From NCBI RefSeq assembly GCF_038397785.1, contig NZ_CP151642.1:1240001-1304000 (forward strand): DNA of 64,000 nt, given 5' to 3'. Source of the DNA: Salinibacterium sp. TMP30 (GTDB lineage: Bacteria > Actinomycetota > Actinomycetes > Actinomycetales > Microbacteriaceae). A program made the position numbers and the translations under genes. The notes beneath the pieces were generated by a model. The model was not told the origin of the DNA, made no database searches, and saw nothing but the letters and a program-made list of their open reading frames with translations. Shown in pieces: positions 1 to 64,000 of the stretch; the stretch's first letter is position 1; the number at the start of each line of letters is the position of its first letter.

Positions 1-1038
1 GCCCATCGCGATTGCGCCGCCCCACTGGTTGACGCGGGGGTCTTCATCATCGATTCCGAAGTGGTCAAGGAGCGAAAGCACCTGCACAGCAAAAGCCTCG
101 TTGAGCTCGAAGAGGCCAATGTCGTCCATCGAGAGTCCAGCCTTGCGGAGTGCCTTCTCAGTTGACGGAATTGGGCCAATGCCCATGATCTCGGGTTCCA
201 CACCGGCATAGGCGAAACTGACCATACGCATCTTGGGCGTCAAACCGAACTCGCGTGCGGCATCCCCGCTCGCAATGATGCTTGCCGTTGCGCCATCGTT
301 CAGCCCCGATGCGTTGCCGGCTGTGATTCGGCCGTGGGGGCGAAATGGCGTCTTGAGTCCCGCGAGACCGTCAAGAGTTGTTTCGGGGCGGAGACCTTCG
401 TCGCGCGTTGCCATTCCCCAACCGGCGGCGCTCTTTATCGCAACGGAGATCAGATCAGGCTGGATGTTGTTTGCTTCGTAGGCGGCCGTCGCGCGCTGCT
501 GGCTGCGCAGAGCGAAGGCATCGGAACGCGCCTTCGTGAGGTGAGGGAACCGATCATGCAGCTTCTCTGCCGTGTTGCCCATATTGAGGGCTTCGGGGTC
601 GACGATCTTTTCGGCGACGAAACGAGGGTTGGGGTCGACGCCCGAACCCATTGGGTGATGACCCATGTGCTCTACGCCGCCGGCAATCGTCAGATCATAA
701 GCACCAAAGGCGATTCCGCCAGCCACGTTAGTGACGGCAGTCATCGCGCCAGCACACATGCGGTCAATGGCGTAACCAGGAACCGACGTTGGCAGTCCTG
801 CGAGAAGTGCTGCGCTTCGGCCGATCGTGAGGCCCTGATCGCCTGTCTGGGTGGTTGCAGCGATAGCAACTTCATCAAAGCGATCTTTGGGAATCTGGGG
901 GTTACGTTCCAGTAGTCCGATCATCGCCTTGACGACGAGGTCATCAGCCCTGGTATTCCAGAACATGCCCTTCTCGCCAGCACGTCCAAATGGAGTACGG
1001 ACTCCATCTACGAATACAATCTCGGTTTCCTTGGCCAC
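1..1038 (-). CDS. Acetyl-CoA acetyltransferase (thiolase family), 3' end outside window
   Basis: Thiolase that condenses or cleaves acyl-CoA (acetoacetyl-CoA or 3-ketoacyl-CoA) in the cytoplasm. Translating the minus strand gives 346 residues that run off the window edge. The N-terminus reads VFVDGVRTPFGRAGEKG, the nucleophilic cysteine is Cys95 in RMCAGAM, GGVEHMGHHPMG follows, and NEAFAVQ and NQWGGAIAMG mark the C-terminal thiolase half. The next residues would be the catalytic GHP and CGGG motifs, which lie outside. The start is GTG, with GGAGG 4 nt upstream and an in-frame stop further up. Substrate range (FadA beta-oxidation type or acetoacetyl-CoA type) cannot be decided. It is the first of three genes facing the same way, followed upstream by RNase D. 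Confidence 0.93.
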   Translation of the reverse strand, partial: MAKETEIVFVDGVRTPFGRAGEKGMFWNTRADDLVVKAMIGLLERNPQIPKDRFDEVAIAATTQTGDQGLTIGRSAALLAGLPTSVPGYAIDRMCAGAMTAVTNVAGGIAFGAYDLTIAGGVEHMGHHPMGSGVDPNPRFVAEKIVDPEALNMGNTAEKLHDRFPHLTKARSDAFALRSQQRATAAYEANNIQPDLISVAIKSAAGWGMATRDEGLRPETTLDGLAGLKTPFRPHGRITAGNASGLNDGATASIIASGDAAREFGLTPKMRMVSFAYAGVEPEIMGIGPIPSTEKALRKAGLSMDDIGLFELNEAFAVQVLSLLDHFGIDDEDPRVNQWGGAIAMG

Positions 1039-1116
1039 AATGCCTCCACTAAATCCTTGGATGTAGCACTGATCCTAGGCGGCCAAGTTTTGGGCTGAGG
1101 AATCCTTTGACTGTTC

Positions 1117-2373
1117 CTACGAATCGGCCTCGCCGGACTCCTCCGGCGTTTGGCTAGCTTCGACAAAGGCTTGGGCGATTGACTGTGCAGAAACGTCAAT
1201 TTGCCATTGCCGTGCACCTAGGCTCTCAAGTGCTTCAGAGACGCTTTGTGGCGTGATGTCAGTTGGTGGTGTCCATGAAACTCGCCTCAAGTAATCGGGC
1301 GTCAGTAGATTCTCGATCGGGATCGACAACTCTTCGGAGTGCTCGCTCATCACCGCACGAGCAGCTTTAAGTCGAAGGTCGGCTTCTGGGTTCTTGTCTG
1401 ACCACACTCGCGGCGGCGGAAGAGCATCGCTTGCGACTCGAGATGCCGGGATGTCTGTGGAGGCGAGGCCGCTTTGGATCGCATTCCACCAACGATCAAT
1501 TTGGGTGCGACTCGCGCGCCCGCTGAATTCCTTCAGCACAGAAAGCTGACGTTTGGTCTCCGGAAGCACGCGCGCAGCGGCAAGGAGTGCAGAATCGGGA
1601 ACCAACCGACCGGGGGCAGTGTCGACTTCTTGAGCGTAAGTGTCCCGAGCTAGCCACAGTTCACGCGCAACCGCGAGATTCTTGCCGCCGCGAATGGAGT
1701 GCACACCACTGAGTCGACGCCACGGTTCTGAGCGCACATTGCTGAGATCTCGTACCAACACAGAGTCAAACTCTTGTTGAGCAATTTCGTGCTTATTTGC
1801 TGAGTCAAGCAGCTCGCCCAGAGCTTCGCGGAGATCGACAAGTAGCTCCACATCGAGGGCTGCGTACACCAGCCAGGGCTGCGGAAGGGGACGCGTTGAC
1901 CAATCCGCCGACGAGTGTTCCTTAGCAAGGTGGATCCCGAGGAGATGTTCAACGACCGTGCCAAGCCCGACCCGGGGAAGTCCAGCAAGACGCGCGCCGA
2001 GCTCGGTGTCGAACAGCCGAGTGGGATGCAGCCCGACTTCACGCAGACAGGTCAGATCTTGCGTGGCTGCGTGCAAGATCCATTCTTCGTCGGCAATAAT
2101 ATCGTTGAGTTCGCCGAAATCGCCTATCGCTGGTGGATCGAACAAGAAGGTTCCTGCGCCTCGCCGGAAGATTTGGATCAGGTATGCGCGTTGCGAATAG
2201 CGATAGCCGCTCGCGCGTTCGGCGTCGATAGCGATGGGACCGCGGCCCTCGGCGATAGTCGCGACAGCGGCGCGGTAGTCGTCCCAGTCATCAATGACGA
2301 TAACGGGCTCATGAGGGGCTTGGGTGGCGTGCAACTCGCCCTCAGGGTCTGCACTTTCGGATGCGCTACTCAC
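1117..2373 (-). CDS. rnd: Ribonuclease D-type 3'-5' exonuclease with HRDC domain
   Basis: DEDDy exoribonuclease, expected to trim the 3' ends of structured RNA such as tRNA precursors. Exo motif I is seen as IAIDAERASGYRYSQRAYLI (Asp50 and Glu52), motif II in the stretch ILHAATQDLTCL, and motif III in LVYAALDVELLVDL with the expected Tyr-x3-Asp. An HRDC-like helical domain follows at about residues 210-290, then a C-terminal tail with a second HRDC-like stretch. The open frame extends to a TTG at 2412, but I prefer the GTG at 2373, which overlaps the DUF3000 stop by 8 nt (GTGAGTAG) and suggests translational coupling. This gives 418 residues. A TAAAGT box 5 nt upstream of this GTG is a marginal promoter candidate. 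Confidence 0.9.
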   Translation of the reverse strand: MSSASESADPEGELHATQAPHEPVIVIDDWDDYRAAVATIAEGRGPIAIDAERASGYRYSQRAYLIQIFRRGAGTFLFDPPAIGDFGELNDIIADEEWILHAATQDLTCLREVGLHPTRLFDTELGARLAGLPRVGLGTVVEHLLGIHLAKEHSSADWSTRPLPQPWLVYAALDVELLVDLREALGELLDSANKHEIAQQEFDSVLVRDLSNVRSEPWRRLSGVHSIRGGKNLAVARELWLARDTYAQEVDTAPGRLVPDSALLAAARVLPETKRQLSVLKEFSGRASRTQIDRWWNAIQSGLASTDIPASRVASDALPPPRVWSDKNPEADLRLKAARAVMSEHSEELSIPIENLLTPDYLRRVSWTPPTDITPQSVSEALESLGARQWQIDVSAQSIAQAFVEASQTPEESGEADS

Positions 2374-2962
2374 GTCCAACTTTATGGGCCGACAATAGGG
2401 TGACTCCTTCAATCGCGGGTGGTAGTCCAGCTAACATGCAGACCAGTTCACTCCAGCCTTCCACATGTGCGGACATGCTGAGATCTTTGGGGCTCCACGA
2501 TGCTCGCAATTCAATCTGTGCACCGTCAGGCTGAGACTCTAGTTCGCCGAATCCCGTGGACAGTATGCGGGTCGCGGTGCCAGACACTTGATCGTAGGTA
2601 GCGCCGCGGCTGTCTAATGCGTCAGTGAGCCACGACCACGTGACTGCACTGAGGAACGGATCGACGCCGATTTCTGGTTCTAGGGGAGCTTGCGCAAAAC
2701 AAATGATTCGGAACGCGCTGTTCCACGCATCCGGAACTTCTGGGTCGTAAAGGAGAACGAAACGACCAGTGCCAAAATCTGAGTCTTCCCCGTGGCGTGC
2801 TGGCGTGACATCCGCAGCAAGAGCAAACGACCACGGAGCGATCTCAGAAGGAGCGGTAATCTCGGTCACAGCCAACTCAGAACGCAAGACTGCGCCACGA
2901 ACGGACTCAACCGCTGACGCGAATGCCGCGGGTGGGGTTGGTCCAGCTGGCGAATCGGGCAC
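2366..2962 (-). CDS. DUF3000 family protein
   Basis: Protein of 198 residues matching my memory of the actinobacterial DUF3000 family, which has no assigned function. No signal peptide or membrane segment is seen; the sequence is mixed alpha/beta with conserved-looking stretches (FVLLYDPEVPDAWN, VTWSWLTDAL, ELRASWSP). It starts with GTG, has no Shine-Dalgarno sequence, and carries a TAATCT box exactly 6 nt upstream of the start, so a leaderless mRNA is likely. Its stop overlaps the RNase D start by 8 nt, so the two probably form one transcript. The alpha/beta hydrolase gene on the other side is divergent. Confidence 0.85.
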   Translation of the reverse strand: MPDSPAGPTPPAAFASAVESVRGAVLRSELAVTEITAPSEIAPWSFALAADVTPARHGEDSDFGTGRFVLLYDPEVPDAWNSAFRIICFAQAPLEPEIGVDPFLSAVTWSWLTDALDSRGATYDQVSGTATRILSTGFGELESQPDGAQIELRASWSPKDLSMSAHVEGWSELVCMLAGLPPAIEGVTLLSAHKVGRE

Positions 2963-2968
2963 GACAGA

Positions 2969-2974
2969 AGATTA
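2969..2974 (-). promoter_or_regulatory. Putative -10 box of the DUF3000-rnd transcript (leaderless)
   Basis: TAATCT on the minus strand fits the actinobacterial TANNNT -10 pattern and lies 6 nt before the GTG start at 2962. No ribosome binding site is present. No convincing -35 hexamer is seen. Confidence 0.5.
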
Positions 2975-3041
2975 GGCTTTAGGCGAACGATCGCTGGTGA
3001 GGCACGCCGAACGATGGCGGCTGCGAGACGGAGGTAGTTGG

Positions 3042-4253
3042 ATGCGGGAAGCAAGGAACGTGCGCATCATCGTCGGAGTGCTCAGCGGCATTGCTATCGG
3101 CGCTGCAGCAATTGGTACGATCGGGCTCGCACTAGCCGCAGCGCTTTCAGTGCTCTTAGCCCGACGGTTCGTCACCCCGCCGGGGCGTGCCGAAAGCGGA
3201 TTACGTGTGCTGGCGGTGGGAGAATCGACGATCGTTCTCTCTGGATCGGTTGAGAGTCGAGCACCGGGCCGTTTCAGTCTGTGGTTTGCCGACGAGACAG
3301 GGCACGCTCGCATTGGCGCCGTGATCTCTCAGAGTGCCAAGTGGGTTGCTCGTGAATTGCTCACGGTGACACCAGGGCCGCCAGTTGCTGGCGACAATGC
3401 TCGCACCAGCGGATGGTTCTATTTGAGTCCCGCTGACTTAGGCCTCGATTTCGCTGATGTCGTCATCGACACTGAGCTAGGTCCGGCGCCTGCGTGGTTG
3501 GTGCCGGCTGCGCAACCCCATTCTACGTGGGCAATTCATGTTCACGGTCGTGGCGTCCAACGCCCGGAGACGCTGCGAGCATTGAGCGAATTCTACGATG
3601 CAGGGGTGACTTCGCTCTCGGTGTCGTATCGAAACGACACGGAGGCACCAGATTCCGCCGACCGACGTTATGGCCTAGGCACGACCGAGTATCGCGATGT
3701 CGATTCTGCTATTACTTTTGCGCGCGCGGCCGGCGCGAAGCGCATCGTCTTGATGGGGTGGTCAATGGGCGGCGCGACAGTGCTTCAAACACTCATGCGA
3801 TCTGCCAACCGAGACATGATTATTGGGCTGGTGCTCGATTCGCCGGTCGTTGCCTGGGGACCGACCATTGAAATGCACGGCACTATTAACCATATTCCGA
3901 CGCGTATTCAACACGCGGCTCAGACGGTTCTGGGTAGTGAGCAAGCACAACTTCTTGTGGGCATCGCTAATCCGGTTGATCTGTCTGCGATGAACTTTAT
4001 TGAGCGCGCTGCAGAGCTGGACAGGCCCATCCTGCTCATGCACAGCACACATGACGCCTACGTCCCAGTCGAGCCGTCCCGTATGTTGGCAGACCTGCGC
4101 CCAGACATCGTGACCTACGAAGAGTTTGATACGGCGGGTCATACGAGACTGTGGAATTACGACAGCGAACGCTGGCTCGGCGCGATTCGTGCTTGGCTGA
4201 GCATCCACGTTGGCGACGTGGCTGCCGACGAGCCTGTCGGGGATGTTGGCTAA
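3042..4253 (+). CDS. Membrane-anchored alpha/beta hydrolase
   Basis: Serine hydrolase of the alpha/beta fold; the substrate is unknown. From the ATG at 3042 the protein has 403 residues: an N-terminal membrane helix at about residues 9-42 rich in Ala, Gly and Ile, then a linker domain, then the hydrolase domain from about residue 160. HVHGRG (about 166-171) is the oxyanion-loop region, GWSMGG holds the nucleophile Ser241, HSTHDAYVP holds the acid Asp338, and DTAGHTRLW holds His367. An upstream in-frame GTG at 2997 would add 15 residues, but GGAGG at 3030-3034 is spaced 7 nt from the ATG at 3042 and decides the start. The gene converges on sufE; the two stops overlap by 4 nt. Confidence 0.88.
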   Translation: MREARNVRIIVGVLSGIAIGAAAIGTIGLALAAALSVLLARRFVTPPGRAESGLRVLAVGESTIVLSGSVESRAPGRFSLWFADETGHARIGAVISQSAKWVARELLTVTPGPPVAGDNARTSGWFYLSPADLGLDFADVVIDTELGPAPAWLVPAAQPHSTWAIHVHGRGVQRPETLRALSEFYDAGVTSLSVSYRNDTEAPDSADRRYGLGTTEYRDVDSAITFARAAGAKRIVLMGWSMGGATVLQTLMRSANRDMIIGLVLDSPVVAWGPTIEMHGTINHIPTRIQHAAQTVLGSEQAQLLVGIANPVDLSAMNFIERAAELDRPILLMHSTHDAYVPVEPSRMLADLRPDIVTYEEFDTAGHTRLWNYDSERWLGAIRAWLSIHVGDVAADEPVGDVG

Positions 4254-4687
4254 GTGAGGCTCTTAAGGCGAATCTGACGTTTTGCTCGTGCGAGCATCCC
4301 CGTCATTCCCCGCAGGCGTAGCGGGCTGACTGCTTTGGCAAGGCCAAGTGATTGAGGAAAGTCATCTGACAGTTCCAATACCTCCTGCGTGCTGAGACCA
4401 GAAAGCCCTTGCGCCAATATTGACGCGAAGCCTCGCGTAGTCGGTGCCTCGGGAGGTGCGGTTGCGTACATGTGCACGGTGTCGTTTTCAACCTCAATGA
4501 AGATGAAGACGGGGGACTGGCACTCTTCGACCCGTTCGAACAAATCTGGATGATCCCGGTAGCGTTCCGGCAGCTCCGGCAGCTCGTTCGAAAATTCGAG
4601 GAGAAGCTGCAGCCGATCCCGCAGCTGGAGGTCCAAAAAATCGTCGCGAATTTCGGCCAACTGGGTCGGGATCTGCTGCTCACTCAT
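4250..4687 (-). CDS. sufE: SufE family sulfur acceptor protein
   Basis: SufE-type protein that accepts persulfide sulfur from a cysteine desulfurase and passes it on for Fe-S cluster assembly. At 145 residues it has the normal length. The active-site cysteine is Cys56 in VEECQSPVF, and TRGFASILAQGLSGLS matches the conserved core helix of the family. It lies directly after the sulfurtransferase gene on the same strand; together they form a small sulfur-transfer locus. No Shine-Dalgarno sequence is present, and a TAGACT box ends 6 nt before the ATG, so it can be transcribed separately as a leaderless mRNA. No suf operon genes are in the window. Confidence 0.9.
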   Translation of the reverse strand: MSEQQIPTQLAEIRDDFLDLQLRDRLQLLLEFSNELPELPERYRDHPDLFERVEECQSPVFIFIEVENDTVHMYATAPPEAPTTRGFASILAQGLSGLSTQEVLELSDDFPQSLGLAKAVSPLRLRGMTGMLARAKRQIRLKSLT

Positions 4688-4693
4688 CGGTTA

Positions 4694-4699
4694 AGTCTA
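4694..4699 (-). promoter_or_regulatory. Putative -10 box of sufE, overlapping the sulfurtransferase stop codon
   Basis: TAGACT lies 6 nt upstream of the sufE ATG. Its first three bases are the TAG stop codon of the sulfurtransferase gene. This suggests an internal promoter giving a leaderless sufE transcript. Confidence 0.45.
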
Positions 4700-5596
4700 A
4701 CGCGAAGGAACCTCTCCCGGCTCGGTGCCTATGACGATGGGAACAGCGACCAAGGAACCCCATTCGGTCCACGATCCGTCGTAGTTGCGCACGTTCTCGA
4801 AGCCCATGAGGTAGTTAAGTACGAACCAGGTGTGGCTTGAGCGCTCACCGATGCGGCAGTAGGCGACGATCTCGTCACCATCCTTCAGCCCTGCACCAGT
4901 GCGGTAGATGTCATTCAGTTCGCTGAGGGGTCGGAAGGTTCCGTCGTCGGCGACAGCCTTCGACCATGGCACGCTCTGAGCGCTGGGAATGTGACCGGCT
5001 CGCAGTGCACCTTCTTCGGGGTACGCGGGAGCAGTGGTGCGCTCTCCGCTGTACTCCTCTGGGGAACGAACATCGATTAGCGGGTTACCGAGGTGAGTGA
5101 GCACATCGTCACGGAACGCACGAATTGTGGAGTCATTGCGCTCGACGATCGGGTACTCAGTGGCTGCGGGCGTTGGAACATCGAGTGTGTACTCTCGACC
5201 ATCCGCTTCCCATTTGGCGCGGCCGCCATCGAGCAAGCGAACGTCGTCATGGCCGAAGAGGGTGAACACCCATAGGGCATACGCAGCCCACCAGTTGGTC
5301 TTGTCTCCATAGATGACGACCGTGGTGTCACGCGAAATACCGCTGCGCGACATGAGCTCGGCAAAAGCTTCGCCGTCAATATAGTCACGAGTCACAGGAT
5401 CGTTGAGGTCCGTATGCCAGTCAATTTTCACGGCACCGCGGATGTGTCCGGTCTCGTAGAGCAGAACGTCTTCATCGGATTCAACGACAACCAGTCCAGG
5501 GCTCTCGAGGCGTGCTTCAAGCCAGTCCACAGAGACCAGTCGTTCAGGGTTGGAGAACTCAACGAATTGAGGGGCCGGGTCGCGTTCGATAGTCAT
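4697..5596 (-). CDS. sseA: Sulfurtransferase, two rhodanese domains (thiosulfate/3-mercaptopyruvate type)
   Basis: Transfers sulfane sulfur from thiosulfate or 3-mercaptopyruvate to a thiol acceptor. Two rhodanese domains are visible in 299 residues: the N-terminal inactive one ([10 protein letters not shown] to about residue 140) and the C-terminal catalytic one with Cys247 in the loop [11 protein letters not shown]. The loop resembles the CRIGERS form common in actinobacterial SseA or CysA proteins, so thiosulfate is as likely a substrate as mercaptopyruvate. The start ATG has CGGAGG 5-6 nt upstream. The neighbour downstream is sufE, consistent with supply of sulfur for cofactor assembly, although that link is an inference. 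Confidence 0.88.
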
Positions 5597-5735
5597 AGCT
5601 ACCTCCGATTAGTGGATGAAAAACTGGTGCGGACTTCAAACTAAGCTTGATTAGTCCCTTGCCCAAGAAAATTACGCACTCGCCGCTGATTACACCGCGT
5701 TGCCGTAAGACTGCGAAACATAACCGAGGCTGAGA

Positions 5736-6746
5736 ATGAGCGCTACCGCGCCGACGACTCCTGAGCGTCTAGTCGATCGTATCCCGTCGTTGACCGGAGC
5801 GCAGATGCTCGCCGAACTTGTGCCTCCGCGCCAGTTCACCGAAGCGACTCTCGATTCGTATCGGCCAGACCGCGACTACCCATCTCAGGGCGCTGCTGTT
5901 GCCGCTATACGCAACTTTTCGGCAAACCCGAGACAGGGTGGGCTCTTCTCGCGCAAGAAGACTCCCGTAGCTAAGCCTGGGGTGTACTTCGATGGAGGGT
6001 TCGGTGTCGGCAAGACTCATTTGCTCGCAGCGCTCTGGCACCAGATGCCGGGTAGAAAATATTTCGGCACCTTCATTGAGTACACAGCCCTTGTTGGCGC
6101 GCTCGGGTACGCACAAGCCGTCCACCTATTGAAGGGTGCATCGCTCGTCTGCATTGACGAATTTGAGCTCGACGATCCGGGCGATACGCGCCTGATCTCT
6201 CGACTGTTGTCGGAGCTCGTTGCCTCCGGGGCGAAAATTGCGGCAACGTCGAATACGCCGCCAAATGCGCTCGGCGAAGGTCGTTTTGCCGCTCAAGACT
6301 TCTTGAGAGAGATCGACTCGCTCGCCGCCAAATTCGAAACTCTTCGTATCGATGGGCTTGACTACCGACGCCGCGACACGGGTGCACACGCCATCGCGGT
6401 TGATAGTGCTGCTGCTGCGGTCGCTGCGGTCGCTGGCACGGTAACTCTTGATTCGTTCGACGAGGTTCTGAAGCATCTTTCCGGGGTGCATCCCTCCCGC
6501 TACGTCAAACTGGTTGAGGGCATCGATGCGATCGGAATGACGGGCGTACATCCATTCAAGAACCAGACGGATGCACTGCGATTTGTCGCATTCGTCGACC
6601 GACTCTATGACGCTCAGGTTCGCATCTACGCAGAGGGAACACCGCTCGACGATGTATTCCCCGACGACATGCTTGCGGGCGGCTACAGCAAGAAGTACCT
6701 GCGTGCTGTTTCTCGACTTATCGCCCTAACCTCGAACAATAGCTAG
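5736..6746 (+). CDS. zapE: ZapE/AFG1-family P-loop ATPase
   Basis: AFG1-like ATPase; the E. coli member ZapE acts at the Z-ring during division, and others act in protein quality control. The 336-residue protein has Walker A GGFGVGKTHLLAAL (Lys93), Walker B SLVCIDEFELDD (Asp141-Glu142) and a sensor-1 region IAATSNTPPNALG. The C-terminal part (about 230-336) matches the family tail SGVHPSRYVKLVEGID and ends YLRAVSRL. No membrane segment is seen. A weak GAGG stretch lies before the ATG. It is divergent from the sulfurtransferase gene across 139 nt, and its stop codon is included in one copy of a 15-nt direct repeat. Confidence 0.9.
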   Translation: MSATAPTTPERLVDRIPSLTGAQMLAELVPPRQFTEATLDSYRPDRDYPSQGAAVAAIRNFSANPRQGGLFSRKKTPVAKPGVYFDGGFGVGKTHLLAALWHQMPGRKYFGTFIEYTALVGALGYAQAVHLLKGASLVCIDEFELDDPGDTRLISRLLSELVASGAKIAATSNTPPNALGEGRFAAQDFLREIDSLAAKFETLRIDGLDYRRRDTGAHAIAVDSAAAAVAAVAGTVTLDSFDEVLKHLSGVHPSRYVKLVEGIDAIGMTGVHPFKNQTDALRFVAFVDRLYDAQVRIYAEGTPLDDVFPDDMLAGGYSKKYLRAVSRLIALTSNNS

Positions 6747-6777
6747 ACCACATCAGCACTGACTAGACCACATCAGC
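6743..6777 (+). repeat. Tandem direct repeat of 15 nt (period 20)
   Basis: CTAGACCACATCAGC occurs at 6743-6757 and again at 6763-6777 without change. The first copy includes the zapE stop codon TAG. It may be a small local duplication or a pair of binding sites; nothing else in the region explains it. Confidence 0.85.
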
Positions 6778-6828
6778 GATAACGGGGGGTCAGATGCGCG
6801 CTACGGCGGGTGGTTCTCGGCATATCCA

Positions 6829-6857
6829 TTGTGTATGTGCTCGTTGAGGCATAAGAC
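6829..6857 (+). promoter_or_regulatory. Putative promoter of the Amt-like gene
   Basis: TTGTGT at 6829-6834 and TAAGAC at 6852-6857 are separated by 17 nt, upstream of a GGGGGGAGG ribosome binding site and the GTG start at 6878. Confidence 0.4.
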
Positions 6858-6877
6858 TGGTTGGGGGGAGGTTCACT

Positions 6878-7954
6878 GTGGCGGAAGAGTTCACGGCGGC
6901 GACCATTGGGGTGATTGCTCTTGCGGTTCTGCTGACTGCGCTAATCGTGTTGTACGCCCCCATATTGCCCGCTGCCTCGTGGACGCGAATCATGACAGAG
7001 TCCCTGGGATGCGCAGCTCCCGGCGTAGCTGCTTGGCTGCTACTTGGGCCGATCATATCGACGGGCCTGAGGGGCGTCATGATGCCGTCACTAGCGCTAC
7101 TCGGGGGAATCTGTTGCTATCTGGTGACTCTAGTGGCCCGAAGCGCGGGGGCTTCGTTCGTGCGCAGCATAATCTATGGCTGCATTTGGGCGGTGGGTGT
7201 GTTTGTTCCGACTGCGGTGCGCACGTTTGAACCCTTCGGCACGATCGCCGCCCCCGGGCTGAGTCCCATTGATCACGGAGGCGCTCTAGTGATGAGCGTC
7301 GCCGTCGGAGCAGCCATGTTTGCCGTTCTGGTCGTGGAGCGAAAGTCTCTGATCCGCGGCGCTCGAATGTCTGTACCGGCCCCTGTGGGCGTTGTCGCCT
7401 TGGTCATGGTCGTTCTGTCGTGGATCGGATGGCTGGTTGGCGCTGAGTTTGCCATTGATGATGTTGCAGCACCCATCATCGTTAACGGTGCAGTGAGCTC
7501 GATTGCGGGTGCTGTCGGCTGGGTCGCAGTGCAGTTGATCAGCCATGGTGTGATCAGTCTCAGGTCTCTCGCCGGGGGGCTCGTCAGCGGTTTGATCGCG
7601 GTAACTGCAGGTGCTCCGCTTTTCACTCCAGTCTCGGCGGCAGTTGCCGGTCTGATCGCCGGCGGCGTTGCGTGTGTCTTCACTGTGCGGCGTGGCTCGC
7701 CGCTGGGCAATCAGTTGCGCTTTCTTGTTAACACACATTTGCTCGGAGGCAGCCTCGGTGTCATGTCCTTGGGAATCCTGGCGACTGGTTCAGGATTTCT
7801 TTTCACCGGTCAAACAGCGGTATTCCAGGAGCAGCTTCTGAGCGTTGTTGCAACCGCGAGCTGGTCATTTGTGTTTTCGTCAGGCTGCTGGTGGTTGCTC
7901 AGCAAGGTTGGCAGGGACATCCGGGTAGGCAGGGTCCGAGTCTTCGCCGAGTAG
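6878..7954 (+). CDS. Degenerate Amt/ammonium-transporter-like membrane protein
   Basis: Polytopic membrane protein of 358 residues with about ten hydrophobic helices, closest in pattern to the Amt/Mep/Rh family. The Amt-like landmarks are DHGGALVMSVAVGAAMF (residues 132-148, the place of the first pore histidine), GLVSGLIAVTAGAPLFTPVS (about 234-253, the place of the conserved AITA..VSP segment) and NTHLLGGSLG (285-294, the place of the second pore histidine, His287). The first pore histidine is replaced by Met139. The Amt signature before it is also weak, so ammonium conduction should not be assumed. The start GTG follows GGGGGGAGG. The 3' end overlaps the convergent EI24-like gene by 75 bp. 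No glnK or glnD gene is beside it, unlike canonical amtB loci. Confidence 0.7.
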   Translation: MAEEFTAATIGVIALAVLLTALIVLYAPILPAASWTRIMTESLGCAAPGVAAWLLLGPIISTGLRGVMMPSLALLGGICCYLVTLVARSAGASFVRSIIYGCIWAVGVFVPTAVRTFEPFGTIAAPGLSPIDHGGALVMSVAVGAAMFAVLVVERKSLIRGARMSVPAPVGVVALVMVVLSWIGWLVGAEFAIDDVAAPIIVNGAVSSIAGAVGWVAVQLISHGVISLRSLAGGLVSGLIAVTAGAPLFTPVSAAVAGLIAGGVACVFTVRRGSPLGNQLRFLVNTHLLGGSLGVMSLGILATGSGFLFTGQTAVFQEQLLSVVATASWSFVFSSGCWWLLSKVGRDIRVGRVRVFAE

Positions 7955-8710
7955 TGATCGCGTGAGCAGAGTTGCCCCGGCCACCGCGGCGGGCATCGCG
8001 ATCACGGCGCCGAACGGTATAAGGAATACGAGGTAGGTGGCTGCGCCTAGTCCGAGAGATTTTGCTCGTGACGCCCTGAGCACGCGCCGCCGGGCCGTGA
8101 GGTGCATCCCTCGCGACTCACAGGGAATGTTGGCAAGCTCGACCACCAGGAGCCAACCACCCAGGAGGGCACCGGCCATGGCGGCCACAATCGAGCCAGC
8201 GACGGGGATGAACCCGACTGCGAATACTAGGAGTGCTAGGCCGATCGTGGGAAACAGGAGCCGTAGCCCTTCACCCAAACCGCGGCGCGCGTCCTTCCAG
8301 AACCCTGGAGGGTCGGGCGCGGCAGGGGCCCCGTGACGCGTGTCCACGTGGCCAGCTATTTTGCGATAGAAGACATCCCCAATCATCAGGGTCACTGTCG
8401 TGTAGGTGTTCACGATGATCAGGATGCTCGCTAAGAGCAGAGCTAACCCAGCAGCGAAGCGGATTGCAGCCCGGGGAAGTTCATCCCAGTCGTTAGCGAA
8501 AGGGGTGACGAAGGTAGCTATGGGCTCGATGGTCACGATGAGAGTGACAAAGAAGGCAATCGCAACCGCTCCAACAATGGCCGCTGGAATCATTCCCAGA
8601 AACATCAAGCGCGGGGCTGTGACCCAGATGTGAAAACCACGGAACAGGAAACCTACGCCTGCAAAAAAATCCCGAAGTGGCGTTGCCTTGTCGGCGTGCG
8701 TTGCGTGCAT
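7880..8710 (-). CDS. EI24/CysZ-like membrane protein
   Basis: Integral membrane protein of 276 residues in the EI24 (CysZ-like) family. The N-terminus LRDFFAGVGFLFRGF is typical, followed by several long hydrophobic segments (LMFLGMIPAAIVGAVAIAFF, FAAGLALLLASILIIV, a GFIPVAGSIVAAMAGALLGG segment, and a C-terminal GLGAATYLVFLIPFGAV segment). CysZ in enterobacteria imports sulfate; a transport role here is only an analogy. The open frame extends to 8794, but I place the start at the ATG at 8710 because a TACCCT box lies exactly 6 nt upstream and the family motif begins soon after. There is no Shine-Dalgarno sequence. Convergent with the Amt-like gene, with 75 bp of shared coding sequence. Confidence 0.82.
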   Translation of the reverse strand: MHATHADKATPLRDFFAGVGFLFRGFHIWVTAPRLMFLGMIPAAIVGAVAIAFFVTLIVTIEPIATFVTPFANDWDELPRAAIRFAAGLALLLASILIIVNTYTTVTLMIGDVFYRKIAGHVDTRHGAPAAPDPPGFWKDARRGLGEGLRLLFPTIGLALLVFAVGFIPVAGSIVAAMAGALLGGWLLVVELANIPCESRGMHLTARRRVLRASRAKSLGLGAATYLVFLIPFGAVIAMPAAVAGATLLTRSLLGEDSDPAYPDVPANLAEQPPAA

Positions 8711-8716
8711 GAAACA

Positions 8717-8722
8717 AGGGTA
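8717..8722 (-). promoter_or_regulatory. Putative -10 box of the EI24-like gene (leaderless)
   Basis: TACCCT on the minus strand, 6 nt before the ATG at 8710. The same hexamer and spacing is found at hisE. Confidence 0.45.
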
Positions 8723-8816
8723 GCGGCTGCAGAATTGCGCACTGTCGATCACAATATTCGGAAGAAGAGCACGGAAAGGACCGAGACTTTGCAATGACTG
8801 TGAGAGGGTGCGAAGT

Positions 8817-8888
8817 GGGCGATACCGGACTCGAACCGATGACCTCTTCCGTGTGAAGGAAGCGCGCTACCAACTGCGCCAATCGCCC
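8817..8888 (-). tRNA. tRNA-Val (anticodon CAC)
   Basis: The minus strand folds as a complete 72-nt tRNA. Acceptor GGGCGAT pairs with ATCGCCC, the D arm is GGCGCAGTTGGTAGCGC, the anticodon stem is CTTCC/GGAAG with loop TTCACAC, and the T arm carries GGTTCGAGTCC. The anticodon CAC reads the valine codon GUG. CCA is not encoded. Confidence 0.96.
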
Positions 8889-8932
8889 GCAAAGCAATCT
8901 TCGCATATCTTCGCGACACGCTCGCGACCGAA

Positions 8933-8960
8933 TTGGCTCTCAGCGTAGACTTCGTATACA
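8933..8960 (+). promoter_or_regulatory. Putative promoter of the tRNA Gly-Cys-Val cluster
   Basis: TTGGCT at 8933-8938 and TATACA at 8955-8960 are separated by 16 nt. The predicted start lies about 37 nt before tRNA-Gly. This is the best -35/-10 pair in the gap between the divergent tRNA genes. Confidence 0.5.
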
Positions 8961-9003
8961 GTCATCTAGCACGCGAAAACGGGTAACCGAAGCGAGTGCA
9001 AAT

Positions 9004-9075
9004 GCGGATGTGGCGCAGTGGTAGCGCATCACCTTGCCAAGGTGAGGGTCGCGAGTTCGAATCTCGTCATCCGCT
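9004..9075 (+). tRNA. tRNA-Gly (anticodon GCC)
   Basis: Complete 72-nt cloverleaf: acceptor GCGGATG/CATCCGC, anticodon stem TCACC/GGTGA with loop TTGCCAA, T loop GTTCGAATC. First gene of a three-tRNA transcript. CCA is not encoded. Confidence 0.96.
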
Positions 9076-9115
9076 CGAGTGAGAAGTGTCAGCCTCGCTG
9101 GCTCTTCTCATGTGC

Positions 9116-9186
9116 GGTGGAGTGGCCGAGAGGCGAGGCAGCGGCCTGCAAAGCCGTATACGCGGGTTCAAATCCCGTCTCCACCT
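9116..9186 (+). tRNA. tRNA-Cys (anticodon GCA)
   Basis: Complete 71-nt cloverleaf: acceptor GGTGGAG/CTCCACC, anticodon stem GCGGC/GCCGT with loop CTGCAAA, T arm CGGGTTCAAATCCCG. CCA is not encoded. Lies 40 nt after tRNA-Gly. Confidence 0.96.
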
Positions 9187-9217
9187 CGGTAACTAGTGAG
9201 TATTAAATAAATAGCAT

Positions 9218-9289
9218 GAGCGATTGGCGCAGCGGTAGCGCGCTTCCCTGACACGGAAGAGGTCGCTGGTTCGATCCCAGTATCGCTCA
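9218..9289 (+). tRNA. tRNA-Val (anticodon GAC)
   Basis: Complete 72-nt cloverleaf: acceptor GAGCGAT/ATCGCTC, anticodon stem CTTCC/GGAAG with loop CTGACAC, T arm CTGGTTCGATCCCAG. Its body is close to that of the oppositely oriented tRNA-Val(CAC) at 8817-8888. Followed by a strong terminator. Confidence 0.96.
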
Positions 9290-9297
9290 CTCGAAAC

Positions 9298-9322
9298 AGC
9301 CCGGCATTAGCCGGGTTTTTTC
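9298..9322 (+). terminator. Intrinsic terminator of the tRNA cluster
   Basis: CCCGGC-ATTA-GCCGGG stem-loop followed by six T residues. It is one of the two classical U-tailed terminators in the window. Confidence 0.9.
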
Positions 9323-9384
9323 GTTTAACTCCTGCCCGCCCTTGCTCGAGCCCGAGTGTGAAATTACGGGTGTACGATCGCCGC

Positions 9385-9390
9385 TAAAGT
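9385..9390 (+). promoter_or_regulatory. Putative -10 box of thrS (leaderless)
   Basis: TAAAGT lies 6 nt before the thrS GTG at 9397. The TAA in it is also the in-frame stop that makes this the first possible start codon. There is no room for a T-box leader. Confidence 0.5.
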
Positions 9391-9396
9391 TGTTCT

Positions 9397-11358
9397 GTGA
9401 GTAAGACTGGATTTGAGCTGTACACCGACCGCAACGTCGTCGCTATGCGCGTTAATGGCGAGCTGAAAGATCTCGCCGCGACAGTTACCGATACGGATGA
9501 AGTTGAGGCTGTCACTATTGACTCGCCTGATGGGCTCAACATCCTTCGCCACTCGGCAGCCCATGTGGCGGCTCAGGCGATCCAAACAATCAACCCTGAG
9601 GCGAAACTCGGTATTGGTCCTCCCATCACTGATGGCTTCTACTACGATTTCGACGTTGAAGAGCCGTTTACGCCCGAAGATCTCAAGGCGATCACCAAGG
9701 CGATGGATCGCATCATCCGTCAGGGGCAACGTTTTCAGCGTCGCGTCGTGACGGAGGCGGAAGCTCGAGCAGAGCTCGCTAGCGAGCCGTACAAGCTTGA
9801 ATTGATCGGTCTCAAGGGTTCGGTCGGCGAAGGCGATTCAGATGGCGACAACGAATCAGTTGAGGTCGGCGGTACCGAACTGACGATCTATGACAACGTC
9901 GACGGCAAGACCGGCGAGGTCTACTGGAAAGATCTGTGCCGCGGACCCCACCTGCCAAACACTCGGATGATCGGCAACGGCTGGTCCCTGACTCGCACCG
10001 CCGCCGCCTACTGGCGCGGTTCAGAGAAGAACAAGCAGCTTCAGCGGGTCTACGGTACTGCGTGGCCCACTAAAGATGAACTTCGCGAATATCAGGCGCG
10101 TCAAGAAGAGGCACTCAAGCGCGATCACCGCAAGCTCGGTGCTGAGCTTGATCTTTTTTCGTTCCCTGACGAAATTGGTTCAGGACTAGCGGTATTCCAC
10201 CCTAAGGGCGGCATCATCCGTCATGAGATGGAGGACTACTCGCGCAAGCGTCATCTGCAGGAGGGCTATTCCTTCGTCAACACGCCTCACATCACTAAAG
10301 AGGCGCTGTTCGAGACTTCTGGACACCTCGCTTGGTACAAAGACGGCATGTTCCCTCCGATGCACCTCGATGAGGCACGCAACGAGGAAGGCGAAATCAC
10401 TCGCCAAGGTGCTGACTACTACCTCAAGCCCATGAACTGCCCGATGCACATCCTCATCTACCGTTCGAGTGGACGCTCGTACCGTGACCTACCGATGCGC
10501 CTCTTCGAATTCGGTACGGTCTACCGCAACGAGAAGTCCGGCGTTATTCACGGCCTGACTCGTGTTCGTGGACTCACGATGGATGACGCTCACATTTTCA
10601 CCACGAAGGAGGGGATGAAGGAGGAACTCAGTAAGACTCTCAACTTCGTGCTCTCGCTGTTGCGGGATTACGGCCTCACCGATTTCTATCTCGAGTTGTC
10701 GACGAAAGATCCCGAGAAGTACGTCGGCGACGACGATATCTGGGATGAAGCGACACAGACACTCGCCGAGGTTGGTGCTGAGTCCGGACTTGAACTGGTA
10801 CCAGATCCAGGCGGAGCCGCATTCTATGGCCCCAAGATTTCGGTACAGGCACGCGATGCCATCGGCCGTACGTGGCAGATGTCAACGGTGCAGCTCGATT
10901 TCAATCTTCCCGAGAGATTCGATCTCGAATACACGGCTGCGGATGGCTCACGCCAACGTCCGGTGATGATTCATCGCGCACTATTTGGGTCAATTGAGCG
11001 ATTCTTTGGAGTGCTCACCGAGCACTATGCCGGCGCGTTCCCCGTGTGGCTGTCGCCCGTTCAGGTTGTCGGAATTCCGGTCGCTGAAGCGTACGAAGAG
11101 TACTTGGGCGGCGTCATCGACCAACTCAAGACTCTCGGCGTACGGGCCGAACTTGACGCATCCAGCGAACGGATGCAGAAGAAAATTCGCACTCACACTA
11201 AGTCGAAGGTTCCGTTCCAGCTGATCGCAGGTGAACAGGATCAAGCGGCAGGTTCTGTGAGTTTCCGCTTCCGAGACGGGAGCCAGGAGAACGGTATTCC
11301 GATCGCGGATGCTGTCGCCCGCATTACTGATGCGATAGCGACTCGAGCGCAGGTTTAG
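9397..11358 (+). CDS. thrS: Threonine-tRNA ligase
   Basis: Class II aminoacyl-tRNA synthetase that charges tRNA-Thr. The 653-residue protein has, in order, a shortened TGS-like start ([16 protein letters not shown]), the editing domain beginning [13 protein letters not shown] with its zinc-type HxxxH, the SAD region ending [11 protein letters not shown], the catalytic core ([14 protein letters not shown] with the zinc-binding Cys, [23 protein letters not shown] as motif 2) and the anticodon-binding domain from about residue 550. The start GTG is fixed by an in-frame TAA at 9385. The TGS domain lacks its first roughly 20 residues compared with E. coli ThrS; I believe this is usual in related actinobacteria. 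It is followed after 3 nt by the HIT gene. Confidence 0.96.
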
Positions 11359-11361
11359 CTC

Positions 11362-11925
11362 GTGCGCGATTACGACGGTTCAGAACTCCCTTCGGGGGAG
11401 TCGAGTAACGACTTTGCCGCAGTACCAGATTCTTTTCAGCGACTCTGGACGCCTCACCGAATTGCCTACATTATGGATCAGACTCAGCCTGAGAAAGATG
11501 ATTGCCCGTTCTGTGTCGCGCCAAGTTTGGATGATGAAAAAGCGCTCATCGTTGCTCGCGGCACGCATGCGTACGTGCTTCTGAACCTCTTCCCGTACAA
11601 CAGTGGCCACCTGCTGGTGTGTCCGTACCGCCATGTCGCCCTCTACGACGAGGCGACGGATGACGAGGTCGCGGAGATCGCGTCGCTAACGCAAACAGCG
11701 ATGCGAGTTCTTCGGGAAACGTCAAAATCACACGGCTTCAATATCGGCATGAATCAGGGTGTTCTCGCGGGCGCGGGGATTGCGAACCACTTGCATCAGC
11801 ATGTCGTTCCCCGGTGGGCAACAGACTCGAACTTTTTCCCGATCGTCGCTGGAACGAAGGCTATTCCCCGTCTTCTTGGTGAGGTGCGAGACGAGCTCGC
11901 ACAGGCGTGGCCGACAAACCACTGA
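11362..11925 (+). CDS. HIT-family nucleotide hydrolase/phosphorylase
   Basis: Histidine-triad protein of 187 residues, related to the mycobacterial diadenosine tetraphosphate phosphorylase that also follows thrS. The catalytic triad HLHQHVV is at residues 143-149; GHLLVCPYRHV is the nucleotide-binding stretch; CPFC near residue 48 resembles the zinc-knuckle cysteines of this subfamily. Start GTG, 3 nt after the thrS stop, so it is presumably co-transcribed. In mycobacteria this gene is followed by pgsA and PIM-biosynthesis genes; here pdxS comes next. Confidence 0.9.
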   Translation: MRDYDGSELPSGESSNDFAAVPDSFQRLWTPHRIAYIMDQTQPEKDDCPFCVAPSLDDEKALIVARGTHAYVLLNLFPYNSGHLLVCPYRHVALYDEATDDEVAEIASLTQTAMRVLRETSKSHGFNIGMNQGVLAGAGIANHLHQHVVPRWATDSNFFPIVAGTKAIPRLLGEVRDELAQAWPTNH

Positions 11926-11935
11926 GTCTAAATTG

Positions 11936-11955
11936 GCTGCATTCTTTGCAGCTTT
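11936..11955 (+). terminator. Possible weak terminator after the HIT gene
   Basis: GCTGCA-TTCTT-TGCAGC stem followed by TTT. Six base pairs and a short T run make it a weak candidate; it lies just before the pdxS -10 box. Confidence 0.35.
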
Positions 11956-11962
11956 CCCGCCG

Positions 11963-11968
11963 TAGATT
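11963..11968 (+). promoter_or_regulatory. Putative -10 box of pdxS (leaderless)
   Basis: TAGATT lies 8 nt before the pdxS ATG at 11977. No Shine-Dalgarno sequence is present in the short gap. Confidence 0.5.
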
Positions 11969-11976
11969 TAATAACT

Positions 11977-12879
11977 ATGAGCGAGAACACATCATCAAAC
12001 GAATCGGGCACGAGCCGCGTCAAGCGCGGACTCGCTGAAATGCTCAAGGGTGGCGTCATTATGGACGTCGTCAACGCAGAACAAGCGAAGATCGCTGAAG
12101 ACGCTGGCGCGGTTGCAGTCATGGCTCTTGAGCGAGTTCCTGCCGACATCCGCTCGCAAGGGGGCGTAGCCCGAATGAGCGACCCAGACCTGATCGATGG
12201 AATCATCGACGCTGTTTCGATTCCGGTCATGGCTAAGGCCCGCATCGGTCACTTTGTCGAGGCACAGATTCTTCAAGCACTCAAGGTTGACTACATTGAC
12301 GAGTCCGAAGTGCTGAGCCCTGCTGACTACGTCAACCACATTGACAAGTGGAACTTCGATGTCCCCTTCGTGTGTGGGGCAACCAACCTGGGGGAGGCCC
12401 TCCGTCGGATCACCGAGGGTGCCGCAATGATTCGCTCGAAGGGAGAGGCTGGTACCGGTGATGTTTCTGAAGCGACCAAGCACATCCGCACCATTAAGGG
12501 TCAAATCAACGAACTTCGTTCGAAGAGCGCTGATGAGCTGTATGTTGCCGCAAAAGAGCTTCAGGCTCCGTACGAACTCGTTCGCGAGATTGCTGAGACA
12601 GGAAAGCTTCCTGTCGTACTCTTTACCGCTGGTGGAGTCGCGACTCCTGCTGACGCGGCATTGATGATGCAACTCGGAGCTGACGGAGTCTTCGTTGGCT
12701 CGGGAATCTTCAAGTCAGGAAACCCGGCTCAGCGTGCGGCGGCAATCGTGAAGGCGACTACCTTCTTCGATGACCCCAGTGTGCTCGCTGCAGCCTCCCG
12801 TGGACTTGGTGAGGCCATGGTTGGGATCAATGTCTCCGATCTCGCTGCTCCCCACCGTCTCTCTGAACGTGGCTGGTAG
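11977..12879 (+). CDS. pdxS: Pyridoxal 5'-phosphate synthase, lyase subunit PdxS
   Basis: Synthase subunit that builds PLP from ribose 5-phosphate, glyceraldehyde 3-phosphate and ammonia delivered by PdxT; forms a dodecamer with PdxT around it. The family features are GGVIMDVV (Asp30), [16 protein letters not shown] with the Schiff-base Lys87, and [13 protein letters not shown] with the second catalytic Lys155. Length 300 matches the family. A leaderless start is predicted. pdxT follows with an overlap of 11 nt. No MocR-type PdxR regulator is next to it. Confidence 0.97.
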
Positions 12880-13480
12880 TCCAAACGTCGATCAACTCCC
12901 CATCGGGGTTCTTGCTCTTCAGGGTGATTTTCGTGAGCACATGCATGTGCTCCAGCAGTTGGGCGAAATCGCAATAGCGGTTAAAACGCCCCAACAGTTG
13001 GAGCACATCGCAGGCCTCATCATCCCCGGTGGCGAGTCCAGCGTGATCGATAAATTGTCTCGCCTCTACGGGCTCGCTGAGCCAATCCGCTCGGCCATAG
13101 CCGCAGGTCTGCCGGTGTACGGAACCTGCGCTGGACTGATTATGCTCGCTGACACCGTGCTCGATGCGATTGAGGGGCAACAGTCCTTTGGTGGTCTCGA
13201 CGTGGCGGTGAGGCGCAACGCTTTTGGCTCGCAAACCGAATCTTTCGAAACTAACCTCACGGTCCCCGAGCTGGGAGAACTGCCCATGACGGCAGTGTTT
13301 ATCCGAGCTCCCATCGTCGAGTCTATGGGGTCTCAGGTCCGGGCACTCGCTACCCTCGACGACGGCCGTATTGTCGCCGTCGAGCAGGGCAAACTCATGG
13401 GCACGTCATTTCATCCCGAGATCACGGGCGACACCCGTTTTCACGAGTATTTCGTATCCCGAGTGCGCAGCACCAACTAG
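12869..13480 (+). CDS. pdxT: Pyridoxal 5'-phosphate synthase, glutaminase subunit PdxT
   Basis: Class I glutamine amidotransferase that supplies ammonia to PdxS. The open frame begins earlier inside pdxS, but the GTG at 12869 gives 203 residues, the usual family length, and overlaps the pdxS stop by 11 nt. [13 protein letters not shown] is the family N-terminus, GGESSVI is the oxyanion region, Cys87 in YGTCAGL is the nucleophile, and His182 and Glu184 in FHPEITGD complete the triad. There is no clear ribosome binding site, so coupling to pdxS translation is likely. Confidence 0.95.
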
Positions 13481-13498
13481 TTCCTGCATCATGGGTGG

Positions 13499-14113
13499 AT
13501 GCAACTGTACGCAGATCACGCTCCGCGCCGAGCCCGCCAATTGACCGGAGACATCGTCGCATTGGTATTCATCGTTGTATGGATCGCACTTGGTGTGTGG
13601 GTTTACCAATTAATAGCGGCTTTTCAGCAGCTGGGAATCCAGATGCAGGAGGCCGGAGCCGGATTCAAATCGACGATGGTCGAACTGGGGGATACCCTCG
13701 GCTCGGTCCCACTGATCGGCACCGGCATCCGCGTTCCTTTTGATGGCGCGAGCGATGCCGGCGCCGCGCTCGAGAATGCCGGTCAAAGTCAGCAAGATAC
13801 CGTGCTCGCTACCGCGACCTCGGTAGGCCTACTCATTGCATTAGTTCCCATCGTCATGATCCTTCTGTTGTGGTTGCTGCCCCGTCTACGGTTTGCGCGT
13901 CAAGCAACCGAAGCGAAAAACCTACTAAGCTCACCTGGCGGTGCGGATCTGCTCGCTCTGCGCGCGCTATCAACCCACAACCTCGGGCAACTTGCCGAGA
14001 TCGCACCAGACGCAGTATCGCTCTGGAGAGCTGGCGATCCCGCGACCGTCGCGCGGCTCGCTCAACTGCAGTTACGTTCGCTCGGCGTTCGTAGCGCGCT
14101 AGTGGACCAGTAG
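13499..14113 (+). CDS. Hypothetical membrane protein with two transmembrane helices
   Basis: Protein of 204 residues that I cannot assign to a named family with confidence. Helix 1 is at about 17-40 (VALVFIVVWIALGVWVY) and helix 2 at about 105-127 (ATSVGLLIALVPIVMILLLW), with an external-looking loop of about 65 residues and a cytoplasmic C-terminal tail of about 75 residues that begins LRFARQATEAKNLL. The tail is rich in Ala, Leu and Arg and looks helical. It lies 18 nt after pdxT and before yebC. Its conserved place between pdxT and yebC in relatives is a possibility I could not check. Confidence 0.72.
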   Translation: MQLYADHAPRRARQLTGDIVALVFIVVWIALGVWVYQLIAAFQQLGIQMQEAGAGFKSTMVELGDTLGSVPLIGTGIRVPFDGASDAGAALENAGQSQQDTVLATATSVGLLIALVPIVMILLLWLLPRLRFARQATEAKNLLSSPGGADLLALRALSTHNLGQLAEIAPDAVSLWRAGDPATVARLAQLQLRSLGVRSALVDQ

Positions 14114-14151
14114 CGCGGGGATTCGCGCAGGCAGACAGCCGTCTCGCCCGT

Positions 14152-14157
14152 TAGAAT
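14152..14157 (+). promoter_or_regulatory. Putative -10 box of yebC-ruvCAB (leaderless)
   Basis: TAGAAT lies 7 nt before the ATG at 14165, the start that gives the family N-terminus MSGHSKW. No ribosome binding site is present. Confidence 0.5.
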
Positions 14158-14164
14158 GGTGCGT

Positions 14165-14923
14165 ATGTCAGGGCATTCTAAATGGGCAACGACCAAGCAC
14201 AAGAAGGCGATTATTGATTCTCGCCGCGCGAAATCATTCGCGAAACTGATCAAGAATATCGAGGTTGCCGCCAAGATCGGTGGAGCTGATCTCGCTGGCA
14301 ACCCCACTCTTGTCGATGCCATTCAGAAGGCAAAGAAGACATCGGTTCCTAACGACAACATCGACCGTGCCGTCAAGCGTGGTTCTGGTCAGCTCGGTGA
14401 CGCTATCGAGTACCTGAACATCATGTATGAAGGCTACGGACCCAATGGTGTTGCACTCATGGTCGAGTGTCTTACAGACAACAAGAACCGTGCTGCTGCG
14501 GATGTTCGCACGATCATGAGCCGCAACGGCGGATCGCTCGCAGACCCAGGCAGTGTTGCCTACAACTTCGAACGCAAAGGCGTCATCTCGATCGCTCAAG
14601 TCGACGGCGTCACTGAAGACGACATCCTGCTGGCTGTGTTGGACGCCGGCGCTGAAGAAGTCAAGAACCACGGCGAAGGTTTTGAAGTAATCACCGACAC
14701 CGCTCACCTTGTTCAGTCTCGCGAAGCTCTGCAGGCTGCAGGAATCGACTATGACTCGTCAGAAGCGGAGTTCGTGCCGCACCTCACCATCGAAGTCGAT
14801 GCTGATACGGCGCGCAAGGTTTTCCGACTTATCGATGCGCTTGAAGAGTCCGATGATGTTCAGAACATCTACTCGAACTTCGACATCACGCCTGAGGTGC
14901 AGGCAGAACTCGACGAGGACTAG
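14165..14923 (+). CDS. yebC: YebC/TACO1 family protein
   Basis: Widely conserved protein described both as a transcriptional regulator and, more recently, as a translation factor that relieves ribosome stalling. The 252-residue product starts [15 protein letters not shown], the family signature, which places the start at 14165 rather than at the ATG at 14156. [30 protein letters not shown] and the C-terminal [25 protein letters not shown] regions are all typical, although the last is listed here only by its ends. It leads the ruvC-ruvA-ruvB run, 3 nt before ruvC, a widely conserved arrangement. Confidence 0.96.
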
Positions 14924-14926
14924 TCG

Positions 14927-15532
14927 ATGGCGCTGCGCGTAATCGGGATCGACCCCGGGCTTACGCGGTGCGGCATCGGAGTTGTCGATGTCGGGGCAGA
15001 CCGGCGCGCAACCCTGGTGCACGTTGATGTAGTTCGTACGCCACCCGAAATGGCGCTCGAAGAGCGGTTACTGCTCGTCGGAGCAGGTATTGATGCAGTC
15101 ATCGCGGAATTTGCACCGCAGCAGCTCGCCCTCGAGCGTGTCTTTGCACAACTCAACGTCAGCACGGTCATGGGCACAGCGCAGGCTAGCGGAGTCGCAA
15201 TGTTTGTTGCGGCGCAGCGAGGCATTTCGGTCACGCTCCATACGCCCACTGAAGTGAAACTAGCGATCACCGGCTATGGCGGTGCAGACAAAAAGCAGGT
15301 CGGCGCGATGGTCGCGCGCGTTCTTGGACTTTCTGAAGCACCCAAGCCAGCAGATGCTGCGGACGCCTGCGCTCTCGCCATTTGCGGAGCATGGAAGGGG
15401 GCATCTTCTCTGCCGAGTCGATCTCGCACAGGGTCCGAACAAGCACCTGTTCGACCGTCACCCTTGACGCCTGCCCAGGAGGCGTGGCGGTCAGCTGAGA
15501 AGTCGGCGGGTGCTCGTAGGCTGAACCTATGA
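14927..15532 (+). CDS. ruvC: Crossover junction endodeoxyribonuclease RuvC
   Basis: Resolves Holliday junctions by paired nicks. The 201-residue protein begins [16 protein letters not shown] with the first catalytic Asp (Asp9); the glutamate of [11 protein letters not shown] and the acidic pair in [12 protein letters not shown] complete the metal site. The C-terminal tail of about 40 residues ([20 protein letters not shown] and on) is basic and low complexity and longer than in E. coli. It overlaps ruvA by 4 nt (ATGA). Confidence 0.96.
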
Positions 15533-16146
15533 TTTCTTCCCTTCGTGGCACCGTTCTCGCCGCGGCAGGGACCTCGATCGTTATCGAGGTTGGGGGAGTC
15601 GGCCTCTCTGTTAGCGTCACCCCCGAGCACGCACTCGCTGTTCGAATAGGCGCGGAGACGCAGATTAACACCGCACTTATTGTGCGCGAAGACGACCTTT
15701 CGCTCTACGGATTTCGAACTGCAGACGAGCTTGACGTGTTCACCCTTTTGCGCGGAGTCACCGGAGTCGGGCCCAAGAGCGCAATGGGAGTTCTCGCTGC
15801 GCTCGCACCCGATGACATCGCCCGTGCGGTTGCCGAAGAGAATGACTCTGCGTTTCGCAAGGTATCGGGCATCGGACCGAAGACTGCGAAACTTATCGTG
15901 CTGAATCTGACGGGCAAACTTTTCGTTACCGCACCTCAGCGAGGCGCCGCCCCCGTTGTTTCCACGCCGGTGTCCGAAAGCGTGTCGATGGCGCTTCAGG
16001 GTCTCGGCTGGTCGGAGAAGCTTGCCCGACCTGCCGCTGAGGCTGCGTTCCGCGAAGCTGCCGACGCAGAAAAGGGTAATACTCAGGCGGTCCTGCGGCG
16101 TGCGTTGATTCTCGTCGGTTCTCAAGCGATAAACGGTGGTTCATAG
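15529..16146 (+). CDS. ruvA: Holliday junction branch migration protein RuvA
   Basis: Tetrameric junction-binding subunit of the RuvAB motor. OB-fold N-terminus MISSLRGTV, then helix-hairpin-helix motifs ([16 protein letters not shown] and [16 protein letters not shown]), an acidic-free linker and the C-terminal domain III that contacts RuvB ([18 protein letters not shown]). Length 205. Its stop overlaps the GTG start of ruvB by one base. Confidence 0.96.
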
Positions 16147-17177
16147 TGTCTGAAAACGATGAGGTCGTGGCCAACTCTGCGGTTGAGTCTGACGCGGAGC
16201 TAGCATTCGAAGGTGCTCTTCGACCGAAATCTCTTGCAGAATTCGTAGGGCAAACCAAGGTTCGAGGTCAACTGCAGTTGCTCCTGCGAGCTGCAGCAAT
16301 GCAAAATCGCAGTGCAGATCACATCCTGTTGGCCGGGCCTCCCGGTCTCGGAAAGACGACCTTGGCGATGATCGTCGCCCACGAGAGTAATCGTCCGCTG
16401 CGCATGTCGAGTGGTCCAGCGATACAGCACGCGGGTGACCTCGCGGCCGTTTTGTCGTCGCTCCTTCCCGGAGAAGTCCTATTCATCGACGAGATTCATC
16501 GGATGGCACGCTCGGCTGAAGAGATGCTTTACCTCGCGATGGAAGATTTTCGCGTCGACATCATGGTGGGCAAGGGAGCTGGAGCGACATCCATCCCGCT
16601 CGATATCGCACCGTTCACACTTGTCGGTGCCACGACCCGTTCGGGTTTGTTGCCCAATCCGCTTCGCGATCGTTTCGGTTTTACCGCTCACCTCGAGTTT
16701 TATGATGAACCAGAGCTTGAACAGGTACTCGTTCGCGCAGCAGCAATGCTTGAACTAGATATCGAAAGTGAAGCAATCGCAGAGATTGCCGGTCGTTGCC
16801 GGGGAACGCCGCGAATCGCGAACCGACTGCTCCGGCGCGTACGTGACTTCGCACTCGTTAACGACATCCCCGCGTCTCGGGATGCGGTGCGTGCGGCCCT
16901 AGAACTCTACGATGTAGACGAGCGGGGTCTTGATCGCCTTGACCGTGCCGTTATGCAGACCGTCTTGACCCGCTTCGATGGGGGACCAGTCGGCCTCAGT
17001 ACCTTGGCGGTATCTGTCGGCGAAGAAGCAGAGACCGTCGAGGCAGTTGTCGAACCATTCCTTGTGCGAGTTGGCCTCTTGTCCCGCACCCCACGCGGCA
17101 GAGTTGCTACTAGAGCAGCATGGGAACACTTCGGAATGGCTGAACGCAATTCGACTCTATTCAGTGATGAACTATAG
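16146..17177 (+). CDS. ruvB: Holliday junction branch migration ATPase RuvB
   Basis: AAA+ hexameric motor for branch migration. At 343 residues it has the family length. [12 protein letters not shown] precedes Walker [10 protein letters not shown] (residues 64-72), Walker [10 protein letters not shown], sensor 1 [11 protein letters not shown], the arginine finger region LRDRFG and the winged-helix tail ([17 protein letters not shown]). Start GTG coupled to ruvA. It is followed by 64 nt before yajC. Confidence 0.97.
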
Positions 17178-17241
17178 TTTTACTGGCTTATCACGCGCCT
17201 CAGCTTGAGCGCCAGGCCCACAGACCACCGAAAGGTACCTC

Positions 17242-17679
17242 ATGGATCCTCTTTCTATTGCGATGCTCGCCATCCTCGGCGTGCTCATTTTCTTCATGTT
17301 CCGCAACAGCCGCAAACGCAAAGCTCAGATGGCTGAGCTTCGCGACCAGATGGTTCCTGGGGTCGAAGTTATGACCAACTTCGGACTCTTCGGAACGCTC
17401 GTCACCAACGACACCGTTGCAAACTCGGCCGAAATCGAAATCAGCAAGGGCGTCATCGTCAAGGTGCACAGCCAAACACTCGCGAAAGTCGTCGTTGAAG
17501 AAACGACAGAGGAAGGTGCTCCTCGTTCAGTTGAAGAAGCAATGGAGATCGCCAACCGCGAAGCCGCGGAACGCGAAGGTGGCACCGCTGATTCGACCGT
17601 TGATGCGAAGCCAGAATTTGGCGAGCTGTCAGATACGAAGCCTGCGACCTCGACTGAGTCAAAAAAGGCGTCCGAGTAA
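17242..17679 (+). CDS. yajC: Preprotein translocase subunit YajC
   Basis: Small accessory subunit of the SecDF complex. One N-terminal membrane helix (IAMLAILGVLIFFMF), then the conserved MVPGVEVMTNFGLFGTLV region, then a long acidic and Thr/Ser-rich tail of about 60 residues (total 145). AAAGG lies 6 nt before the ATG. Placed before secD and secF as in most bacteria. Confidence 0.93.
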   Translation: MDPLSIAMLAILGVLIFFMFRNSRKRKAQMAELRDQMVPGVEVMTNFGLFGTLVTNDTVANSAEIEISKGVIVKVHSQTLAKVVVEETTEEGAPRSVEEAMEIANREAAEREGGTADSTVDAKPEFGELSDTKPATSTESKKASE

Positions 17680-17697
17680 CCCACTAGTGTTGAGAGT

Positions 17698-17714
17698 CGC
17701 CCCTCCCGAGGGCG
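17698..17714 (+). other. Short hairpin between yajC and secD
   Basis: CGCCC and GGGCG arms flank a 7-nt loop. There is no T tract, so it is not a standard terminator. It could be a processing site or an attenuation element between yajC and secD. Confidence 0.35.
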
Positions 17715-17770
17715 AGTGTCCAACGGCGTGCGTTTCTGCACTGCTCTGTTAAGAAAGCTGAGTCAAATAG

Positions 17771-19516
17771 GTGGCAAGAACTACCCCTGTGAAAAACGCG
17801 TGGCGAGCCATTGTGTGGCTCACAGCAATCACGGTGGGGCTCACCGTTTTGATCGGTGCTGGCTCCATATTCGGTGCGGCATCGTGGGCTCCGAAGCTCG
17901 CTCTAGACCTTGAGGGTGGAACGCAAATCGTTCTTTCCCCTCAGCTTGAGAGTGGGCAGACGGTGTCTGCTGAGCAGTTAACCCAGGCGGTCTCGATCAT
18001 CCGTGATCGTGTCGACGCGAGCGGTGTGGCTGAGGCTGAGGTGACTACTCAGGGCGCAAGCAATGTCGTGGTTTCGATACCGGGCGTTCCTGACGAAGAG
18101 ACGCTAAACCGCATCCAGTCGTCAGCAAAACTTGAGTTCCGCCCCGTTCTTTACACTGAGGTTTCCTCGTCTGCGAGCGCCGAGCCCACTCCTGCGCCAA
18201 CAGATGGTGCAGTTACGCCGGATGGCGAACCAGCAACGGCTACCCCAGAGCCGACACTCGCGACTACCCCGACCGCAGCTCCGACTGACCCCAGCGACCT
18301 CAACTGGATCACTGAAGCGCTGTTCGACGAGTACAGCAACTTCGACTGTGCATCACTAGACAGCTTCAGCGTGGCCCCGGCAGCGGAGCCGCTCATCACC
18401 TGTGACTCGGATGGTGCGTTCAAGTACATTCTTGGTCCAGTCGAGGTTGAGGGCAGCACGATCACCGACGCTAGTAGCGGCTTGATCACAAGCTCGCAGG
18501 GCGTCAGTACTGGACAGTGGGGCGTGTTCCCCACCTTCAACGACGAAGGCACGAAAGACGTCGCAGCGATGACGACACGGCTCTTCGGCTTTGACCAGAC
18601 TGACCCACGCAACCGATTTGGCATCGTGCTCGATGGGCGTGTTATTTCGGCGCCGACCACTCAGGGCATCATTACAGGTGGTAACCCTCAGATCTCTGGT
18701 TCATTCACTCAAGACACGGCAAAAGTTCTTGCTGATCAACTGAAGTTTGGCGCACTGCCAATCGGCTTTGAAGTGCAGAGCAACGAGACGATCTCCGCGA
18801 CGCTGGGCACAACTCAGCTCAATTCTGGTCTGATCGCCGGATTGATCGGTCTGCTCTTGGTCGTCATCTATTCACTCTTCCAATACCGTCTTCTTGGTTT
18901 GGTTACGGTTGCTTCGCTCATCGTCGCCGGTGTTCTCACGTACCTCGTGATTGCTTATCTTTCCTGGCGTCACGGCTACCGGTTGTCACTTGCGGGTGTC
19001 GCTGGACTAATCGTGGCAATTGGTTTCACCGCCGACTCCTTCATCGTCTACTTTGAGCGAATTCGAGATGAGCTCCGCGATGGTCGGTCATTGACGGGGG
19101 CGGTCGAGGCGGGCTGGAAGCGCGCTCTCCGCACGATCTTCGCGGCAAAGGCAGTCAACTTGCTCTCCGCTGTTGTGCTTTTCGTGCTCGCTGTAGGAAA
19201 CGTCCGTGGCTTCGCCTTGACTCTGGGAATCACTACCGTCATCGACGTTCTTGTCGTTGTGCTCTTCACCCACCCAATGTTGCAACTGTTGGCCACGACC
19301 AGGTTCTTCGCCAGTGGACACCCCATTAGTGGCCTTGATCCCAAGGCTCTGGGCGCTGTCTACCGCGGTCGTGCACAGTTCCGCACACCGGTTGCCACCA
19401 AGGGCACGGCAGGCGCTAGCCGAGAGGCAGCGCGGCGCCAAACTATTGCTGAACGAAAAGCTGTTGAGATGGCGGGAAGCGCCAAAGATTCCAGCTCAGA
19501 TGGAAAGGAATCCTGA
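17771..19516 (+). CDS. secD: Protein translocase subunit SecD
   Basis: RND-type membrane subunit that uses the proton gradient to help release secreted proteins. The first helix is at about 12-35, followed by the signature LALDLEGGTQIVLSP, a large periplasmic region and five C-terminal helices beginning LNSGLIAGLIGLLLVV. DSFIVYFERIRDELRDG is the conserved cytoplasmic-side motif. The periplasmic region carries a low-complexity insert at about residues 135-180 rich in Pro, Thr and Ala. Length 581, with a polar C-terminal tail of about 80 residues. Start GTG. secD and secF overlap by one base (TGATG). Confidence 0.95.
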   Translation: MARTTPVKNAWRAIVWLTAITVGLTVLIGAGSIFGAASWAPKLALDLEGGTQIVLSPQLESGQTVSAEQLTQAVSIIRDRVDASGVAEAEVTTQGASNVVVSIPGVPDEETLNRIQSSAKLEFRPVLYTEVSSSASAEPTPAPTDGAVTPDGEPATATPEPTLATTPTAAPTDPSDLNWITEALFDEYSNFDCASLDSFSVAPAAEPLITCDSDGAFKYILGPVEVEGSTITDASSGLITSSQGVSTGQWGVFPTFNDEGTKDVAAMTTRLFGFDQTDPRNRFGIVLDGRVISAPTTQGIITGGNPQISGSFTQDTAKVLADQLKFGALPIGFEVQSNETISATLGTTQLNSGLIAGLIGLLLVVIYSLFQYRLLGLVTVASLIVAGVLTYLVIAYLSWRHGYRLSLAGVAGLIVAIGFTADSFIVYFERIRDELRDGRSLTGAVEAGWKRALRTIFAAKAVNLLSAVVLFVLAVGNVRGFALTLGITTVIDVLVVVLFTHPMLQLLATTRFFASGHPISGLDPKALGAVYRGRAQFRTPVATKGTAGASREAARRQTIAERKAVEMAGSAKDSSSDGKES

Positions 19517-20532
19517 TGGCTAGCTTCTCGAAGTTCGGCAACGACCTCTACACCGGTGAACTATCGGTGAACTTCATCGGCCGCCGCCGAGTGTGGTACA
19601 TCCTTGCGGCAGTATTGCTCGTTATATCGATCGTTGTTCCCGCACTCCGGGGTGGCTACGTTTTCGGCATCGAATTCACTGGCGGCTCGCAGTTTCAAAT
19701 TGATTCGGTAGAAGCTCTCGCAAGCCCAGACACGAGTGCGGAAGCGCAAAACTTGGCCAGTGACACCGTAACTGGTGTTGTTGCCGATGCTGCCCCTAAG
19801 GTCACTGTCGTCGGCACCAATTCTCTGAGAGTTCAAACTGAACAGCTCGAGTCCGATCAGTCGAACGCTGTACGCGACGCACTCGCCGGTGCGTTCAATG
19901 TCGACAATGATCAAGTGGCGGCGTCGTTTGTTGGCCCCTCCTGGGGTGCCGACATCACCAGTTCGGCTCTTCGCGCTTTGCTCGTGTTCATCGCGCTTGC
20001 CGCGATCATGATGGCGATCTACTTCCGTACCTGGAAGATGTCGATCGCCGCGATGATTGCTCTGCTCCATGACATTGTGATCACCGCCGGCGTCTACGGA
20101 ATCTTCGGGTTCGAGATCACCCCATCTGCAGTCATTGGCTTTTTGACAATTCTCGGCTTCTCGCTGTACGACACAGTGGTCGTATTCGATAAGATTCGTG
20201 AGAACACGTCAGAAGATGGTTCTGAGTCTCGACGTACGTTCTCGGAGTCAGTCAACTTGGCTGTCAACCAGACTCTAGTTCGGTCGATTAACACGGGAGT
20301 TGTTGCGGCCCTGCCCGTTGCCGCAATTCTCTTCATCGGTGCCTACGTTCTCGGGGCAGGCACGTTACGCGATATTGCGCTCGCGCTCTTCATCGGAATC
20401 TTGGTCGGTACCTACTCGACCATCTTCATTGCCGCACCGCTTTACGCTCAGTTCCGAGAGAACGAGCCAGACATCCTCAGCCGGACCAAACGGTTGACAG
20501 CGGCGCGTGCCGTAGAGAAGGACCGCAAGTAG
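19516..20532 (+). CDS. secF: Protein translocase subunit SecF
   Basis: Partner of SecD, 338 residues and six membrane helices. After the first helix comes FGIEFTGGSQFQI (the FGxDFTGG-type motif, here with Glu), then a periplasmic domain, then five helices including GFSLYDTVVVFDKIRENT and TLVRSINTGVVAALPVAAI. Translationally coupled to secD. It is followed by a U-less palindrome and then rel. Confidence 0.95.
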   Translation: MASFSKFGNDLYTGELSVNFIGRRRVWYILAAVLLVISIVVPALRGGYVFGIEFTGGSQFQIDSVEALASPDTSAEAQNLASDTVTGVVADAAPKVTVVGTNSLRVQTEQLESDQSNAVRDALAGAFNVDNDQVAASFVGPSWGADITSSALRALLVFIALAAIMMAIYFRTWKMSIAAMIALLHDIVITAGVYGIFGFEITPSAVIGFLTILGFSLYDTVVVFDKIRENTSEDGSESRRTFSESVNLAVNQTLVRSINTGVVAALPVAAILFIGAYVLGAGTLRDIALALFIGILVGTYSTIFIAAPLYAQFRENEPDILSRTKRLTAARAVEKDRK

Positions 20533-20540
20533 TCAGCACG

Positions 20541-20566
20541 AGCGGACGCGTGTTCACGCGTCCGCT
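20541..20566 (+). terminator. U-less palindromic hairpin between secF and rel
   Basis: AGCGGACGCGTG and CACGCGTCCGCT arms form a perfect 12-bp inverted repeat with a TT centre. There is no T run, so it may be a U-independent terminator, a bidirectional signal or a protein-binding palindrome. Confidence 0.5.
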
Positions 20567-20619
20567 GAGCAGTGCGCACCGGCGAAACGCTGCGGTCATG
20601 ACTATGTCGTCACGCGACC

Positions 20620-20625
20620 TAGAAT
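20620..20625 (+). promoter_or_regulatory. Putative -10 box of rel
   Basis: TAGAAT, 19 nt before the rel start and followed by a strong GGGAGG ribosome binding site at about 20632-20637. This would give a short leadered mRNA. Confidence 0.4.
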
Positions 20626-20644
20626 TGTTCTGGGAGGTAGCGGA

Positions 20645-22891
20645 ATGAGTGAATCACCACAGTCGTCTGCCTCGTTCCGAGCGCTATTGCCTCGGATTTT
20701 CTCTCGAGCACAGCCTGCGGGCGCGGTTGAGAATCTTCTGCGTACGGTAAAGACCCATCACCCCAAAGCAAACCTAGCTCTCATTGAGCGTGCTTATGCT
20801 GCCGCATTCCGTGCGCACGATGGCCAGAAGCGCAAGAGCGGTGAGCCATACATCACGCACCCGGTCGCGGTTGCACAGATTCTCGCGGATCTTGGCATTG
20901 GTGAAAAGACCATCGCTGCGGCCCTGTTACACGACACAGTAGAAGACACTGCCTATTCGCTCGATGAACTGCGCGTTGAGTTCGGCGATGAGATTGCCAT
21001 GCTGGTCGATGGCGTGACCAAGCTCGACAAGGTCAAATACGGCGATAGCGCGCAGGCAGAAACCGTGCGCAAGATGATCGTCGCGATGTCGAAAGACATT
21101 CGTGTTCTCGTCATTAAGTTGGCCGACCGCCTCCACAATGCCCGAACCTGGGGCTTCGTACCGCAGGAGTCGGCGGCGCGAAAAGCACAAGAGACGCTTG
21201 AGATCTACGCTCCGCTCGCACACCGTTTGGGTATCCAAGCGATCAAGATCGAACTTGAAGACCTTTCTTTCGCGGTCTTGCATCCCAAGCTCTATGTCGA
21301 GATCGACAGCCTAGTTACTAAGCGTTCGCCCATGCGCGACGAGTTCGTGAAGGAAGTTATTGCATCAGTCAATGACGACCTCAAAACTTCGCGGATCAAG
21401 GGAACCGTGGCTGGTCGCCCCAAACAGTATTACTCGATCTACCAAAAGATGATCCTCCGCGGTCGCGAATTCGATGAGATCTACGATCTGGTTGGGATTC
21501 GAGTGCTCGTGAACTCTGTTCGCGACTGCTATGCAGTTCTCGGATCTATTCATGCGCGTTGGAACCCGATTCCTGGTCGATTCAAGGACTACATCGCGAC
21601 TCCTAAATTCAATCTTTACCAATCTCTACATACAACGGTCATTGGTCCTCAAGGACGAGCAGTCGAGATCCAGATTCGAACCAATGAGATGCATCACCGG
21701 GCCGAATTCGGGGTGGCAGCACATTGGAAGTATAAGGATCGTAGTGCGGGCAAGGTGGCTGACTCGGGCCCCGTGGATAACGATATGGCGTGGCTCGCCC
21801 ACATCACAGACTGGCAGGCTGAAACTTCCGACCCCGGTGAATTCCTTGAATCATTGCGATTCGAGATAGGTGCGAAGGAGGTTTATGTCTTCACGCCTCA
21901 GGGGAAGGTCATTGGGCTTCCCGCGGGCGCTACCCCCGTCGATTTTGCATACGCGGTCCACACTGAGATCGGGCATCGCACGATGGGTGCCAAAGTCAAC
22001 GGTCGTCTTGTCCCATTGGAGACGGAGCTCACGAGTGGTGAGTCAGTCGAAGTGTTCACGTCGAAGAGTCCTGATGCGGCTCCGAGCCAGGACTGGCTTA
22101 GTTTTGTCAAGAGCACTCGTGCTCGCAATAAGATCCGTGCGTGGTTTACAAAAGAGCGTCGTGACGAAGCTATCGAGCAGGGCAAGGATGCCATTGCTCG
22201 GGCGATGCGCAAGCAGAACATGCCGCTGCAGAAGCTTATGAGCCAAGAATCCTTCGCAGATCTGGCCGCGACAATGCGGTACGAAGACGTGTCGGCGCTG
22301 TATGCAGCAGTCGGCGAGGGGCACGTTTCGACGCAGTCTGTGATCGAGAAGCTTCTCGCTTCCTTGAGTTCTGGCACGGAAGAGGATGAGGTCGACCTCA
22401 CTTTCCCGTCGCAGGGAAAACTGCGCCCGTACAAGCATTCAGACTCGGGAATTCTTGTTCGCGGTGCACCGGATATCTTGGTCAAGCTGGCTCGTTGTTG
22501 CACCCCGGTCCCGGGGGATGCGGTCGTTGGCTTCGTCACGCGCGGCGCCGGTGTTTCGGTTCACCGCGCGGATTGCAAGAACGTGCAGTCACTCCTTGAC
22601 GAGCCTGAGCGCATGATCGATGTCGAGTGGGCACCTACGTCTAAGAGCTTGTTCCTTGTGCAGATTCAGGTTGAAGCTCTTGACCGAGCTGGGCTGCTGT
22701 CAGATATTACAAAGGTGCTGAGCGAAACGCACGTGAACATCCTGTCTGCAACGGTGAACACGTCGACAAACCGCCTTGCGATCAGCAAGTTTGTGTTTGA
22801 GATGGGCGACACTACTCATCTCGACCGGGTCCTCAACGCTGTGCGGCGAGTCGACGCTGTCTACGACGTTTACCGCGTCAACAGCGGATAG
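20645..22891 (+). CDS. rel: Bifunctional (p)ppGpp synthetase/hydrolase Rel
   Basis: Makes and degrades the stringent-response alarmone (p)ppGpp. The 748-residue protein has the complete long-RSH layout. The HD hydrolase domain has His72 and His96-Asp97 in LLHDTVEDT, and its ADRLHNARTW motif is intact. The synthetase domain shows GRPKQYYSIYQKM, YDLVGIRVLV and FKDYIATPKFNLYQSLHT. TGS (VYVFTPQGKVIGLPAGATPV), a helical/zinc-finger region with ARCCTPVPGD, and a C-terminal ACT domain follow. Both active sites look intact, so it is bifunctional. The 3' end overlaps the convergent AbiEi-like gene by 22 nt. Confidence 0.96.
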   Translation: MSESPQSSASFRALLPRIFSRAQPAGAVENLLRTVKTHHPKANLALIERAYAAAFRAHDGQKRKSGEPYITHPVAVAQILADLGIGEKTIAAALLHDTVEDTAYSLDELRVEFGDEIAMLVDGVTKLDKVKYGDSAQAETVRKMIVAMSKDIRVLVIKLADRLHNARTWGFVPQESAARKAQETLEIYAPLAHRLGIQAIKIELEDLSFAVLHPKLYVEIDSLVTKRSPMRDEFVKEVIASVNDDLKTSRIKGTVAGRPKQYYSIYQKMILRGREFDEIYDLVGIRVLVNSVRDCYAVLGSIHARWNPIPGRFKDYIATPKFNLYQSLHTTVIGPQGRAVEIQIRTNEMHHRAEFGVAAHWKYKDRSAGKVADSGPVDNDMAWLAHITDWQAETSDPGEFLESLRFEIGAKEVYVFTPQGKVIGLPAGATPVDFAYAVHTEIGHRTMGAKVNGRLVPLETELTSGESVEVFTSKSPDAAPSQDWLSFVKSTRARNKIRAWFTKERRDEAIEQGKDAIARAMRKQNMPLQKLMSQESFADLAATMRYEDVSALYAAVGEGHVSTQSVIEKLLASLSSGTEEDEVDLTFPSQGKLRPYKHSDSGILVRGAPDILVKLARCCTPVPGDAVVGFVTRGAGVSVHRADCKNVQSLLDEPERMIDVEWAPTSKSLFLVQIQVEALDRAGLLSDITKVLSETHVNILSATVNTSTNRLAISKFVFEMGDTTHLDRVLNAVRRVDAVYDVYRVNSG

Positions 22892-23490
22892 TCTGCTGTC
22901 GCCTTCGTTTGGTTCGCGCAGACGTGCGCTAGACGCTCAAGAGCGATTCGTTTCTGCGGCAAGTTCCTCCGCGCCCTAAGAGAGTCAGAGCATGCGGCGT
23001 AGTCCAGCCTGCCGTCTGTCATCAGAGTGGTGACTGCGTGAGTCTCGCTGACGCCGAAGCTCTCGCAGAATCTCAGCAGGTCTAGGACGGTGCGAAGCCG
23101 CGAGGTCACGCTGACTCCTGCAACGGTGTCAATCTCCTCTGGGGAAATTACCACTTCGCGCAGGAGCGCATTGAGGCTCGGTTGAGGCCGAGTTCGCGCT
23201 CCGATCGCGACGCACAACTGGTGCCGACTCGGGGGGTTGATTAGCGCGCCCCACACCCACGCGGCACTCATTCGTTCGGCGATTATTCGTGCGTCAAGAA
23301 CTAATCCGAGCGCGCGTGCACGCAAGTGGATGGTATCGAACTCGTCGATCGAGCAGAAGCATTGATCAAGAGCGTAGAGCTCTCCATCGAGGGCGGCGCA
23401 CTGCAGCTCGACTAAGGGAAGATCGAGTGCACTGAGCACGGGAGGAAGTCGTGGGGTCATTCCTCTATGGTGCAGTCGTGCTAACACCAA
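22870..23490 (-). CDS. AbiEi-like (type IV antitoxin-related) hypothetical protein
   Basis: Protein of up to 206 residues resembling a large actinobacterial group annotated as AbiEi-family antitoxin or DUF559-related proteins. The seen features are RMSAAWVWGALINPP, HQLCVAIGARTRPQ, a VVISPEEIDTVAGVSVTSR segment followed by LRTVLDLLRFCE, all typical of that group. No nuclease motif is seen and no toxin gene (AbiEii) is beside it, so a toxin-antitoxin role is not supported. The start is uncertain: TTG at 23490, GTG at 23487 or ATG at 23460. It converges on rel with an overlap of 22 nt. Confidence 0.68.
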   Translation of the reverse strand: MVLARLHHRGMTPRLPPVLSALDLPLVELQCAALDGELYALDQCFCSIDEFDTIHLRARALGLVLDARIIAERMSAAWVWGALINPPSRHQLCVAIGARTRPQPSLNALLREVVISPEEIDTVAGVSVTSRLRTVLDLLRFCESFGVSETHAVTTLMTDGRLDYAACSDSLRARRNLPQKRIALERLAHVCANQTKATADYPLLTR

Positions 23491-23542
23491 TGGTTCGTTC
23501 GCGCCAGTTCAGTGGAGAAACCGGCTGCCTGTGGACAGACTT

Positions 23543-24772
23543 CTACTTGAGTGCGCCGAGCCATGCCTTGCGCGCATCAAGCGCGTCTTTAGCCGCCGCG
23601 ATTTTCTTCGCGTCGCCGGTTGCCTGCGCTTGAGCAAGTTCGGACTCGAGCTTGGCGATTGCTTCGTTGAGCTGGCCCAAGAATCCTTCGGAACGTTCTT
23701 GGCGTTCAGGATTGCTTTTGTTCCAGTGGTCTTCATCGAGCTTGCGCACGGCAGTCTCGATTTTGCGCAGGCGGTCCTCGGCGACCTTGATTTTGTCGCG
23801 GGGAACCTTGCCGATTTCGTCCCAACGCTTCTGGATCGAAAGCAGCGTCTTTTTTGCCTGAGCGCGGTCTGTTGCGGCCACGAGTGGCTCTGCCTCGTCG
23901 AGCAGCGCCTTCTTCAGTTCCCAGTTCGCGGTGAACTCGACGTCGTCCTGAGCATCGATTTCCGACTTTGCGGCGTAGAGCACATCACCGGCCTGCTTGA
24001 ACTTTGCCCACAGAGCGTCGTCAAACTTTTTGCCAGCGCGGCCAGCGGCCTTCCACCGATCGAGTAGGCGGCGGTAGGTAGGGATGGCGTCAGCGCCCTG
24101 CGACATCAAGGTTTCAGCTTCGTCAACAAGGGCCTGTTTATCAGCGCGTGCCTGCTTGTGGGAAGAGTCAAGCTCGGCAAAAAAGGCACGTCGATGAGTA
24201 TCAATGGTGCTGCGGGCGGCTCGGAACCGCTTCCACAGTTCGTTGGCTTCTGCCTTGGGAAGGCGAGGACCATCCGCTTGATGCGCCTTCCAGCGAGCAA
24301 AAATGTCATCGATCTGCGCTGTAACTTGCTTCCACTGCGCCTTTGCAGGATCGGCGGCCGCGAGAGTCTCGGCTTCAACCACCAGCGCGGTGCGCGTGGC
24401 AATCGCTTCTCCGAGCGCAACCTTGGCTTCTTCGCTCTGCTTTTCGGTGAGCTCAGTTACTGAGCCACCCAGGGCCTCCACGCGCACGCTGAGCGCCGCG
24501 AGATCTCCGACGGCGTTAGCGGTAGCAATTGACTGGTTGAGGGCGCCGATTGCCTTCGAGACGTCGGCGGCGGGAGCGCCATTCTTTACACGCTGTTCGA
24601 GCAGCGTTACTTGGCCTGCTAGCTCGTGGTACTTCCGTGTGAAGTAGGCCAACGCTTCTTCGGGCGTTCCATCGGGGTATTGACCGACAGCGCGTTCGCC
24701 TTCTGCTTCGCGTACAAAGACGGTACCCGTCTCATCGACGCGTCCCCACTCGTTCTGCTCGTGTGTAGCCAA
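23543..24772 (-). CDS. DUF349 domain-containing coiled-coil protein
   Basis: Cytoplasmic protein of 409 residues, almost wholly helical, with repeated DUF349 units of about 70 residues each marked by W..I...........L...F......F..... spacing, for example PLVAATDRAQAKKTLL and KRWDEIGKVPRDKIKVAEDR. The N-terminus EWGRVDETGTVFVREAEGER is a small conserved beta region found in actinobacterial members. The function is unknown; DUF349 proteins have been linked to stress and nucleic-acid handling in other organisms. The start is TTG with AAGGTG 6 nt upstream. It is transcribed in the same direction as the AbiEi-like gene. Confidence 0.85.
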   Translation of the reverse strand: MATHEQNEWGRVDETGTVFVREAEGERAVGQYPDGTPEEALAYFTRKYHELAGQVTLLEQRVKNGAPAADVSKAIGALNQSIATANAVGDLAALSVRVEALGGSVTELTEKQSEEAKVALGEAIATRTALVVEAETLAAADPAKAQWKQVTAQIDDIFARWKAHQADGPRLPKAEANELWKRFRAARSTIDTHRRAFFAELDSSHKQARADKQALVDEAETLMSQGADAIPTYRRLLDRWKAAGRAGKKFDDALWAKFKQAGDVLYAAKSEIDAQDDVEFTANWELKKALLDEAEPLVAATDRAQAKKTLLSIQKRWDEIGKVPRDKIKVAEDRLRKIETAVRKLDEDHWNKSNPERQERSEGFLGQLNEAIAKLESELAQAQATGDAKKIAAAKDALDARKAWLGALK

Positions 24773-24857
24773 TTACTTCACCTTGCTGGTTATGCCGGAA
24801 GCCGCTGCCCGGGTAAACCCAAGCTTAGGACAACCACGCTTATGGTCGTTGACGCTG

Positions 24858-25658
24858 TTACTGGATCGTGAAGCCCGTGATGCTTGTGGCAATCACCGGG
24901 GCCCCATCTTCGGCATCGTCGACGATGCCTCCAGCGATGATCTCGGATTGCAAAGCATCGAGACCAGAAACGACCGAGCCGACAATGCTGTAGCCGCCGG
25001 CGGCGTCGTCAGGGATTATTGCATCGTCAAAAACGATGAAGAATTGTCGTCCATTGGAGAACGCGTTGTTGCCAGTGCGCGCCATCGCGATTGTGCCCGC
25101 AGGGTAGAAACCACCAACTCCCGCGTTTTCGACTGGCCCGTAGGCATAGTCGGGGTCGCTCGCGCCCGTTCCGTCAAGCGAGCCGCACTGGATGAGTCCA
25201 GCATTGTCCGTTTTCACGAGTCGGTGGCAGGTTGTTCCTGCGTAATAGTCGGAAGAAATGGAATCAACAATAGAGGCGACGGCTTGGGGCGCTGCAGCTC
25301 CATCGAGTTCGATTCCGAGCGCAACGTCGTTGAGAGTGAGTTCGCCGGTCCAGATGCGGCCCTCGGAAACAGATGCATCTGGCACGTCACCGATGTTCTC
25401 TTGTACTGGAGCAGAAGCGGAGGGATCTGGTGTAAACGACGGTGTTGGTTCTGGTGTTCCGGGGCCAGCGCTGAAGTAGAACACTTGAGCGGTCGCCACG
25501 AGAGCAATGACGACGAGTCCGACGCCTACCGAGAGAAGGTTGTCCCGCTTGCGTCGCGCAAGAGAGTTCTCATGGACGGTGTTACGAGCAGAGTAGTGGC
25601 GCAGGCGTTCCCGAGCGTCTCGTTGCTCGCGTGAATGCTTCTTGCTGGATGCCACCAT
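24858..25658 (-). CDS. Membrane-anchored cyclophilin-type peptidyl-prolyl isomerase
   Basis: Peptidyl-prolyl cis-trans isomerase that helps fold exported proteins. From the ATG at 25658 (GGAG just upstream) it has 266 residues: a basic N-terminal cytoplasmic segment (SSKKHSREQRDARERL), one membrane helix at about 41-63, a Pro/Thr/Ser linker (TPEPTPSFTPDPSASA) and the cyclophilin domain from about residue 105. The catalytic Arg is in TTCHRLVKTD, and RQFFIVFDDA holds the conserved Gln-Phe-Phe. The open frame extends to 25736, but the extra 26 residues lack family character. A second possible start is the GTG directly after the ATG. Confidence 0.9.
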   Translation of the reverse strand: MVASSKKHSREQRDARERLRHYSARNTVHENSLARRKRDNLLSVGVGLVVIALVATAQVFYFSAGPGTPEPTPSFTPDPSASAPVQENIGDVPDASVSEGRIWTGELTLNDVALGIELDGAAAPQAVASIVDSISSDYYAGTTCHRLVKTDNAGLIQCGSLDGTGASDPDYAYGPVENAGVGGFYPAGTIAMARTGNNAFSNGRQFFIVFDDAIIPDDAAGGYSIVGSVVSGLDALQSEIIAGGIVDDAEDGAPVIATSITGFTIQ

Positions 25659-25798
25659 TACTCCTTGAAGAATTGCGGATTTTGCCGCGGTCGTAGGAAC
25701 GCCACACTGAACCTTACGGTCTCGTGCGAATCTCAACCAAACGCCACGGCGTTAGGTGTCTGGGCCCGAGCGCTGCGCTTGAGATCTGTGCAGGCTAT

Positions 25799-25804
25799 TA
25801 CGAT
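25799..25804 (+). promoter_or_regulatory. Putative -10 box of rarA (leaderless)
   Basis: TACGAT lies exactly 6 nt before the rarA ATG at 25811. No ribosome binding site is present. Confidence 0.5.
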
Positions 25805-25810
25805 TGAGCT

Positions 25811-27142
25811 ATGGATGCTTCCGCGACTCTGTACAGCGGGGCCACGCCGCTTGCCGTGCGTATGCGTCCGCTGGCACTTGATGAGATTGTCGGGCAGAAG
25901 CACTTACTTAAGCGCGGTTCGCCCCTGATGAGTCTCGCGACGGATGTCGAGGGTAGTCACGGTTCGGCATCCATTATTTTGTGGGGTCCGCCCGGCACGG
26001 GGAAGACGACGATTGCCAAAGCCATAGCGCGGGGATCGCAGCGTAAGTTCGTGGAGCTCTCCGCGGTTTCGGCCGGTGTGCGGGATGTTCGCCAAACGAT
26101 GGACGAGGCCCTCAGCGCACGAGATTTGTATGGCGTCTCTACTGTGCTATTTCTCGACGAGATTCATCGGTTCACGAAGGCCCAGCAGGATGCTCTTCTT
26201 CCCGGTGTCGAAAACGGTTGGGTAATCCTGATCGCGGCGACCACCGAAAATCCATCGTTCTCGGTGATTTCCCCATTGCTGTCTCGATCGCTGCTCTTGA
26301 CGCTCAATCAGCTTGACGATGATGACCTAGGGGAGTTGATCGATCGTGCCGTGAGTGACGACCGCGGTCTCAAGGACGCGGTAGTTCTCGAACCAGAAGC
26401 GCGCGCGTTGCTCGTTCGGCTGTCGTCGGGTGACGCTCGTCGCGCACTGACCGCTCTTGAAGCGTCCGCAGTGTCAGCAGCTAACGATGACAACGCGAAG
26501 ACACCCGCGGTCGTGACGGCTGAGCATGTCGCCAACGCGGCAGATCGAGCCCTGTTGCGCTATGACCGTCAGGGCGACGAGCACTACGACGTTATTAGCG
26601 CGTTCATTAAGTCTGTGCGCGGCTCTGATGTTGATGCTGCGTTGCACTACTTGGCAAGGATGATTGAGGCAGGCGAGGATCCGCGATACATCGCTCGGCG
26701 CGTGATCATCAGTGCTGCTGAAGATGTGGGCATTGCTGACCCGCAGGCGCTTGTGCTTGCTGTGGCCGCTGCAGACGCTGTGCAGCTCATTGGCATGCCC
26801 GAAGGTCGTATTCCGTTGGCAGAAGCTGTTGTGTATCTGGCAACAGCCCCGAAGTCGAATGCTGCCTACGTGGCGTTGGATGCGGCGATTGCCGACGTTC
26901 GTGCTGGCAAGATTGGCCGTGTGCCAAAGCCCCTTCGTGATGCCCACTATCCGGGCGCGAAGCGATTGGGCCACGGTAAGGGCTACCGGTACTCTCACGA
27001 TTCGGAGTTTGGCGTTGTTGCGCAGCAGTATTTGCCCGATGTGCTGAAGGGCACGGAGTACTACTCGCCGACCAACAACGGAAATGAGCGTGAAGTTTCG
27101 GCGCGTTTGGCCAAGTTGCGCGAAATCATCCATGGCGACTAG
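25811..27142 (+). CDS. rarA: Replication-associated recombination protein A (RarA/MgsA AAA+ ATPase)
   Basis: Clamp-loader-like AAA+ ATPase acting at stalled replication forks. The 443-residue protein has [17 protein letters not shown], Walker [14 protein letters not shown] (residues 58-70), Walker [11 protein letters not shown], sensor 1 [20 protein letters not shown] and the C-terminal tetramerisation region with [19 protein letters not shown] and [17 protein letters not shown]. All motifs are intact. It is divergent from the cyclophilin gene. Confidence 0.95.
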
Positions 27143-27396
27143 CGTTCTCGACCTGAATGCGGCGATCAGTGCGGCATCCTGCCCTCACAAGAGTCGTGCC
27201 GTGTTAGAGTTATGCGTCCCATCGATACGGTTTCGGCGCGCGGCTGCAATGAAACCGAATATCGCGGAGCAAAGGTCTGTAGCCGACCAGTCTCCATTGG
27301 GCCATCCCTCTTCTTTCTTCTGGTGTGTTGTGTACGCGCGTTCGCGTGCGAGTAATCACCAGAGTGTTCTTACTTGAATCAATCGAAAAGGATCTT
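27143..27396 (+). other. Intergenic leader region upstream of rpsD
   Basis: The longest gene-free stretch here (254 nt). It holds a possible -10 box TAGAGT at 27205-27210 without a good -35, a GC-rich hairpin at about 27336-27350 (ACGCG-CGTTCGCGT type) and an AAGGA ribosome binding site before the rpsD GTG. A long 5' leader that mediates S4 autoregulation is possible. I could not identify a known S4-binding structure. Confidence 0.4.
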
Positions 27397-28026
27397 GTGT
27401 CTACTAAGTCACGTACTCGCAGCAAGACTCGCCTCTCGCGCGCACTGGGCATCGCCCTCACGCCGAAGGCCGCAAAGTACCTAGAAAAGCGTCCCTATGC
27501 TCCTGGTGAGCACGGCCGCACCAGGCGCAAGCAGGACAGTGACTACGCTGTTCGTCTGCGGGAGAAGCAGCGCCTTCGCGCCCAGTACGGAATTCGCGAA
27601 GCTCAGCTGAAGATTCAGTTCGAAGAGGCTCGCAAGACTGCCGGTTTGACCGGTGAGAACTTGGTTGAGCAGCTCGAAATGCGTCTTGACGCTCTGCTCG
27701 TTCGTTCGGCTATTGCTCGCACGACCGCTCAGGCTCGTCAAATGATCGTTCACCGCCACATCTTGGTTGACGGCCAGCTCGTCGACCGTCCGTCGTTCCG
27801 CGTTAAGCCCGGACAGCTCATGCACGTCAAGGCTCGCAGTGAGGGAATGGAAATCTTCCAAGTCGCCGCCGCTGGTGGACACGTGGATGTTCTTCCGAAG
27901 ACTCCTGGCTACCTTGAGGTAGAAATCGACAAGCTCCAGGCACGACTCGTGCGTCGCCCGAAGCGCGCCGAAGTACCGGTGACCTGTGAAGTTCAGCTCG
28001 TTGTTGAGTACTACGCAGCACGCTAA
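27397..28026 (+). CDS. rpsD: 30S ribosomal protein S4
   Basis: Primary 16S rRNA-binding protein of the small subunit. The 209-residue product begins MSTKSRTRSKTRLSRALG, contains KRPYAPGEHGRTRRKQ and an S4 RNA-binding domain (LEMRLDALLVRSAIARTTAQ region), and ends YYAAR. No zinc-binding cysteines are present in the N-terminal domain, so this is the C-minus form. The open frame extends upstream to 27325, but AAGGA is spaced 5 nt from the GTG at 27397, and the family start fits. It is a stand-alone gene with its own terminator, outside any ribosomal protein operon. Confidence 0.96.
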   Translation: MSTKSRTRSKTRLSRALGIALTPKAAKYLEKRPYAPGEHGRTRRKQDSDYAVRLREKQRLRAQYGIREAQLKIQFEEARKTAGLTGENLVEQLEMRLDALLVRSAIARTTAQARQMIVHRHILVDGQLVDRPSFRVKPGQLMHVKARSEGMEIFQVAAAGGHVDVLPKTPGYLEVEIDKLQARLVRRPKRAEVPVTCEVQLVVEYYAAR

Positions 28027-28035
28027 CTAACGTAC

Positions 28036-28067
28036 AAAGGGCCGGGGCTTTTGCCTCGGCCCTTTTT
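28036..28067 (+). terminator. Intrinsic terminator of rpsD
   Basis: GGGCCGGGGC-TTTT-GCCTCGGCCC stem-loop followed by TTTTT. It is a strong U-tailed terminator that fits the single-gene rpsD transcript. Confidence 0.92.
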
Positions 28068-28143
28068 CGTTTTCGGCGGCATGTCGGTGCGATTGTCGAA
28101 TAGCGTGTAACCACCACTTGTTCTGAGACTGATCGGAGTAGCC

Positions 28144-28506
28144 ATGACTGGCGGAGATATTGCAGGGCTCATTGCGGCAGGAGTGTTCGCAATTCTCGTC
28201 GGGTTGCTTGCCGTTCCCCTGCTCAAGCTGGGGCGGGTATTCGACGAGACCAGCTCGGCTATCCGTGGGGTGAGTGACAATCTCGACCCCATGCTCACGG
28301 AGGCGACATCCACAATTTCTGAGACCAATCGGCAGTTGGCTCGAGTCGACGCGATCACCCGCAACGTCGAAGAAACGACGGGCAACGTCTCAGCACTAGT
28401 TGCGCTTGCCGCGGCAACCGTTGGCGGTCCACTGATCAAGATCGCCGGTCTCAGTGCTGGAGTGCGCGCGGCACTGTTGGCCATTCGTCCGAAGCGCCGT
28501 CGCTGA
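28144..28506 (+). CDS. DUF948 domain-containing membrane protein
   Basis: Small protein of 120 residues with one N-terminal membrane helix (IAGLIAAGVFAILVGLLAVPL) and a helical, coiled-coil-like region (IRGVSDNLDPMLTEATSTIS and on) typical of DUF948 proteins. The C-terminus is hydrophobic and then basic (AIRPKRRR). Its function is unknown; related proteins are called general stress proteins in Firmicutes. GGAG lies 6 nt before the ATG. It lies just before a second small membrane protein and alaS. Confidence 0.8.
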   Translation: MTGGDIAGLIAAGVFAILVGLLAVPLLKLGRVFDETSSAIRGVSDNLDPMLTEATSTISETNRQLARVDAITRNVEETTGNVSALVALAAATVGGPLIKIAGLSAGVRAALLAIRPKRRR

Positions 28507-28574
28507 GTCACTCACAGCGCCTAAGCTAGTACGGTTCGCGTAACCATCTTGCACCCCAATCTGAAGGAGAAATT

Positions 28575-28802
28575 ATGAAAGGCGCAGTTCTTTTCGTTGT
28601 AGGAATTGCCGTCGGTTTCGTGGCAGCACATCAGGTTGCTAAGACTCCCGAAGGCAAGCAGTTTTTCTCGGATATTGATAGCAAGGCTCGGGAATTCACC
28701 GGTGCTGTCGTTGACGGATATCGCGAACGTGAAGCAGAGCTTCGCGCCGCTGTCGGCGATGCCGAAGAGGCGCTCTCTGAATTTTCGCAGCGTTCCAAGT
28801 AA
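28575..28802 (+). CDS. Small hypothetical membrane protein upstream of alaS
   Basis: Protein of 75 residues: an N-terminal membrane helix (VLFVVGIAVGFVAAHQVA) and a charged amphipathic tail (YREREAELRAAVGDAEEAL). AAGGAG is spaced 6 nt from the ATG, so translation is well supported. It resembles small YtxH-like proteins in layout, but I do not assign it. Its position beside a DUF948 gene suggests that the two work at the membrane together. Confidence 0.72.
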   Translation: MKGAVLFVVGIAVGFVAAHQVAKTPEGKQFFSDIDSKAREFTGAVVDGYREREAELRAAVGDAEEALSEFSQRSK

Positions 28803-28848
28803 GACAATCAGGGCCCTCGGGCCGCAATATTGAGTTCCCGGGGATCCC

Positions 28849-31503
28849 ATGCAGACCGCAGACATTCAGAACCGTTGGCTGACCTATTTTGGCGAGCGTG
28901 GTCACACCATCGTTCCTTCAGCATCACTCGTCAGCGATGACCCGACGCTGCTGTTTACCGTCGCGGGCATGGTTCCTTTCGTTCCTTACCTCACCGGACT
29001 CGTTCCGGCACCGTTTGATCGTGCCACGAGCGTGCAGAAGTGCATCCGAACCCTCGATATCGAAGAAGTAGGAAAGACACCTCGCCACGGAACCTTTTTC
29101 CAGATGAATGGAAACTTTTCGTTCGGTGATTACTTCAAAAAGGAAGCAATTCAATTCGCTTGGGAGTTTCTGACCCTTCCGGAAGCTGACGGGGGGCTCG
29201 GGTTCCTGCCCGAAGATCTCTGGGTAACGGTGTACGACGACGATGACGACGCCGTCGCCTACTGGAAAGAGACAGCAGGTCTGCCCGATGAGCGTATCCA
29301 GCGACTGGGCATGGACTCCAACTACTGGTCGACCGGCCAGCCAGGTCCCGCCGGGCCTTGTTCCGAAATTTTCTTTGACCGAGGACCAGCGTATGGAGCT
29401 GACGGTGGACCTGCAACCGACGACGACCGCTACGTCGAAATCTGGAACCTCGTCTTCATGCAGTACCTCCGTGGAGAGGGCAAGGGCAAAGACTTCTCGA
29501 TCCTCGGCGAACTTCCCAAGCAGAATATTGACACTGGCATGGGCTTGGAGCGCGTAGCATTCCTCAAGCAAGGCGTCGAGAACATGTACGAGATCGACCA
29601 GGTTCGGCCGGTGCTCGATAAAGCCGCAGAACTTTCTGGTCGCACGTATGGTGCCGATCACGAAGCGGATGTTCGACTCCGCGTAGTTGCTGACCATGTG
29701 CGATCAAGCCTCATGCTCATCGCCGACGGCGTCACACCGAGCAACGAAGGTCGCGGATACGTTCTGCGCCGACTTTTGCGTCGCACGGTGCGCGCGATGC
29801 GCCTACTCGGCGTTGAAGGCACGACGTTCGCTGAACTGTTCCCGGAGTCTCGAGATGCGATGAAGGCTGCGTATCCTGAGGTTGAGAAGGACTACGATCG
29901 CATTTCTCGCGTCGTGCTCGCCGAAGAAGACACCTTCATGCGTACCCTCGCCAGCGGCACCACGATCCTCGACACGGCTGTTGAGCAGACCAAACAATCC
30001 GGTGCTTCTGAACTGCCCAGCGACACTGCGTTCCTGCTGCACGACACGTTCGGATTCCCGATCGACCTCACTCTCGAAATGGCTGCAGAAGCCGGGCTCT
30101 CAGTGAACCGCGAAGCTTTCGACACCCTGATGAAGCAGCAGCGTGATCGGGCGAAGGCTGACGCTGGTTCCAAGAAACAATTCCTCGCCGACCTTTCCGT
30201 CTATGGTGCGTTCCGTGCATTCGGCGAAACAACCTTCACCGGATACGAAAACCTCGAAACTGACTCAAGCGTGATCGGGATCATCGTTGACGGCGTCTCA
30301 GTGACACGGGCGACGTCCGGGCAGATCGCTGAAATCATCCTCGCGGAAACGTCCCTCTACGCCGAGTCCGGCGGTCAAGAGGCAGACGCCGGCGCGATTG
30401 TTGGCGCCAGCTACCACCTTGAAGTTCTCGATGTTCAACGTCCGGTAAAGGGACTCATCAGTCACAAGGTCCAAGTAACGGCTGGCGAGGTAGGAGTCGG
30501 GGATCCGGCCACCGCGCTCGTGGATGCCGAATGGCGCCGTGGAGCGACCCAGGCGCACTCAGCGACCCATGTCATCCATGCTGCCCTGCGTCAGATTCTG
30601 GGTAAGGATGCTCACCAGTCTGGTTCGTATAACAAGGCCGGCTACATGCGCTTGGACTTCTCGTGGTCGCAGGCGCTGTCGGCCGAAACCAAATCTGAGA
30701 TTGAAGAAGTTGCCAACACTGCGGTGCGCGACAATTTCGAGGTCACCACCAGGATCATGGCACTCGATGACGCCAAAGATTTGGGCGCAATGGCCCTTTT
30801 CGGTGAAAAGTATGGCGACACTGTGCGCGTTGTCGAAATCGGTGGGCCATGGTCGCTCGAACTTTGTGCAGGCACTCACGTTGGCCGCTCCTCCGAAATT
30901 GGATTGATTTCGCTTGTTGGTGAGTCGTCAGTCGGCTCCTCAAACCGTCGCGTTGAGTCACTCGTGGGTATGAATGCGTTCCGCAACTTTGCCGCAGAAC
31001 GCGCCATCGTTTCCGAATTGACCACCAACTTGAAGACGCCGCGTGAGCAGCTGCCAGACCGTATTGCGGAACTCATGGCGAATCTGAAGTCGGCGGAGCG
31101 CAAGATTGCCCAACTCGAAGCTGGCCAGTTGTCTCTGCGCGTTCCAGCTCTCGTTGACACGGCTCAGGTGCTGGGCTCGGTGAAGGCGGTAGTTGAGAAT
31201 GTCGGCGAACTTCCTTCGACTGACGACCTTCGTGGGCTTGTGCAGTCAGTTCGAGAGCGACTCGGTTCGGAAGCAGCCGTTGTAGCTTTGGCGGCGACAA
31301 TCGGCGATAAACCCGCAGTGATCGTCGCAACGAATGATGCATCTCGTGCCCACGGCTTTGCTGCTGGTGCACTTGCTAAAGCCGCGGCCAGTGTGCTCGG
31401 TGGCGGTGGCGGAGGCAAGCCAGACATTGCCCAGGGCGGTGGCGCTAATCCAGCAGCTATCCCTGATGCACTTGCGCTCATTACGTCGACCCTCACGGCG
31501 TAG
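28849..31503 (+). CDS. alaS: Alanine-tRNA ligase
   Basis: Class II synthetase that charges and proofreads tRNA-Ala. The 884-residue protein begins MQTADIQNRWLTYFGERGH, has class II motifs in the first 350 residues (GNFSFGDYFKKEAI, EIWNLVFMQY, DTGMGLERVA), the editing domain with zinc-type HSATHVIHAAL and CAGTH, and a C-terminal C-Ala domain ending in GGGGGGKPDIAQGGG. The domains are complete. The start has only a weak GGGGA upstream. ruvX follows after 3 nt. Confidence 0.96.
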   Translation: MQTADIQNRWLTYFGERGHTIVPSASLVSDDPTLLFTVAGMVPFVPYLTGLVPAPFDRATSVQKCIRTLDIEEVGKTPRHGTFFQMNGNFSFGDYFKKEAIQFAWEFLTLPEADGGLGFLPEDLWVTVYDDDDDAVAYWKETAGLPDERIQRLGMDSNYWSTGQPGPAGPCSEIFFDRGPAYGADGGPATDDDRYVEIWNLVFMQYLRGEGKGKDFSILGELPKQNIDTGMGLERVAFLKQGVENMYEIDQVRPVLDKAAELSGRTYGADHEADVRLRVVADHVRSSLMLIADGVTPSNEGRGYVLRRLLRRTVRAMRLLGVEGTTFAELFPESRDAMKAAYPEVEKDYDRISRVVLAEEDTFMRTLASGTTILDTAVEQTKQSGASELPSDTAFLLHDTFGFPIDLTLEMAAEAGLSVNREAFDTLMKQQRDRAKADAGSKKQFLADLSVYGAFRAFGETTFTGYENLETDSSVIGIIVDGVSVTRATSGQIAEIILAETSLYAESGGQEADAGAIVGASYHLEVLDVQRPVKGLISHKVQVTAGEVGVGDPATALVDAEWRRGATQAHSATHVIHAALRQILGKDAHQSGSYNKAGYMRLDFSWSQALSAETKSEIEEVANTAVRDNFEVTTRIMALDDAKDLGAMALFGEKYGDTVRVVEIGGPWSLELCAGTHVGRSSEIGLISLVGESSVGSSNRRVESLVGMNAFRNFAAERAIVSELTTNLKTPREQLPDRIAELMANLKSAERKIAQLEAGQLSLRVPALVDTAQVLGSVKAVVENVGELPSTDDLRGLVQSVRERLGSEAAVVALAATIGDKPAVIVATNDASRAHGFAAGALAKAAASVLGGGGGGKPDIAQGGGANPAAIPDALALITSTLTA

Positions 31504-31506
31504 CCC

Positions 31507-31968
31507 ATGCGATCGGGTACTCGACTCGGTGTTGACGTCGGAAAGGTGCGCGTAGGCGTTGCACGTAGCGACCCGCAGGGGATGCTTGCGACTCCGGTAG
31601 AGACAGTTCAGCGTGCCGACGCTAGCGTGCAGAAAGTTCTTGCCATCGCGGCGGAACACGACGCCGTCGAGCTTGTTGTTGGTCTCCCGATCGCGCTGTC
31701 CGGTCGCGACACCGCGTCGACGGGAGACGCGCGAGACTTTGCACAGCAGCTTGCTGACGAATCTGAGCTGCCCGTGCGGCTCGTTGACGAACGGATGACC
31801 ACGATGAGCGCCAATTCTGCGCTGCGGGCGTCCGGTCGCAACGCTAAGAACTCTCGTTCGGTCGTCGATCAGGTTGCGGCCGTTATAATTTTGCAACACG
31901 CCCTCGACTTCGAGCGTTCGGCGGCCACGCCGCCAGGAGAGCTCGTCGAACCGACGCTAGGATCCTGA
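31507..31968 (+). CDS. ruvX: RuvX/YqgF-type Holliday junction resolvase-like nuclease
   Basis: RNase H-fold protein implicated in 16S rRNA 5'-end maturation and in junction resolution. The 153-residue protein has RLGVDVGKVRVGVARSD with the first Asp, VVGLPIALSGRD, RLVDERMTT and the C-terminal DQVAAVIILQHALD with the last acidic residue. It lies between alaS and mltG as in many bacteria. Confidence 0.93.
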   Translation: MRSGTRLGVDVGKVRVGVARSDPQGMLATPVETVQRADASVQKVLAIAAEHDAVELVVGLPIALSGRDTASTGDARDFAQQLADESELPVRLVDERMTTMSANSALRASGRNAKNSRSVVDQVAAVIILQHALDFERSAATPPGELVEPTLGS

Positions 31969-31971
31969 ACT

Positions 31972-33297
31972 ATGGCTGATGAACCGAACTGGGACGATAT
32001 CTTCGGCGATCAGCCAGAAGAAAACAAACCCAAGTCAGCCCGGGCTGCAGCCTCGCACGGCACGGAGCCCACTGGGGCGTCCTCGACTCACACCCCCGCG
32101 GGCGAACAGCCGATGACGCGTCGCGAGGCGCGTGAGGCTCACGAGTCTCGCAACTCGCGCCGATCACAGAACTCCGTCGCAGTCGAGAGCGATCCTTCCG
32201 CGCCGCCTCCACCTCGTCGTAAGCGCCGCCTGTGGCTGATCATTGGGCTTCCGATCCTCCTTCTTATCTTGGCCGGCGCAGCGGTTTCGGCCTTTGCCTG
32301 GATCAACTACGAAGAAAAGATCCGCGAAGTTCTCGGTTGGGAGCTGACCAATGACTTCGAAGGTTCCGGCAACGGGGAAGAGATTGTCGTTACCGTCAAC
32401 TCCGGAGATATCGGGTCAGATATCGCTCGCAGCCTCCATGACGCGGGCGTGACGATGAGCTTCACTGCGTTCTACAATTTATTGCTTGCACAGGAGAACG
32501 ATCCAGCGTTCTACCCCGGCAACTATGCGCTGCAGGGGGAGATGAGCGCACAGTCAGCTCTCGATGCACTACTCGATCCCGCAAATAAGGTCACCGATCG
32601 CCTCTTGATCACCGAGGGCACCACTCTGCCGGATGCGTTGGAGATCATTTCTGAAACTACCGGGATTGCTTTGGCGGATGTGCAGTCGGCATCTGAAGAT
32701 CTCGCCCACTTTGGGCTTCCTGCCGAGGCGATCAGTCTTGAGGGTTACCTCTTCCCGGCAACCTACGAACTAGACGGCGATCAAGACCCCTACGTGGTGC
32801 TCGATCTCATGGTCAACACGATGTACGAGAAGTTGGATGCCGCAGGTGTTGCTGTTGAGGATCGCTACAGAATTCTCACGATGGCTGCGCTCGTTCAGCG
32901 CGAGGCTGGCCCGAACACCGACGACTTCTACAAGATTTCTCGTGTGTTTTATAACCGCCTAGACCAAGGAATACTGCTTCAGTCTGATGCAACGGTCGCC
33001 TACGGTACCGGAAATCTTCACACGGTGTGGACGACGGATTCCGAACGTGCCGACGCGAGCAACCCTTACAACACGTACGCAAACCCCGGTTTGCCGGTCG
33101 GCCCCATCGGGCTCCCCGGCGAATTGGCGATCGATGCTGCGATTAACCCTGCCGCGGGGGATTGGCTGTTCTTCGTGCCGATCAATCTCGCGACGGGCGA
33201 AACAGTCTTTTCTACAAACGTTGACGACCACGAAGCTGCGGCTCAACGCCTGCGTGACTGGTGCGCAGAGAGTGAAGAGAATGGCAGCTATTGCTAG
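31972..33297 (+). CDS. mltG: Endolytic murein transglycosylase MltG
   Basis: Membrane-bound lytic transglycosylase that cleaves nascent glycan strands and sets their length. A long polar cytoplasmic N-terminus of about 85 residues (Pro/Arg/Ser-rich) is followed by one membrane helix (about 86-110) and the YceG-like domain. The catalytic Glu is in LEGYLFPATYEL, and the family motif AALVQREAG is present, as are SDATVAYGTG and NPYNTYANPGLPVGPI. Length 441. A TAGGAT box 8 nt before the ATG could give a leaderless internal transcript. Its stop overlaps the aroE start. Confidence 0.94.
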   Translation: MADEPNWDDIFGDQPEENKPKSARAAASHGTEPTGASSTHTPAGEQPMTRREAREAHESRNSRRSQNSVAVESDPSAPPPPRRKRRLWLIIGLPILLLILAGAAVSAFAWINYEEKIREVLGWELTNDFEGSGNGEEIVVTVNSGDIGSDIARSLHDAGVTMSFTAFYNLLLAQENDPAFYPGNYALQGEMSAQSALDALLDPANKVTDRLLITEGTTLPDALEIISETTGIALADVQSASEDLAHFGLPAEAISLEGYLFPATYELDGDQDPYVVLDLMVNTMYEKLDAAGVAVEDRYRILTMAALVQREAGPNTDDFYKISRVFYNRLDQGILLQSDATVAYGTGNLHTVWTTDSERADASNPYNTYANPGLPVGPIGLPGELAIDAAINPAAGDWLFFVPINLATGETVFSTNVDDHEAAAQRLRDWCAESEENGSYC

Positions 33298-34175
33298 TCA
33301 GTTCTGATAGCGCTGCGGTGACCTCTGATCGATCGAAGCTCGCTGTTCTCGGCTTCCCTATCTCACACTCGCTGAGCCCTGTCATCCATCGCGCCGCCTA
33401 TGAGACGCTCGGCTTTGACTGGCAGTACGACGCCGTTGAACTGTCGGAAGAGTCGTTACCAGCGTTCCTGAGCGCCCTAGATGGGCGATGGCGCGGACTA
33501 TCTTTGACGATGCCTCTCAAGCGTGACGTCGTGCCGCTGCTCGACTGGGCTGACCCGCTTGTCGCGCTCGTCGGCGGCGCTAACACGGTTCTGGTCACCG
33601 ATGAGGGCCTTCAGGGGTACAACACCGATGTTGAAGGTGCGATGCGCAGTTTTCTCGACGCGGGACTCTCACGTTTGGAATCGGTATGGATTGTGGGGGC
33701 TGGAGCCACCGCCGCTTCCTTGCTGGTGGCATCCATCCGGTTGGGAGCGGCCCGGATTGAAATCATCGCGCGCACTCCGGCAAAGGCACAACCCCTGAAG
33801 GAGCTCGGCGAATCTCTCGGAGCGCGCGTCGTGGTGCGGCAGTGGTATGAACCACCGTCGTCGACCGAGATGCCATCAGCAATCATCACGACCGTTCCTG
33901 GTGGAGCGATGGACTTGGAGTTCGACGAGAGTGTGCGCACCGCAGTTGCCCTGTTCGATGTTGCCTACGACCCGTGGCCCAGCGAGGTTGCGAAGAGTTG
34001 GATGGCCGTCGGAGGCACCGTGATTTCGGGTCATGATCTCCTGATTAACCAGGCCATCGCTCAAGTGCGCATTTTTGCCTCGGGCTCACCGGATACTCCG
34101 CTTGCCGGTGAAGCTGACGCAATTGATGCGATGCGCGCCGCGATCGAGCCTTCACCAGACCACGACCACTCCTGA
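33291..34175 (+). CDS. aroE: Shikimate dehydrogenase
   Basis: Reduces 3-dehydroshikimate to shikimate with NADPH. The substrate domain shows FPISHSLSPVIHRAAYE and the catalytic lysine Lys77 in LTMPLKRDVVPL; GGANTVL and GYNTDVEGA follow. The nucleotide-binding loop is IVGAGATAASLLVA. The C-terminus has the VISGHDLLINQA motif. The start is uncertain: TTG at 33291 overlaps the mltG stop by 7 nt and gives 294 residues; GTG at 33318 would give 285. It is the first of five shikimate genes. Confidence 0.93.
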   Translation: MLVSSDSAAVTSDRSKLAVLGFPISHSLSPVIHRAAYETLGFDWQYDAVELSEESLPAFLSALDGRWRGLSLTMPLKRDVVPLLDWADPLVALVGGANTVLVTDEGLQGYNTDVEGAMRSFLDAGLSRLESVWIVGAGATAASLLVASIRLGAARIEIIARTPAKAQPLKELGESLGARVVVRQWYEPPSSTEMPSAIITTVPGGAMDLEFDESVRTAVALFDVAYDPWPSEVAKSWMAVGGTVISGHDLLINQAIAQVRIFASGSPDTPLAGEADAIDAMRAAIEPSPDHDHS

Positions 34176-34240
34176 TCGAGCCACGTGGGGTGCGTCTGCC
34201 GGGGAGAAAGTCGCTCTCGCTCGTGTGGGAGGATTGAGGC

Positions 34241-35446
34241 ATGCTTCGATGGTTAACGGCCGGTGAATCGCACGGTCCAGAATTGGTCGCAATTCTTGAG
34301 GGGATGCCTTCCGGCGTGCCGATCTCTCCTGAACAGATTCAGGCTGATCTGGTGCGCCGCACACTCGGCTATGGGCGAGGCGCTCGCATGAAGTTTGAGC
34401 AAGATGAGCTAACGCTGAGTGCTGGAATTCGTTTTGGCGCCACCATGGGCAGTCCGGTCGCCCTGCGAATTGGCAATACTGAGTGGCCGCGCTGGGTTGA
34501 TGTCATGAGCCCCGTTCCTGTTGATCCTGAAACGCTGCCCAAGGGCCGTGGTGCCGCTCTCACCCGTCCGCGCCCTGGCCACGCCGACCTCACGGGCATG
34601 CAGAAGTACGACTTCTCCGAATCTCGCAACGTCTTGGAGCGTGCGAGTGCCCGCGAAACCGCCGCACGTGTTGCGCTCGGCGCGGTAGCCCGGGCATTCC
34701 TCGACGGCCTGGGTATCCATCTTGTGAGCCACACCCTGGCGATCGGAACGGTGCGTGCCCCAGAAGGCAGTGCGTTGCCAACGCCCGGGGATGTCGCGAC
34801 ACTGGATGCTGATCCCTTACGGTGCTTTGATCCGGAGACCTCACAGCGCATGGTGGCTGAAGTCGATCTGGCCCACGAGGATGGTGACACTCTGGGTGGC
34901 GTTGTGGAGGTACTCGCCTACGGGTTGCCACCGGGGCTTGGCTCGTACACTCACTGGGATCGCCGTCTTGATGCGCAGCTCTCTGCCGCTCTGATGGGCA
35001 TCCAAGCCATTAAGGGCGTAGAGGTTGGGGATGGTTTTGAGACTGCCGCCCGCCGCGGCTCTGTCGCGCACGATGAACTCGTTCATTCCCCTGACGGTAT
35101 TTCTCGCGAGAGCGATCGTGCCGGCGGCATCGAGGGAGGGATGACGACCGGTACTGTGCTCCGTGTTCGCGCTGCGATGAAACCAATTTCGACTGTTCCT
35201 CGGGCTCTGCGCACTGTTGATATTGCGACGGGTGAAGCAGCAGTTGCGCATCACCAACGTTCTGATGTGTGCGCTGTGCCTGCTGCTGGCGTTGTGGCAG
35301 AAGCGATGGTTGCGCTCACGCTTGCCAACTCTGTGCTTGAGAAGTTCGGCGGCGACTCGCTTGGCGAGACCAAGCGAAACCTTGAGGCCTATCTCGCAGC
35401 GATCCCCGAGGCATTGCAGACAACACGGGCGACCTATGATCAATGA
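34241..35446 (+). CDS. aroC: Chorismate synthase
   Basis: Flavin-dependent enzyme that converts EPSP to chorismate, the branch point to Trp, Phe and Tyr. The 401-residue protein has [17 protein letters not shown], the RPGHADL signature, [12 protein letters not shown] and the C-terminal [24 protein letters not shown] lies about 9 nt before the ATG. aroK starts inside its 3' end with an 11-nt overlap. Confidence 0.97.
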
Positions 35447-35945
35447 CGGCGGAGCGATCGTTGTCATCATTGGGGCGCCAGGGTCGGGCAAGACGCGTGC
35501 AGGCAAGAGACTGGCAAAGATTCTGGACTCTCCGCTGATCGACACTGACAAGGTTGTCGTGGCGTCGCATGGTCCGATCCCGGAACTTTTTGCTGAATTC
35601 GGCGAAGAGTACTTTCGCGAGCGAGAGCGCGAAGCAGTTGCCGATGCGCTTCTTCAACCGGCAGTTGTCACCCTCGGCGGGGGAGCCGTGCTCAATGCTG
35701 AGACGCGTGCGGATCTTGCATCGCACCGCGTTGTCCAACTGACGATGTCACCGGCCGCGGCACGGCTCCGAATTGCCGGAAGCCGCAGGCCGCTGGCCAA
35801 GAATGCGGACGAGTGGCAAAAACTTGTCTCAGCGCGGCAGCCGATTTACGACGAGCTGTCATCCCTCACAATCGATACGTCGCTCATGCCGATGGAAAAA
35901 GTTGCGCGCGAAATCGCCGACTGGCTAGGAAATCAACAACAATGA
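35436..35945 (+). CDS. aroK: Shikimate kinase
   Basis: Phosphorylates shikimate at the 3-hydroxyl. From the ATG at 35436 the protein has 169 residues, the family length; the open frame continues upstream within aroC but that part has no family character. The P-loop is GAPGSGKT (residues 13-20), [11 protein letters not shown] holds the shikimate-binding Asp, and LGGGAVLN and SRRPLAKN give the remaining substrate and lid residues. Translation overlaps aroC (11 nt) and aroB (4 nt, ATGA). Confidence 0.95.
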
Positions 35946-37021
35946 CGAGTGAAACTACGGTAATCCCTGTCGCAGGAACCAACCCGTACGAAGTGCTGAT
36001 CGGACGTGGGCTGCTGTCGAAGCTCAACGAACAGCTGGGTACCCGTGTGGCAAAGGTGCTCATCATTCACCCACCGACGCTCGGCGCCCGAGCCAATGCG
36101 CTCCGAGAGTCACTGTCTGAGCGGTACGAAGTGCTGCTTGCCGAAGTTCCCGATGCTGAGGATGCGAAGCGCATCGAGGTCGCCGCATTCTGCTGGCAAA
36201 TCATGGGACAGACCGACTTCACCCGCACGGATGCCGTGATCGGTTTCGGTGGCGGTGCAGCGACCGATCTTGCAGGCTTTGTTGCTGCAACGTGGTTGCG
36301 TGGCGTGAAGCTTATTCAGTGCCCGACAAGTGTCGCGGGCATGGTTGATGCTGCGGTCGGTGGAAAGACCGGAATCAACACCGCCGAGGGTAAGAACCTT
36401 GTGGGAGCGTTTTACGCCCCGAGCGCGGTCATTGCCGACCTCGATGTGCTGGAGGATCTTCCCCGCAACGAGATTTTGGCCGGTTTTGCTGAGATCGTTA
36501 AGTGCGGTTTTATTGGTGCACCAGAGATTCTTGACATCATCGAAGCCGATGTCGACAAGGTCACCGACCCGCACTCCGCGGAGTTTCGGAGGGTTGTTGA
36601 GTTGTCCATCGGGCTCAAGGCTCGAGTCGTTGGCGAAGACTTCACCGAGACTGGGCCTCGCGAGATTTTGAACTACGGCCACACGTTGGGCCACGCCATC
36701 GAGCACGCCGAACGTTACCGTTGGCGCCACGGGGCTGCGGTCTCCGTCGGAATGGTGTTTGCTGCGGAATTGGCGCACCTTGCTGGCTCTTTGAGTTCCG
36801 AGGTTGTCGATCGGCATCGCAGTATCCTGCAGTCGCTGAGTCTGCCGATTGACTATCCGCTTGGCCGGTGGAACACACTTTTGGCGACGATGCAGCGCGA
36901 CAAGAAGGCGCGAGCCGGGATGATCCGGTTTGTGGTGCTCGACTCGGTTGGCCGCCCGACGATGCTCAACGGCCCAGACGAAGCGATGCTGTATTCGGCT
37001 TACCAAGAAGTCGGGGTCTAG
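35942..37021 (+). CDS. aroB: 3-dehydroquinate synthase
   Basis: NAD- and metal-dependent enzyme that makes 3-dehydroquinate from DAHP. Start ATG at 35942, overlapping aroK by 4 nt; the longer open frame is discarded. The 359 residues include IGFGGGAATDLAGFVAATWLRG, CPTSVAGMVDAAVGGKTGIN, NLVGAFYAP, and NYGHTLGHAIEHAERYRWRHG with metal-binding histidines. No motif is missing. Confidence 0.97.
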   Translation: MTSETTVIPVAGTNPYEVLIGRGLLSKLNEQLGTRVAKVLIIHPPTLGARANALRESLSERYEVLLAEVPDAEDAKRIEVAAFCWQIMGQTDFTRTDAVIGFGGGAATDLAGFVAATWLRGVKLIQCPTSVAGMVDAAVGGKTGINTAEGKNLVGAFYAPSAVIADLDVLEDLPRNEILAGFAEIVKCGFIGAPEILDIIEADVDKVTDPHSAEFRRVVELSIGLKARVVGEDFTETGPREILNYGHTLGHAIEHAERYRWRHGAAVSVGMVFAAELAHLAGSLSSEVVDRHRSILQSLSLPIDYPLGRWNTLLATMQRDKKARAGMIRFVVLDSVGRPTMLNGPDEAMLYSAYQEVGV

Positions 37022-37037
37022 CGGGCGGCTGCCTCGC

Positions 37038-37043
37038 TAGAGT
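37038..37043 (+). promoter_or_regulatory. Putative -10 box of aroQ (leaderless)
   Basis: TAGAGT lies exactly 6 nt before the aroQ GTG. The GGAG between them is only 2 nt from the start, too close for a normal ribosome binding site. Confidence 0.45.
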
Positions 37044-37049
37044 GGAGCG

Positions 37050-37505
37050 GTGACTACAGTACTCATCCTTAACGGGCCCAACCTCGGTCGGCTTGGCAGC
37101 AGAGAGCCCGACGTTTACGGCGGTGGAACCCTCGTTGAGCTTCAAGCCGCTCTTGCGGCTCACGCAGCCGAGCTCCCGAATGCTTCCGCTGTTTCGCTAG
37201 ATTTTCGGCAGACCGATAGCGAGACCGAACTCATTTCGTGGTTGCATGAAGCCGTCGACTCAGCATTGCCGGTGATTATGAACCCTGCTGCGTTCACTCA
37301 CTACTCTTATGCGTTGCGGGATGCTGCGGCTCAAGTGACCAGTGCGGGACTCACGCTTGTGGAGGTTCACATTACCAACCCGCACGCGCGTGAAGAGTTT
37401 CGCCATACGAGCGTTATTTCCGGCGTTGCGACCGGTGTGATTGCAGGATTCGGTTTCGAGTCCTACATTCTCGGCCTCGACGCAGTTGCTCGACGACTCA
37501 GTTAG
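37050..37505 (+). CDS. aroQ: 3-dehydroquinate dehydratase, type II
   Basis: Dehydrates 3-dehydroquinate to 3-dehydroshikimate; the small dodecameric type. The 151-residue protein has [19 protein letters not shown] with catalytic Tyr23, [15 protein letters not shown] and [18 protein letters not shown] with the catalytic histidine. Start GTG. It follows aroB by 28 nt and can also be transcribed from its own leaderless promoter. The next gene, efp, begins 71 nt after its stop. Confidence 0.95.
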
Positions 37506-37576
37506 ACTCGAATGTCGCATTTGTGTTCTTCGCGACCGAACCGCGCATGTGCTCGTCAACAGAAACGGATTTACGT

Positions 37577-38140
37577 ATGGCCTCTACCGCTGACATCAAG
37601 AACGGCGTCGTTCTCAACATGGACGGTGGTTTGTGGACCGTAATCGAGTTCCAACACGTCAAGCCTGGCAAGGGCGGTGCGTTCGTCCGTACCAAGGTTA
37701 AGAATGTGCGCACCGGCAAGACCGTCGACCGCACGTTCAACGCTGGTGCAAAGATCGAGACTGAGACTGTTGACCGCTCGGACTTCCAATACCTGTACAA
37801 GGATGGCGAGAATTTCGTCTTCATGAACACGAGCGACTTCGACCAAATCACGTTGAGCGCTGCCGCTGTGGGCGAAGCCGCGAATTTCATGCTCGAAAAT
37901 CAGAACGTCACTATCGCACTGCACAATAGCGAGCCGCTCTATGTGGAACTCCCCGCATCCGTGGTTCTGGAAATCACCTACACGGAGCCTGGACTTCAAG
38001 GCGACCGTTCGACCGGTGGCAGCAAGCCCGCCACAGTAGAGACTGGCTACCAGATTCAGGTTCCGCTGTTCCTAGAACAGGGCACCCGCGTGAAGGTTGA
38101 CACCCGGGACGGCAGCTACCTCGGTCGCGTGAACGACTAA
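37577..38140 (+). CDS. efp: Elongation factor P
   Basis: Relieves ribosome stalling at polyproline stretches. From the ATG at 37577 the protein has 187 residues ([18 protein letters not shown]); the longer open frame upstream lacks family character. The tip of domain I is [11 protein letters not shown] with the key Lys32. Domains II and III are complete ([34 protein letters not shown]). The ribosome binding site is weak; TAGACT at 37503-37508, using the aroQ stop codon, is a possible -10 box for a 5' leader of about 60 nt. nusB follows without a gap. Confidence 0.96.
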
Positions 38141-38554
38141 ATGGGGGCACGCAGCAAGGCGCGTAAGCGCGCGCTTGACCTTATGTATGGCGCCGACGTT
38201 CGTGGCGAGAGCATTAACGAAGCGTTGGCAACAGAGTCATCGCGAGCTATGAACGATCCCGCCCGGGCCACCTCATGGGCCTATGCCCAGCAAGTTGTCG
38301 TGGGAATCACCCAACACGGTGACGAGATCGACGAGCTCATCGAAACCTACTCGCAGGGGTGGCCGCTTAATCGGATGCCCGCTGTAGACCGCGCTCTGCT
38401 GCGCATCGGTCTGTGGGAGATTTTGTATAACGACGAGATTCCGGCCGGCGTTGCGATTTCCGAAGCAGTGGAATCTGCCAAGATCCATTCGACCGAAGAC
38501 TCCGCCGGCTTCATCAATGGTTTACTCGGTCGAATCGCTGCCAGCAACGAATAG
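38141..38554 (+). CDS. nusB: Transcription antitermination factor NusB
   Basis: RNA-binding factor for rRNA antitermination; binds boxA with S10. The 137-residue helical protein has SKARKRALDLMYGADVRG, the INRMPAVDRALLRIGLWEIL-type stretch (seen as LNRMPAVDRALLRIG) and FINGLLGRIA near the C-terminus. The ATG directly follows the efp stop (TAAATG). Confidence 0.94.
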   Translation: MGARSKARKRALDLMYGADVRGESINEALATESSRAMNDPARATSWAYAQQVVVGITQHGDEIDELIETYSQGWPLNRMPAVDRALLRIGLWEILYNDEIPAGVAISEAVESAKIHSTEDSAGFINGLLGRIAASNE

Positions 38555-38568
38555 TTAGCCCGTTTGTG

Positions 38569-38600
38569 ACGTAGCGTTACGCACTTGCGTGACGCTACGT
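38569..38600 (+). other. Long U-less hairpin between nusB and pyrR
   Basis: ACGTAGCGTTACGC and GCGTGACGCTACGT arms form 14 consecutive pairs (one of them T-G) with an ACTT loop. No T run follows. It lies where a -35 element would be for the pyr promoter, so it may end the nusB transcript, or bind a regulator, or both. Confidence 0.6.
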
Positions 38601-38614
38601 TGCAGCGAGCGATG

Positions 38615-38620
38615 TATAGT
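38615..38620 (+). promoter_or_regulatory. Putative -10 box of the pyrimidine operon
   Basis: TATAGT is close to consensus. The -35 is weak: TGACGC at 38590-38595 would be 19 nt away. The transcript would begin near 38627 and carry the PyrR-type hairpin. Confidence 0.5.
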
Positions 38621-38642
38621 CGGTGAAACAGATTTCCTTTAA

Positions 38643-38670
38643 CTTCCGTCCTGAGAGACGGGGAAGGAGG
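38643..38670 (+). promoter_or_regulatory. PyrR-type RNA hairpin and ribosome binding site of pyrR
   Basis: The arms CTTCCGTC (38643-38650) and GACGG..AAG (38657-38666), with a two-G bulge and a CTGAGA loop, resemble the conserved PyrR-binding loop of pyr leaders. The ribosome binding site AAGGAGG (38664-38670) overlaps the 3' arm and is spaced 5 nt from the pyrR ATG. No terminator or antiterminator follows, so the likely mode is control of translation by PyrR with UMP, as reported in mycobacteria. Assignment is by eye. Confidence 0.6.
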
Positions 38671-38675
38671 TCAGA

Positions 38676-39203
38676 ATGCCTGTACGCACTGTGCTGCAGC
38701 ATGCTGATATCACTCGAGCGTTGACTCGTATTTCCCACGAAATTCTTGAGTCCAATCGCGGTTCAGACGATCTTGTCATCTTGGGTATCCCGACTCGAGG
38801 TGTCACATTGGCGAGGCGCATCGCTTCGATCATCCATTCAGTGGATGCCGCCGTCATTGCTGCTGGCGCCCTTGACGTCACGATGTATCGCGATGATCTC
38901 GCTCAGAACCCCACGAGGGCAACCGGGCCAACCGACATCCCGCACGGTGGCATCGACGGTAAGACTGTCGTACTCGTCGATGACGTGCTGTACTCGGGGC
39001 GCACTATCCGTGCTGCTCTCGACGCACTAGGCGATCTCGGTCGTCCCCGAGCGGTGCGATTGGCCGTACTCGTTGACCGTGGTCACCGAGAGTTCCCGAT
39101 TCGTGCCGACTTCGTGGGCAAGAACCTACCGAGCTCAATGCATGAGCGTATCAACGTGCGTCTTGAAGAGATCGACGGAAACGACGAGGTGACAATCGGA
39201 TGA
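38676..39203 (+). CDS. pyrR: Bifunctional pyr operon regulator / uracil phosphoribosyltransferase PyrR
   Basis: RNA-binding regulator of the pyr genes that also has uracil phosphoribosyltransferase activity. The 175-residue protein has the PRPP-binding motif [31 protein letters not shown] and the C-terminal [10 protein letters not shown]. It leads the pyrimidine operon and its own leader carries the likely binding hairpin. pyrB overlaps by 4 nt (ATGA). Confidence 0.96.
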
Positions 39204-40147
39204 GACACCTACTAACTACGCAGGGCTTGCCCCGAGATGAAGCGATAGCGATTCTCGACGTCGCCGAAGACATGGCCGCTGTGGGCGAACGTGAGGTCAA
39301 AAAGCTTCCGACGCTACGTGGCAAAACTGTCATCAATCTGTTCTTTGAAGACTCAACCCGCACCCGGATCTCTTTTGAGGCAGCAGCGAAACGACTGAGC
39401 GCCGACGTCATCAACTTCGCCGCCAAGGGGTCGAGCGTGTCGAAAGGAGAGAACCTGAAAGACACCGCTCAAACGCTCGCTGCGATGGGTGCTGACGCGG
39501 TTGTCGTGCGGCACTGGGCATCCGGTGCTCCTAAAATTCTTGCCGATAGCGGCTGGATCGATGCCGGCATTGTGAATGCGGGCGACGGCACGCACGAGCA
39601 TCCCACTCAAGCATTGCTTGATGCTTTTACAATTCGTCGCCGACTTCATGGCTCCGCTTCTCGCGGTCGCGATCTTGATGGTGTGAGTGTCACGATTGTC
39701 GGTGACATCGTGCACTCGCGAGTTGCTCGATCTAATGTGTGGCTACTGACCACCCTGGGGGCAGACGTGACGCTCGTTGCGCCGGCAACCCTTCTGCCCG
39801 TAAACCTCAGCGGATGGCCTGTTGAGGTCTCGTATGACCTCGATCACGCCATCACACGACGCCCTGACGTCATCATGATGTTGCGGGTGCAAAGCGAAAG
39901 AATGGCCGCCGCGTTTTTTCCCAATGCACGCGAATACTCCAAGCAGTGGGGGCTCAACGACGAACGGATGCGGGCACTTCCAGCAAGTAGCATGGTTATG
40001 CACCCTGGGCCGATGAACCGCGGCCTTGAAATCTCTGCCGCAGCCGCAGATTCGCCCCAATCGACAGTGCTCGAACAGGTAGCGAATGGCGTCTCAGTGA
40101 GAATGTCGGTGCTGTATCACTTGCTGTCCGGAGCTGTGGAGCGGTGA
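39200..40147 (+). CDS. pyrB: Aspartate carbamoyltransferase, catalytic chain
   Basis: First committed step of pyrimidine synthesis: carbamoyl phosphate plus aspartate. The 315-residue protein carries [13 protein letters not shown] (carbamoyl phosphate site), [14 protein letters not shown] and the C-terminal [11 protein letters not shown]. There is no regulatory chain pyrI. A gap of 58 nt separates it from pyrC, with AGAAGAGG as the likely ribosome binding site of the next gene. Confidence 0.97.
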
Positions 40148-40205
40148 GCGCAGAACTAGCCGCTGCCACCCCTGAAGGCGTGTCAATACTGAGAAGAGGG
40201 CTCTC

Positions 40206-41531
40206 GTGAGTATCAGAATCGTCAACGCAACCCTGCCCAACGGCGACCGTGCCGATTTCACGATTGATCGTGGAGTATTCACTGACGCCAGCCCTGTGGA
40301 CCGAACGATCGATGCCTCGGGGTTGCAGGCCCTGCCGGGTCTCGTAGACCTACACACCCATTTGCGCGAGCCAGGATTTGAGCAGAGCGAAACTGTGCTG
40401 TCTGGCAGTCGCGCCGCAGCCATGGGTGGGTTTACCGCCGTCTTCGCGATGGCGAATACGATGCCGGTGCAAGACACTGCCGGAGTGGTCGAGCAGGTCC
40501 AGTCATTGGGAGACGCCCACGGGTACGCCACAGTTCGTCCGATCGGCGCCGTTACCGAGGGGCTGGCCGGAACAAAACTCTCTGAGATCGGGGCCATGGC
40601 AAATTCCCGGGCCGGAGTCCGCGTGTTCTCCGACGACGGCAAGTGCGTTCACAATGCCCTTCTCATGCGCCGTGCACTTGAATACGTGAAAACCTTTGAC
40701 GGAGTGGTCGCCCAGCACGCGCAAGAACCGACACTGACGGTTGATGCTCAAATGAACGAGGGCGCCGTATCGAGCGAACTCGGTCTCGCCGGATGGCCCG
40801 CCGTCGCCGAGGAGTCGATCATCGCCCGCGATGTACTTCTCTCCGAACATGTCGGTGCGAGACTGCACATCTGCCACCTTTCTACCGCTGGCTCGGTCGA
40901 CGTCATCCGATGGGCCAAAGCCCGCGGCATCGCAGTGACGGCAGAAGTCACGCCGCATCACCTACTTCTGACGGAAGAACTTGTGCGTGGCTACGATGCT
41001 CGCTTCAAAGTAAATCCGCCGCTGCGACGTGACGAGGATGTGCACGCCCTGCGTGCAGCTCTCGCTGACGGAACTATCGACATCGTCGCGACCGATCACG
41101 CACCACACCCACCCGAGGCGAAAGAATGCTCATGGGCTGAGGCCGCCTTCGGCATGGTCGGCCTTGAGTCTGCCCTCAACGTCGTTCAGGAGGCGGTCGT
41201 CGACACCGGCCAACTGACCTGGGCCGACGTTGCTCGTGTGCTCTCGCAGACTCCGGCACAGATCGGGCGCCTCGACGGCTACTCCACCCCATTCGCGGTT
41301 GGCTCAGCAGCGAACCTCGTGCTCATTGATCCGAGCGCGCGATCAACATTCAGCACCGAATCGTTGAGAGGCAAAAGCACGAACTCGCCGTACTTGGGGC
41401 GCACGCTCCCCGGTCGAGTCATCAGCACCATCCACAATGGGTACGAAACGGTTCGGGATGGTGAACTTGTCGAGACCGACGAGGTTGCCCACAACGCTCG
41501 GCTCGCGTCAGCGGAGGCCAACAATGTCTAA
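40206..41531 (+). CDS. pyrC: Dihydroorotase
   Basis: Zinc amidohydrolase that closes carbamoyl aspartate to dihydroorotate. The 441-residue class I enzyme has the metal motif DLHTHLREPG (His50 and His52), further metal histidines in VVAQHAQEP and HICHLSTAGS, and the catalytic Asp in VATDHAPHPPEAKE. Start GTG. The next gene begins 8 nt before its stop. Confidence 0.96.
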   Translation: MSIRIVNATLPNGDRADFTIDRGVFTDASPVDRTIDASGLQALPGLVDLHTHLREPGFEQSETVLSGSRAAAMGGFTAVFAMANTMPVQDTAGVVEQVQSLGDAHGYATVRPIGAVTEGLAGTKLSEIGAMANSRAGVRVFSDDGKCVHNALLMRRALEYVKTFDGVVAQHAQEPTLTVDAQMNEGAVSSELGLAGWPAVAEESIIARDVLLSEHVGARLHICHLSTAGSVDVIRWAKARGIAVTAEVTPHHLLLTEELVRGYDARFKVNPPLRRDEDVHALRAALADGTIDIVATDHAPHPPEAKECSWAEAAFGMVGLESALNVVQEAVVDTGQLTWADVARVLSQTPAQIGRLDGYSTPFAVGSAANLVLIDPSARSTFSTESLRGKSTNSPYLGRTLPGRVISTIHNGYETVRDGELVETDEVAHNARLASAEANNV

Positions 41532-42018
41532 AGATGTTTCTACCCTGATTGTGATCGGCCTCGTAGTACTGCTTCTTGGACTGATGGTGGCCGGCTGGTA
41601 CGCGCGCAAGCGTCGCCAATCGCACATCGGTGTGCCGCTGCAGCCCCCAGCAGACCTCCCTAGCGAACACCCCAGTTTCAGCGGAAAGTACGTGTCAACA
41701 ACGCTCGGCTGTGATCAGCTCAATCGGGTTGCCGTTCACAGCCTCGGGTTCCGCGGAAATTGCACAATCGAAGTTCATCCGGCCGGTGTTGCGGTGTTCC
41801 GTGCGGGCGAACGAGATATCTGGATCCCTCGCGACGACGTGCGAGGAATCGCACGTGCAACGTGGACTATCGACCGTGTGGTCGAAAAGAACGGATTGCA
41901 GATGATCGAGTGGACGCTCGATGGCACTGCAGTCGACAGCTATTTCCGAATGGACGACCCCGAGGCCTGCGAAAAGGTGCTCGCCGGTGTTGTTGGCAAT
42001 GAAAGGGAGTCTCAATGA
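41524..42018 (+). CDS. Pyrimidine-operon membrane protein with a PH-like domain
   Basis: Protein of 164 residues: one N-terminal membrane helix ([20 protein letters not shown]) and a soluble domain with PH-like beta-rich pattern ([21 protein letters not shown]). It holds the place of the mycobacterial protein encoded between pyrC and carA (Rv1382 type). Its function is unknown. The ATG at 41524 overlaps the pyrC stop by 8 nt and it overlaps carA by 4 nt, so it is tightly coupled to both. The earlier in-frame start at 41437 lies inside pyrC and is rejected. Confidence 0.82.
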
Positions 42019-43154
42019 CCTTTGACGCAGCAGTACTCGTACTGGAAGATGGCACACGCTATCTCGGACAGGCCTACGGCGCCCGCGGACAGCGACTCGG
42101 CGAAGTGGTGTTCGCGACCGGAATGACCGGCTACCAAGAGACGATTACCGACCCCAGTTATGCAGGCCAGATTGTCGTTATGACGGCGCCGCACATCGGC
42201 AACACCGGCGTCAACGACGAAGATTCAGAGTCGTCACGAATCTGGGTCTCCGGCTTTGTCGTCCGCGACGCCAGCCGTATCGTCTCAAACTTCCGTGCAA
42301 ACGGATCCTTGGATGATCAGCTGACCGAGCAGAGCGTTGTGGGTATCAGCGGTGTCGATACTCGCGCAATCACCCGCCGCTTGCGCGATTCTGGCTCAAT
42401 GCGTGGCGGCATCTTCTCGGGCACCGACGCGGAACTGAGCAACGACGAGCAGCTTGCACTTGTGCGGGATGCAGCCCAGATGGCAGGTCGCAGCCTGTCA
42501 TCAGAGGTATCCACCCCAGTGGCGTACGTCGTAGCGTCGACTGTGGCGAGTATTGGCCGCCTGGCAGTTCTCGACCTCGGGGTCAAGACGTCGACGGTCA
42601 ACTATCTCGCAGCACGTGGATTTGAGGTGCACGTTCTGCCTCAGACCGTGACATTCGACGAACTACTCGCGATCGACCCGGTCGCAGTCTTCTACTCGAA
42701 TGGTCCCGGCGACCCCTCAGCATCCGATGCCCATGTTGCACTCCTCACTCAGGTGCTCAAGAAGGGGCTGCCATTCTTCGGCATTTGCTTCGGCAACCAA
42801 CTGCTGGGTCGTGCCCTCGGCTATGGCACCTACAAGCTGCCCTTCGGCCACCGCGGAATCAACCAACCCGTCATCGACGTGCAGACCCTGCGTACAGAGA
42901 TAACTTCCCACAACCACGGTTTCGCGGTTGACGCTCCAGTCGGCGAGATCAGCCAGTCACCCGCCGGTTTCGGGCGCGTTGAGGTAAGCCACGTTAACCT
43001 CAACGACAATGTCGTCGAGGGCCTCCGCGCGCTCGACATTCCTGCCTTCTCCGTGCAGTATCACCCCGAGGCGGCCGCTGGACCGCACGATGCCAACTAC
43101 CTTTTCGACAGGTTCCGCGACCTTGTTCTCGAGAACGCAAAGGACAGCAAGTAA
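42015..43154 (+). CDS. carA: Carbamoyl phosphate synthase, small (glutaminase) subunit
   Basis: Hydrolyses glutamine and channels ammonia to CarB. The 379-residue protein has [18 protein letters not shown], then the class I glutaminase domain with the nucleophile in [12 protein letters not shown] and the His-Glu pair in [17 protein letters not shown] overlap with the preceding gene; its stop TAA overlaps the carB ATG (TAATG). Confidence 0.97.
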
Positions 43155-46100
43155 TGCCCAAGAGACAAGATATTTCATCGATACTGGTTATCGGCTCTGG
43201 CCCGATCGTTATCGGTCAGGCAGCGGAGTTCGACTACTCAGGAACGCAAGCGTGCCGCGTATTGCGCGAGGAGGGCATCCGCGTCATCCTCGTCAACTCA
43301 AACCCGGCGACGATCATGACTGACCCTGACTTTGCTGATGCGACGTACATCGAACCCATCACTTGGGAGGTTATCGAGACAATCATTGCCAAGGAGCGTC
43401 CGGATGCCCTGTTGCCCACTCTCGGCGGTCAAACGGCCCTCAACGCGGCCATCGAGCTCGACGCTCACGGCATCCTTGAGAAGTACAACGTTGAACTAAT
43501 CGGTGCCAATCTGGAAGCCATCAACAAGGGTGAGGACCGCCAGATCTTCAAGCAACTGGTGCTTGATTGCGGTGCGGATGTCGCAAAGTCTCACATTGCT
43601 ACCACCGTTGCTGAGGCGGTCGACTTTGCTGAGGATCTCGGCTACCCGCTGGTAATTCGACCCTCGTTCACGATGGGCGGTCTCGGGTCTGGTTTCGCCT
43701 ACACCCGCGAAGAACTCGTACGGATGGTGACCGACGGACTGCACCAGAGTCCCACCACTTCGGTACTTCTCGAAGAGAGCATTCTGGGCTGGAAAGAGTA
43801 TGAGCTCGAGCTCATGCGCGACACCGCAGACAACACCGTGGTCGTGTGTTCGATCGAAAATGTGGATCCTGTCGGCGTTCACACCGGTGATTCGATCACG
43901 GTTGCTCCGGCGCTGACACTTACTGACCGCGAATATCAGAACCTGCGCAACATTGGCATCGACATTATTCGCGCGGTGGGCGTCGATACCGGCGGATGCA
44001 ACATCCAGTTCGCGATCGACCCCGCCAATGGGCGCGTGATTGTCATTGAGATGAACCCGCGAGTGTCGCGCTCAAGCGCATTGGCATCGAAGGCGACAGG
44101 CTTCCCGATCGCGAAGATCGCGGCAAAGCTGGCGATCGGTTACCGACTCGACGAAATTCCGAACGACATCACGAAGGTCACGCCGGCAAGCTTCGAGCCA
44201 ACTCTCGACTATGTCGTCGTGAAGGTTCCGCGCTTCGCGTTCGAAAAGTTCCCTGCAGCCGACACGCGCCTCACGACAACCATGAAGTCGGTTGGTGAGG
44301 CCATGGCGATCGGCCGCAACTACTCGACAGCGCTGCAGAAGGCGCTCCGCTCGCTCGAAAAACGCGACTCAAGCTTCCACTGGAACGGTGCCGTCGGTGA
44401 CAAGACAGAATTGCTCGCGCTCTCGTCGATTGCCACTGATGGTCGCATCATCACTGTGCAGCAGGCGATGCGTGCCGGGGCGACAACCGAGGAGGTCTTC
44501 GACGCCACCAAGATTGATCCATGGTTCATCGATCAGATTGCGCTCATCAATGAAGTAGCGGCCGATATTGCCGATGCTCCAGCGCTGACTGCCGCGCTGC
44601 TGACCCACGCAAAAAATCACGGATTCAGCGATGTCCAGATCGCTGACATTCGTGGTCTCTCTGAAACCGAAGTTCGCGAACTGCGCTGGAGTCTTAACGT
44701 GCGGCCCGTATTCAAGACGGTCGACACGTGCGCGGGGGAGTTCCCTGCGCTAACGCCGTACCACTATTCAAGCTACGACTCCGAGACCGAGGTAGCGCCG
44801 AGCGACAAGCGGAAGGTCGTCATTCTGGGCTCCGGCCCGAACCGCATCGGTCAGGGTATTGAGTTTGACTACTCGTGCGTGCACGCGTCGTTCGCTCTCT
44901 CGGCTGCAGGCTACGAGACAATCATGATCAACTGCAACCCGGAGACTGTCTCGACTGACTATGACACGAGCGATCGTTTGTACTTTGAACCGCTTACACT
45001 CGAAGACGTGCTGGAGATCATCCACGCGGAGAGCACGAGCGGCGAACTTATGGGAGTCATTGTTCAGCTCGGTGGCCAGACCGCTCTTGGGCTTGCGCAG
45101 GGTTTGAAGGATGCTGGCGTTCCGATTCTCGGAACAACTCCGGAGGCAATCGACCTTGCCGAGGAACGCGGACTGTTCTCTGCGATTCTTGACAACGCTG
45201 GACTTCTCGCTCCCAAGAACGGCACCGCCACTAATCAAGCTGAAGCGACCGAGATCGCCGAGAACATCGGGTATCCGGTGCTCGTTCGTCCTTCACACGT
45301 TCTCGGTGGCCGCGGCATGGAGATCGTCTACGACACCGAGGCTCTCGCTGACTACTTTGCTCGGGTTCGCGATGTCGTGATCATTTCCGAAACGTCGCCG
45401 CTTCTGGTCGACCGTTTCTTGGATGACGCAATCGAGATCGATATCGACGCTCTCTACGACGGTACCGAGTTGTATGTTGGCGGAATCATGGAGCACATCG
45501 AGGAGGCCGGTATCCATTCCGGCGACTCGGCATGCACCCTTCCTCCGGTAACGCTGGGGCGAGATGTGCTCAAGCGTGTCCGCGAGGCGACACTGGCAAT
45601 CGCCGAGGGGGTCGGAGTGCGTGGCCTGCTGAACGTGCAGTTCGCGATTGGCCAGGGCATCCTCTACGTGCTCGAAGCCAACCCGCGCGCTAGTCGCACT
45701 GTGCCGTTCGTGTCGAAGGCCCTCGGTATCCCGCTGGCGAAGGCTGCTGCGCTTGTGATGGTGGGCTCCAGCATCCGTTCGCTCGTTGATAGTGGGCTAC
45801 TTCCCATTCTTGATGGTTCGAACGTGCCAGCGACATCGCCCGTATCGGTTAAAGAGGCTGTGCTTCCGTTCAAGCGTTTCCGCACCGTTGAGGGCAACGT
45901 TGTCGACTCGGTTCTTGGCCCGGAGATGCGCTCCACTGGCGAAGTCATGGGCATCGATTCCAACTTCCCGAAAGCGTTCGCAAAAAGTCAAGAAGCTGCG
46001 TACGGCGGTTTGCCCGATAGTGGCACCGTATTTGTTTCGGTTGCTGACCGTGACAAGCGTGCGGTGATCCTGCCGGTTTTGCGCCTCAGTCAGCTAGGAT

Positions 46101-46468
46101 TCACCATCCTCGCCACAGACGGAACGGCCGAGATTTTGGCTCGCAACGGCATTGAAGCTCACGTGGTCCGCAAGTACTTTATGGGCCAAGAGGTCGATGC
46201 TGACGAGCCGTCGATTGTTGAGCTCATCAACGAAGGCAAGGTGGATGTTGTCATCAATACGCCGAGTGGACGAAGCGCTCGTGCGGATGGCTACGAAATT
46301 CGCACAGCGACCGTGGCGGCGGACAAGCCAATCTTTACGACCATCGCGCAACTCGCCGCCGCCGTGGCATCGTTCGAAGCGATTCGAGATGGCTTCGATG
46401 TGCGGTCGCTTCAGGATTACGCGCTTGATCGTGCAGCGGAACTCGAGAAGGTAGCAAACAATGCCTAG
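43154..46468 (+). CDS. carB: Carbamoyl phosphate synthase, large subunit
   Basis: Makes carbamoyl phosphate for both UMP and arginine. At 1104 residues it has full length: two ATP-grasp halves, each with its pre-ATP-grasp region ([19 protein letters not shown] and [19 protein letters not shown]), the oligomerisation domain, and the C-terminal MGS-like allosteric domain (about 940-1104) that carries [19 protein letters not shown]. No break or frameshift. Its 3' end overlaps pyrF by 8 nt. Confidence 0.97.
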
Positions 46469-47303
46469 TTTTGCGTCCCGACTAGCCGCCACCTTTGAGG
46501 AGTATGGCGGCGTCTGTATGGGCATCGACCCGCATCCTTTCTTGCTCGAAAGTTGGGGACTATCTAACGACGTTCACGGTGTTCGCGAATTCACGTTGCG
46601 TGCAGTGGATGCCGCAGCAGGCAACGTAGGAATGATCAAGCCGCAGGTGGCCTTCTTCGAACGCTTCGGTTCTGCCGGGTATGCGGTGCTCGAGGAGTCG
46701 TTCGCCTTGGCGCGTTCGGCAGGACTGCTGGTGATCGCGGATGTGAAGCGCGGCGATCTTTCGTCGTCTGTTGAGGCCTATGGTCAGGCTTGGCTCACGC
46801 CGGGATCGCCATTGGAAGCGGATGCAATGACTGCGGTTGCGTATCAGGGTGTGTCGGAGTTATCCGGGCCCGTGGAACTCGCGAGAGCGTCAGGCAAGGG
46901 CATTTTTGTCCTTGCGGCCACCTCGAATGCTTCGGCCTACAGCATCCAGTCTGCGCGTATTGTTGAGGGCGAACACGAGGGTGCCACGGTGGCGGCAAGC
47001 ATTGTTCGTGATGTTCGTGCCCTGAATTCAGAGGTCGGCCTCGGGTCGTTTGGTGTGGTTGTCGGTGCCACAGTAAATGTTGCTGACTTTGGCATGCGCG
47101 GTGAAGAATTGATTGACCTGCCGGTATTGGCGCCGGGATTCGGCGCGCAGGGAGCCCAGGTCGAGCAGGCGCGCGAGTTATACGGTGCCGCTGTTGCGAA
47201 CACGATTGTCACCGTGTCGCGAAGCGTTCTCCAAGAGGGATCGAGCCAGATTCCGTCGGAACTGCGTTCTTTGCGCGAACAACTCCGTGAGCAGGTGCGC
47301 TGA
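46461..47303 (+). CDS. pyrF: Orotidine 5'-phosphate decarboxylase, type 2
   Basis: Last step to UMP. The 280-residue protein is of the longer type 2 group typical of actinobacteria, with [22 protein letters not shown], the catalytic [13 protein letters not shown] (Asp94, Lys96 and Asp99) and the C-terminal [13 protein letters not shown]. It overlaps carB and, by one base, the start of gmk. pyrE and pyrD are not in this window. Confidence 0.95.
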
Positions 47304-48232
47304 TGGGTCCTCGTCCGGAGCCCCCAGAGGTTGATCGTGCTGCTGCGTCACGTGCTGCGGTAGCCGCTCGCCGCGCTCGAGCTTCCGTCAAACGTGAAGT
47401 CGCTGAGCGCGCACGAACCGCGTTGAGCGTTGCGCGCACGGGGTGGTCGACTCCCGAAAGCCCTGAAGCACGATTGTTGGTGCGCGAACTTTTGCTCAGT
47501 GTGCCATCCCTCGGCCCGACCAGAGTAGAAAGTATCATGGATGAGCTCGCGATTGCGGAGCGCAAACGCGTTGGCGGCCTGGGTTCGAAGCAACGTGATC
47601 GACTTGCCGCGTACCTTGCGGATCGCCAGGGCCCTGAGCCGACACGCCTCGTGGTGCTAGCTGGCCCGACTGCAGTTGGCAAAGGAACGGTTTCGAGCTA
47701 CATCCGGGAGAATCATCCGGATGTCTTGCTCAGCGTTTCTGCGACAACGCGAAAACCTCGACCGGGGGAGATCGACGGAGTTCACTACTATTTCGTCAGT
47801 GACGACCGGTTCGATGAGATGATCGCCGACAATGAGTTGCTTGAATGGGCTGTGGTGCACAATTCTTACCGGTACGGCACGCCACGCCCGCCGATCGATG
47901 CTGCTCTTGCAGAAGGCAAACGCGTTTTGCTCGAGATCGACCTGCAAGGTGCGCGCTCCGTACGCAGCGTAATGCCCGAAGCTCTATTGGTGTTCTTGTT
48001 GCCGCCAACGTGGGAAGAATTGGTGCGTCGATTGATCGGTCGTGGCACCGAAGATGCTGCCGAACAGGCTCGCAGATTAGAGACCGCAAAGGTCGAATTG
48101 GCGGCTCAAGAAGAGTTCGATGTGAAGGTCGTGAACACAGAAGTAAGCCGAGCGGCTCAAGAAGTCGTAGAATTGATGGATGCGCCCGCTGGCGCGACCA
48201 CTTCCGACTCCAAGGAGCACTCCAATGGCTGA
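47303..48232 (+). CDS. gmk: Fused actinobacterial integration host factor (mIHF) - guanylate kinase
   Basis: Single frame of 309 residues with two parts. Residues about 9-105 match actinobacterial m[23 protein letters not shown] (basic helix), then [20 protein letters not shown] (helix-hairpin-helix) and [17 protein letters not shown]. Residues about 114-300 are a complete guanylate kinase that converts GMP to GDP, with P-loop GPTAVGKG (121-128), [20 protein letters not shown] and the lid [17 protein letters not shown]. In other actinobacteria mihF and gmk are adjacent separate genes. There is no stop codon, internal start with ribosome binding site, or frameshift between the parts here. It overlaps pyrF by 1 nt and rpoZ by 8 nt. 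Nucleoid binding and kinase activity in one chain is an inference. Confidence 0.9.
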
Positions 48233-48485
48233 CAAGAACTCGGGCATCATTGATCCCCCCATCGACGAACTGTTGACGAAGGTCGACTCGAAGTACCAGC
48301 TCGTAATCTTTGCATCCAAGCGGGCTCGGCAGATCAACGACTACTACGCAGACCTCCACGAGGGAAGCCTGTTCGACAACGTCGGACCACTCGTTGACTC
48401 GACGATTGAAGACAAGCCACTCTCCGTTGCTCTTCGCGAGATCAACGAAAACAAGCTCGAGCTCAAGCGACTCAGCGGCGAATAG
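48225..48485 (+). CDS. rpoZ: RNA polymerase omega subunit
   Basis: Small subunit that stabilises beta' and takes part in assembly of RNA polymerase. The 86-residue product begins [17 protein letters not shown] and contains [17 protein letters not shown], the conserved MOTIF region. AAGGAG at 48212-48217 is spaced 7 nt from the ATG at 48225, which overlaps the gmk stop by 8 nt. Position after gmk is conserved. Confidence 0.94.
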
Positions 48486-48496
48486 AACCAACTTCG

Positions 48497-49696
48497 GTGA
48501 CCGCGCTCAACGTAGTTGTCGGCATTTCTGGCGGAATCGCTGCCTACAAGGCGGTTACCGTTGTGCGCCAACTCGTGCTCGCGGGGCACGACGTTCACGT
48601 CGTCGCTACGAGCAACGCTCTGCGTTTTATCGGCTTGCCGACGCTTGAGGCAGTGAGCCGCAACCCGGTCAACACCGATATTTACGAGGGTGTTGATGAG
48701 GTTCGCCACGTCGCGGTCGGAAAGGCTGCCAACCTCATCATCGTTGCTCCCGCGACCGCTAACACGATAGCCAAAATGGCGACTGGCCAAGCAAGCGACT
48801 TTCTGGGCAACACAATTTTGGCGAGCAGTGCGCCTATTCTGATTGCTCCCGCGATGCACACCGAAATGTGGCAGAACGTGGCCACCGTGGCCAATATTGA
48901 GACGCTACGGTCCCGTGGCATCCAGATTATTGGCCCAGAGTCAGGTCCGTTAACGGGCCGTGACAGTGGCCCAGGTCGGATGTCTGAGCCGAGCGATATT
49001 GTTGCCGCCGCACTAAACATGGTGGCCTCCGCTCGCGATCTTGCTGGCCGCACGGTACTGGTCACCGCGGGTGGCACCCGTGAGCCTCTTGATCCTGTGC
49101 GATTTATCGGCAATCGTTCGAGCGGAAAGCAAGGTGTTGCTGTCGCGACTGCTGCTGCCGCGCGTGGCGCATCGGTGATTCTGATCGGTGCCAACCTTGA
49201 GGTTCCGGCACCAGCAGGCGTTCGGGTTGTCGAAGTGAGCACCACGCTTGAGCTGCAAAAGGCAGTCGTGGCTGAATCAGCCTCAGCAGATCTCGTAGTT
49301 ATGGCCGCTGCCGTTGCCGACTATCGGCCGGCAGAGACTGCGCAAACCAAGATCAAGAAGCGCAGCGATTCGAGCACGCTTGAGCTTCGGCTCGAAGAGA
49401 ACCCCGACATCCTGCGTGGGCTGTCGACGAACCGTTCGCGCGATCAGGTGATTGTGGGGTTCGCGGCAGAGACTGAACCCGACGACGATGTGCTTCTGCA
49501 GCTAGGTCGCGCCAAGATCTCACGCAAGGGCTGTGATTTTCTTGTTCTCAACCGTGTGGGCTGGACCGAAGGCTTCGCCTCGGACCGTAACACTGTCGTC
49601 GTGATTGACACGGCCGGAGATAGAGTGGGCGAGGCAAGCGGAAGCAAGTTGTCGGTGGCCCACCGCATTCTGGATCTTGTGTTCGCAGCCCGCTGA
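48497..49696 (+). CDS. coaBC: Bifunctional phosphopantothenoylcysteine decarboxylase/synthetase
   Basis: Two steps of coenzyme A synthesis in one chain. The N-terminal flavoprotein CoaC domain has [34 protein letters not shown] and PAMHTEMW; the C-terminal CoaB domain (from about residue 180) has [20 protein letters not shown] and IVGFAAETE. Length 399. Start GTG, 11 nt after rpoZ, without a clear ribosome binding site. Confidence 0.96.
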
Positions 49697-49725
49697 CATC
49701 CATTCATCACTACCGGAGACGGCTT

Positions 49726-50922
49726 ATGACTTCGCCCCTGCGCACCTTCACCTCGGAGTCTGTTACCGAGGGACACCCCGACAAGATCTGCGATCAGATC
49801 AGTGACAGCATCTTGGATGCTCTGCTTGAGGAAGACCCCCATGCGCGCGTTGCGGTAGAGACTCTCGTCACCACCGGTCTTGTCCATGTTGCTGGCGAGG
49901 TTACGACATCTGGTTATGCCGACATTCCCGCTATCGTTCGGGATCGTATTTCTGAGATCGGGTACAACTCCTCGGCTGTCGGCTTTGATGGCCGGTCATG
50001 TGGTGTGTCGATTTCTATTGGTGCGCAGTCACCAGACATCGCGCAGGGCGTTGACGTTGCGCTGGAGACCCGTGAGGGACACTCCAGCGACAAGCTTGAC
50101 GTTCTCGGTGCCGGTGATCAGGGCGTGATGTTTGGTTACGCGACGAACGAAACTCCTCAGCTGATGCCAGCACCGGTGTGGTTTGCGCATCGGATGGCAG
50201 AACGACTCGCTGAGGTTCGCAAGCTTGGTCTGGTCGACTATTTGCGCCCCGATGGCAAAACTCAGGTCACGGTCGGGTATGAGGGCTCAGTTCCGCGCAG
50301 TATTGAGACTGTTGTCTTGTCGACCCAACATTCACCCCATATCTCGACCCCACAATTGCGTGACGAGATCGAAGAGCTCGTGGTTCGTCCGATCGTCGAG
50401 AGCTCGGGCCTTGATCTGTCGAACCTGCAAGCCATTGTGAATCCGAGCGGTCGCTTCGAAATTGGCGGCCCGCAGGGCGACGCTGGAGTCACTGGGCGCA
50501 AGGTTATTGTCGACACCTACGGTGGAGCATCCCGTCACGGCGGTGGCGCATTCAGCGGCAAAGACCCATCGAAGGTTGACCGTTCGGCTACGTATGCCAT
50601 GCGGTGGGTCGCAAAGAACGCTGTGGCTGCGGGGCTTGCCGATCGCCTCGAAATCCAAATCGCGTACGCAATCGGTCGCGCTGCACCGGTGAGCCTCTAT
50701 GTGGAAACTTTCGGCACGGGACACGTTTCCGACGAAGCCATTCTGGGCGCGATTCATGAGGTGTTCGATCTACGACCCGGAGCCATCATCCGCGATTTAG
50801 ATCTTTTGCGCCCCATCTATGCGAAGACAGCCACCTATGGTCATTTCGGTCGTGACTTGCCCGAGTTCACCTGGGAACGACTCGACCGCGTTGAGGCTCT
50901 TCGCAGGGCCGCTGGACTCTAG
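49726..50922 (+). CDS. metK: S-adenosylmethionine synthase
   Basis: Makes SAM from ATP and methionine. The 398-residue protein has [20 protein letters not shown] near the N-terminus, the signature [12 protein letters not shown] and the second signature [18 protein letters not shown] ribosome binding site GGAG lies 8 nt before the ATG. The gap to coaBC is 29 nt, too short for a SAM riboswitch. Confidence 0.97.
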
Positions 50923-50924
50923 AG

Positions 50925-52901
50925 ATGACGGAAGCATCCATCGCACGGGTGCTCATTGACTCACCGCTGCCGCAACTCGACAGGCTTTTCGACTACGCCA
51001 TTCCTGAAAAGCTTCGTGGTGAAGCGCGGGCCGGCGTGCGGGTCAAAGCTCCGCTGAAGACTCTCGGCCGCCTAGTCGAGGGATGGATCGTCGAACTTAC
51101 CGACACGGTGGGCTTCGCAGGCAAGCTGAGCGAGCTCGATTCGGTTATCTCTCCTTTCCCTGTGCTCGCTCCAGAAATCTGGACGCTTGCTCGCACTGCG
51201 GCAGATCGCGCCGCGGGCAATGCCGCGGATGTGTTGCGTCTCGGAATCCCCAAGAGACACGCTCGGGCCGAGAAGTCTCTTCCCGGCACCACGTCGACGT
51301 CACCGGTGCATCTAGGTTCACCGCTAACGGTCAGCTATTTCGATGCGGGCTCCGTCACCACCCTTCTCGCGGAGAACAGGCGGGCGGCAATGTCCGCTCC
51401 GACTGGAGTTGTTGAAGTCTCGCCGGGCAAATGGGTCGGTCGATGGGCGGTAACCATGGCTGAGTTAGCTTCCCAGACCCTTGCTCGCGGATCGACAGCA
51501 ATTCTTGCCACGCCCGACTTTCGGGATCAGGAACAACTCGAAGCCGCAGTAGCCGCGCTCATCCCGGAGGATCGAACTCTTCGTCTCGATGCACGCCAGA
51601 GCGTCCAGCGTCGCTATGGAAACTTCTTGCGAACGCACGATGGCACTGCATACGTAATCATCGGCAACAGGTCGGCCGTCTACGCCCCAGCGACGCAGTT
51701 GGGCCTCATCGCGGTCTGGGACGACGGCGATTCGCTGTATAGCGAGAACCTCTCGCCATACATCCACACGCGAGACGCTGCATTGCTCCGCCAAGAGCAA
51801 CAGAAGTGCGCGCTCGTATTCATGAGCCATTCACGCAGCACAGAAGTGCAGCGTCTTGTTGAGGTCGGATGGCTTGCCGCTATGAGTCCGGGAGGGATTC
51901 GTCCGCCGAAGGTCATACCGTCCGCCAATCAGGTCAGCCAGGATCGGCTTGCCGCAATTGCCCGCATCCCGTCGTCAGCCTGGAAGGCAGCGCGAGCAGG
52001 TCTCGATGAAGGCCCAGTTCTCGTACAGGTATCGCGTCCCGGTTATGCGCCACGACTTGCGTGTGCCGATTGTGCGCATACGGCGCGCTGTACAACCTGT
52101 GCCGGACCGCTTGCGCAACGCTCCGCATCCTCGACACCGAGCTGTGTTTGGTGTGGAGCCTTGGCGGTGAAGTGGCAGTGTCGTGAATGTGACGGCACTC
52201 GTCTTCGGATGGTCGGTTCGGGCAGCGCCCGCACTGCCGATGAACTGGGTCGCGCTTTCCCGGGATATCGCGTAATCGTCGCCGACGGAGATCATCAGGT
52301 CACTACAGTCTCATCGGAGCCGTCCCTCGTGATTGCAACACGGGGTGCGGAACCTGTCGCAGCGGGTGGCTATCGTGCGGTGCTTCTGCTTGACGGTGCG
52401 GGCATGCTGACCCGTGAAAGTTTGCGTGTGTCTGAGGATTGTCTCCGCTGGTGGTCGAATGCGATTGCGTTGGCGGCTGACGGTGCGCCAGCGGTGATCG
52501 TTGGTGTGGGCGGATCTCTTGCGACGGCGCTCGTCACATGGCGTCAGGAAGATTTTGCCAGCACTGAGCTTGCCGACCGCCGAGAGCTGCGGTTTCCGCC
52601 GGCAATCCGTGTCGCCACGCTCACCGGCAAGGTCGCACTTATCACGGATGCGCTTCAGCGGTTGCCAGTTGAGCCGCTGGATGTATTGGGCCCCGTAGAT
52701 CTTCCCGATGGTGTCGTTCGAACGATAATCCGGTTCGACTACAAAGCTGGTGCGGCAGTCGCAGAACAGCTCAAGGCACTGGTCGTTGCAGCGACGACGG
52801 TGTCGCGGAGCAACCGCAAACCCGGAATGCCGAGAGCCAGTCAGCCGGCGCCGGGCTTGCGTGTTCACCTTGACGATCTTGAGCCCTTTGTCGATCTGTA
52901 G
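50925..52901 (+). CDS. priA: Primosomal protein N' (PriA), helicase-inactive actinobacterial form
   Basis: Replication restart protein. The 658-residue product keeps the N-terminal 3'-DNA-binding domain (RVLIDSPLPQLDRLFDYAIPE) and the eight-cysteine zinc-binding insert (CADC, CTTC, CVWC and CREC pairs). The helicase motifs are lost: the Walker A position reads SAPTGVVEVSPGKWVGRW with no GxGKT, and the DEAH-type box position reads VWDDGDSLYSEN. This agrees with what is known of actinobacterial PriA, which is thought to have no helicase activity. Frame and length are intact, so it is not a pseudogene. It follows metK by 2 nt. Confidence 0.9.
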   Translation: MTEASIARVLIDSPLPQLDRLFDYAIPEKLRGEARAGVRVKAPLKTLGRLVEGWIVELTDTVGFAGKLSELDSVISPFPVLAPEIWTLARTAADRAAGNAADVLRLGIPKRHARAEKSLPGTTSTSPVHLGSPLTVSYFDAGSVTTLLAENRRAAMSAPTGVVEVSPGKWVGRWAVTMAELASQTLARGSTAILATPDFRDQEQLEAAVAALIPEDRTLRLDARQSVQRRYGNFLRTHDGTAYVIIGNRSAVYAPATQLGLIAVWDDGDSLYSENLSPYIHTRDAALLRQEQQKCALVFMSHSRSTEVQRLVEVGWLAAMSPGGIRPPKVIPSANQVSQDRLAAIARIPSSAWKAARAGLDEGPVLVQVSRPGYAPRLACADCAHTARCTTCAGPLAQRSASSTPSCVWCGALAVKWQCRECDGTRLRMVGSGSARTADELGRAFPGYRVIVADGDHQVTTVSSEPSLVIATRGAEPVAAGGYRAVLLLDGAGMLTRESLRVSEDCLRWWSNAIALAADGAPAVIVGVGGSLATALVTWRQEDFASTELADRRELRFPPAIRVATLTGKVALITDALQRLPVEPLDVLGPVDLPDGVVRTIIRFDYKAGAAVAEQLKALVVAATTVSRSNRKPGMPRASQPAPGLRVHLDDLEPFVDL

Positions 52902-52946
52902 ACGCGCTGTGCGAACCCGGACGCAATTTCGCGAGAGAATTGGGGA

Positions 52947-53876
52947 ATGACTTCCTTGCGACTTCTCTTTGCCGGTAGCCCCGAGGTAGCTCTTCCCAGT
53001 CTCGACGCACTGCTGGAGAGTCATCACGACGTCGTCGGAGTGCTCACGCGCACCGATTCTGCTCAGGGTCGCCGCCGAGTGATGACTCCCACTCCCGTTG
53101 CCGCGCGAGCTGAGCAAGCCGGTCGTGAAATCATTCGGGCAAACCGTGTCGATGACGCGGCTAGTGAGGCGATCGATGCTCTCTCTGTTGATCTTGGAGT
53201 GATCGTCGCGTACGGCGGGCTAGTCCCGAAACGCGTGCTCGCCATCCCGCGCCTGGGCTGGATAAACCTCCACTTTTCCCTGCTGCCACGGTGGCGCGGA
53301 GCAGCACCAGTTCAACGATCCATCATGGCCGGGGACATGGTCACTGGCGCTACTGTTTTTCAACTCGTGGAAGAGCTCGATGCGGGCGACATTTTCGCCA
53401 CAATGACGGCGCCGATCGGGGCTCAGCAGACGGCAGGAGCGCTACTGAAGCAACTCTCCTTCTCTGGCGCAGGCCTGCTTTCAGGGGTGGTCGATTCGTT
53501 GGCCGAGGGAAGCGCGCGGGCCGTGCCGCAGTCGGGAGAAGTCACCCTTGCGCCAAAACTATCCCTCGATGACGGTAATATCGACTGGTCTCAGCCGGCG
53601 TTAGAGGTACACAATCAGATCCGGGGCGTCACACCTGAGCCCGGTGCATCGACACAGGTCGCTGGCAAGAGACTCAAAGTTCTTGAGGCAGCGATTGCGC
53701 GCGAAACACCTGCCCTCCCTGTCGGGCGTATCGACTTCGTCAGCAAAAAGGTCTTTGTCGGCACCGCAACAGAACCAATCGAGCTTCTTCGGGTGCACCC
53801 TGAAGGGCGGAATGCAATGGATGCCGCAGCCTGGTGGCGCGGCCTGAATTCAGAATCAGAGGTGGTGGCTTCGTGA
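52947..53876 (+). CDS. fmt: Methionyl-tRNA formyltransferase
   Basis: Formylates initiator Met-tRNA with 10-formyl-THF. The 309-residue protein has RLLFAGSPEVALPSLDAL, the active-site HFSLLPRWRGAAPVQRSI and MTGATVFQLVEELDAGDIF. The C-terminal OB-like domain (about 205-309) is complete. The start has GGGG 1-2 nt upstream and GAGAAT 6 nt upstream; the initiation mode is unclear. rsmB overlaps its stop by 4 nt. Confidence 0.96.
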   Translation: MTSLRLLFAGSPEVALPSLDALLESHHDVVGVLTRTDSAQGRRRVMTPTPVAARAEQAGREIIRANRVDDAASEAIDALSVDLGVIVAYGGLVPKRVLAIPRLGWINLHFSLLPRWRGAAPVQRSIMAGDMVTGATVFQLVEELDAGDIFATMTAPIGAQQTAGALLKQLSFSGAGLLSGVVDSLAEGSARAVPQSGEVTLAPKLSLDDGNIDWSQPALEVHNQIRGVTPEPGASTQVAGKRLKVLEAAIARETPALPVGRIDFVSKKVFVGTATEPIELLRVHPEGRNAMDAAAWWRGLNSESEVVAS

Positions 53877-55237
53877 GCTACGCACAGTCAGCCCGGCGAG
53901 TCGCGCTCGATGTCATCATGGCGGTGCGCGAGTCGGATGCCTACGCCAATCTGCTCCTTCCTGTGCATCTTGAGCGCGCGAAACTGTCGACGGCTGATGC
54001 TGGCCTAGCGACTGAGCTCACCTATGGAACCCTGCGTATGCAGGGCTACTACGATGCTGTGATTGAGCAGGCGGCCGGACGCGCAGTTTCGAAGATCGAT
54101 CCTCCAGTGCTTGACGTTTTGCGGCTCGCGACGCATCAATTGTTGTCGATGCGTGTTCCCTCGCATGCCGCTGTCGACGAGTCAGTTCGTTTGGCGAAGA
54201 CGATCGGCTCACGCTCGGCAGTGGGATTCGTGAACGCTGTTTTGCGCGCAATCACGAAGCATGAACCTGAGGTGTGGCGCGAGCGTGTCATTGGTGCCGC
54301 AGGCTCGGGCGAAGAGGCCCTTGCGCTGGGGTATTCGCATCCGCTCTGGGTGGCGCGGGCATTCCGGCAAGTTTTGGTCGCCGAGGGTCGTGAAGCTGAG
54401 CTTGAGAGCCTGTTGGCCGCAGACAATGTTCCAGCCCGCGTTTCTGTTGCCGCCCTACCGGGGTTCGCGGATGCCACACAGATCGATGTGACTCGTGCCG
54501 AGTATTCGCCGATCGGTGGCACCCTTCGCGAGGGCGATCCCGGCAAGAACGCAGCAGTTGCTTCGGGACGTGCCCGCGTTCAAGATGAGGGCTCGCAGTT
54601 GGCGGCGTTGGCGTTGAGCCGAGCTCGTCCGATTGTGGCGGGGGAGTCGTGGCTCGACATGTGCGCTGGGCCCGGAGGTAAAGCTGCGCTTCTTGCTGCC
54701 GAAGCGCTCATAGGAGGCGCTCAGCTGACGGCCAATGAACTCATTCCTGCTCGCGCGAAGCTCGTGCGCAATGCTCTCGCTGTGTTTGATTCCCCTCCCG
54801 AGGTTTGGGAGAAAGATGGCGTCGAGATCGGCAACGAGCATCCGGAGGAGTTCGATCGAATCCTGCTTGATGCGCCCTGCACAGGCTTGGGAGCACTGCG
54901 CCGTCGCCCCGAGGCGCGCTGGCGTAAGCAGCCGAGTGATGTGGCACAGCTTGGTGCACTGCAGACGGCGCTGCTTCGCTCCGCATTGGATGCGCTCAAG
55001 CCGGGTGGGGTAGTCGCCTACGTCACGTGCTCTCCACATGCTGCCGAAACTAAGGCGATCGTAGGTTCAGTTCTTCGCAAGGTTGCCGGCGTCTCCAAAA
55101 TGGACACGCCAGCGGTACTGAGAGAAATCGCCGTGCACGAACTCGACATGCCGGAAGCGAGCCACGTGCAGTTGTGGCCACATCGCCACGGCACCGATGC
55201 AATGTTCATTCAGCTGCTCGTGAAGGCTGACTCCTAG
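53873..55237 (+). CDS. rsmB: 16S rRNA m5C methyltransferase RsmB-type
   Basis: Methylates a cytosine of 16S rRNA (C967 in E. coli). From the GTG at 53873 it has 454 residues, with AGAGGTGG at suitable spacing; the longer open frame inside fmt is rejected. The NusB-like RNA-binding domain fills about 1-150, and the methyltransferase domain has DMCAGPGGKAALLA (SAM site), DAPCTGLGALRRRPEARW and VTCSPHAAETKAIV with the two catalytic cysteines. Translationally coupled to fmt. Confidence 0.92.
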   Translation: MSYAQSARRVALDVIMAVRESDAYANLLLPVHLERAKLSTADAGLATELTYGTLRMQGYYDAVIEQAAGRAVSKIDPPVLDVLRLATHQLLSMRVPSHAAVDESVRLAKTIGSRSAVGFVNAVLRAITKHEPEVWRERVIGAAGSGEEALALGYSHPLWVARAFRQVLVAEGREAELESLLAADNVPARVSVAALPGFADATQIDVTRAEYSPIGGTLREGDPGKNAAVASGRARVQDEGSQLAALALSRARPIVAGESWLDMCAGPGGKAALLAAEALIGGAQLTANELIPARAKLVRNALAVFDSPPEVWEKDGVEIGNEHPEEFDRILLDAPCTGLGALRRRPEARWRKQPSDVAQLGALQTALLRSALDALKPGGVVAYVTCSPHAAETKAIVGSVLRKVAGVSKMDTPAVLREIAVHELDMPEASHVQLWPHRHGTDAMFIQLLVKADS

Positions 55238-55238
55238 A

Positions 55239-55244
55239 TAGGCT
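55239..55244 (+). promoter_or_regulatory. Putative -10 box of rpe (leaderless)
   Basis: TAGGCT lies exactly 6 nt before the rpe ATG and immediately after the rsmB stop. No ribosome binding site is present. Confidence 0.45.
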
Positions 55245-55250
55245 CACGGT

Positions 55251-55913
55251 ATGTCTGTACGCATTAGCCCCAGTATTCTCGCTGCCGATTTCGTGAATCT
55301 CGAACGTGATATTTCGCGGATCTCGAACGCTGATCTCGTGCATGTCGATATCATGGACAACCACTTCGTTCCCAACCTCACGTTCGGGTTGCAGATGACG
55401 GAACGCATTCAGCAGGTCTCTCCGATTCCCCTTGATGTGCACCTCATGATCGACAATCCGGAACGCTGGGCTCCGCAATACGCCGACTTGGGTGCGTTCG
55501 CGGTCACTTTTCATGCCGAAGCAGCGACAGATGCTGTTGCGCTGGCCCGCACACTGCGGTCACAGGGCACTCGCGCAGGTATCGCGGTGAAGCCAGGCAC
55601 GGCAATCGAGCCGTATCTTGAACTGCTGGAAGAGTTTGATCAGGTGCTGGTCATGACCGTCGAGCCCGGGTTCGGCGGCCAGAGTTTCATGGAAGAAACG
55701 ATGCCGAAGCTTCGCCAACTCCGCGAGCTAGTCGACAAACGAGGGCTAGATGTGTGGCTCGAGGTCGATGGGGGTGTTGACGATCGTACGATCGAGATCG
55801 CAGCGGCGGCCGGCGCCGACACATTTGTCGCGGGTTCGTCCGTCTACCGTGGAGCTGATCCTTCTCTTCGAGTCACCGATTTGCGCGAACGCGCGAGCGC
55901 TCACCGTCATTAG
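55251..55913 (+). CDS. rpe: Ribulose-phosphate 3-epimerase
   Basis: TIM-barrel enzyme of the pentose phosphate pathway; interconverts ribulose 5-phosphate and xylulose 5-phosphate. The 220-residue protein has ISPSILAADFVNLERDI, the metal-binding HVDIMDNHFVPNLTFG with His and Asp, LDVHLMI, VMTVEPGFGGQSFM and the C-terminal EVDGGVDDRTI. It is upstream of FKBP and the his genes and may share a transcript with FKBP. Confidence 0.96.
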   Translation: MSVRISPSILAADFVNLERDISRISNADLVHVDIMDNHFVPNLTFGLQMTERIQQVSPIPLDVHLMIDNPERWAPQYADLGAFAVTFHAEAATDAVALARTLRSQGTRAGIAVKPGTAIEPYLELLEEFDQVLVMTVEPGFGGQSFMEETMPKLRQLRELVDKRGLDVWLEVDGGVDDRTIEIAAAAGADTFVAGSSVYRGADPSLRVTDLRERASAHRH

Positions 55914-55949
55914 TCAGCTCGCAGCTATCTCGTCTGGTTGACTAGTCAC

Positions 55950-56324
55950 ATGAGCGATTCAGGAAAAACAAAGCCAGAGGTCGAGTTCTACGAGGGCCCA
56001 GCGCCCACTGAACTCGTCATTATCGATATTGAAGAAGGAACCGGAGCGGAAGCATCCGCCGGCGCAACCGTTGACGTTCACTATTTGGGCGTGGATTTCG
56101 AGTCGGGCGAAGAGTTCGACTCCTCCTGGAGCCGGGGGCAGTCCATCAACTTCCCCCTCACCTCGCTCATCAGCGGGTGGCAAGAAGGCATCCCGGGCAT
56201 GAAGGTTGGCGGACGTCGTCAACTCATTTGCCCGCCTCACCTGGCCTACGGACCGGCAGGCGGAGGGCACCAGTTGTCTGGTCGCACCTTGACCTTCGTG
56301 ATCGATCTTCTCGGTACGAACTAG
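55950..56324 (+). CDS. FKBP-type peptidyl-prolyl cis-trans isomerase
   Basis: Single-domain FKBP of 124 residues from the ATG at 55950. The core shows VDVHYLGVDFESGEEFDSSW, GWQEGIPGMKVGGRRQLICP and the closing LAYGPAGGGHQLSGRTLTFV. No signal peptide, so it is cytoplasmic. No clear ribosome binding site. A hairpin with a TTCG loop lies between this gene and hisE. Confidence 0.92.
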   Translation: MSDSGKTKPEVEFYEGPAPTELVIIDIEEGTGAEASAGATVDVHYLGVDFESGEEFDSSWSRGQSINFPLTSLISGWQEGIPGMKVGGRRQLICPPHLAYGPAGGGHQLSGRTLTFVIDLLGTN

Positions 56325-56353
56325 GCAGGCGTTAGCTTCGTGTAAAACGGCGA

Positions 56354-56378
56354 GGGACCGCCCTTCGGGGCGGTACCC
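56354..56378 (+). other. UUCG-loop hairpin overlapping the hisE promoter
   Basis: GGGACCGCCC and GGGCGGTACCC pair (one bulged A) around a TTCG tetraloop, a very stable fold. The 3' arm includes TACCCT, the likely -10 box of hisE. No T tract is present. It may end the rpe-FKBP transcript. Confidence 0.6.
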
Positions 56379-56379
56379 T
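56374..56379 (+). promoter_or_regulatory. Putative -10 box of hisE (leaderless)
   Basis: TACCCT lies exactly 6 nt before the hisE GTG at 56386. The same hexamer and spacing is seen at the EI24-like gene. Confidence 0.45.
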
Positions 56380-56385
56380 TGACGT

Positions 56386-56649
56386 GTGAAAGACTTCGAC
56401 GCACTTTTTGCAGAACTGAGCCGCAAAGCGATAGACCGCCCGGCAGACTCAGGTTCGGTTGCCCTGCTCGATGCTGGGGTGCACTCGATTGGCAAGAAGA
56501 TCGTCGAGGAGGCCGCCGAAGTATGGATGGCCGCCGAGTTTCAATCTGACGAAGAAACTGCAGAAGAAATTTCGCAGCTTATTTACCACCTTCAGGTTCT
56601 GATGGTCGCCAAGGGGCTAACTCCCGAGGACGTGTGGCGACATCTGTGA
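56386..56649 (+). CDS. hisE: Phosphoribosyl-ATP pyrophosphatase
   Basis: Second step of histidine synthesis: PR-ATP to PR-AMP. The 87-residue helical protein has [16 protein letters not shown], the metal-binding helices [15 protein letters not shown] and [18 protein letters not shown]. As in other actinobacteria it is separate from HisI. Start GTG. It leads the hisE-hisG run, 43 nt before hisG. Confidence 0.94.
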
Positions 56650-56692
56650 CGCCAACACCCACCCTTTTCGCGCGAACTGACTGAGAGTTGAC

Positions 56693-57535
56693 ATGTTAAG
56701 AGTTGCAGTGCCCAATAAGGGTTCACTGAGCGATACCGCCTCTGAAATGCTCTATGAGGCCGGCTATGCTGGTCGGCGGGATCCCCGCGCACTGAACGTG
56801 CGTGATGAACGCAATGATGTTGAATTCTTCTACCTTCGTCCCCGAGACATCGCTACCTACGTTGGCTCGGGCGCGCTTGATGTCGGGATCACCGGTCGGG
56901 ATTTGCTCCTCGATTCCCAATCGCCCGCGGTGGAGATTTCGAGCCTCGATTTTGGGGGATCGACCTTTCGCTTTGCGGGCACCCCGGGGCGCTTCACCGA
57001 ACTCGCTGACCTCAACGGTGTGCGGGTGGCAACGAGCTATGCAGGACTAGTTGGCGCGTTTCTCGAGCGCAACGGCGTAAAGGCCACGCTCGTCAGCCTG
57101 GATGGTGCGGTTGAGTCCGCGATCCGACTCGGCGTTGCGGATGCCGTGGCCGACGTGGTGTCGACAGGGTCAACTCTCCGCGCACAGGGCCTCGAAATTT
57201 TCGGCCCTGTCATCCTCGATTCCACGGCCGTACTCATTAGCTCGGGCACCGCAGCCCGAGACGGCGTCGCCACCCTTCAGCGCCGGCTGCAGGGTGTTCT
57301 TGTTGCTCGCCAGTTTGTGTTGATCGACTACGACATCCCAGTTCGCCTCCTTGAGGCAGCAACGAAAGTGACTCCCGGAATCGAAAGCCCGACTGTTTCG
57401 CCACTGCAAGATCCGGAGTGGGTCGCCGTGCGATCGATGGTTCGTCGCACCGACACCAACCACGTCATGGACGAGCTCTACGCCGTTGGCGCACGTGCAA
57501 TTCTCGTCAGCACAATTCACGCAGCGAGAATCTAG
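56693..57535 (+). CDS. hisG: ATP phosphoribosyltransferase, long form
   Basis: First and feedback-regulated step of histidine synthesis. At 280 residues it is the long form with a C-terminal ACT-like regulatory domain (about 205-280) that binds histidine. The start is [19 protein letters not shown], and the PRPP site is near [17 protein letters not shown]. The gap to hisF is 2 nt. Confidence 0.95.
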
Positions 57536-57537
57536 TC

Positions 57538-58290
57538 GTGGCTGTCGCTGTTCGGGTCATTCCGTGCCTCGACGTCGCTGACGGTCGCGTCGTCAAGGGC
57601 GTCAACTTCAAGGATCTTCGTGATGCGGGCGACCCCGTTGGATTAGCTCGTATGTACTACGAGCAGGGTGCCGATGAAATTACCTTCCTTGACGTCACCG
57701 CGACCGTCGAGGATCGCGCAACGATGTACGACGTCGTGCGCTCGGCCGCAGAACAGATCTTTATCCCCTTGACGGTTGGCGGCGGAGTCCGCGAACCCGA
57801 CGACGTCTCTAAGCTGCTCGCCCACGGCGCGGATAAAGTTGGGGTCAACAGCGCGGCACTCGCACGACCGCAACTCATCGACGACATTGCTCAACGGTTT
57901 GGTGCTCAAGTTCTGGTACTGAGCCTCGATATCAAGCGGCGCGGCGATGGCTGGATCGTCACTACCCACGGCGGTCGCACAGAAACCGACCGCGATGCGC
58001 TCGAATGGGCGAAAGAAGCGATGGAACGCGGCGCAGGGGAACTTCTCGTCAACTCGATTGATGCAGACGGAACCAAGCAGGGTTTCGACCTCGAACTAGT
58101 CTCGGCGATCAGCGAGTTTGCCACCGTGCCTATCATCGCCAGTGGCGGCGCAGGTGCGGTTGAGCATTTTGCGCCAGCAATCGCGGCCGGCGCGGATGCC
58201 GTGCTCGCCGCCTCCGTATTCCACAGCCGTCAACTGACAGTTGGCGAAGTCAAAGAGTCCCTTCGAAGTCATGGATTGGTTACGCGATGA
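57538..58290 (+). CDS. hisF: Imidazole glycerol phosphate synthase, cyclase subunit HisF
   Basis: TIM-barrel cyclase that, with HisH, makes imidazole glycerol phosphate. From the GTG at 57538 it has 250 residues with [18 protein letters not shown] (catalytic Asp), [15 protein letters not shown] and [13 protein letters not shown]. The longer open frame inside hisG is rejected. hisH, hisA, hisB, hisC and hisD are not in the window. It overlaps hisI by 4 nt. Confidence 0.96.
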
Positions 58291-58664
58291 GCGACGAACT
58301 CACCCTTGCAACGATTAGCGATGTTCTTGAGCGGGCACAGTTTGCGTCGGATGGTTTGCTTCCGGCGATCATTCAGCAGTGGGACACCAAGGAGGTGCTC
58401 ATGTTGGGCTACATGAACGCTGAAGCACTCACCAGAACGCTGACGGAAGGCCGAGTTACCTTCTACAGCCGGAGCCGCCAAGAACTGTGGCGCAAGGGCG
58501 ACACCAGTGGGCACCGCCAGTATGTGCGAACGGCCGCTTTGGACTGCGATCGCGATGCTCTACTCGTGGGCGTCGAACAGGTTGGGCCAGCGTGCCATAC
58601 GGGTGCTCACTCCTGCTTCGAGGTTGACCCGCTCGTTCCGCTTCAGGGGTTCTCCCATGAATAG
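58287..58664 (+). CDS. hisI: Phosphoribosyl-AMP cyclohydrolase
   Basis: Third step of histidine synthesis; zinc enzyme. The 125-residue protein has [37 protein letters not shown], the metal cysteine and aspartates of [14 protein letters not shown] and the HTGAHSCFE motif. ATGA overlap with hisF; its stop overlaps the trpE start by 8 nt, joining the his and trp gene runs. Confidence 0.95.
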
Positions 58665-60183
58665 CACCACAGATCACGCGGAGTTCGAGCAACTTGTTTC
58701 AGCAGGCAATCGCGTCATTCCGGTCATCCGCCAAGTATTTGCGGACGGTGAGACACCCGTCGGCATTTATCGCAAGCTCGCTCAAGCCAAGCCAGGAACA
58801 TTTCTTCTCGAGTCGGCAGGGCAGGGCGGCATCTGGTCGCGTTTCTCGTTTGTGGGAGTCGCCAGCTTTGGCGTGCTCACACACCGCGAAGACAGCGTTG
58901 AGTGGATCGACTACGGACTATCGCGAGAGAGAGTGCTCGGCGACGACTGCCCAACGGCACCGCTAGACGCGCTTGCGCACCTCAACGAACGGTGGAAGAC
59001 CCCGAGGGTTGCTGGTCATCCGCCTCTCACCGGAGGGCTCGTCGGCTTTATCGGCTGGGAGGCAGTCCGTCAGCTGGAGGACTTGCCGGATGCTCCGCCT
59101 GCTGACTTTGACGTTCCGAGTCAGGCACTGAGTTTCGTCTCCGATCTCGTGGTTCTCGATCATCGCAATGGCACGGTGTTGCTTATTTCGACTACGCTCA
59201 ATGACGGAAATCTCGACGCCGCCACGATGTGGACAGAGGCACAGTCGCGACTGGATGTGCTGCAGGCGGGGCTGGCCCGACCAACCGAGGCCTTTTTGGC
59301 TGACGTCGATATTGAGATCGAACCATTACCAATCGCGCGCACTACGCCAGAGCAATACGCGGATGCCATCGCGCGCTCTAAGGAGTTCATCCGTGATGGC
59401 GATGTCTTCCAGGTTGTAATTTCGCAGCGTTTCGATCACGAACTCAGCGCGAGCCCACTCGACGTCTATCGCGTACTCCGAACGCTCAACCCCTCGCCGT
59501 ACATGTATCTGCTGTCGCTTGTCGACGTCGATGGTCGCCCGTATTCGATTGTCGGGGCAAGCCCCGAGGCGCTCGTTAAGGTTTCGCAGAAACGTGTGCA
59601 CATGCATCCGATTGCCGGATCGCGCCCCCGTGGCGTCGATACCGAGCACGATCTCGAACTGGCCGAAGAGCTGCTCGCCGACACTAAAGAGCGTGCAGAA
59701 CACCTTATGCTCGTCGATTTAGCTCGTAACGATCTCCTTAAGGTCTGCACACCAGGAACGGTTGCTGTGACTGAGTTCATGCAGGTGGAGAGGTTCAGCC
59801 ATATCATGCACCTGGTGTCGTCAGTAGAGGGCGATCTCTTGCCTGCTGCATCAGCTGTGGATGTGTTCCGTGCGACCTTCCCGGCAGGGACTCTCTCCGG
59901 GGCGCCCAAGCCTCGTGCTCTCGAGATTATCGATGAACTCGAACCTGCTCAGCGCGGTGTTTACGGGGGAGTTGTTGGTTACTTCGACTTCGCCGGCGAT
60001 GCTGACTTAGCAATCGCGATCCGCACTGTCACCATCGTGGATGGAGTGGCGCGCGTGCAGGCGGGCGCTGGACTAGTAGCCGATTCCGACCCCGCAGCGG
60101 AGCACCAAGAGGCTAAGAACAAAGCTGCCGCTCCGCTCCGCGCGGTTGCGGTAGCGAACGCGATGCGGCGGCTGACGTCATGA
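58657..60183 (+). CDS. trpE: Anthranilate synthase component I
   Basis: Converts chorismate and ammonia to anthranilate. From the ATG at 58657 it has 508 residues; the longer open frame within hisI is rejected. The N-terminal part carries LLESAGQGGIWSRFSFVG, which contains the Trp-feedback LLES motif. The catalytic domain shows DGDVFQVVISQRF, ASPEALVKV, HPIAGSRPRG, LVDLARNDLLKV and FPAGTLSGAPKPRALEIID. The LLES motif suggests Trp feedback inhibition. No trpG or trpD gene is nearby. Confidence 0.95.
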   Translation: MNSTTDHAEFEQLVSAGNRVIPVIRQVFADGETPVGIYRKLAQAKPGTFLLESAGQGGIWSRFSFVGVASFGVLTHREDSVEWIDYGLSRERVLGDDCPTAPLDALAHLNERWKTPRVAGHPPLTGGLVGFIGWEAVRQLEDLPDAPPADFDVPSQALSFVSDLVVLDHRNGTVLLISTTLNDGNLDAATMWTEAQSRLDVLQAGLARPTEAFLADVDIEIEPLPIARTTPEQYADAIARSKEFIRDGDVFQVVISQRFDHELSASPLDVYRVLRTLNPSPYMYLLSLVDVDGRPYSIVGASPEALVKVSQKRVHMHPIAGSRPRGVDTEHDLELAEELLADTKERAEHLMLVDLARNDLLKVCTPGTVAVTEFMQVERFSHIMHLVSSVEGDLLPAASAVDVFRATFPAGTLSGAPKPRALEIIDELEPAQRGVYGGVVGYFDFAGDADLAIAIRTVTIVDGVARVQAGAGLVADSDPAAEHQEAKNKAAAPLRAVAVANAMRRLTS

Positions 60184-60749
60184 TTTTTAAGCGTTCACGG
60201 CTTATTGTGCTGGCTGGCCTTGTGCTCCTCGGTGCAACAGTGATGCTGTCATGGACGCAGACGTGGTTCACGATCGTCGTCAACGACGGCACCGCCGTTG
60301 ACGTTCTCGGCAGCGATGCTGTCGGGTCGCTTGCGGCCCTTGCGCTAGCTGTGTTTGCACTGGTCGCTGCGCTCAGTTTGTCCTCGGTAATAGTGCGCAG
60401 AGTTCTTGGCGTTGTCGCTGCGGGCGTCGGCGGCGCGGTCATTCTTGTCACCCAGTCGGCGTTGGAAGACCCGCTGCGAGCATCCAGCTCGCTGATTACC
60501 GAGGCCACAGGAATCAGTGGCGCGCAGTCACTTCGTGGGCTGGTTGACGTTGTCAGCGTCAGCGGGTGGCCTGTACCCGCGATCGTTGGCGGTGGACTGA
60601 TCGTTGTCATCGGGCTGTTTGCGACATTTTCGGCCCATCGTTGGCCAGTTGCGACCAAGAAGTATGATCGCGCGACGACGGTAGTAGCCGACGATCCCGC
60701 CTCGCAATGGGATGCTCAGAGCAGAGGAATCGATCCAACCGCCGACTGA
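60180..60749 (+). CDS. Trp-biosynthesis-associated membrane protein
   Basis: Protein of 189 residues with four predicted membrane helices (IVLAGLVLLGATVMLS, LAALALAVFALVAALSL, VLGVVAAGVGGAVILV, AIVGGGLIVVIGLFATF). It matches the actinobacterial group named for its place in trp operons, the Trp_oprn_chp type. Function is unknown; a role in transport or in anchoring enzymes has no support yet. ATGA overlap with trpE. A polar C-terminal tail of about 35 residues follows helix four. Confidence 0.82.
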   Translation: MIFKRSRLIVLAGLVLLGATVMLSWTQTWFTIVVNDGTAVDVLGSDAVGSLAALALAVFALVAALSLSSVIVRRVLGVVAAGVGGAVILVTQSALEDPLRASSSLITEATGISGAQSLRGLVDVVSVSGWPVPAIVGGGLIVVIGLFATFSAHRWPVATKKYDRATTVVADDPASQWDAQSRGIDPTAD

Positions 60750-60760
60750 GTGGCGCAACT

Positions 60761-60783
60761 GCGGGCGTTACTCCCGCTAGAAT
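60761..60783 (+). promoter_or_regulatory. Hairpin and putative internal trp promoter
   Basis: GCGGG-CGTTACT-CCCGC is followed at once by TAGAAT (60778-60783), a TANNNT -10 box. The next start (60810) has TGGAG 5 nt upstream. It could allow separate transcription of the HGxxPAAW gene and trpCBA. Confidence 0.35.
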
Positions 60784-60809
60784 TTAAGATCAGCAAAGAA
60801 TGGAGCCTG

Positions 60810-61040
60810 ATGAGTACTGATACTGACCCCGGCCATGGAAATTCTCCGGCAGCATGGACCGCCGTGGTCATCATGTTGGTCGCGTTCGTAATCGGAACCT
60901 TCGCCTTCTGGTTCGTTGTGCCGTGGCTAGTATTTGCCTCGGCTGGCCTCGTCGTCGTGGGATTGATTGTCGGTTTGGTGCTGAGCAAGCTTGGCTACGG
61001 CGTCGGTGGCGACAAGCTCACCGCCGAGCCCCACAACTAG
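60810..61040 (+). CDS. HGxxPAAW-type small membrane protein of the trp operon
   Basis: Protein of 76 residues from the ATG at 60810 (ribosome binding site TGGAG). It begins with the HGNSPAAW motif and has two membrane helices (VVIMLVAFVIGTFAFWFV and VFASAGLVVVGLIVGLVL). It belongs to the small actinobacterial family found between trpE and trpC. Function is unknown. The start at 60750 is rejected for lack of family character. Confidence 0.8.
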   Translation: MSTDTDPGHGNSPAAWTAVVIMLVAFVIGTFAFWFVVPWLVFASAGLVVVGLIVGLVLSKLGYGVGGDKLTAEPHN

Positions 61041-61041
61041 A

Positions 61042-61812
61042 GTGCTCTCCGACTTAGTCGACGGCGCGCTCGAAGATGCCGCCGTTCGTCGTGAATCAGT
61101 CAGCCTCGTCGATATAGAGCGGGCCGCTTCTGAAGCCCTTCCCGCTCTAGATGCCCTTGAGGCTCTGTCGCCGCGGGAATGCGTGCACATCATTGCCGAA
61201 GTCAAGCGATCGAGCCCCTCGAGGGGTGCTCTCGCCGAGATCAGCGATCCTGCATCGCTCGCGTTGTCTTACCAAACCGGTGGGGCGAGCGCAATCAGCG
61301 TCCTCACTGAGCAGCGTCGGTTTGGCGGTTCGCTTGAGGACCTCATTAGCGTGAAGTCGGTTGTTCGCCTTCCTGTGCTGCGCAAAGATTTTATTGCTGA
61401 GCCGTACCAGGTTTTCGAGGCTCGCGCTGCGGGTGCAGATCTTGTACTGCTTATCGTCGCGGCGCTCGATCAACGCACTCTCTCGACGCTGTATAACTTG
61501 ATCATTGAGCTCGGCATGACTCCGCTGGTGGAAACTCATTCTGCTGACGAGGTTTCTCGCGCTCTGGATGTCGGAGCAAGCTTGGTGGGCGTCAACGCGC
61601 GAAACCTGAGCACCTTCGAACTCGACCAAAACCTGTTTGGTGAACTAGCCGATCAGATCCCTAGCGGTGTAATCCGCATTGCGGAATCGGCCGTGAAGTC
61701 TGCGGCTGATGTCGCCCACTATCGGAAGGCAGGCGCCGACGTGGTTCTCGTAGGCGAAGCACTCGTCACTGGTGACCCTATTGCCACCCTTCAAGAATTT
61801 TTGGACTGCTGA
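61042..61812 (+). CDS. trpC: Indole-3-glycerol phosphate synthase
   Basis: TIM-barrel enzyme that closes the indole ring. From the GTG at 61042 it has 256 residues, the family length; the longer open frame upstream is rejected. It has [13 protein letters not shown] with the catalytic Lys, [35 protein letters not shown] and [14 protein letters not shown]. Its stop overlaps the trpB start (TGATG). trpD and trpF are not in the window; TrpF function may be supplied by a PriA-type HisA isomerase. Confidence 0.95.
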
Positions 61813-63041
61813 TGCTGAGAGATGAACTGGGCCCATATTTCGGAGAGTTCGGTGGACGCTTTGTTCCCGAATCGCTGATCGCTGCTCTTGATGAGCTCGA
61901 CGCCGCATACAACGAAGCTAAAAACGATCCCTCGTTCCAAGCGGAACTCGCGGAACTCCATCGGAGCTACACCGGTCGACCGTCCATCATTACCGAGGTT
62001 CCGCGCTTTGCGGAACACGCTGGTGGGGCGCGCATCATCCTTAAACGCGAAGATCTCAACCACACCGGCTCTCACAAGATCAACAACGTTCTCGGTCAGG
62101 CGCTGCTCGCCCGCCGTCTCGGCAAGACTCGTTTGATCGCTGAGACTGGCGCAGGTCAACACGGTGTTGCCACCGCTACGGCTGCTGCACTCTTCGGCAT
62201 GTCCTGCGTCGTTTACATGGGCGAGGTGGATACCGAGCGCCAGGCCTTGAACGTCGCTCGAATGCGTCTTCTCGGCGCCGAGGTTATTCCCGTGACGGCT
62301 GGGTCGCGCACTCTCAAGGACGCAATCAACGAAGCGCTGCGCGACTGGGTCGCCGATGTTGAAGACACTCACTACCTCCTGGGCACCGTTGCTGGCCCGC
62401 ATCCGTTCCCTGTCATGGTGCGCGACTTTCACAAGGTCATCGGTGACGAAGCTCGCGAGCAGGTTCTCACGCTCACTGGTGCGCTTCCGACGGCGATTGC
62501 TGCGTGTGTTGGCGGCGGCAGCAATGCGATGGGAATCTTTCACGCGTTCCTTGACGATCCCGATGTTGCGCTCTACGGTTTCGAGGCCGGTGGCGAAGGC
62601 CACCTCACTGAACGCCATGCTGCGACGCTTACTCGGGGTCGTCCCGGCGTTCTTCACGGTGCTCGCAGCTACTTGCTGCAAGACGACGATGGTCAGACTG
62701 TTGAGTCACACTCGATCTCTGCTGGTCTCGACTATCCCGGTGTCGGCCCCGAGCATTCGTGGCTCAAAGATATCGGCCGCGCCAACTATGTGCCCATCAC
62801 GGATGCCGAAGCGATGGATGCCCTTCGCCTCTTGAGCAGAACCGAAGGAATTATTCCGGCGATTGAGTCTGCCCACGCATTGGCTGGGGCCCTCAACCTG
62901 GGAAAGCAACTTGGACCCGATTCGGTGATTTTGGTGAACCTGAGTGGCCGTGGTGATAAAGACATGGAAACTGCAGCGGAATACTTTGACCTGATTGACG
63001 CTGCGGCCTCAGACGCTCACGTTGGCGCTGAGGAGAAATGA
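61812..63041 (+). CDS. trpB: Tryptophan synthase beta chain
   Basis: PLP enzyme that joins indole and serine. The 409-residue protein has [15 protein letters not shown], the PLP lysine in [46 protein letters not shown] (phosphate loop) and [15 protein letters not shown]. No motif is missing. ATGA overlap with trpA. Confidence 0.97.
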
Positions 63042-63823
63042 TGAGTGCTGTAGAAGACACCATCATCCAAGCGAATCGTGACCGTTCGGGCGCGCTCATT
63101 GGGTATCTGCCCGTGGGATTCCCGACGATTGCTGACAGCATCGACGCCGCAGTAGCTCTCGCTGAGAATGGCGTTGACGTCATTGAACTCGGGTTGCCAT
63201 ACTCTGACCCCGTGATGGATGGTCCGGCTATTCAGAAGGCGACGCAGGTCGCACTCGCCAATGGATTCCGACTTCAGGACGGTTTTGATGCTGTCGCTGA
63301 GATCACTTCGCGAGTATCAGCTCCCGTCCTCCTGATGAGCTATTGGAATCCCATCATGCAGTTCGGTGTTGACCGATTTGCCGATTATCTCGCGGCTGCC
63401 GGGGGAGCCGGAATTATCACGCCTGACCTCGTTAGCGATGAGGCGGGGGAGTGGATCGCCGCGTCTGAGCGCACTGGCCTTGATCGTGTGTTCTTGGCTG
63501 CACCGTCATCTAGTGACGAACGACTGGTTCGCGCCGTAGAGGCAAGTACTGGTTTCGTCTACGCAGTATCCACTATGGGTATCACTGGCGCGAGGTCCGA
63601 CGTCGACAGCGCTGCGAAGGCCCTTGTTGCTCGCCTTCGTGAGGCCGGTTCTACTAACGCATGTGTCGGTCTCGGTATTTCCACTGCCGACCAGGTTCGT
63701 GAAGTTCTTAGCTATGCCGATGGCGCAATCGTCGGCTCAGTATTCGTTAGTGCTCTGGCGACCGGCGGTGTGAGCGCGGTTGCGAAAACGGCCGCGGCCC
63801 TTTCCACCGGTACGCTTGCCTAG
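63038..63823 (+). CDS. trpA: Tryptophan synthase alpha chain
   Basis: Splits indole-3-glycerol phosphate to indole, which is channelled to TrpB. The 261-residue TIM barrel has [31 protein letters not shown] with the catalytic Glu and Asp, [15 protein letters not shown] and [14 protein letters not shown]. Last gene of the trp run, 24 nt before lgt. Confidence 0.96.
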
Positions 63824-63847
63824 TCGCAGTCCAGAAAGGTGACCGTC

Positions 63848-64000
63848 TTGTCATTAGTGCCCCTCAGTATCCCGAGCCCCCCTGATTCCTGGTCAACGCT
63901 CGCTACAATCCCGTTCGGGCAATGGTTGAGCGGTTTGGGGGTCAACCCCAATCAGGCAATCGTCATTCATACGTACGCAATTTGCATCATGATCGGAATC
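63848..64000 (+). CDS. lgt: Prolipoprotein diacylglyceryl transferase, 5' end only
   Basis: Membrane enzyme that attaches diacylglycerol to lipoprotein signal peptides. Only 51 codons are inside the window. The visible part (SLVPLSIPSPP, WLSGLGVNPNQA, IHTYAICIMIGI) matches actinobacterial Lgt: a Pro/Ser-rich N-terminus and the first membrane helix with the HTYAICI motif. The start is probably TTG at 63848, with AAAGGTG 7 nt upstream; an in-frame GTG at 63839 is the alternative. The trpA-lgt order is usual in actinobacteria. Confidence 0.9.
   Translation, partial: MSLVPLSIPSPPDSWSTLATIPFGQWLSGLGVNPNQAIVIHTYAICIMIGI

Follow-up and report, generated by a model that had tools for sequence, protein, structure and literature searches.

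An integration host factor domain joined to guanylate kinase in Microbacteriaceae, and a second fusion of independent origin in the acI family

The guanylate kinase (Gmk) of Salinibacterium sp. TMP30 carries an additional N-terminal domain, homologous to the actinobacterial integration host factors mIHF of Mycobacterium (Rv1388; PDB 6tob) and sIHF of Streptomyces (SCO1480; PDB 4itq). The gene was found in the window, by which we mean the whole stretch of 64,000 nucleotides that was analysed. Most Microbacteriaceae have the arrangement, and it has arisen a second time, independently, in the acI family, whose members are common in fresh water. The IHF part of the Microbacteriaceae proteins is diverged and under purifying selection, and some relatives have deleted it. 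An earlier reading, made from the sequence only, had recognised the fusion; the divergence of its IHF domain, the deletion in some relatives and the independent acI fusion were not noticed in it.

The fusion gene and its distribution in Microbacteriaceae

The gene is a single frame, read from ATG to TGA at 47303-48232 (+) with no internal stop, and it stands directly between pyrF and rpoZ. Its parts and neighbours are as follows.

46461..47303, + strand: pyrF, directly upstream of the fusion (TIGR02127, 234 bits), with a one-base overlap (TGATG) with the fusion's ATG
47303..48232, + strand: mihF-gmk fusion gene, ATG start, TGA stop, 309 codons
47333..47617, + strand: actinobacterial-IHF domain (mIHF/sIHF type), aa 11-105 (NF041260, 67.2 bits; PDB 4itq and 6tob)
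47336..47392, + strand: N-terminal basic helix (a helix by analogy), aa 12-30 (from column counts)
47471..47608, + strand: H2TH / helix-hairpin-helix part, aa 57-102 (Pfam H2TH_5)
47618..47638, + strand: short linker, about aa 106-112 (from the domain borders and the DNA)
47639..48187, + strand: guanylate kinase domain, about aa 113-295 (TIGR03263, 215 bits; PF00625; PDB 1znw)
47663..47686, + strand: GPTAVGKG, aa 121-128, which we take to be the P-loop (from the sequence)
48225..48485, + strand: rpoZ, directly downstream of the fusion (TIGR00690, 72 bits), with an 8-base overlap if its start is the ATG at 48225

The N-terminal part matches NF041260 (NCBIfam actino_IHF) over model positions 9-101 of 102, with 62.3 bits for the whole protein and 67.2 bits for the N-part alone; the protein is thus over the curated cut-off of 60 bits, and aa 11-105 are covered. 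A search of PDB sequences with the N-part returned sIHF (4itq, E 3.9e-10) and mIHF (6tob, E 3.2e-9), plus one chance match at E 0.31. For the C-terminal part, TIGR03263 (guanyl_kin) matches aa 115-292 with 215.3 bits, over its curated cut-off of 160.45, and the best PDB match (E 1e-56) is 1znw, presumably the Gmk of M. tuberculosis, the other matches being guanylate kinases as well. Pfam places H2TH_5 at aa 57-102 and Guanylate_kin at aa 114-293. These profile and PDB matches bear out the sequence-only reading, which had described a complete mIHF and a complete Gmk in one frame of 309 codons; GPTAVGKG is seen where it had put the P-loop, and the flanking matches (TIGR02127, TIGR00690) agree with the order that it gave, pyrF-[mihF-gmk]-rpoZ. 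Alignment of 16 chains taken from the two fusions (Microbacteriaceae and acI) leaves G121, P122, V125, G126, K127, T129, R150, R153, Y162, E181, Y191, T193, R243, R247 and R258 invariant, and we take these 15 residues to have catalytic or substrate-binding roles.

The window protein therefore shares with other Gmk proteins (TIGR03263; 1znw) the whole kinase domain with its P-loop, and differs from an ordinary Gmk in the extra DNA-binding-type domain of about 112 residues at its N-terminus. That domain is not a free mIHF of about 105 residues from a gene of its own; it is in frame with Gmk. Since the NCBI model type of NF041260 is equivalog_domain, its curators allow an IHF domain inside larger proteins, and a fused member is allowed under the model. 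In M. tuberculosis, gmk and rpoZ come after mihF (PMC6155035, in excerpt), which is the order of the window.

The genome, a single contig of 2,685,429 bases, is 99.97% complete. PF00625 and actino_IHF each match it once, in the fusion ORF, and since there is no other PF00625 match the fusion kinase is presumably active. A separate mihF elsewhere, which the sequence-only reading had named as a reason for doubting the fusion, is absent from the complete 2.69-Mb genome at E 0.001. As to other nucleoid proteins, a profile search of the complete genome found one match for HU and none for Lsr2.

The family survey found actino_IHF at E 0.001 or better in 368 of 398 genomes. In 362 the match is at 4.8e-11 or better; the remaining six, at E 2e-4 to 9e-4, resemble a cross-match to ribosomal protein S13 and were counted as genomes without the domain, by analogy with the S13 read in locus L110. 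All the actino_IHF matches listed in the family are in open frames of at least 236 codons. Because long frames arise by chance in G+C-rich DNA, 57 loci were read for a true fusion, and 56 of them have both domains in one frame. With the same frame open across the junction in these 56 loci, the window's included, a sequencing error or frameshift at the junction is very unlikely and is rejected. The suggestion that the fusion may be a family trait rather than unique to one genome has accordingly held up, the survey across Microbacteriaceae having been proposed along with it.

The exception is L021 (G308), where the halves are in different frames and are separated, at about 1700-2080, by additional sequence that contains a stop. 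This is either a natural split or an assembly fault; the four congeners read (L008, L011, L012, L013) are all fused. A real IHF match is present in 79 of the 85 family genera sampled, or 81 if genera g11 and g14, with weak matches only, are counted. A scan of named genomes with the joined query gave 19 loci, and those nearest the window's (Salinibacterium sp. PAMC 21357, marine actinobacterium PHSC20C1, and Salinibacterium sp. SWN167, SWN248 and NG253) are fused in all five cases. Eighteen other family genomes have a second, weak actino_IHF match, 17 of these at 19.7-23.4 bits and one (G212) at 28.8 bits. Two of these were read: the match in L110 falls on ribosomal protein S13, identified by eye, and that in G212 (L109) lies in a 326-aa ORF with no Pfam match at E 0.1. 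We propose that the fusion originated by loss of the border between neighbouring mihF and gmk genes in an ancestor of the family.

There are 36 family genomes without a real IHF match (30 with no match at all and the six weak ones), and 26 of these were examined. Gmk is present in 20 of the 26, and the 1.5 kb around it contain no IHF match; in the remaining six, each less than 90% complete, no gmk was found either. The upstream DNA was read at 11 of the 20 gmk-only loci, and shows the end of pyrF (by eye) with gmk alone following closely, except that in L081 other genes precede gmk. The ten loss rows, of the 20, that were included in the Gmk tree require at least two changes; at least two lineages have deleted the IHF domain, leaving Gmk alone. 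The 17 loss genomes that are at least 90% complete are of 1.2-2.4 Mb. Gmk without the IHF domain is seen at loci L063-L082 in genera g11, g14, g66, g71 and g82, and no convincing mIHF match was found elsewhere in the genomes that hold these loci. The function of the domain can therefore be dispensable, since relatives that have deleted it show no mIHF match in its stead. This differs from M. tuberculosis, where mIHF is essential (PMC6155035, in excerpt).

Two further observations concern these relatives. In L082 a stretch rich in Ala, Pro and Thr precedes Gmk where the IHF domain would be. Genus g31 (L100, L102, L104, L105), near one of the loss clades, has a fused IHF part in which R85 (sIHF numbering) is replaced by A in all four loci, and R86 by T in L100, L102 and L105, R86 being kept in L104. 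Other conserved residues are also replaced, as if the g31 domain were decaying.

The second fusion, in the acI family

Outside the two groups the genes stay apart. None of the 47 loci holding both genes in other families of the order, and none of the 16 in other families of the class (the acI family apart), has them in one frame; the listed frames of more than 250 codons outside both fusion families were all read in the class survey, as were those of more than 225 codons among the matches listed in the order survey. A survey of the phylum (149 genomes, 137 with a match) listed no other frame of 250 codons or more, except a weak paralogue in G864.

Several side observations come from these surveys. 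In the order survey no mIHF match was obtained from any of the 14 genomes of family f4, and two or three mIHF-type matches (paralogues) occur in G610, G633, G682, G704, G864 and G945. At locus L157 (G430) the domain matches of the separate gmk gene are spread over two frames that overlap, which looks like a frameshift of the assembly. In L137, from a large actinobacterial genome, an IHF-like H2TH domain shares one ORF (1452-2594, - strand) with a MarR domain. This resembles the window protein in that the H2TH domain is a module of a larger ORF, and differs in its partner, which is no enzyme but a DNA-binding domain of the MarR type; the L137 ORF was read from stop to stop.

The second fusion is in family f44, which we read as the acI family ('Ca. 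Nanopelagicales'); among the named-genome loci, L164 is from BACL15 MAG-120619-bin91, which NCBI assigns to the 'ac1 cluster'. The first ten f44 loci read are all fused, as are the ten named-genome loci nearest acI (L158-L161, L164 and L168-L172), and four 'Frankiales' MAG loci have mihF and gmk separate. The public MAG records behind L160 and L168 are labelled Bifidobacterium breve and have acI-type loci; the labels are probably wrong. The IHF domain is found in 98 of 101 acI genomes. Judged by frame length, 69 look fused (at least 249 codons), 27 separate (105-154) and two ambiguous. A further 40 loci, 20 and 20 picked on frame length, were read and proved to be 20 fused and 20 separate, giving 30 fused and 20 separate in all. 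Fusion-length frames occur in 11 of the 17 acI genera.

The acI protein has the same two domains in the same order as the window protein, with a similar linker length and the same pyrF-[fusion]-rpoZ neighbourhood; Pfam matches around L158 give pyrD-pyrF-[mihF-gmk]-rpoZ-coaBC-metK. The origin is independent, and the acI IHF part is nearer to free mIHF, at 121-123 bits against 62 in the window protein.

The case for independence comes from trees. One shared origin with acI is rejected with the Gmk set (p-AU 0.0481) and with IHF plus Gmk (p-AU 0.0437, the long-branch rows L083, L100, L125, L135 and L136 having been left out beforehand). When the separate acI genes are included, in a test of 65 chosen rows, a tree with family Gmk and fused acI Gmk as one clade is rejected at p-AU 0.000247, with a log-likelihood lower by 104. 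Rejection of the one-clade tree implies that adjacent mihF and gmk genes fused independently on two or more occasions. In the same 65-row tree, the 22 acI Gmk rows are on one side of a branch (99/95); support for the Microbacteriaceae clade is 39/0 there and 99/92 in another Gmk tree. The tree of the IHF part alone, built on few columns, resolves little, and the acI fusions are not all placed on one side of a branch in it.

Within acI the deepest branches have separate genes, and the 26 fused rows and nine separate ones form one inner clade (100/99). A single fusion inside acI is compatible with the data (p-AU 0.363): either the genes fused once and were split again twice, or they fused more than once. 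Genera g236 and g242 (L202-L210) have separate mihF and gmk within the mostly fused clade, a possible case of re-splitting. No paper describing the fusion, in either group, was found in the open-licence literature, outside which most subscription journals lie. It is the independent second origin in acI that is new here, and it would surprise a specialist.

Divergence and selection in the IHF part

Residues are given below in sIHF numbering, counted from the PDB-search alignment with sIHF. The fused IHF part scores 44-84 bits across the family, compared with mostly 120-150 bits for free mIHF elsewhere in the order, so that the window's (66 bits) has about half the bits of the free protein; nine of 28 family genomes have fused domains below the 60-bit cut-off, at 44-59 bits. 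Similarly low scores are found for mIHF in short frames, with 82-93 bits in some families of the class and 42-95 bits in the phylum. The IHF/Gmk distance ratio is 1.60 in the family (a set of 57 in which the window's genome is counted twice, as L001 and L002, and L021 is left out) and 0.38-1.62 in families with free genes, f18 having 1.62 from three rows. The family's ratio is higher than that of most free families, though not unique, and the short-frame scores of 42-95 bits together with the f18 ratio show that such divergence is not peculiar to the fusion.

The pattern of kept and lost residues is uneven. R22, R25, K29, G68, L90 and Q94 are present in all 57 rows of the family, and among 65 free domains their conservation is 95-100%; the first three are R23, R26 and K30 of the basic helix at aa 12-30 of the window protein. 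In the 57 rows, R85 is K in 91% and R86 is kept in 87%, and against this K17 has become A in 91%, R88 G in 85% and K69 P in 66%. K33 and K54 are mostly lost, K54 being R in 29%, the window among these (its R57). The window protein itself keeps R22, R25, K29, R71 and R86, with R85 as K and K54 as R, and has lost K17, K33, K69 and R88. It thus differs from mIHF and sIHF, which are free proteins (about 107-109 residues in the PDB chains), in being fused, in being more diverged and in lacking several conserved basic residues. The first ten acI fusions keep K17, K33 and K54 in nine of ten, and K69, R85 and R86 in all ten. The median net charge is +8 in 56 fused family domains, +8 in 10 fused acI domains and +6 in 63 free domains.

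Selection on the IHF part was assessed from pN/pS. Five sets of fused family genes, two of which overlap, give 0.08-0.26; one acI set gives 0.20, and three sets of free genes give 0.08-0.18. Values of 0.08-0.26 mark the IHF part as a selected protein domain and not a degenerate leader. GC3 is slightly lower in the IHF part than in Gmk, in free and fused genes alike, and is therefore uninformative on abundance.

Function of the joined chain

Our preferred reading, which we think probably correct, is that the chain is bifunctional: the only GMP kinase of the cell carries its only mIHF-type domain, and the N-half makes a weak contact with nucleic acid. Once the gene border had been lost in an ancestor, the kinase half would act as an ordinary Gmk, as predicted from its domain, and the N-half would fold as an mIHF H2TH domain held by selection. 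The N-half most likely touches nucleic acid through the basic helix and the H2TH part, weakly and with no sequence preference. In this connection, sIHF is described as monomeric and as binding DNA with no preference for particular sequences (PMC10028186, in excerpt); excerpts of PMC3724605 report M. tuberculosis mIHF itself as a homodimer, and no shift of plasmid DNA by sIHF alone.

For the enzymes of B. subtilis, S. aureus and E. coli, GMK is described as dimeric, with the lid and the (p)ppGpp response set by contacts between the partners (PMC6783271, in excerpt). If the Gmk of the fusion were a dimer of this kind, each molecule would carry a pair of DNA heads, and the Gmk lid could come within reach of DNA or partner contacts. 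In M. tuberculosis, mIHF ranks among the ten most abundant proteins, and its deletion is polar on gmk-rpoZ (PMC6155035, in excerpt). Made one-to-one with an enzyme, the fused domain is unlikely to be a very abundant architectural protein as in mycobacteria; that role should end with such production, which would fit both the divergence and the losses. Against a bifunctional chain, K17, K33, K69 and R88 are lost in most family rows of the alignment, as is K54 though not in the window protein, and some relatives have neither the IHF domain nor any other mIHF match.

It may also be that the fusion is a tolerated accident, in which each half retains or loses its former function on its own and the tether as such has no effect. 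We regard this as rather unlikely, if by no means far-fetched, and it overlaps with the bifunctional reading and does not exclude it. Neighbouring, coupled genes fuse easily, the IHF domain has been deleted in at least two lineages, and the different frames of the L021 halves and the possible re-splitting inside acI agree with an idle tether. An accident sits less well with two independent origins, or with the retention of the fusion in 79 of 85 family genera (by IHF match) and 11 of 17 acI genera (by fusion-length frames). Persistence of the fusion does not, however, prove benefit.

That the IHF part no longer binds DNA, and has been turned into a domain for the regulation or assembly of the kinase (acting for example on the Gmk dimer, the lid or the (p)ppGpp response), seems to us unlikely. 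The loss of the same four basic residues, and a bit score about half that of free mIHF in the order, would fit repurposing, as would the role of GMK dimer contacts in setting (p)ppGpp sensitivity in other species (PMC6783271, in excerpt). Nevertheless R22, R25 and K29 are kept and the overall charge is kept or raised, Gmk persists in relatives without the domain, and the first ten acI fusions retain K17, K33, K54 and K69 in nine or ten cases, and R85 and R86 in every one.

Very improbable is the reading in which the chain is cut, or Gmk starts at an internal codon, so that the working proteins are separate: it would draw on the GTG codons 117-118 of the window gene (the first possible starts after its linker, inside the first Gmk strand by analogy, where the Gmk fold begins) and on the GTG or TTG found in 20 of 56 fused family genes within the stretch of 17 codons preceding that strand (ATG in 13 and GTG or TTG in 24 of 30 fused acI genes), but ATG occurs there in only two of the 56, the window's linker (47618..47638) has no ATG, GTG or TTG codon, and the linkers are short, with 22-44 residues separating Gln94 from the P-loop in Microbacteriaceae, mostly part of the two folds, and 25-37 in acI. 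The codon count is a weak test, since free gmk genes have ATG in the same stretch in only 13 of 59 (GTG or TTG in 30 of 59; four of 63 genes were dropped, the P-loop pattern having missed them), and free acI gmk genes in 16 of 20.

A bolder extension of the bifunctional reading, which we think improbable, is that a DNA-anchored GMP kinase has been reached twice. The Gmk dimer would make a low-affinity mIHF into a two-headed DNA binder, with the nucleotide state or (p)ppGpp altering DNA binding, or DNA altering the kinase. If true, chromosome structure would be coupled to the GTP pool.

A protein that is essential and very abundant in M. tuberculosis is present here solely within a metabolic enzyme that is itself essential, and is missing altogether from some relatives. 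The plain label 'guanylate kinase' in Microbacteriaceae and acI can conceal a DNA-binding-type domain. Having arisen twice independently, the arrangement is less likely to be a freak of evolution. In the acI family, where fused genera occur next to genera with separate genes, nature itself supplies a direct comparison. The arrangement makes it testable whether a nucleoid protein and an enzyme of the GTP pathway gain from being one molecule.
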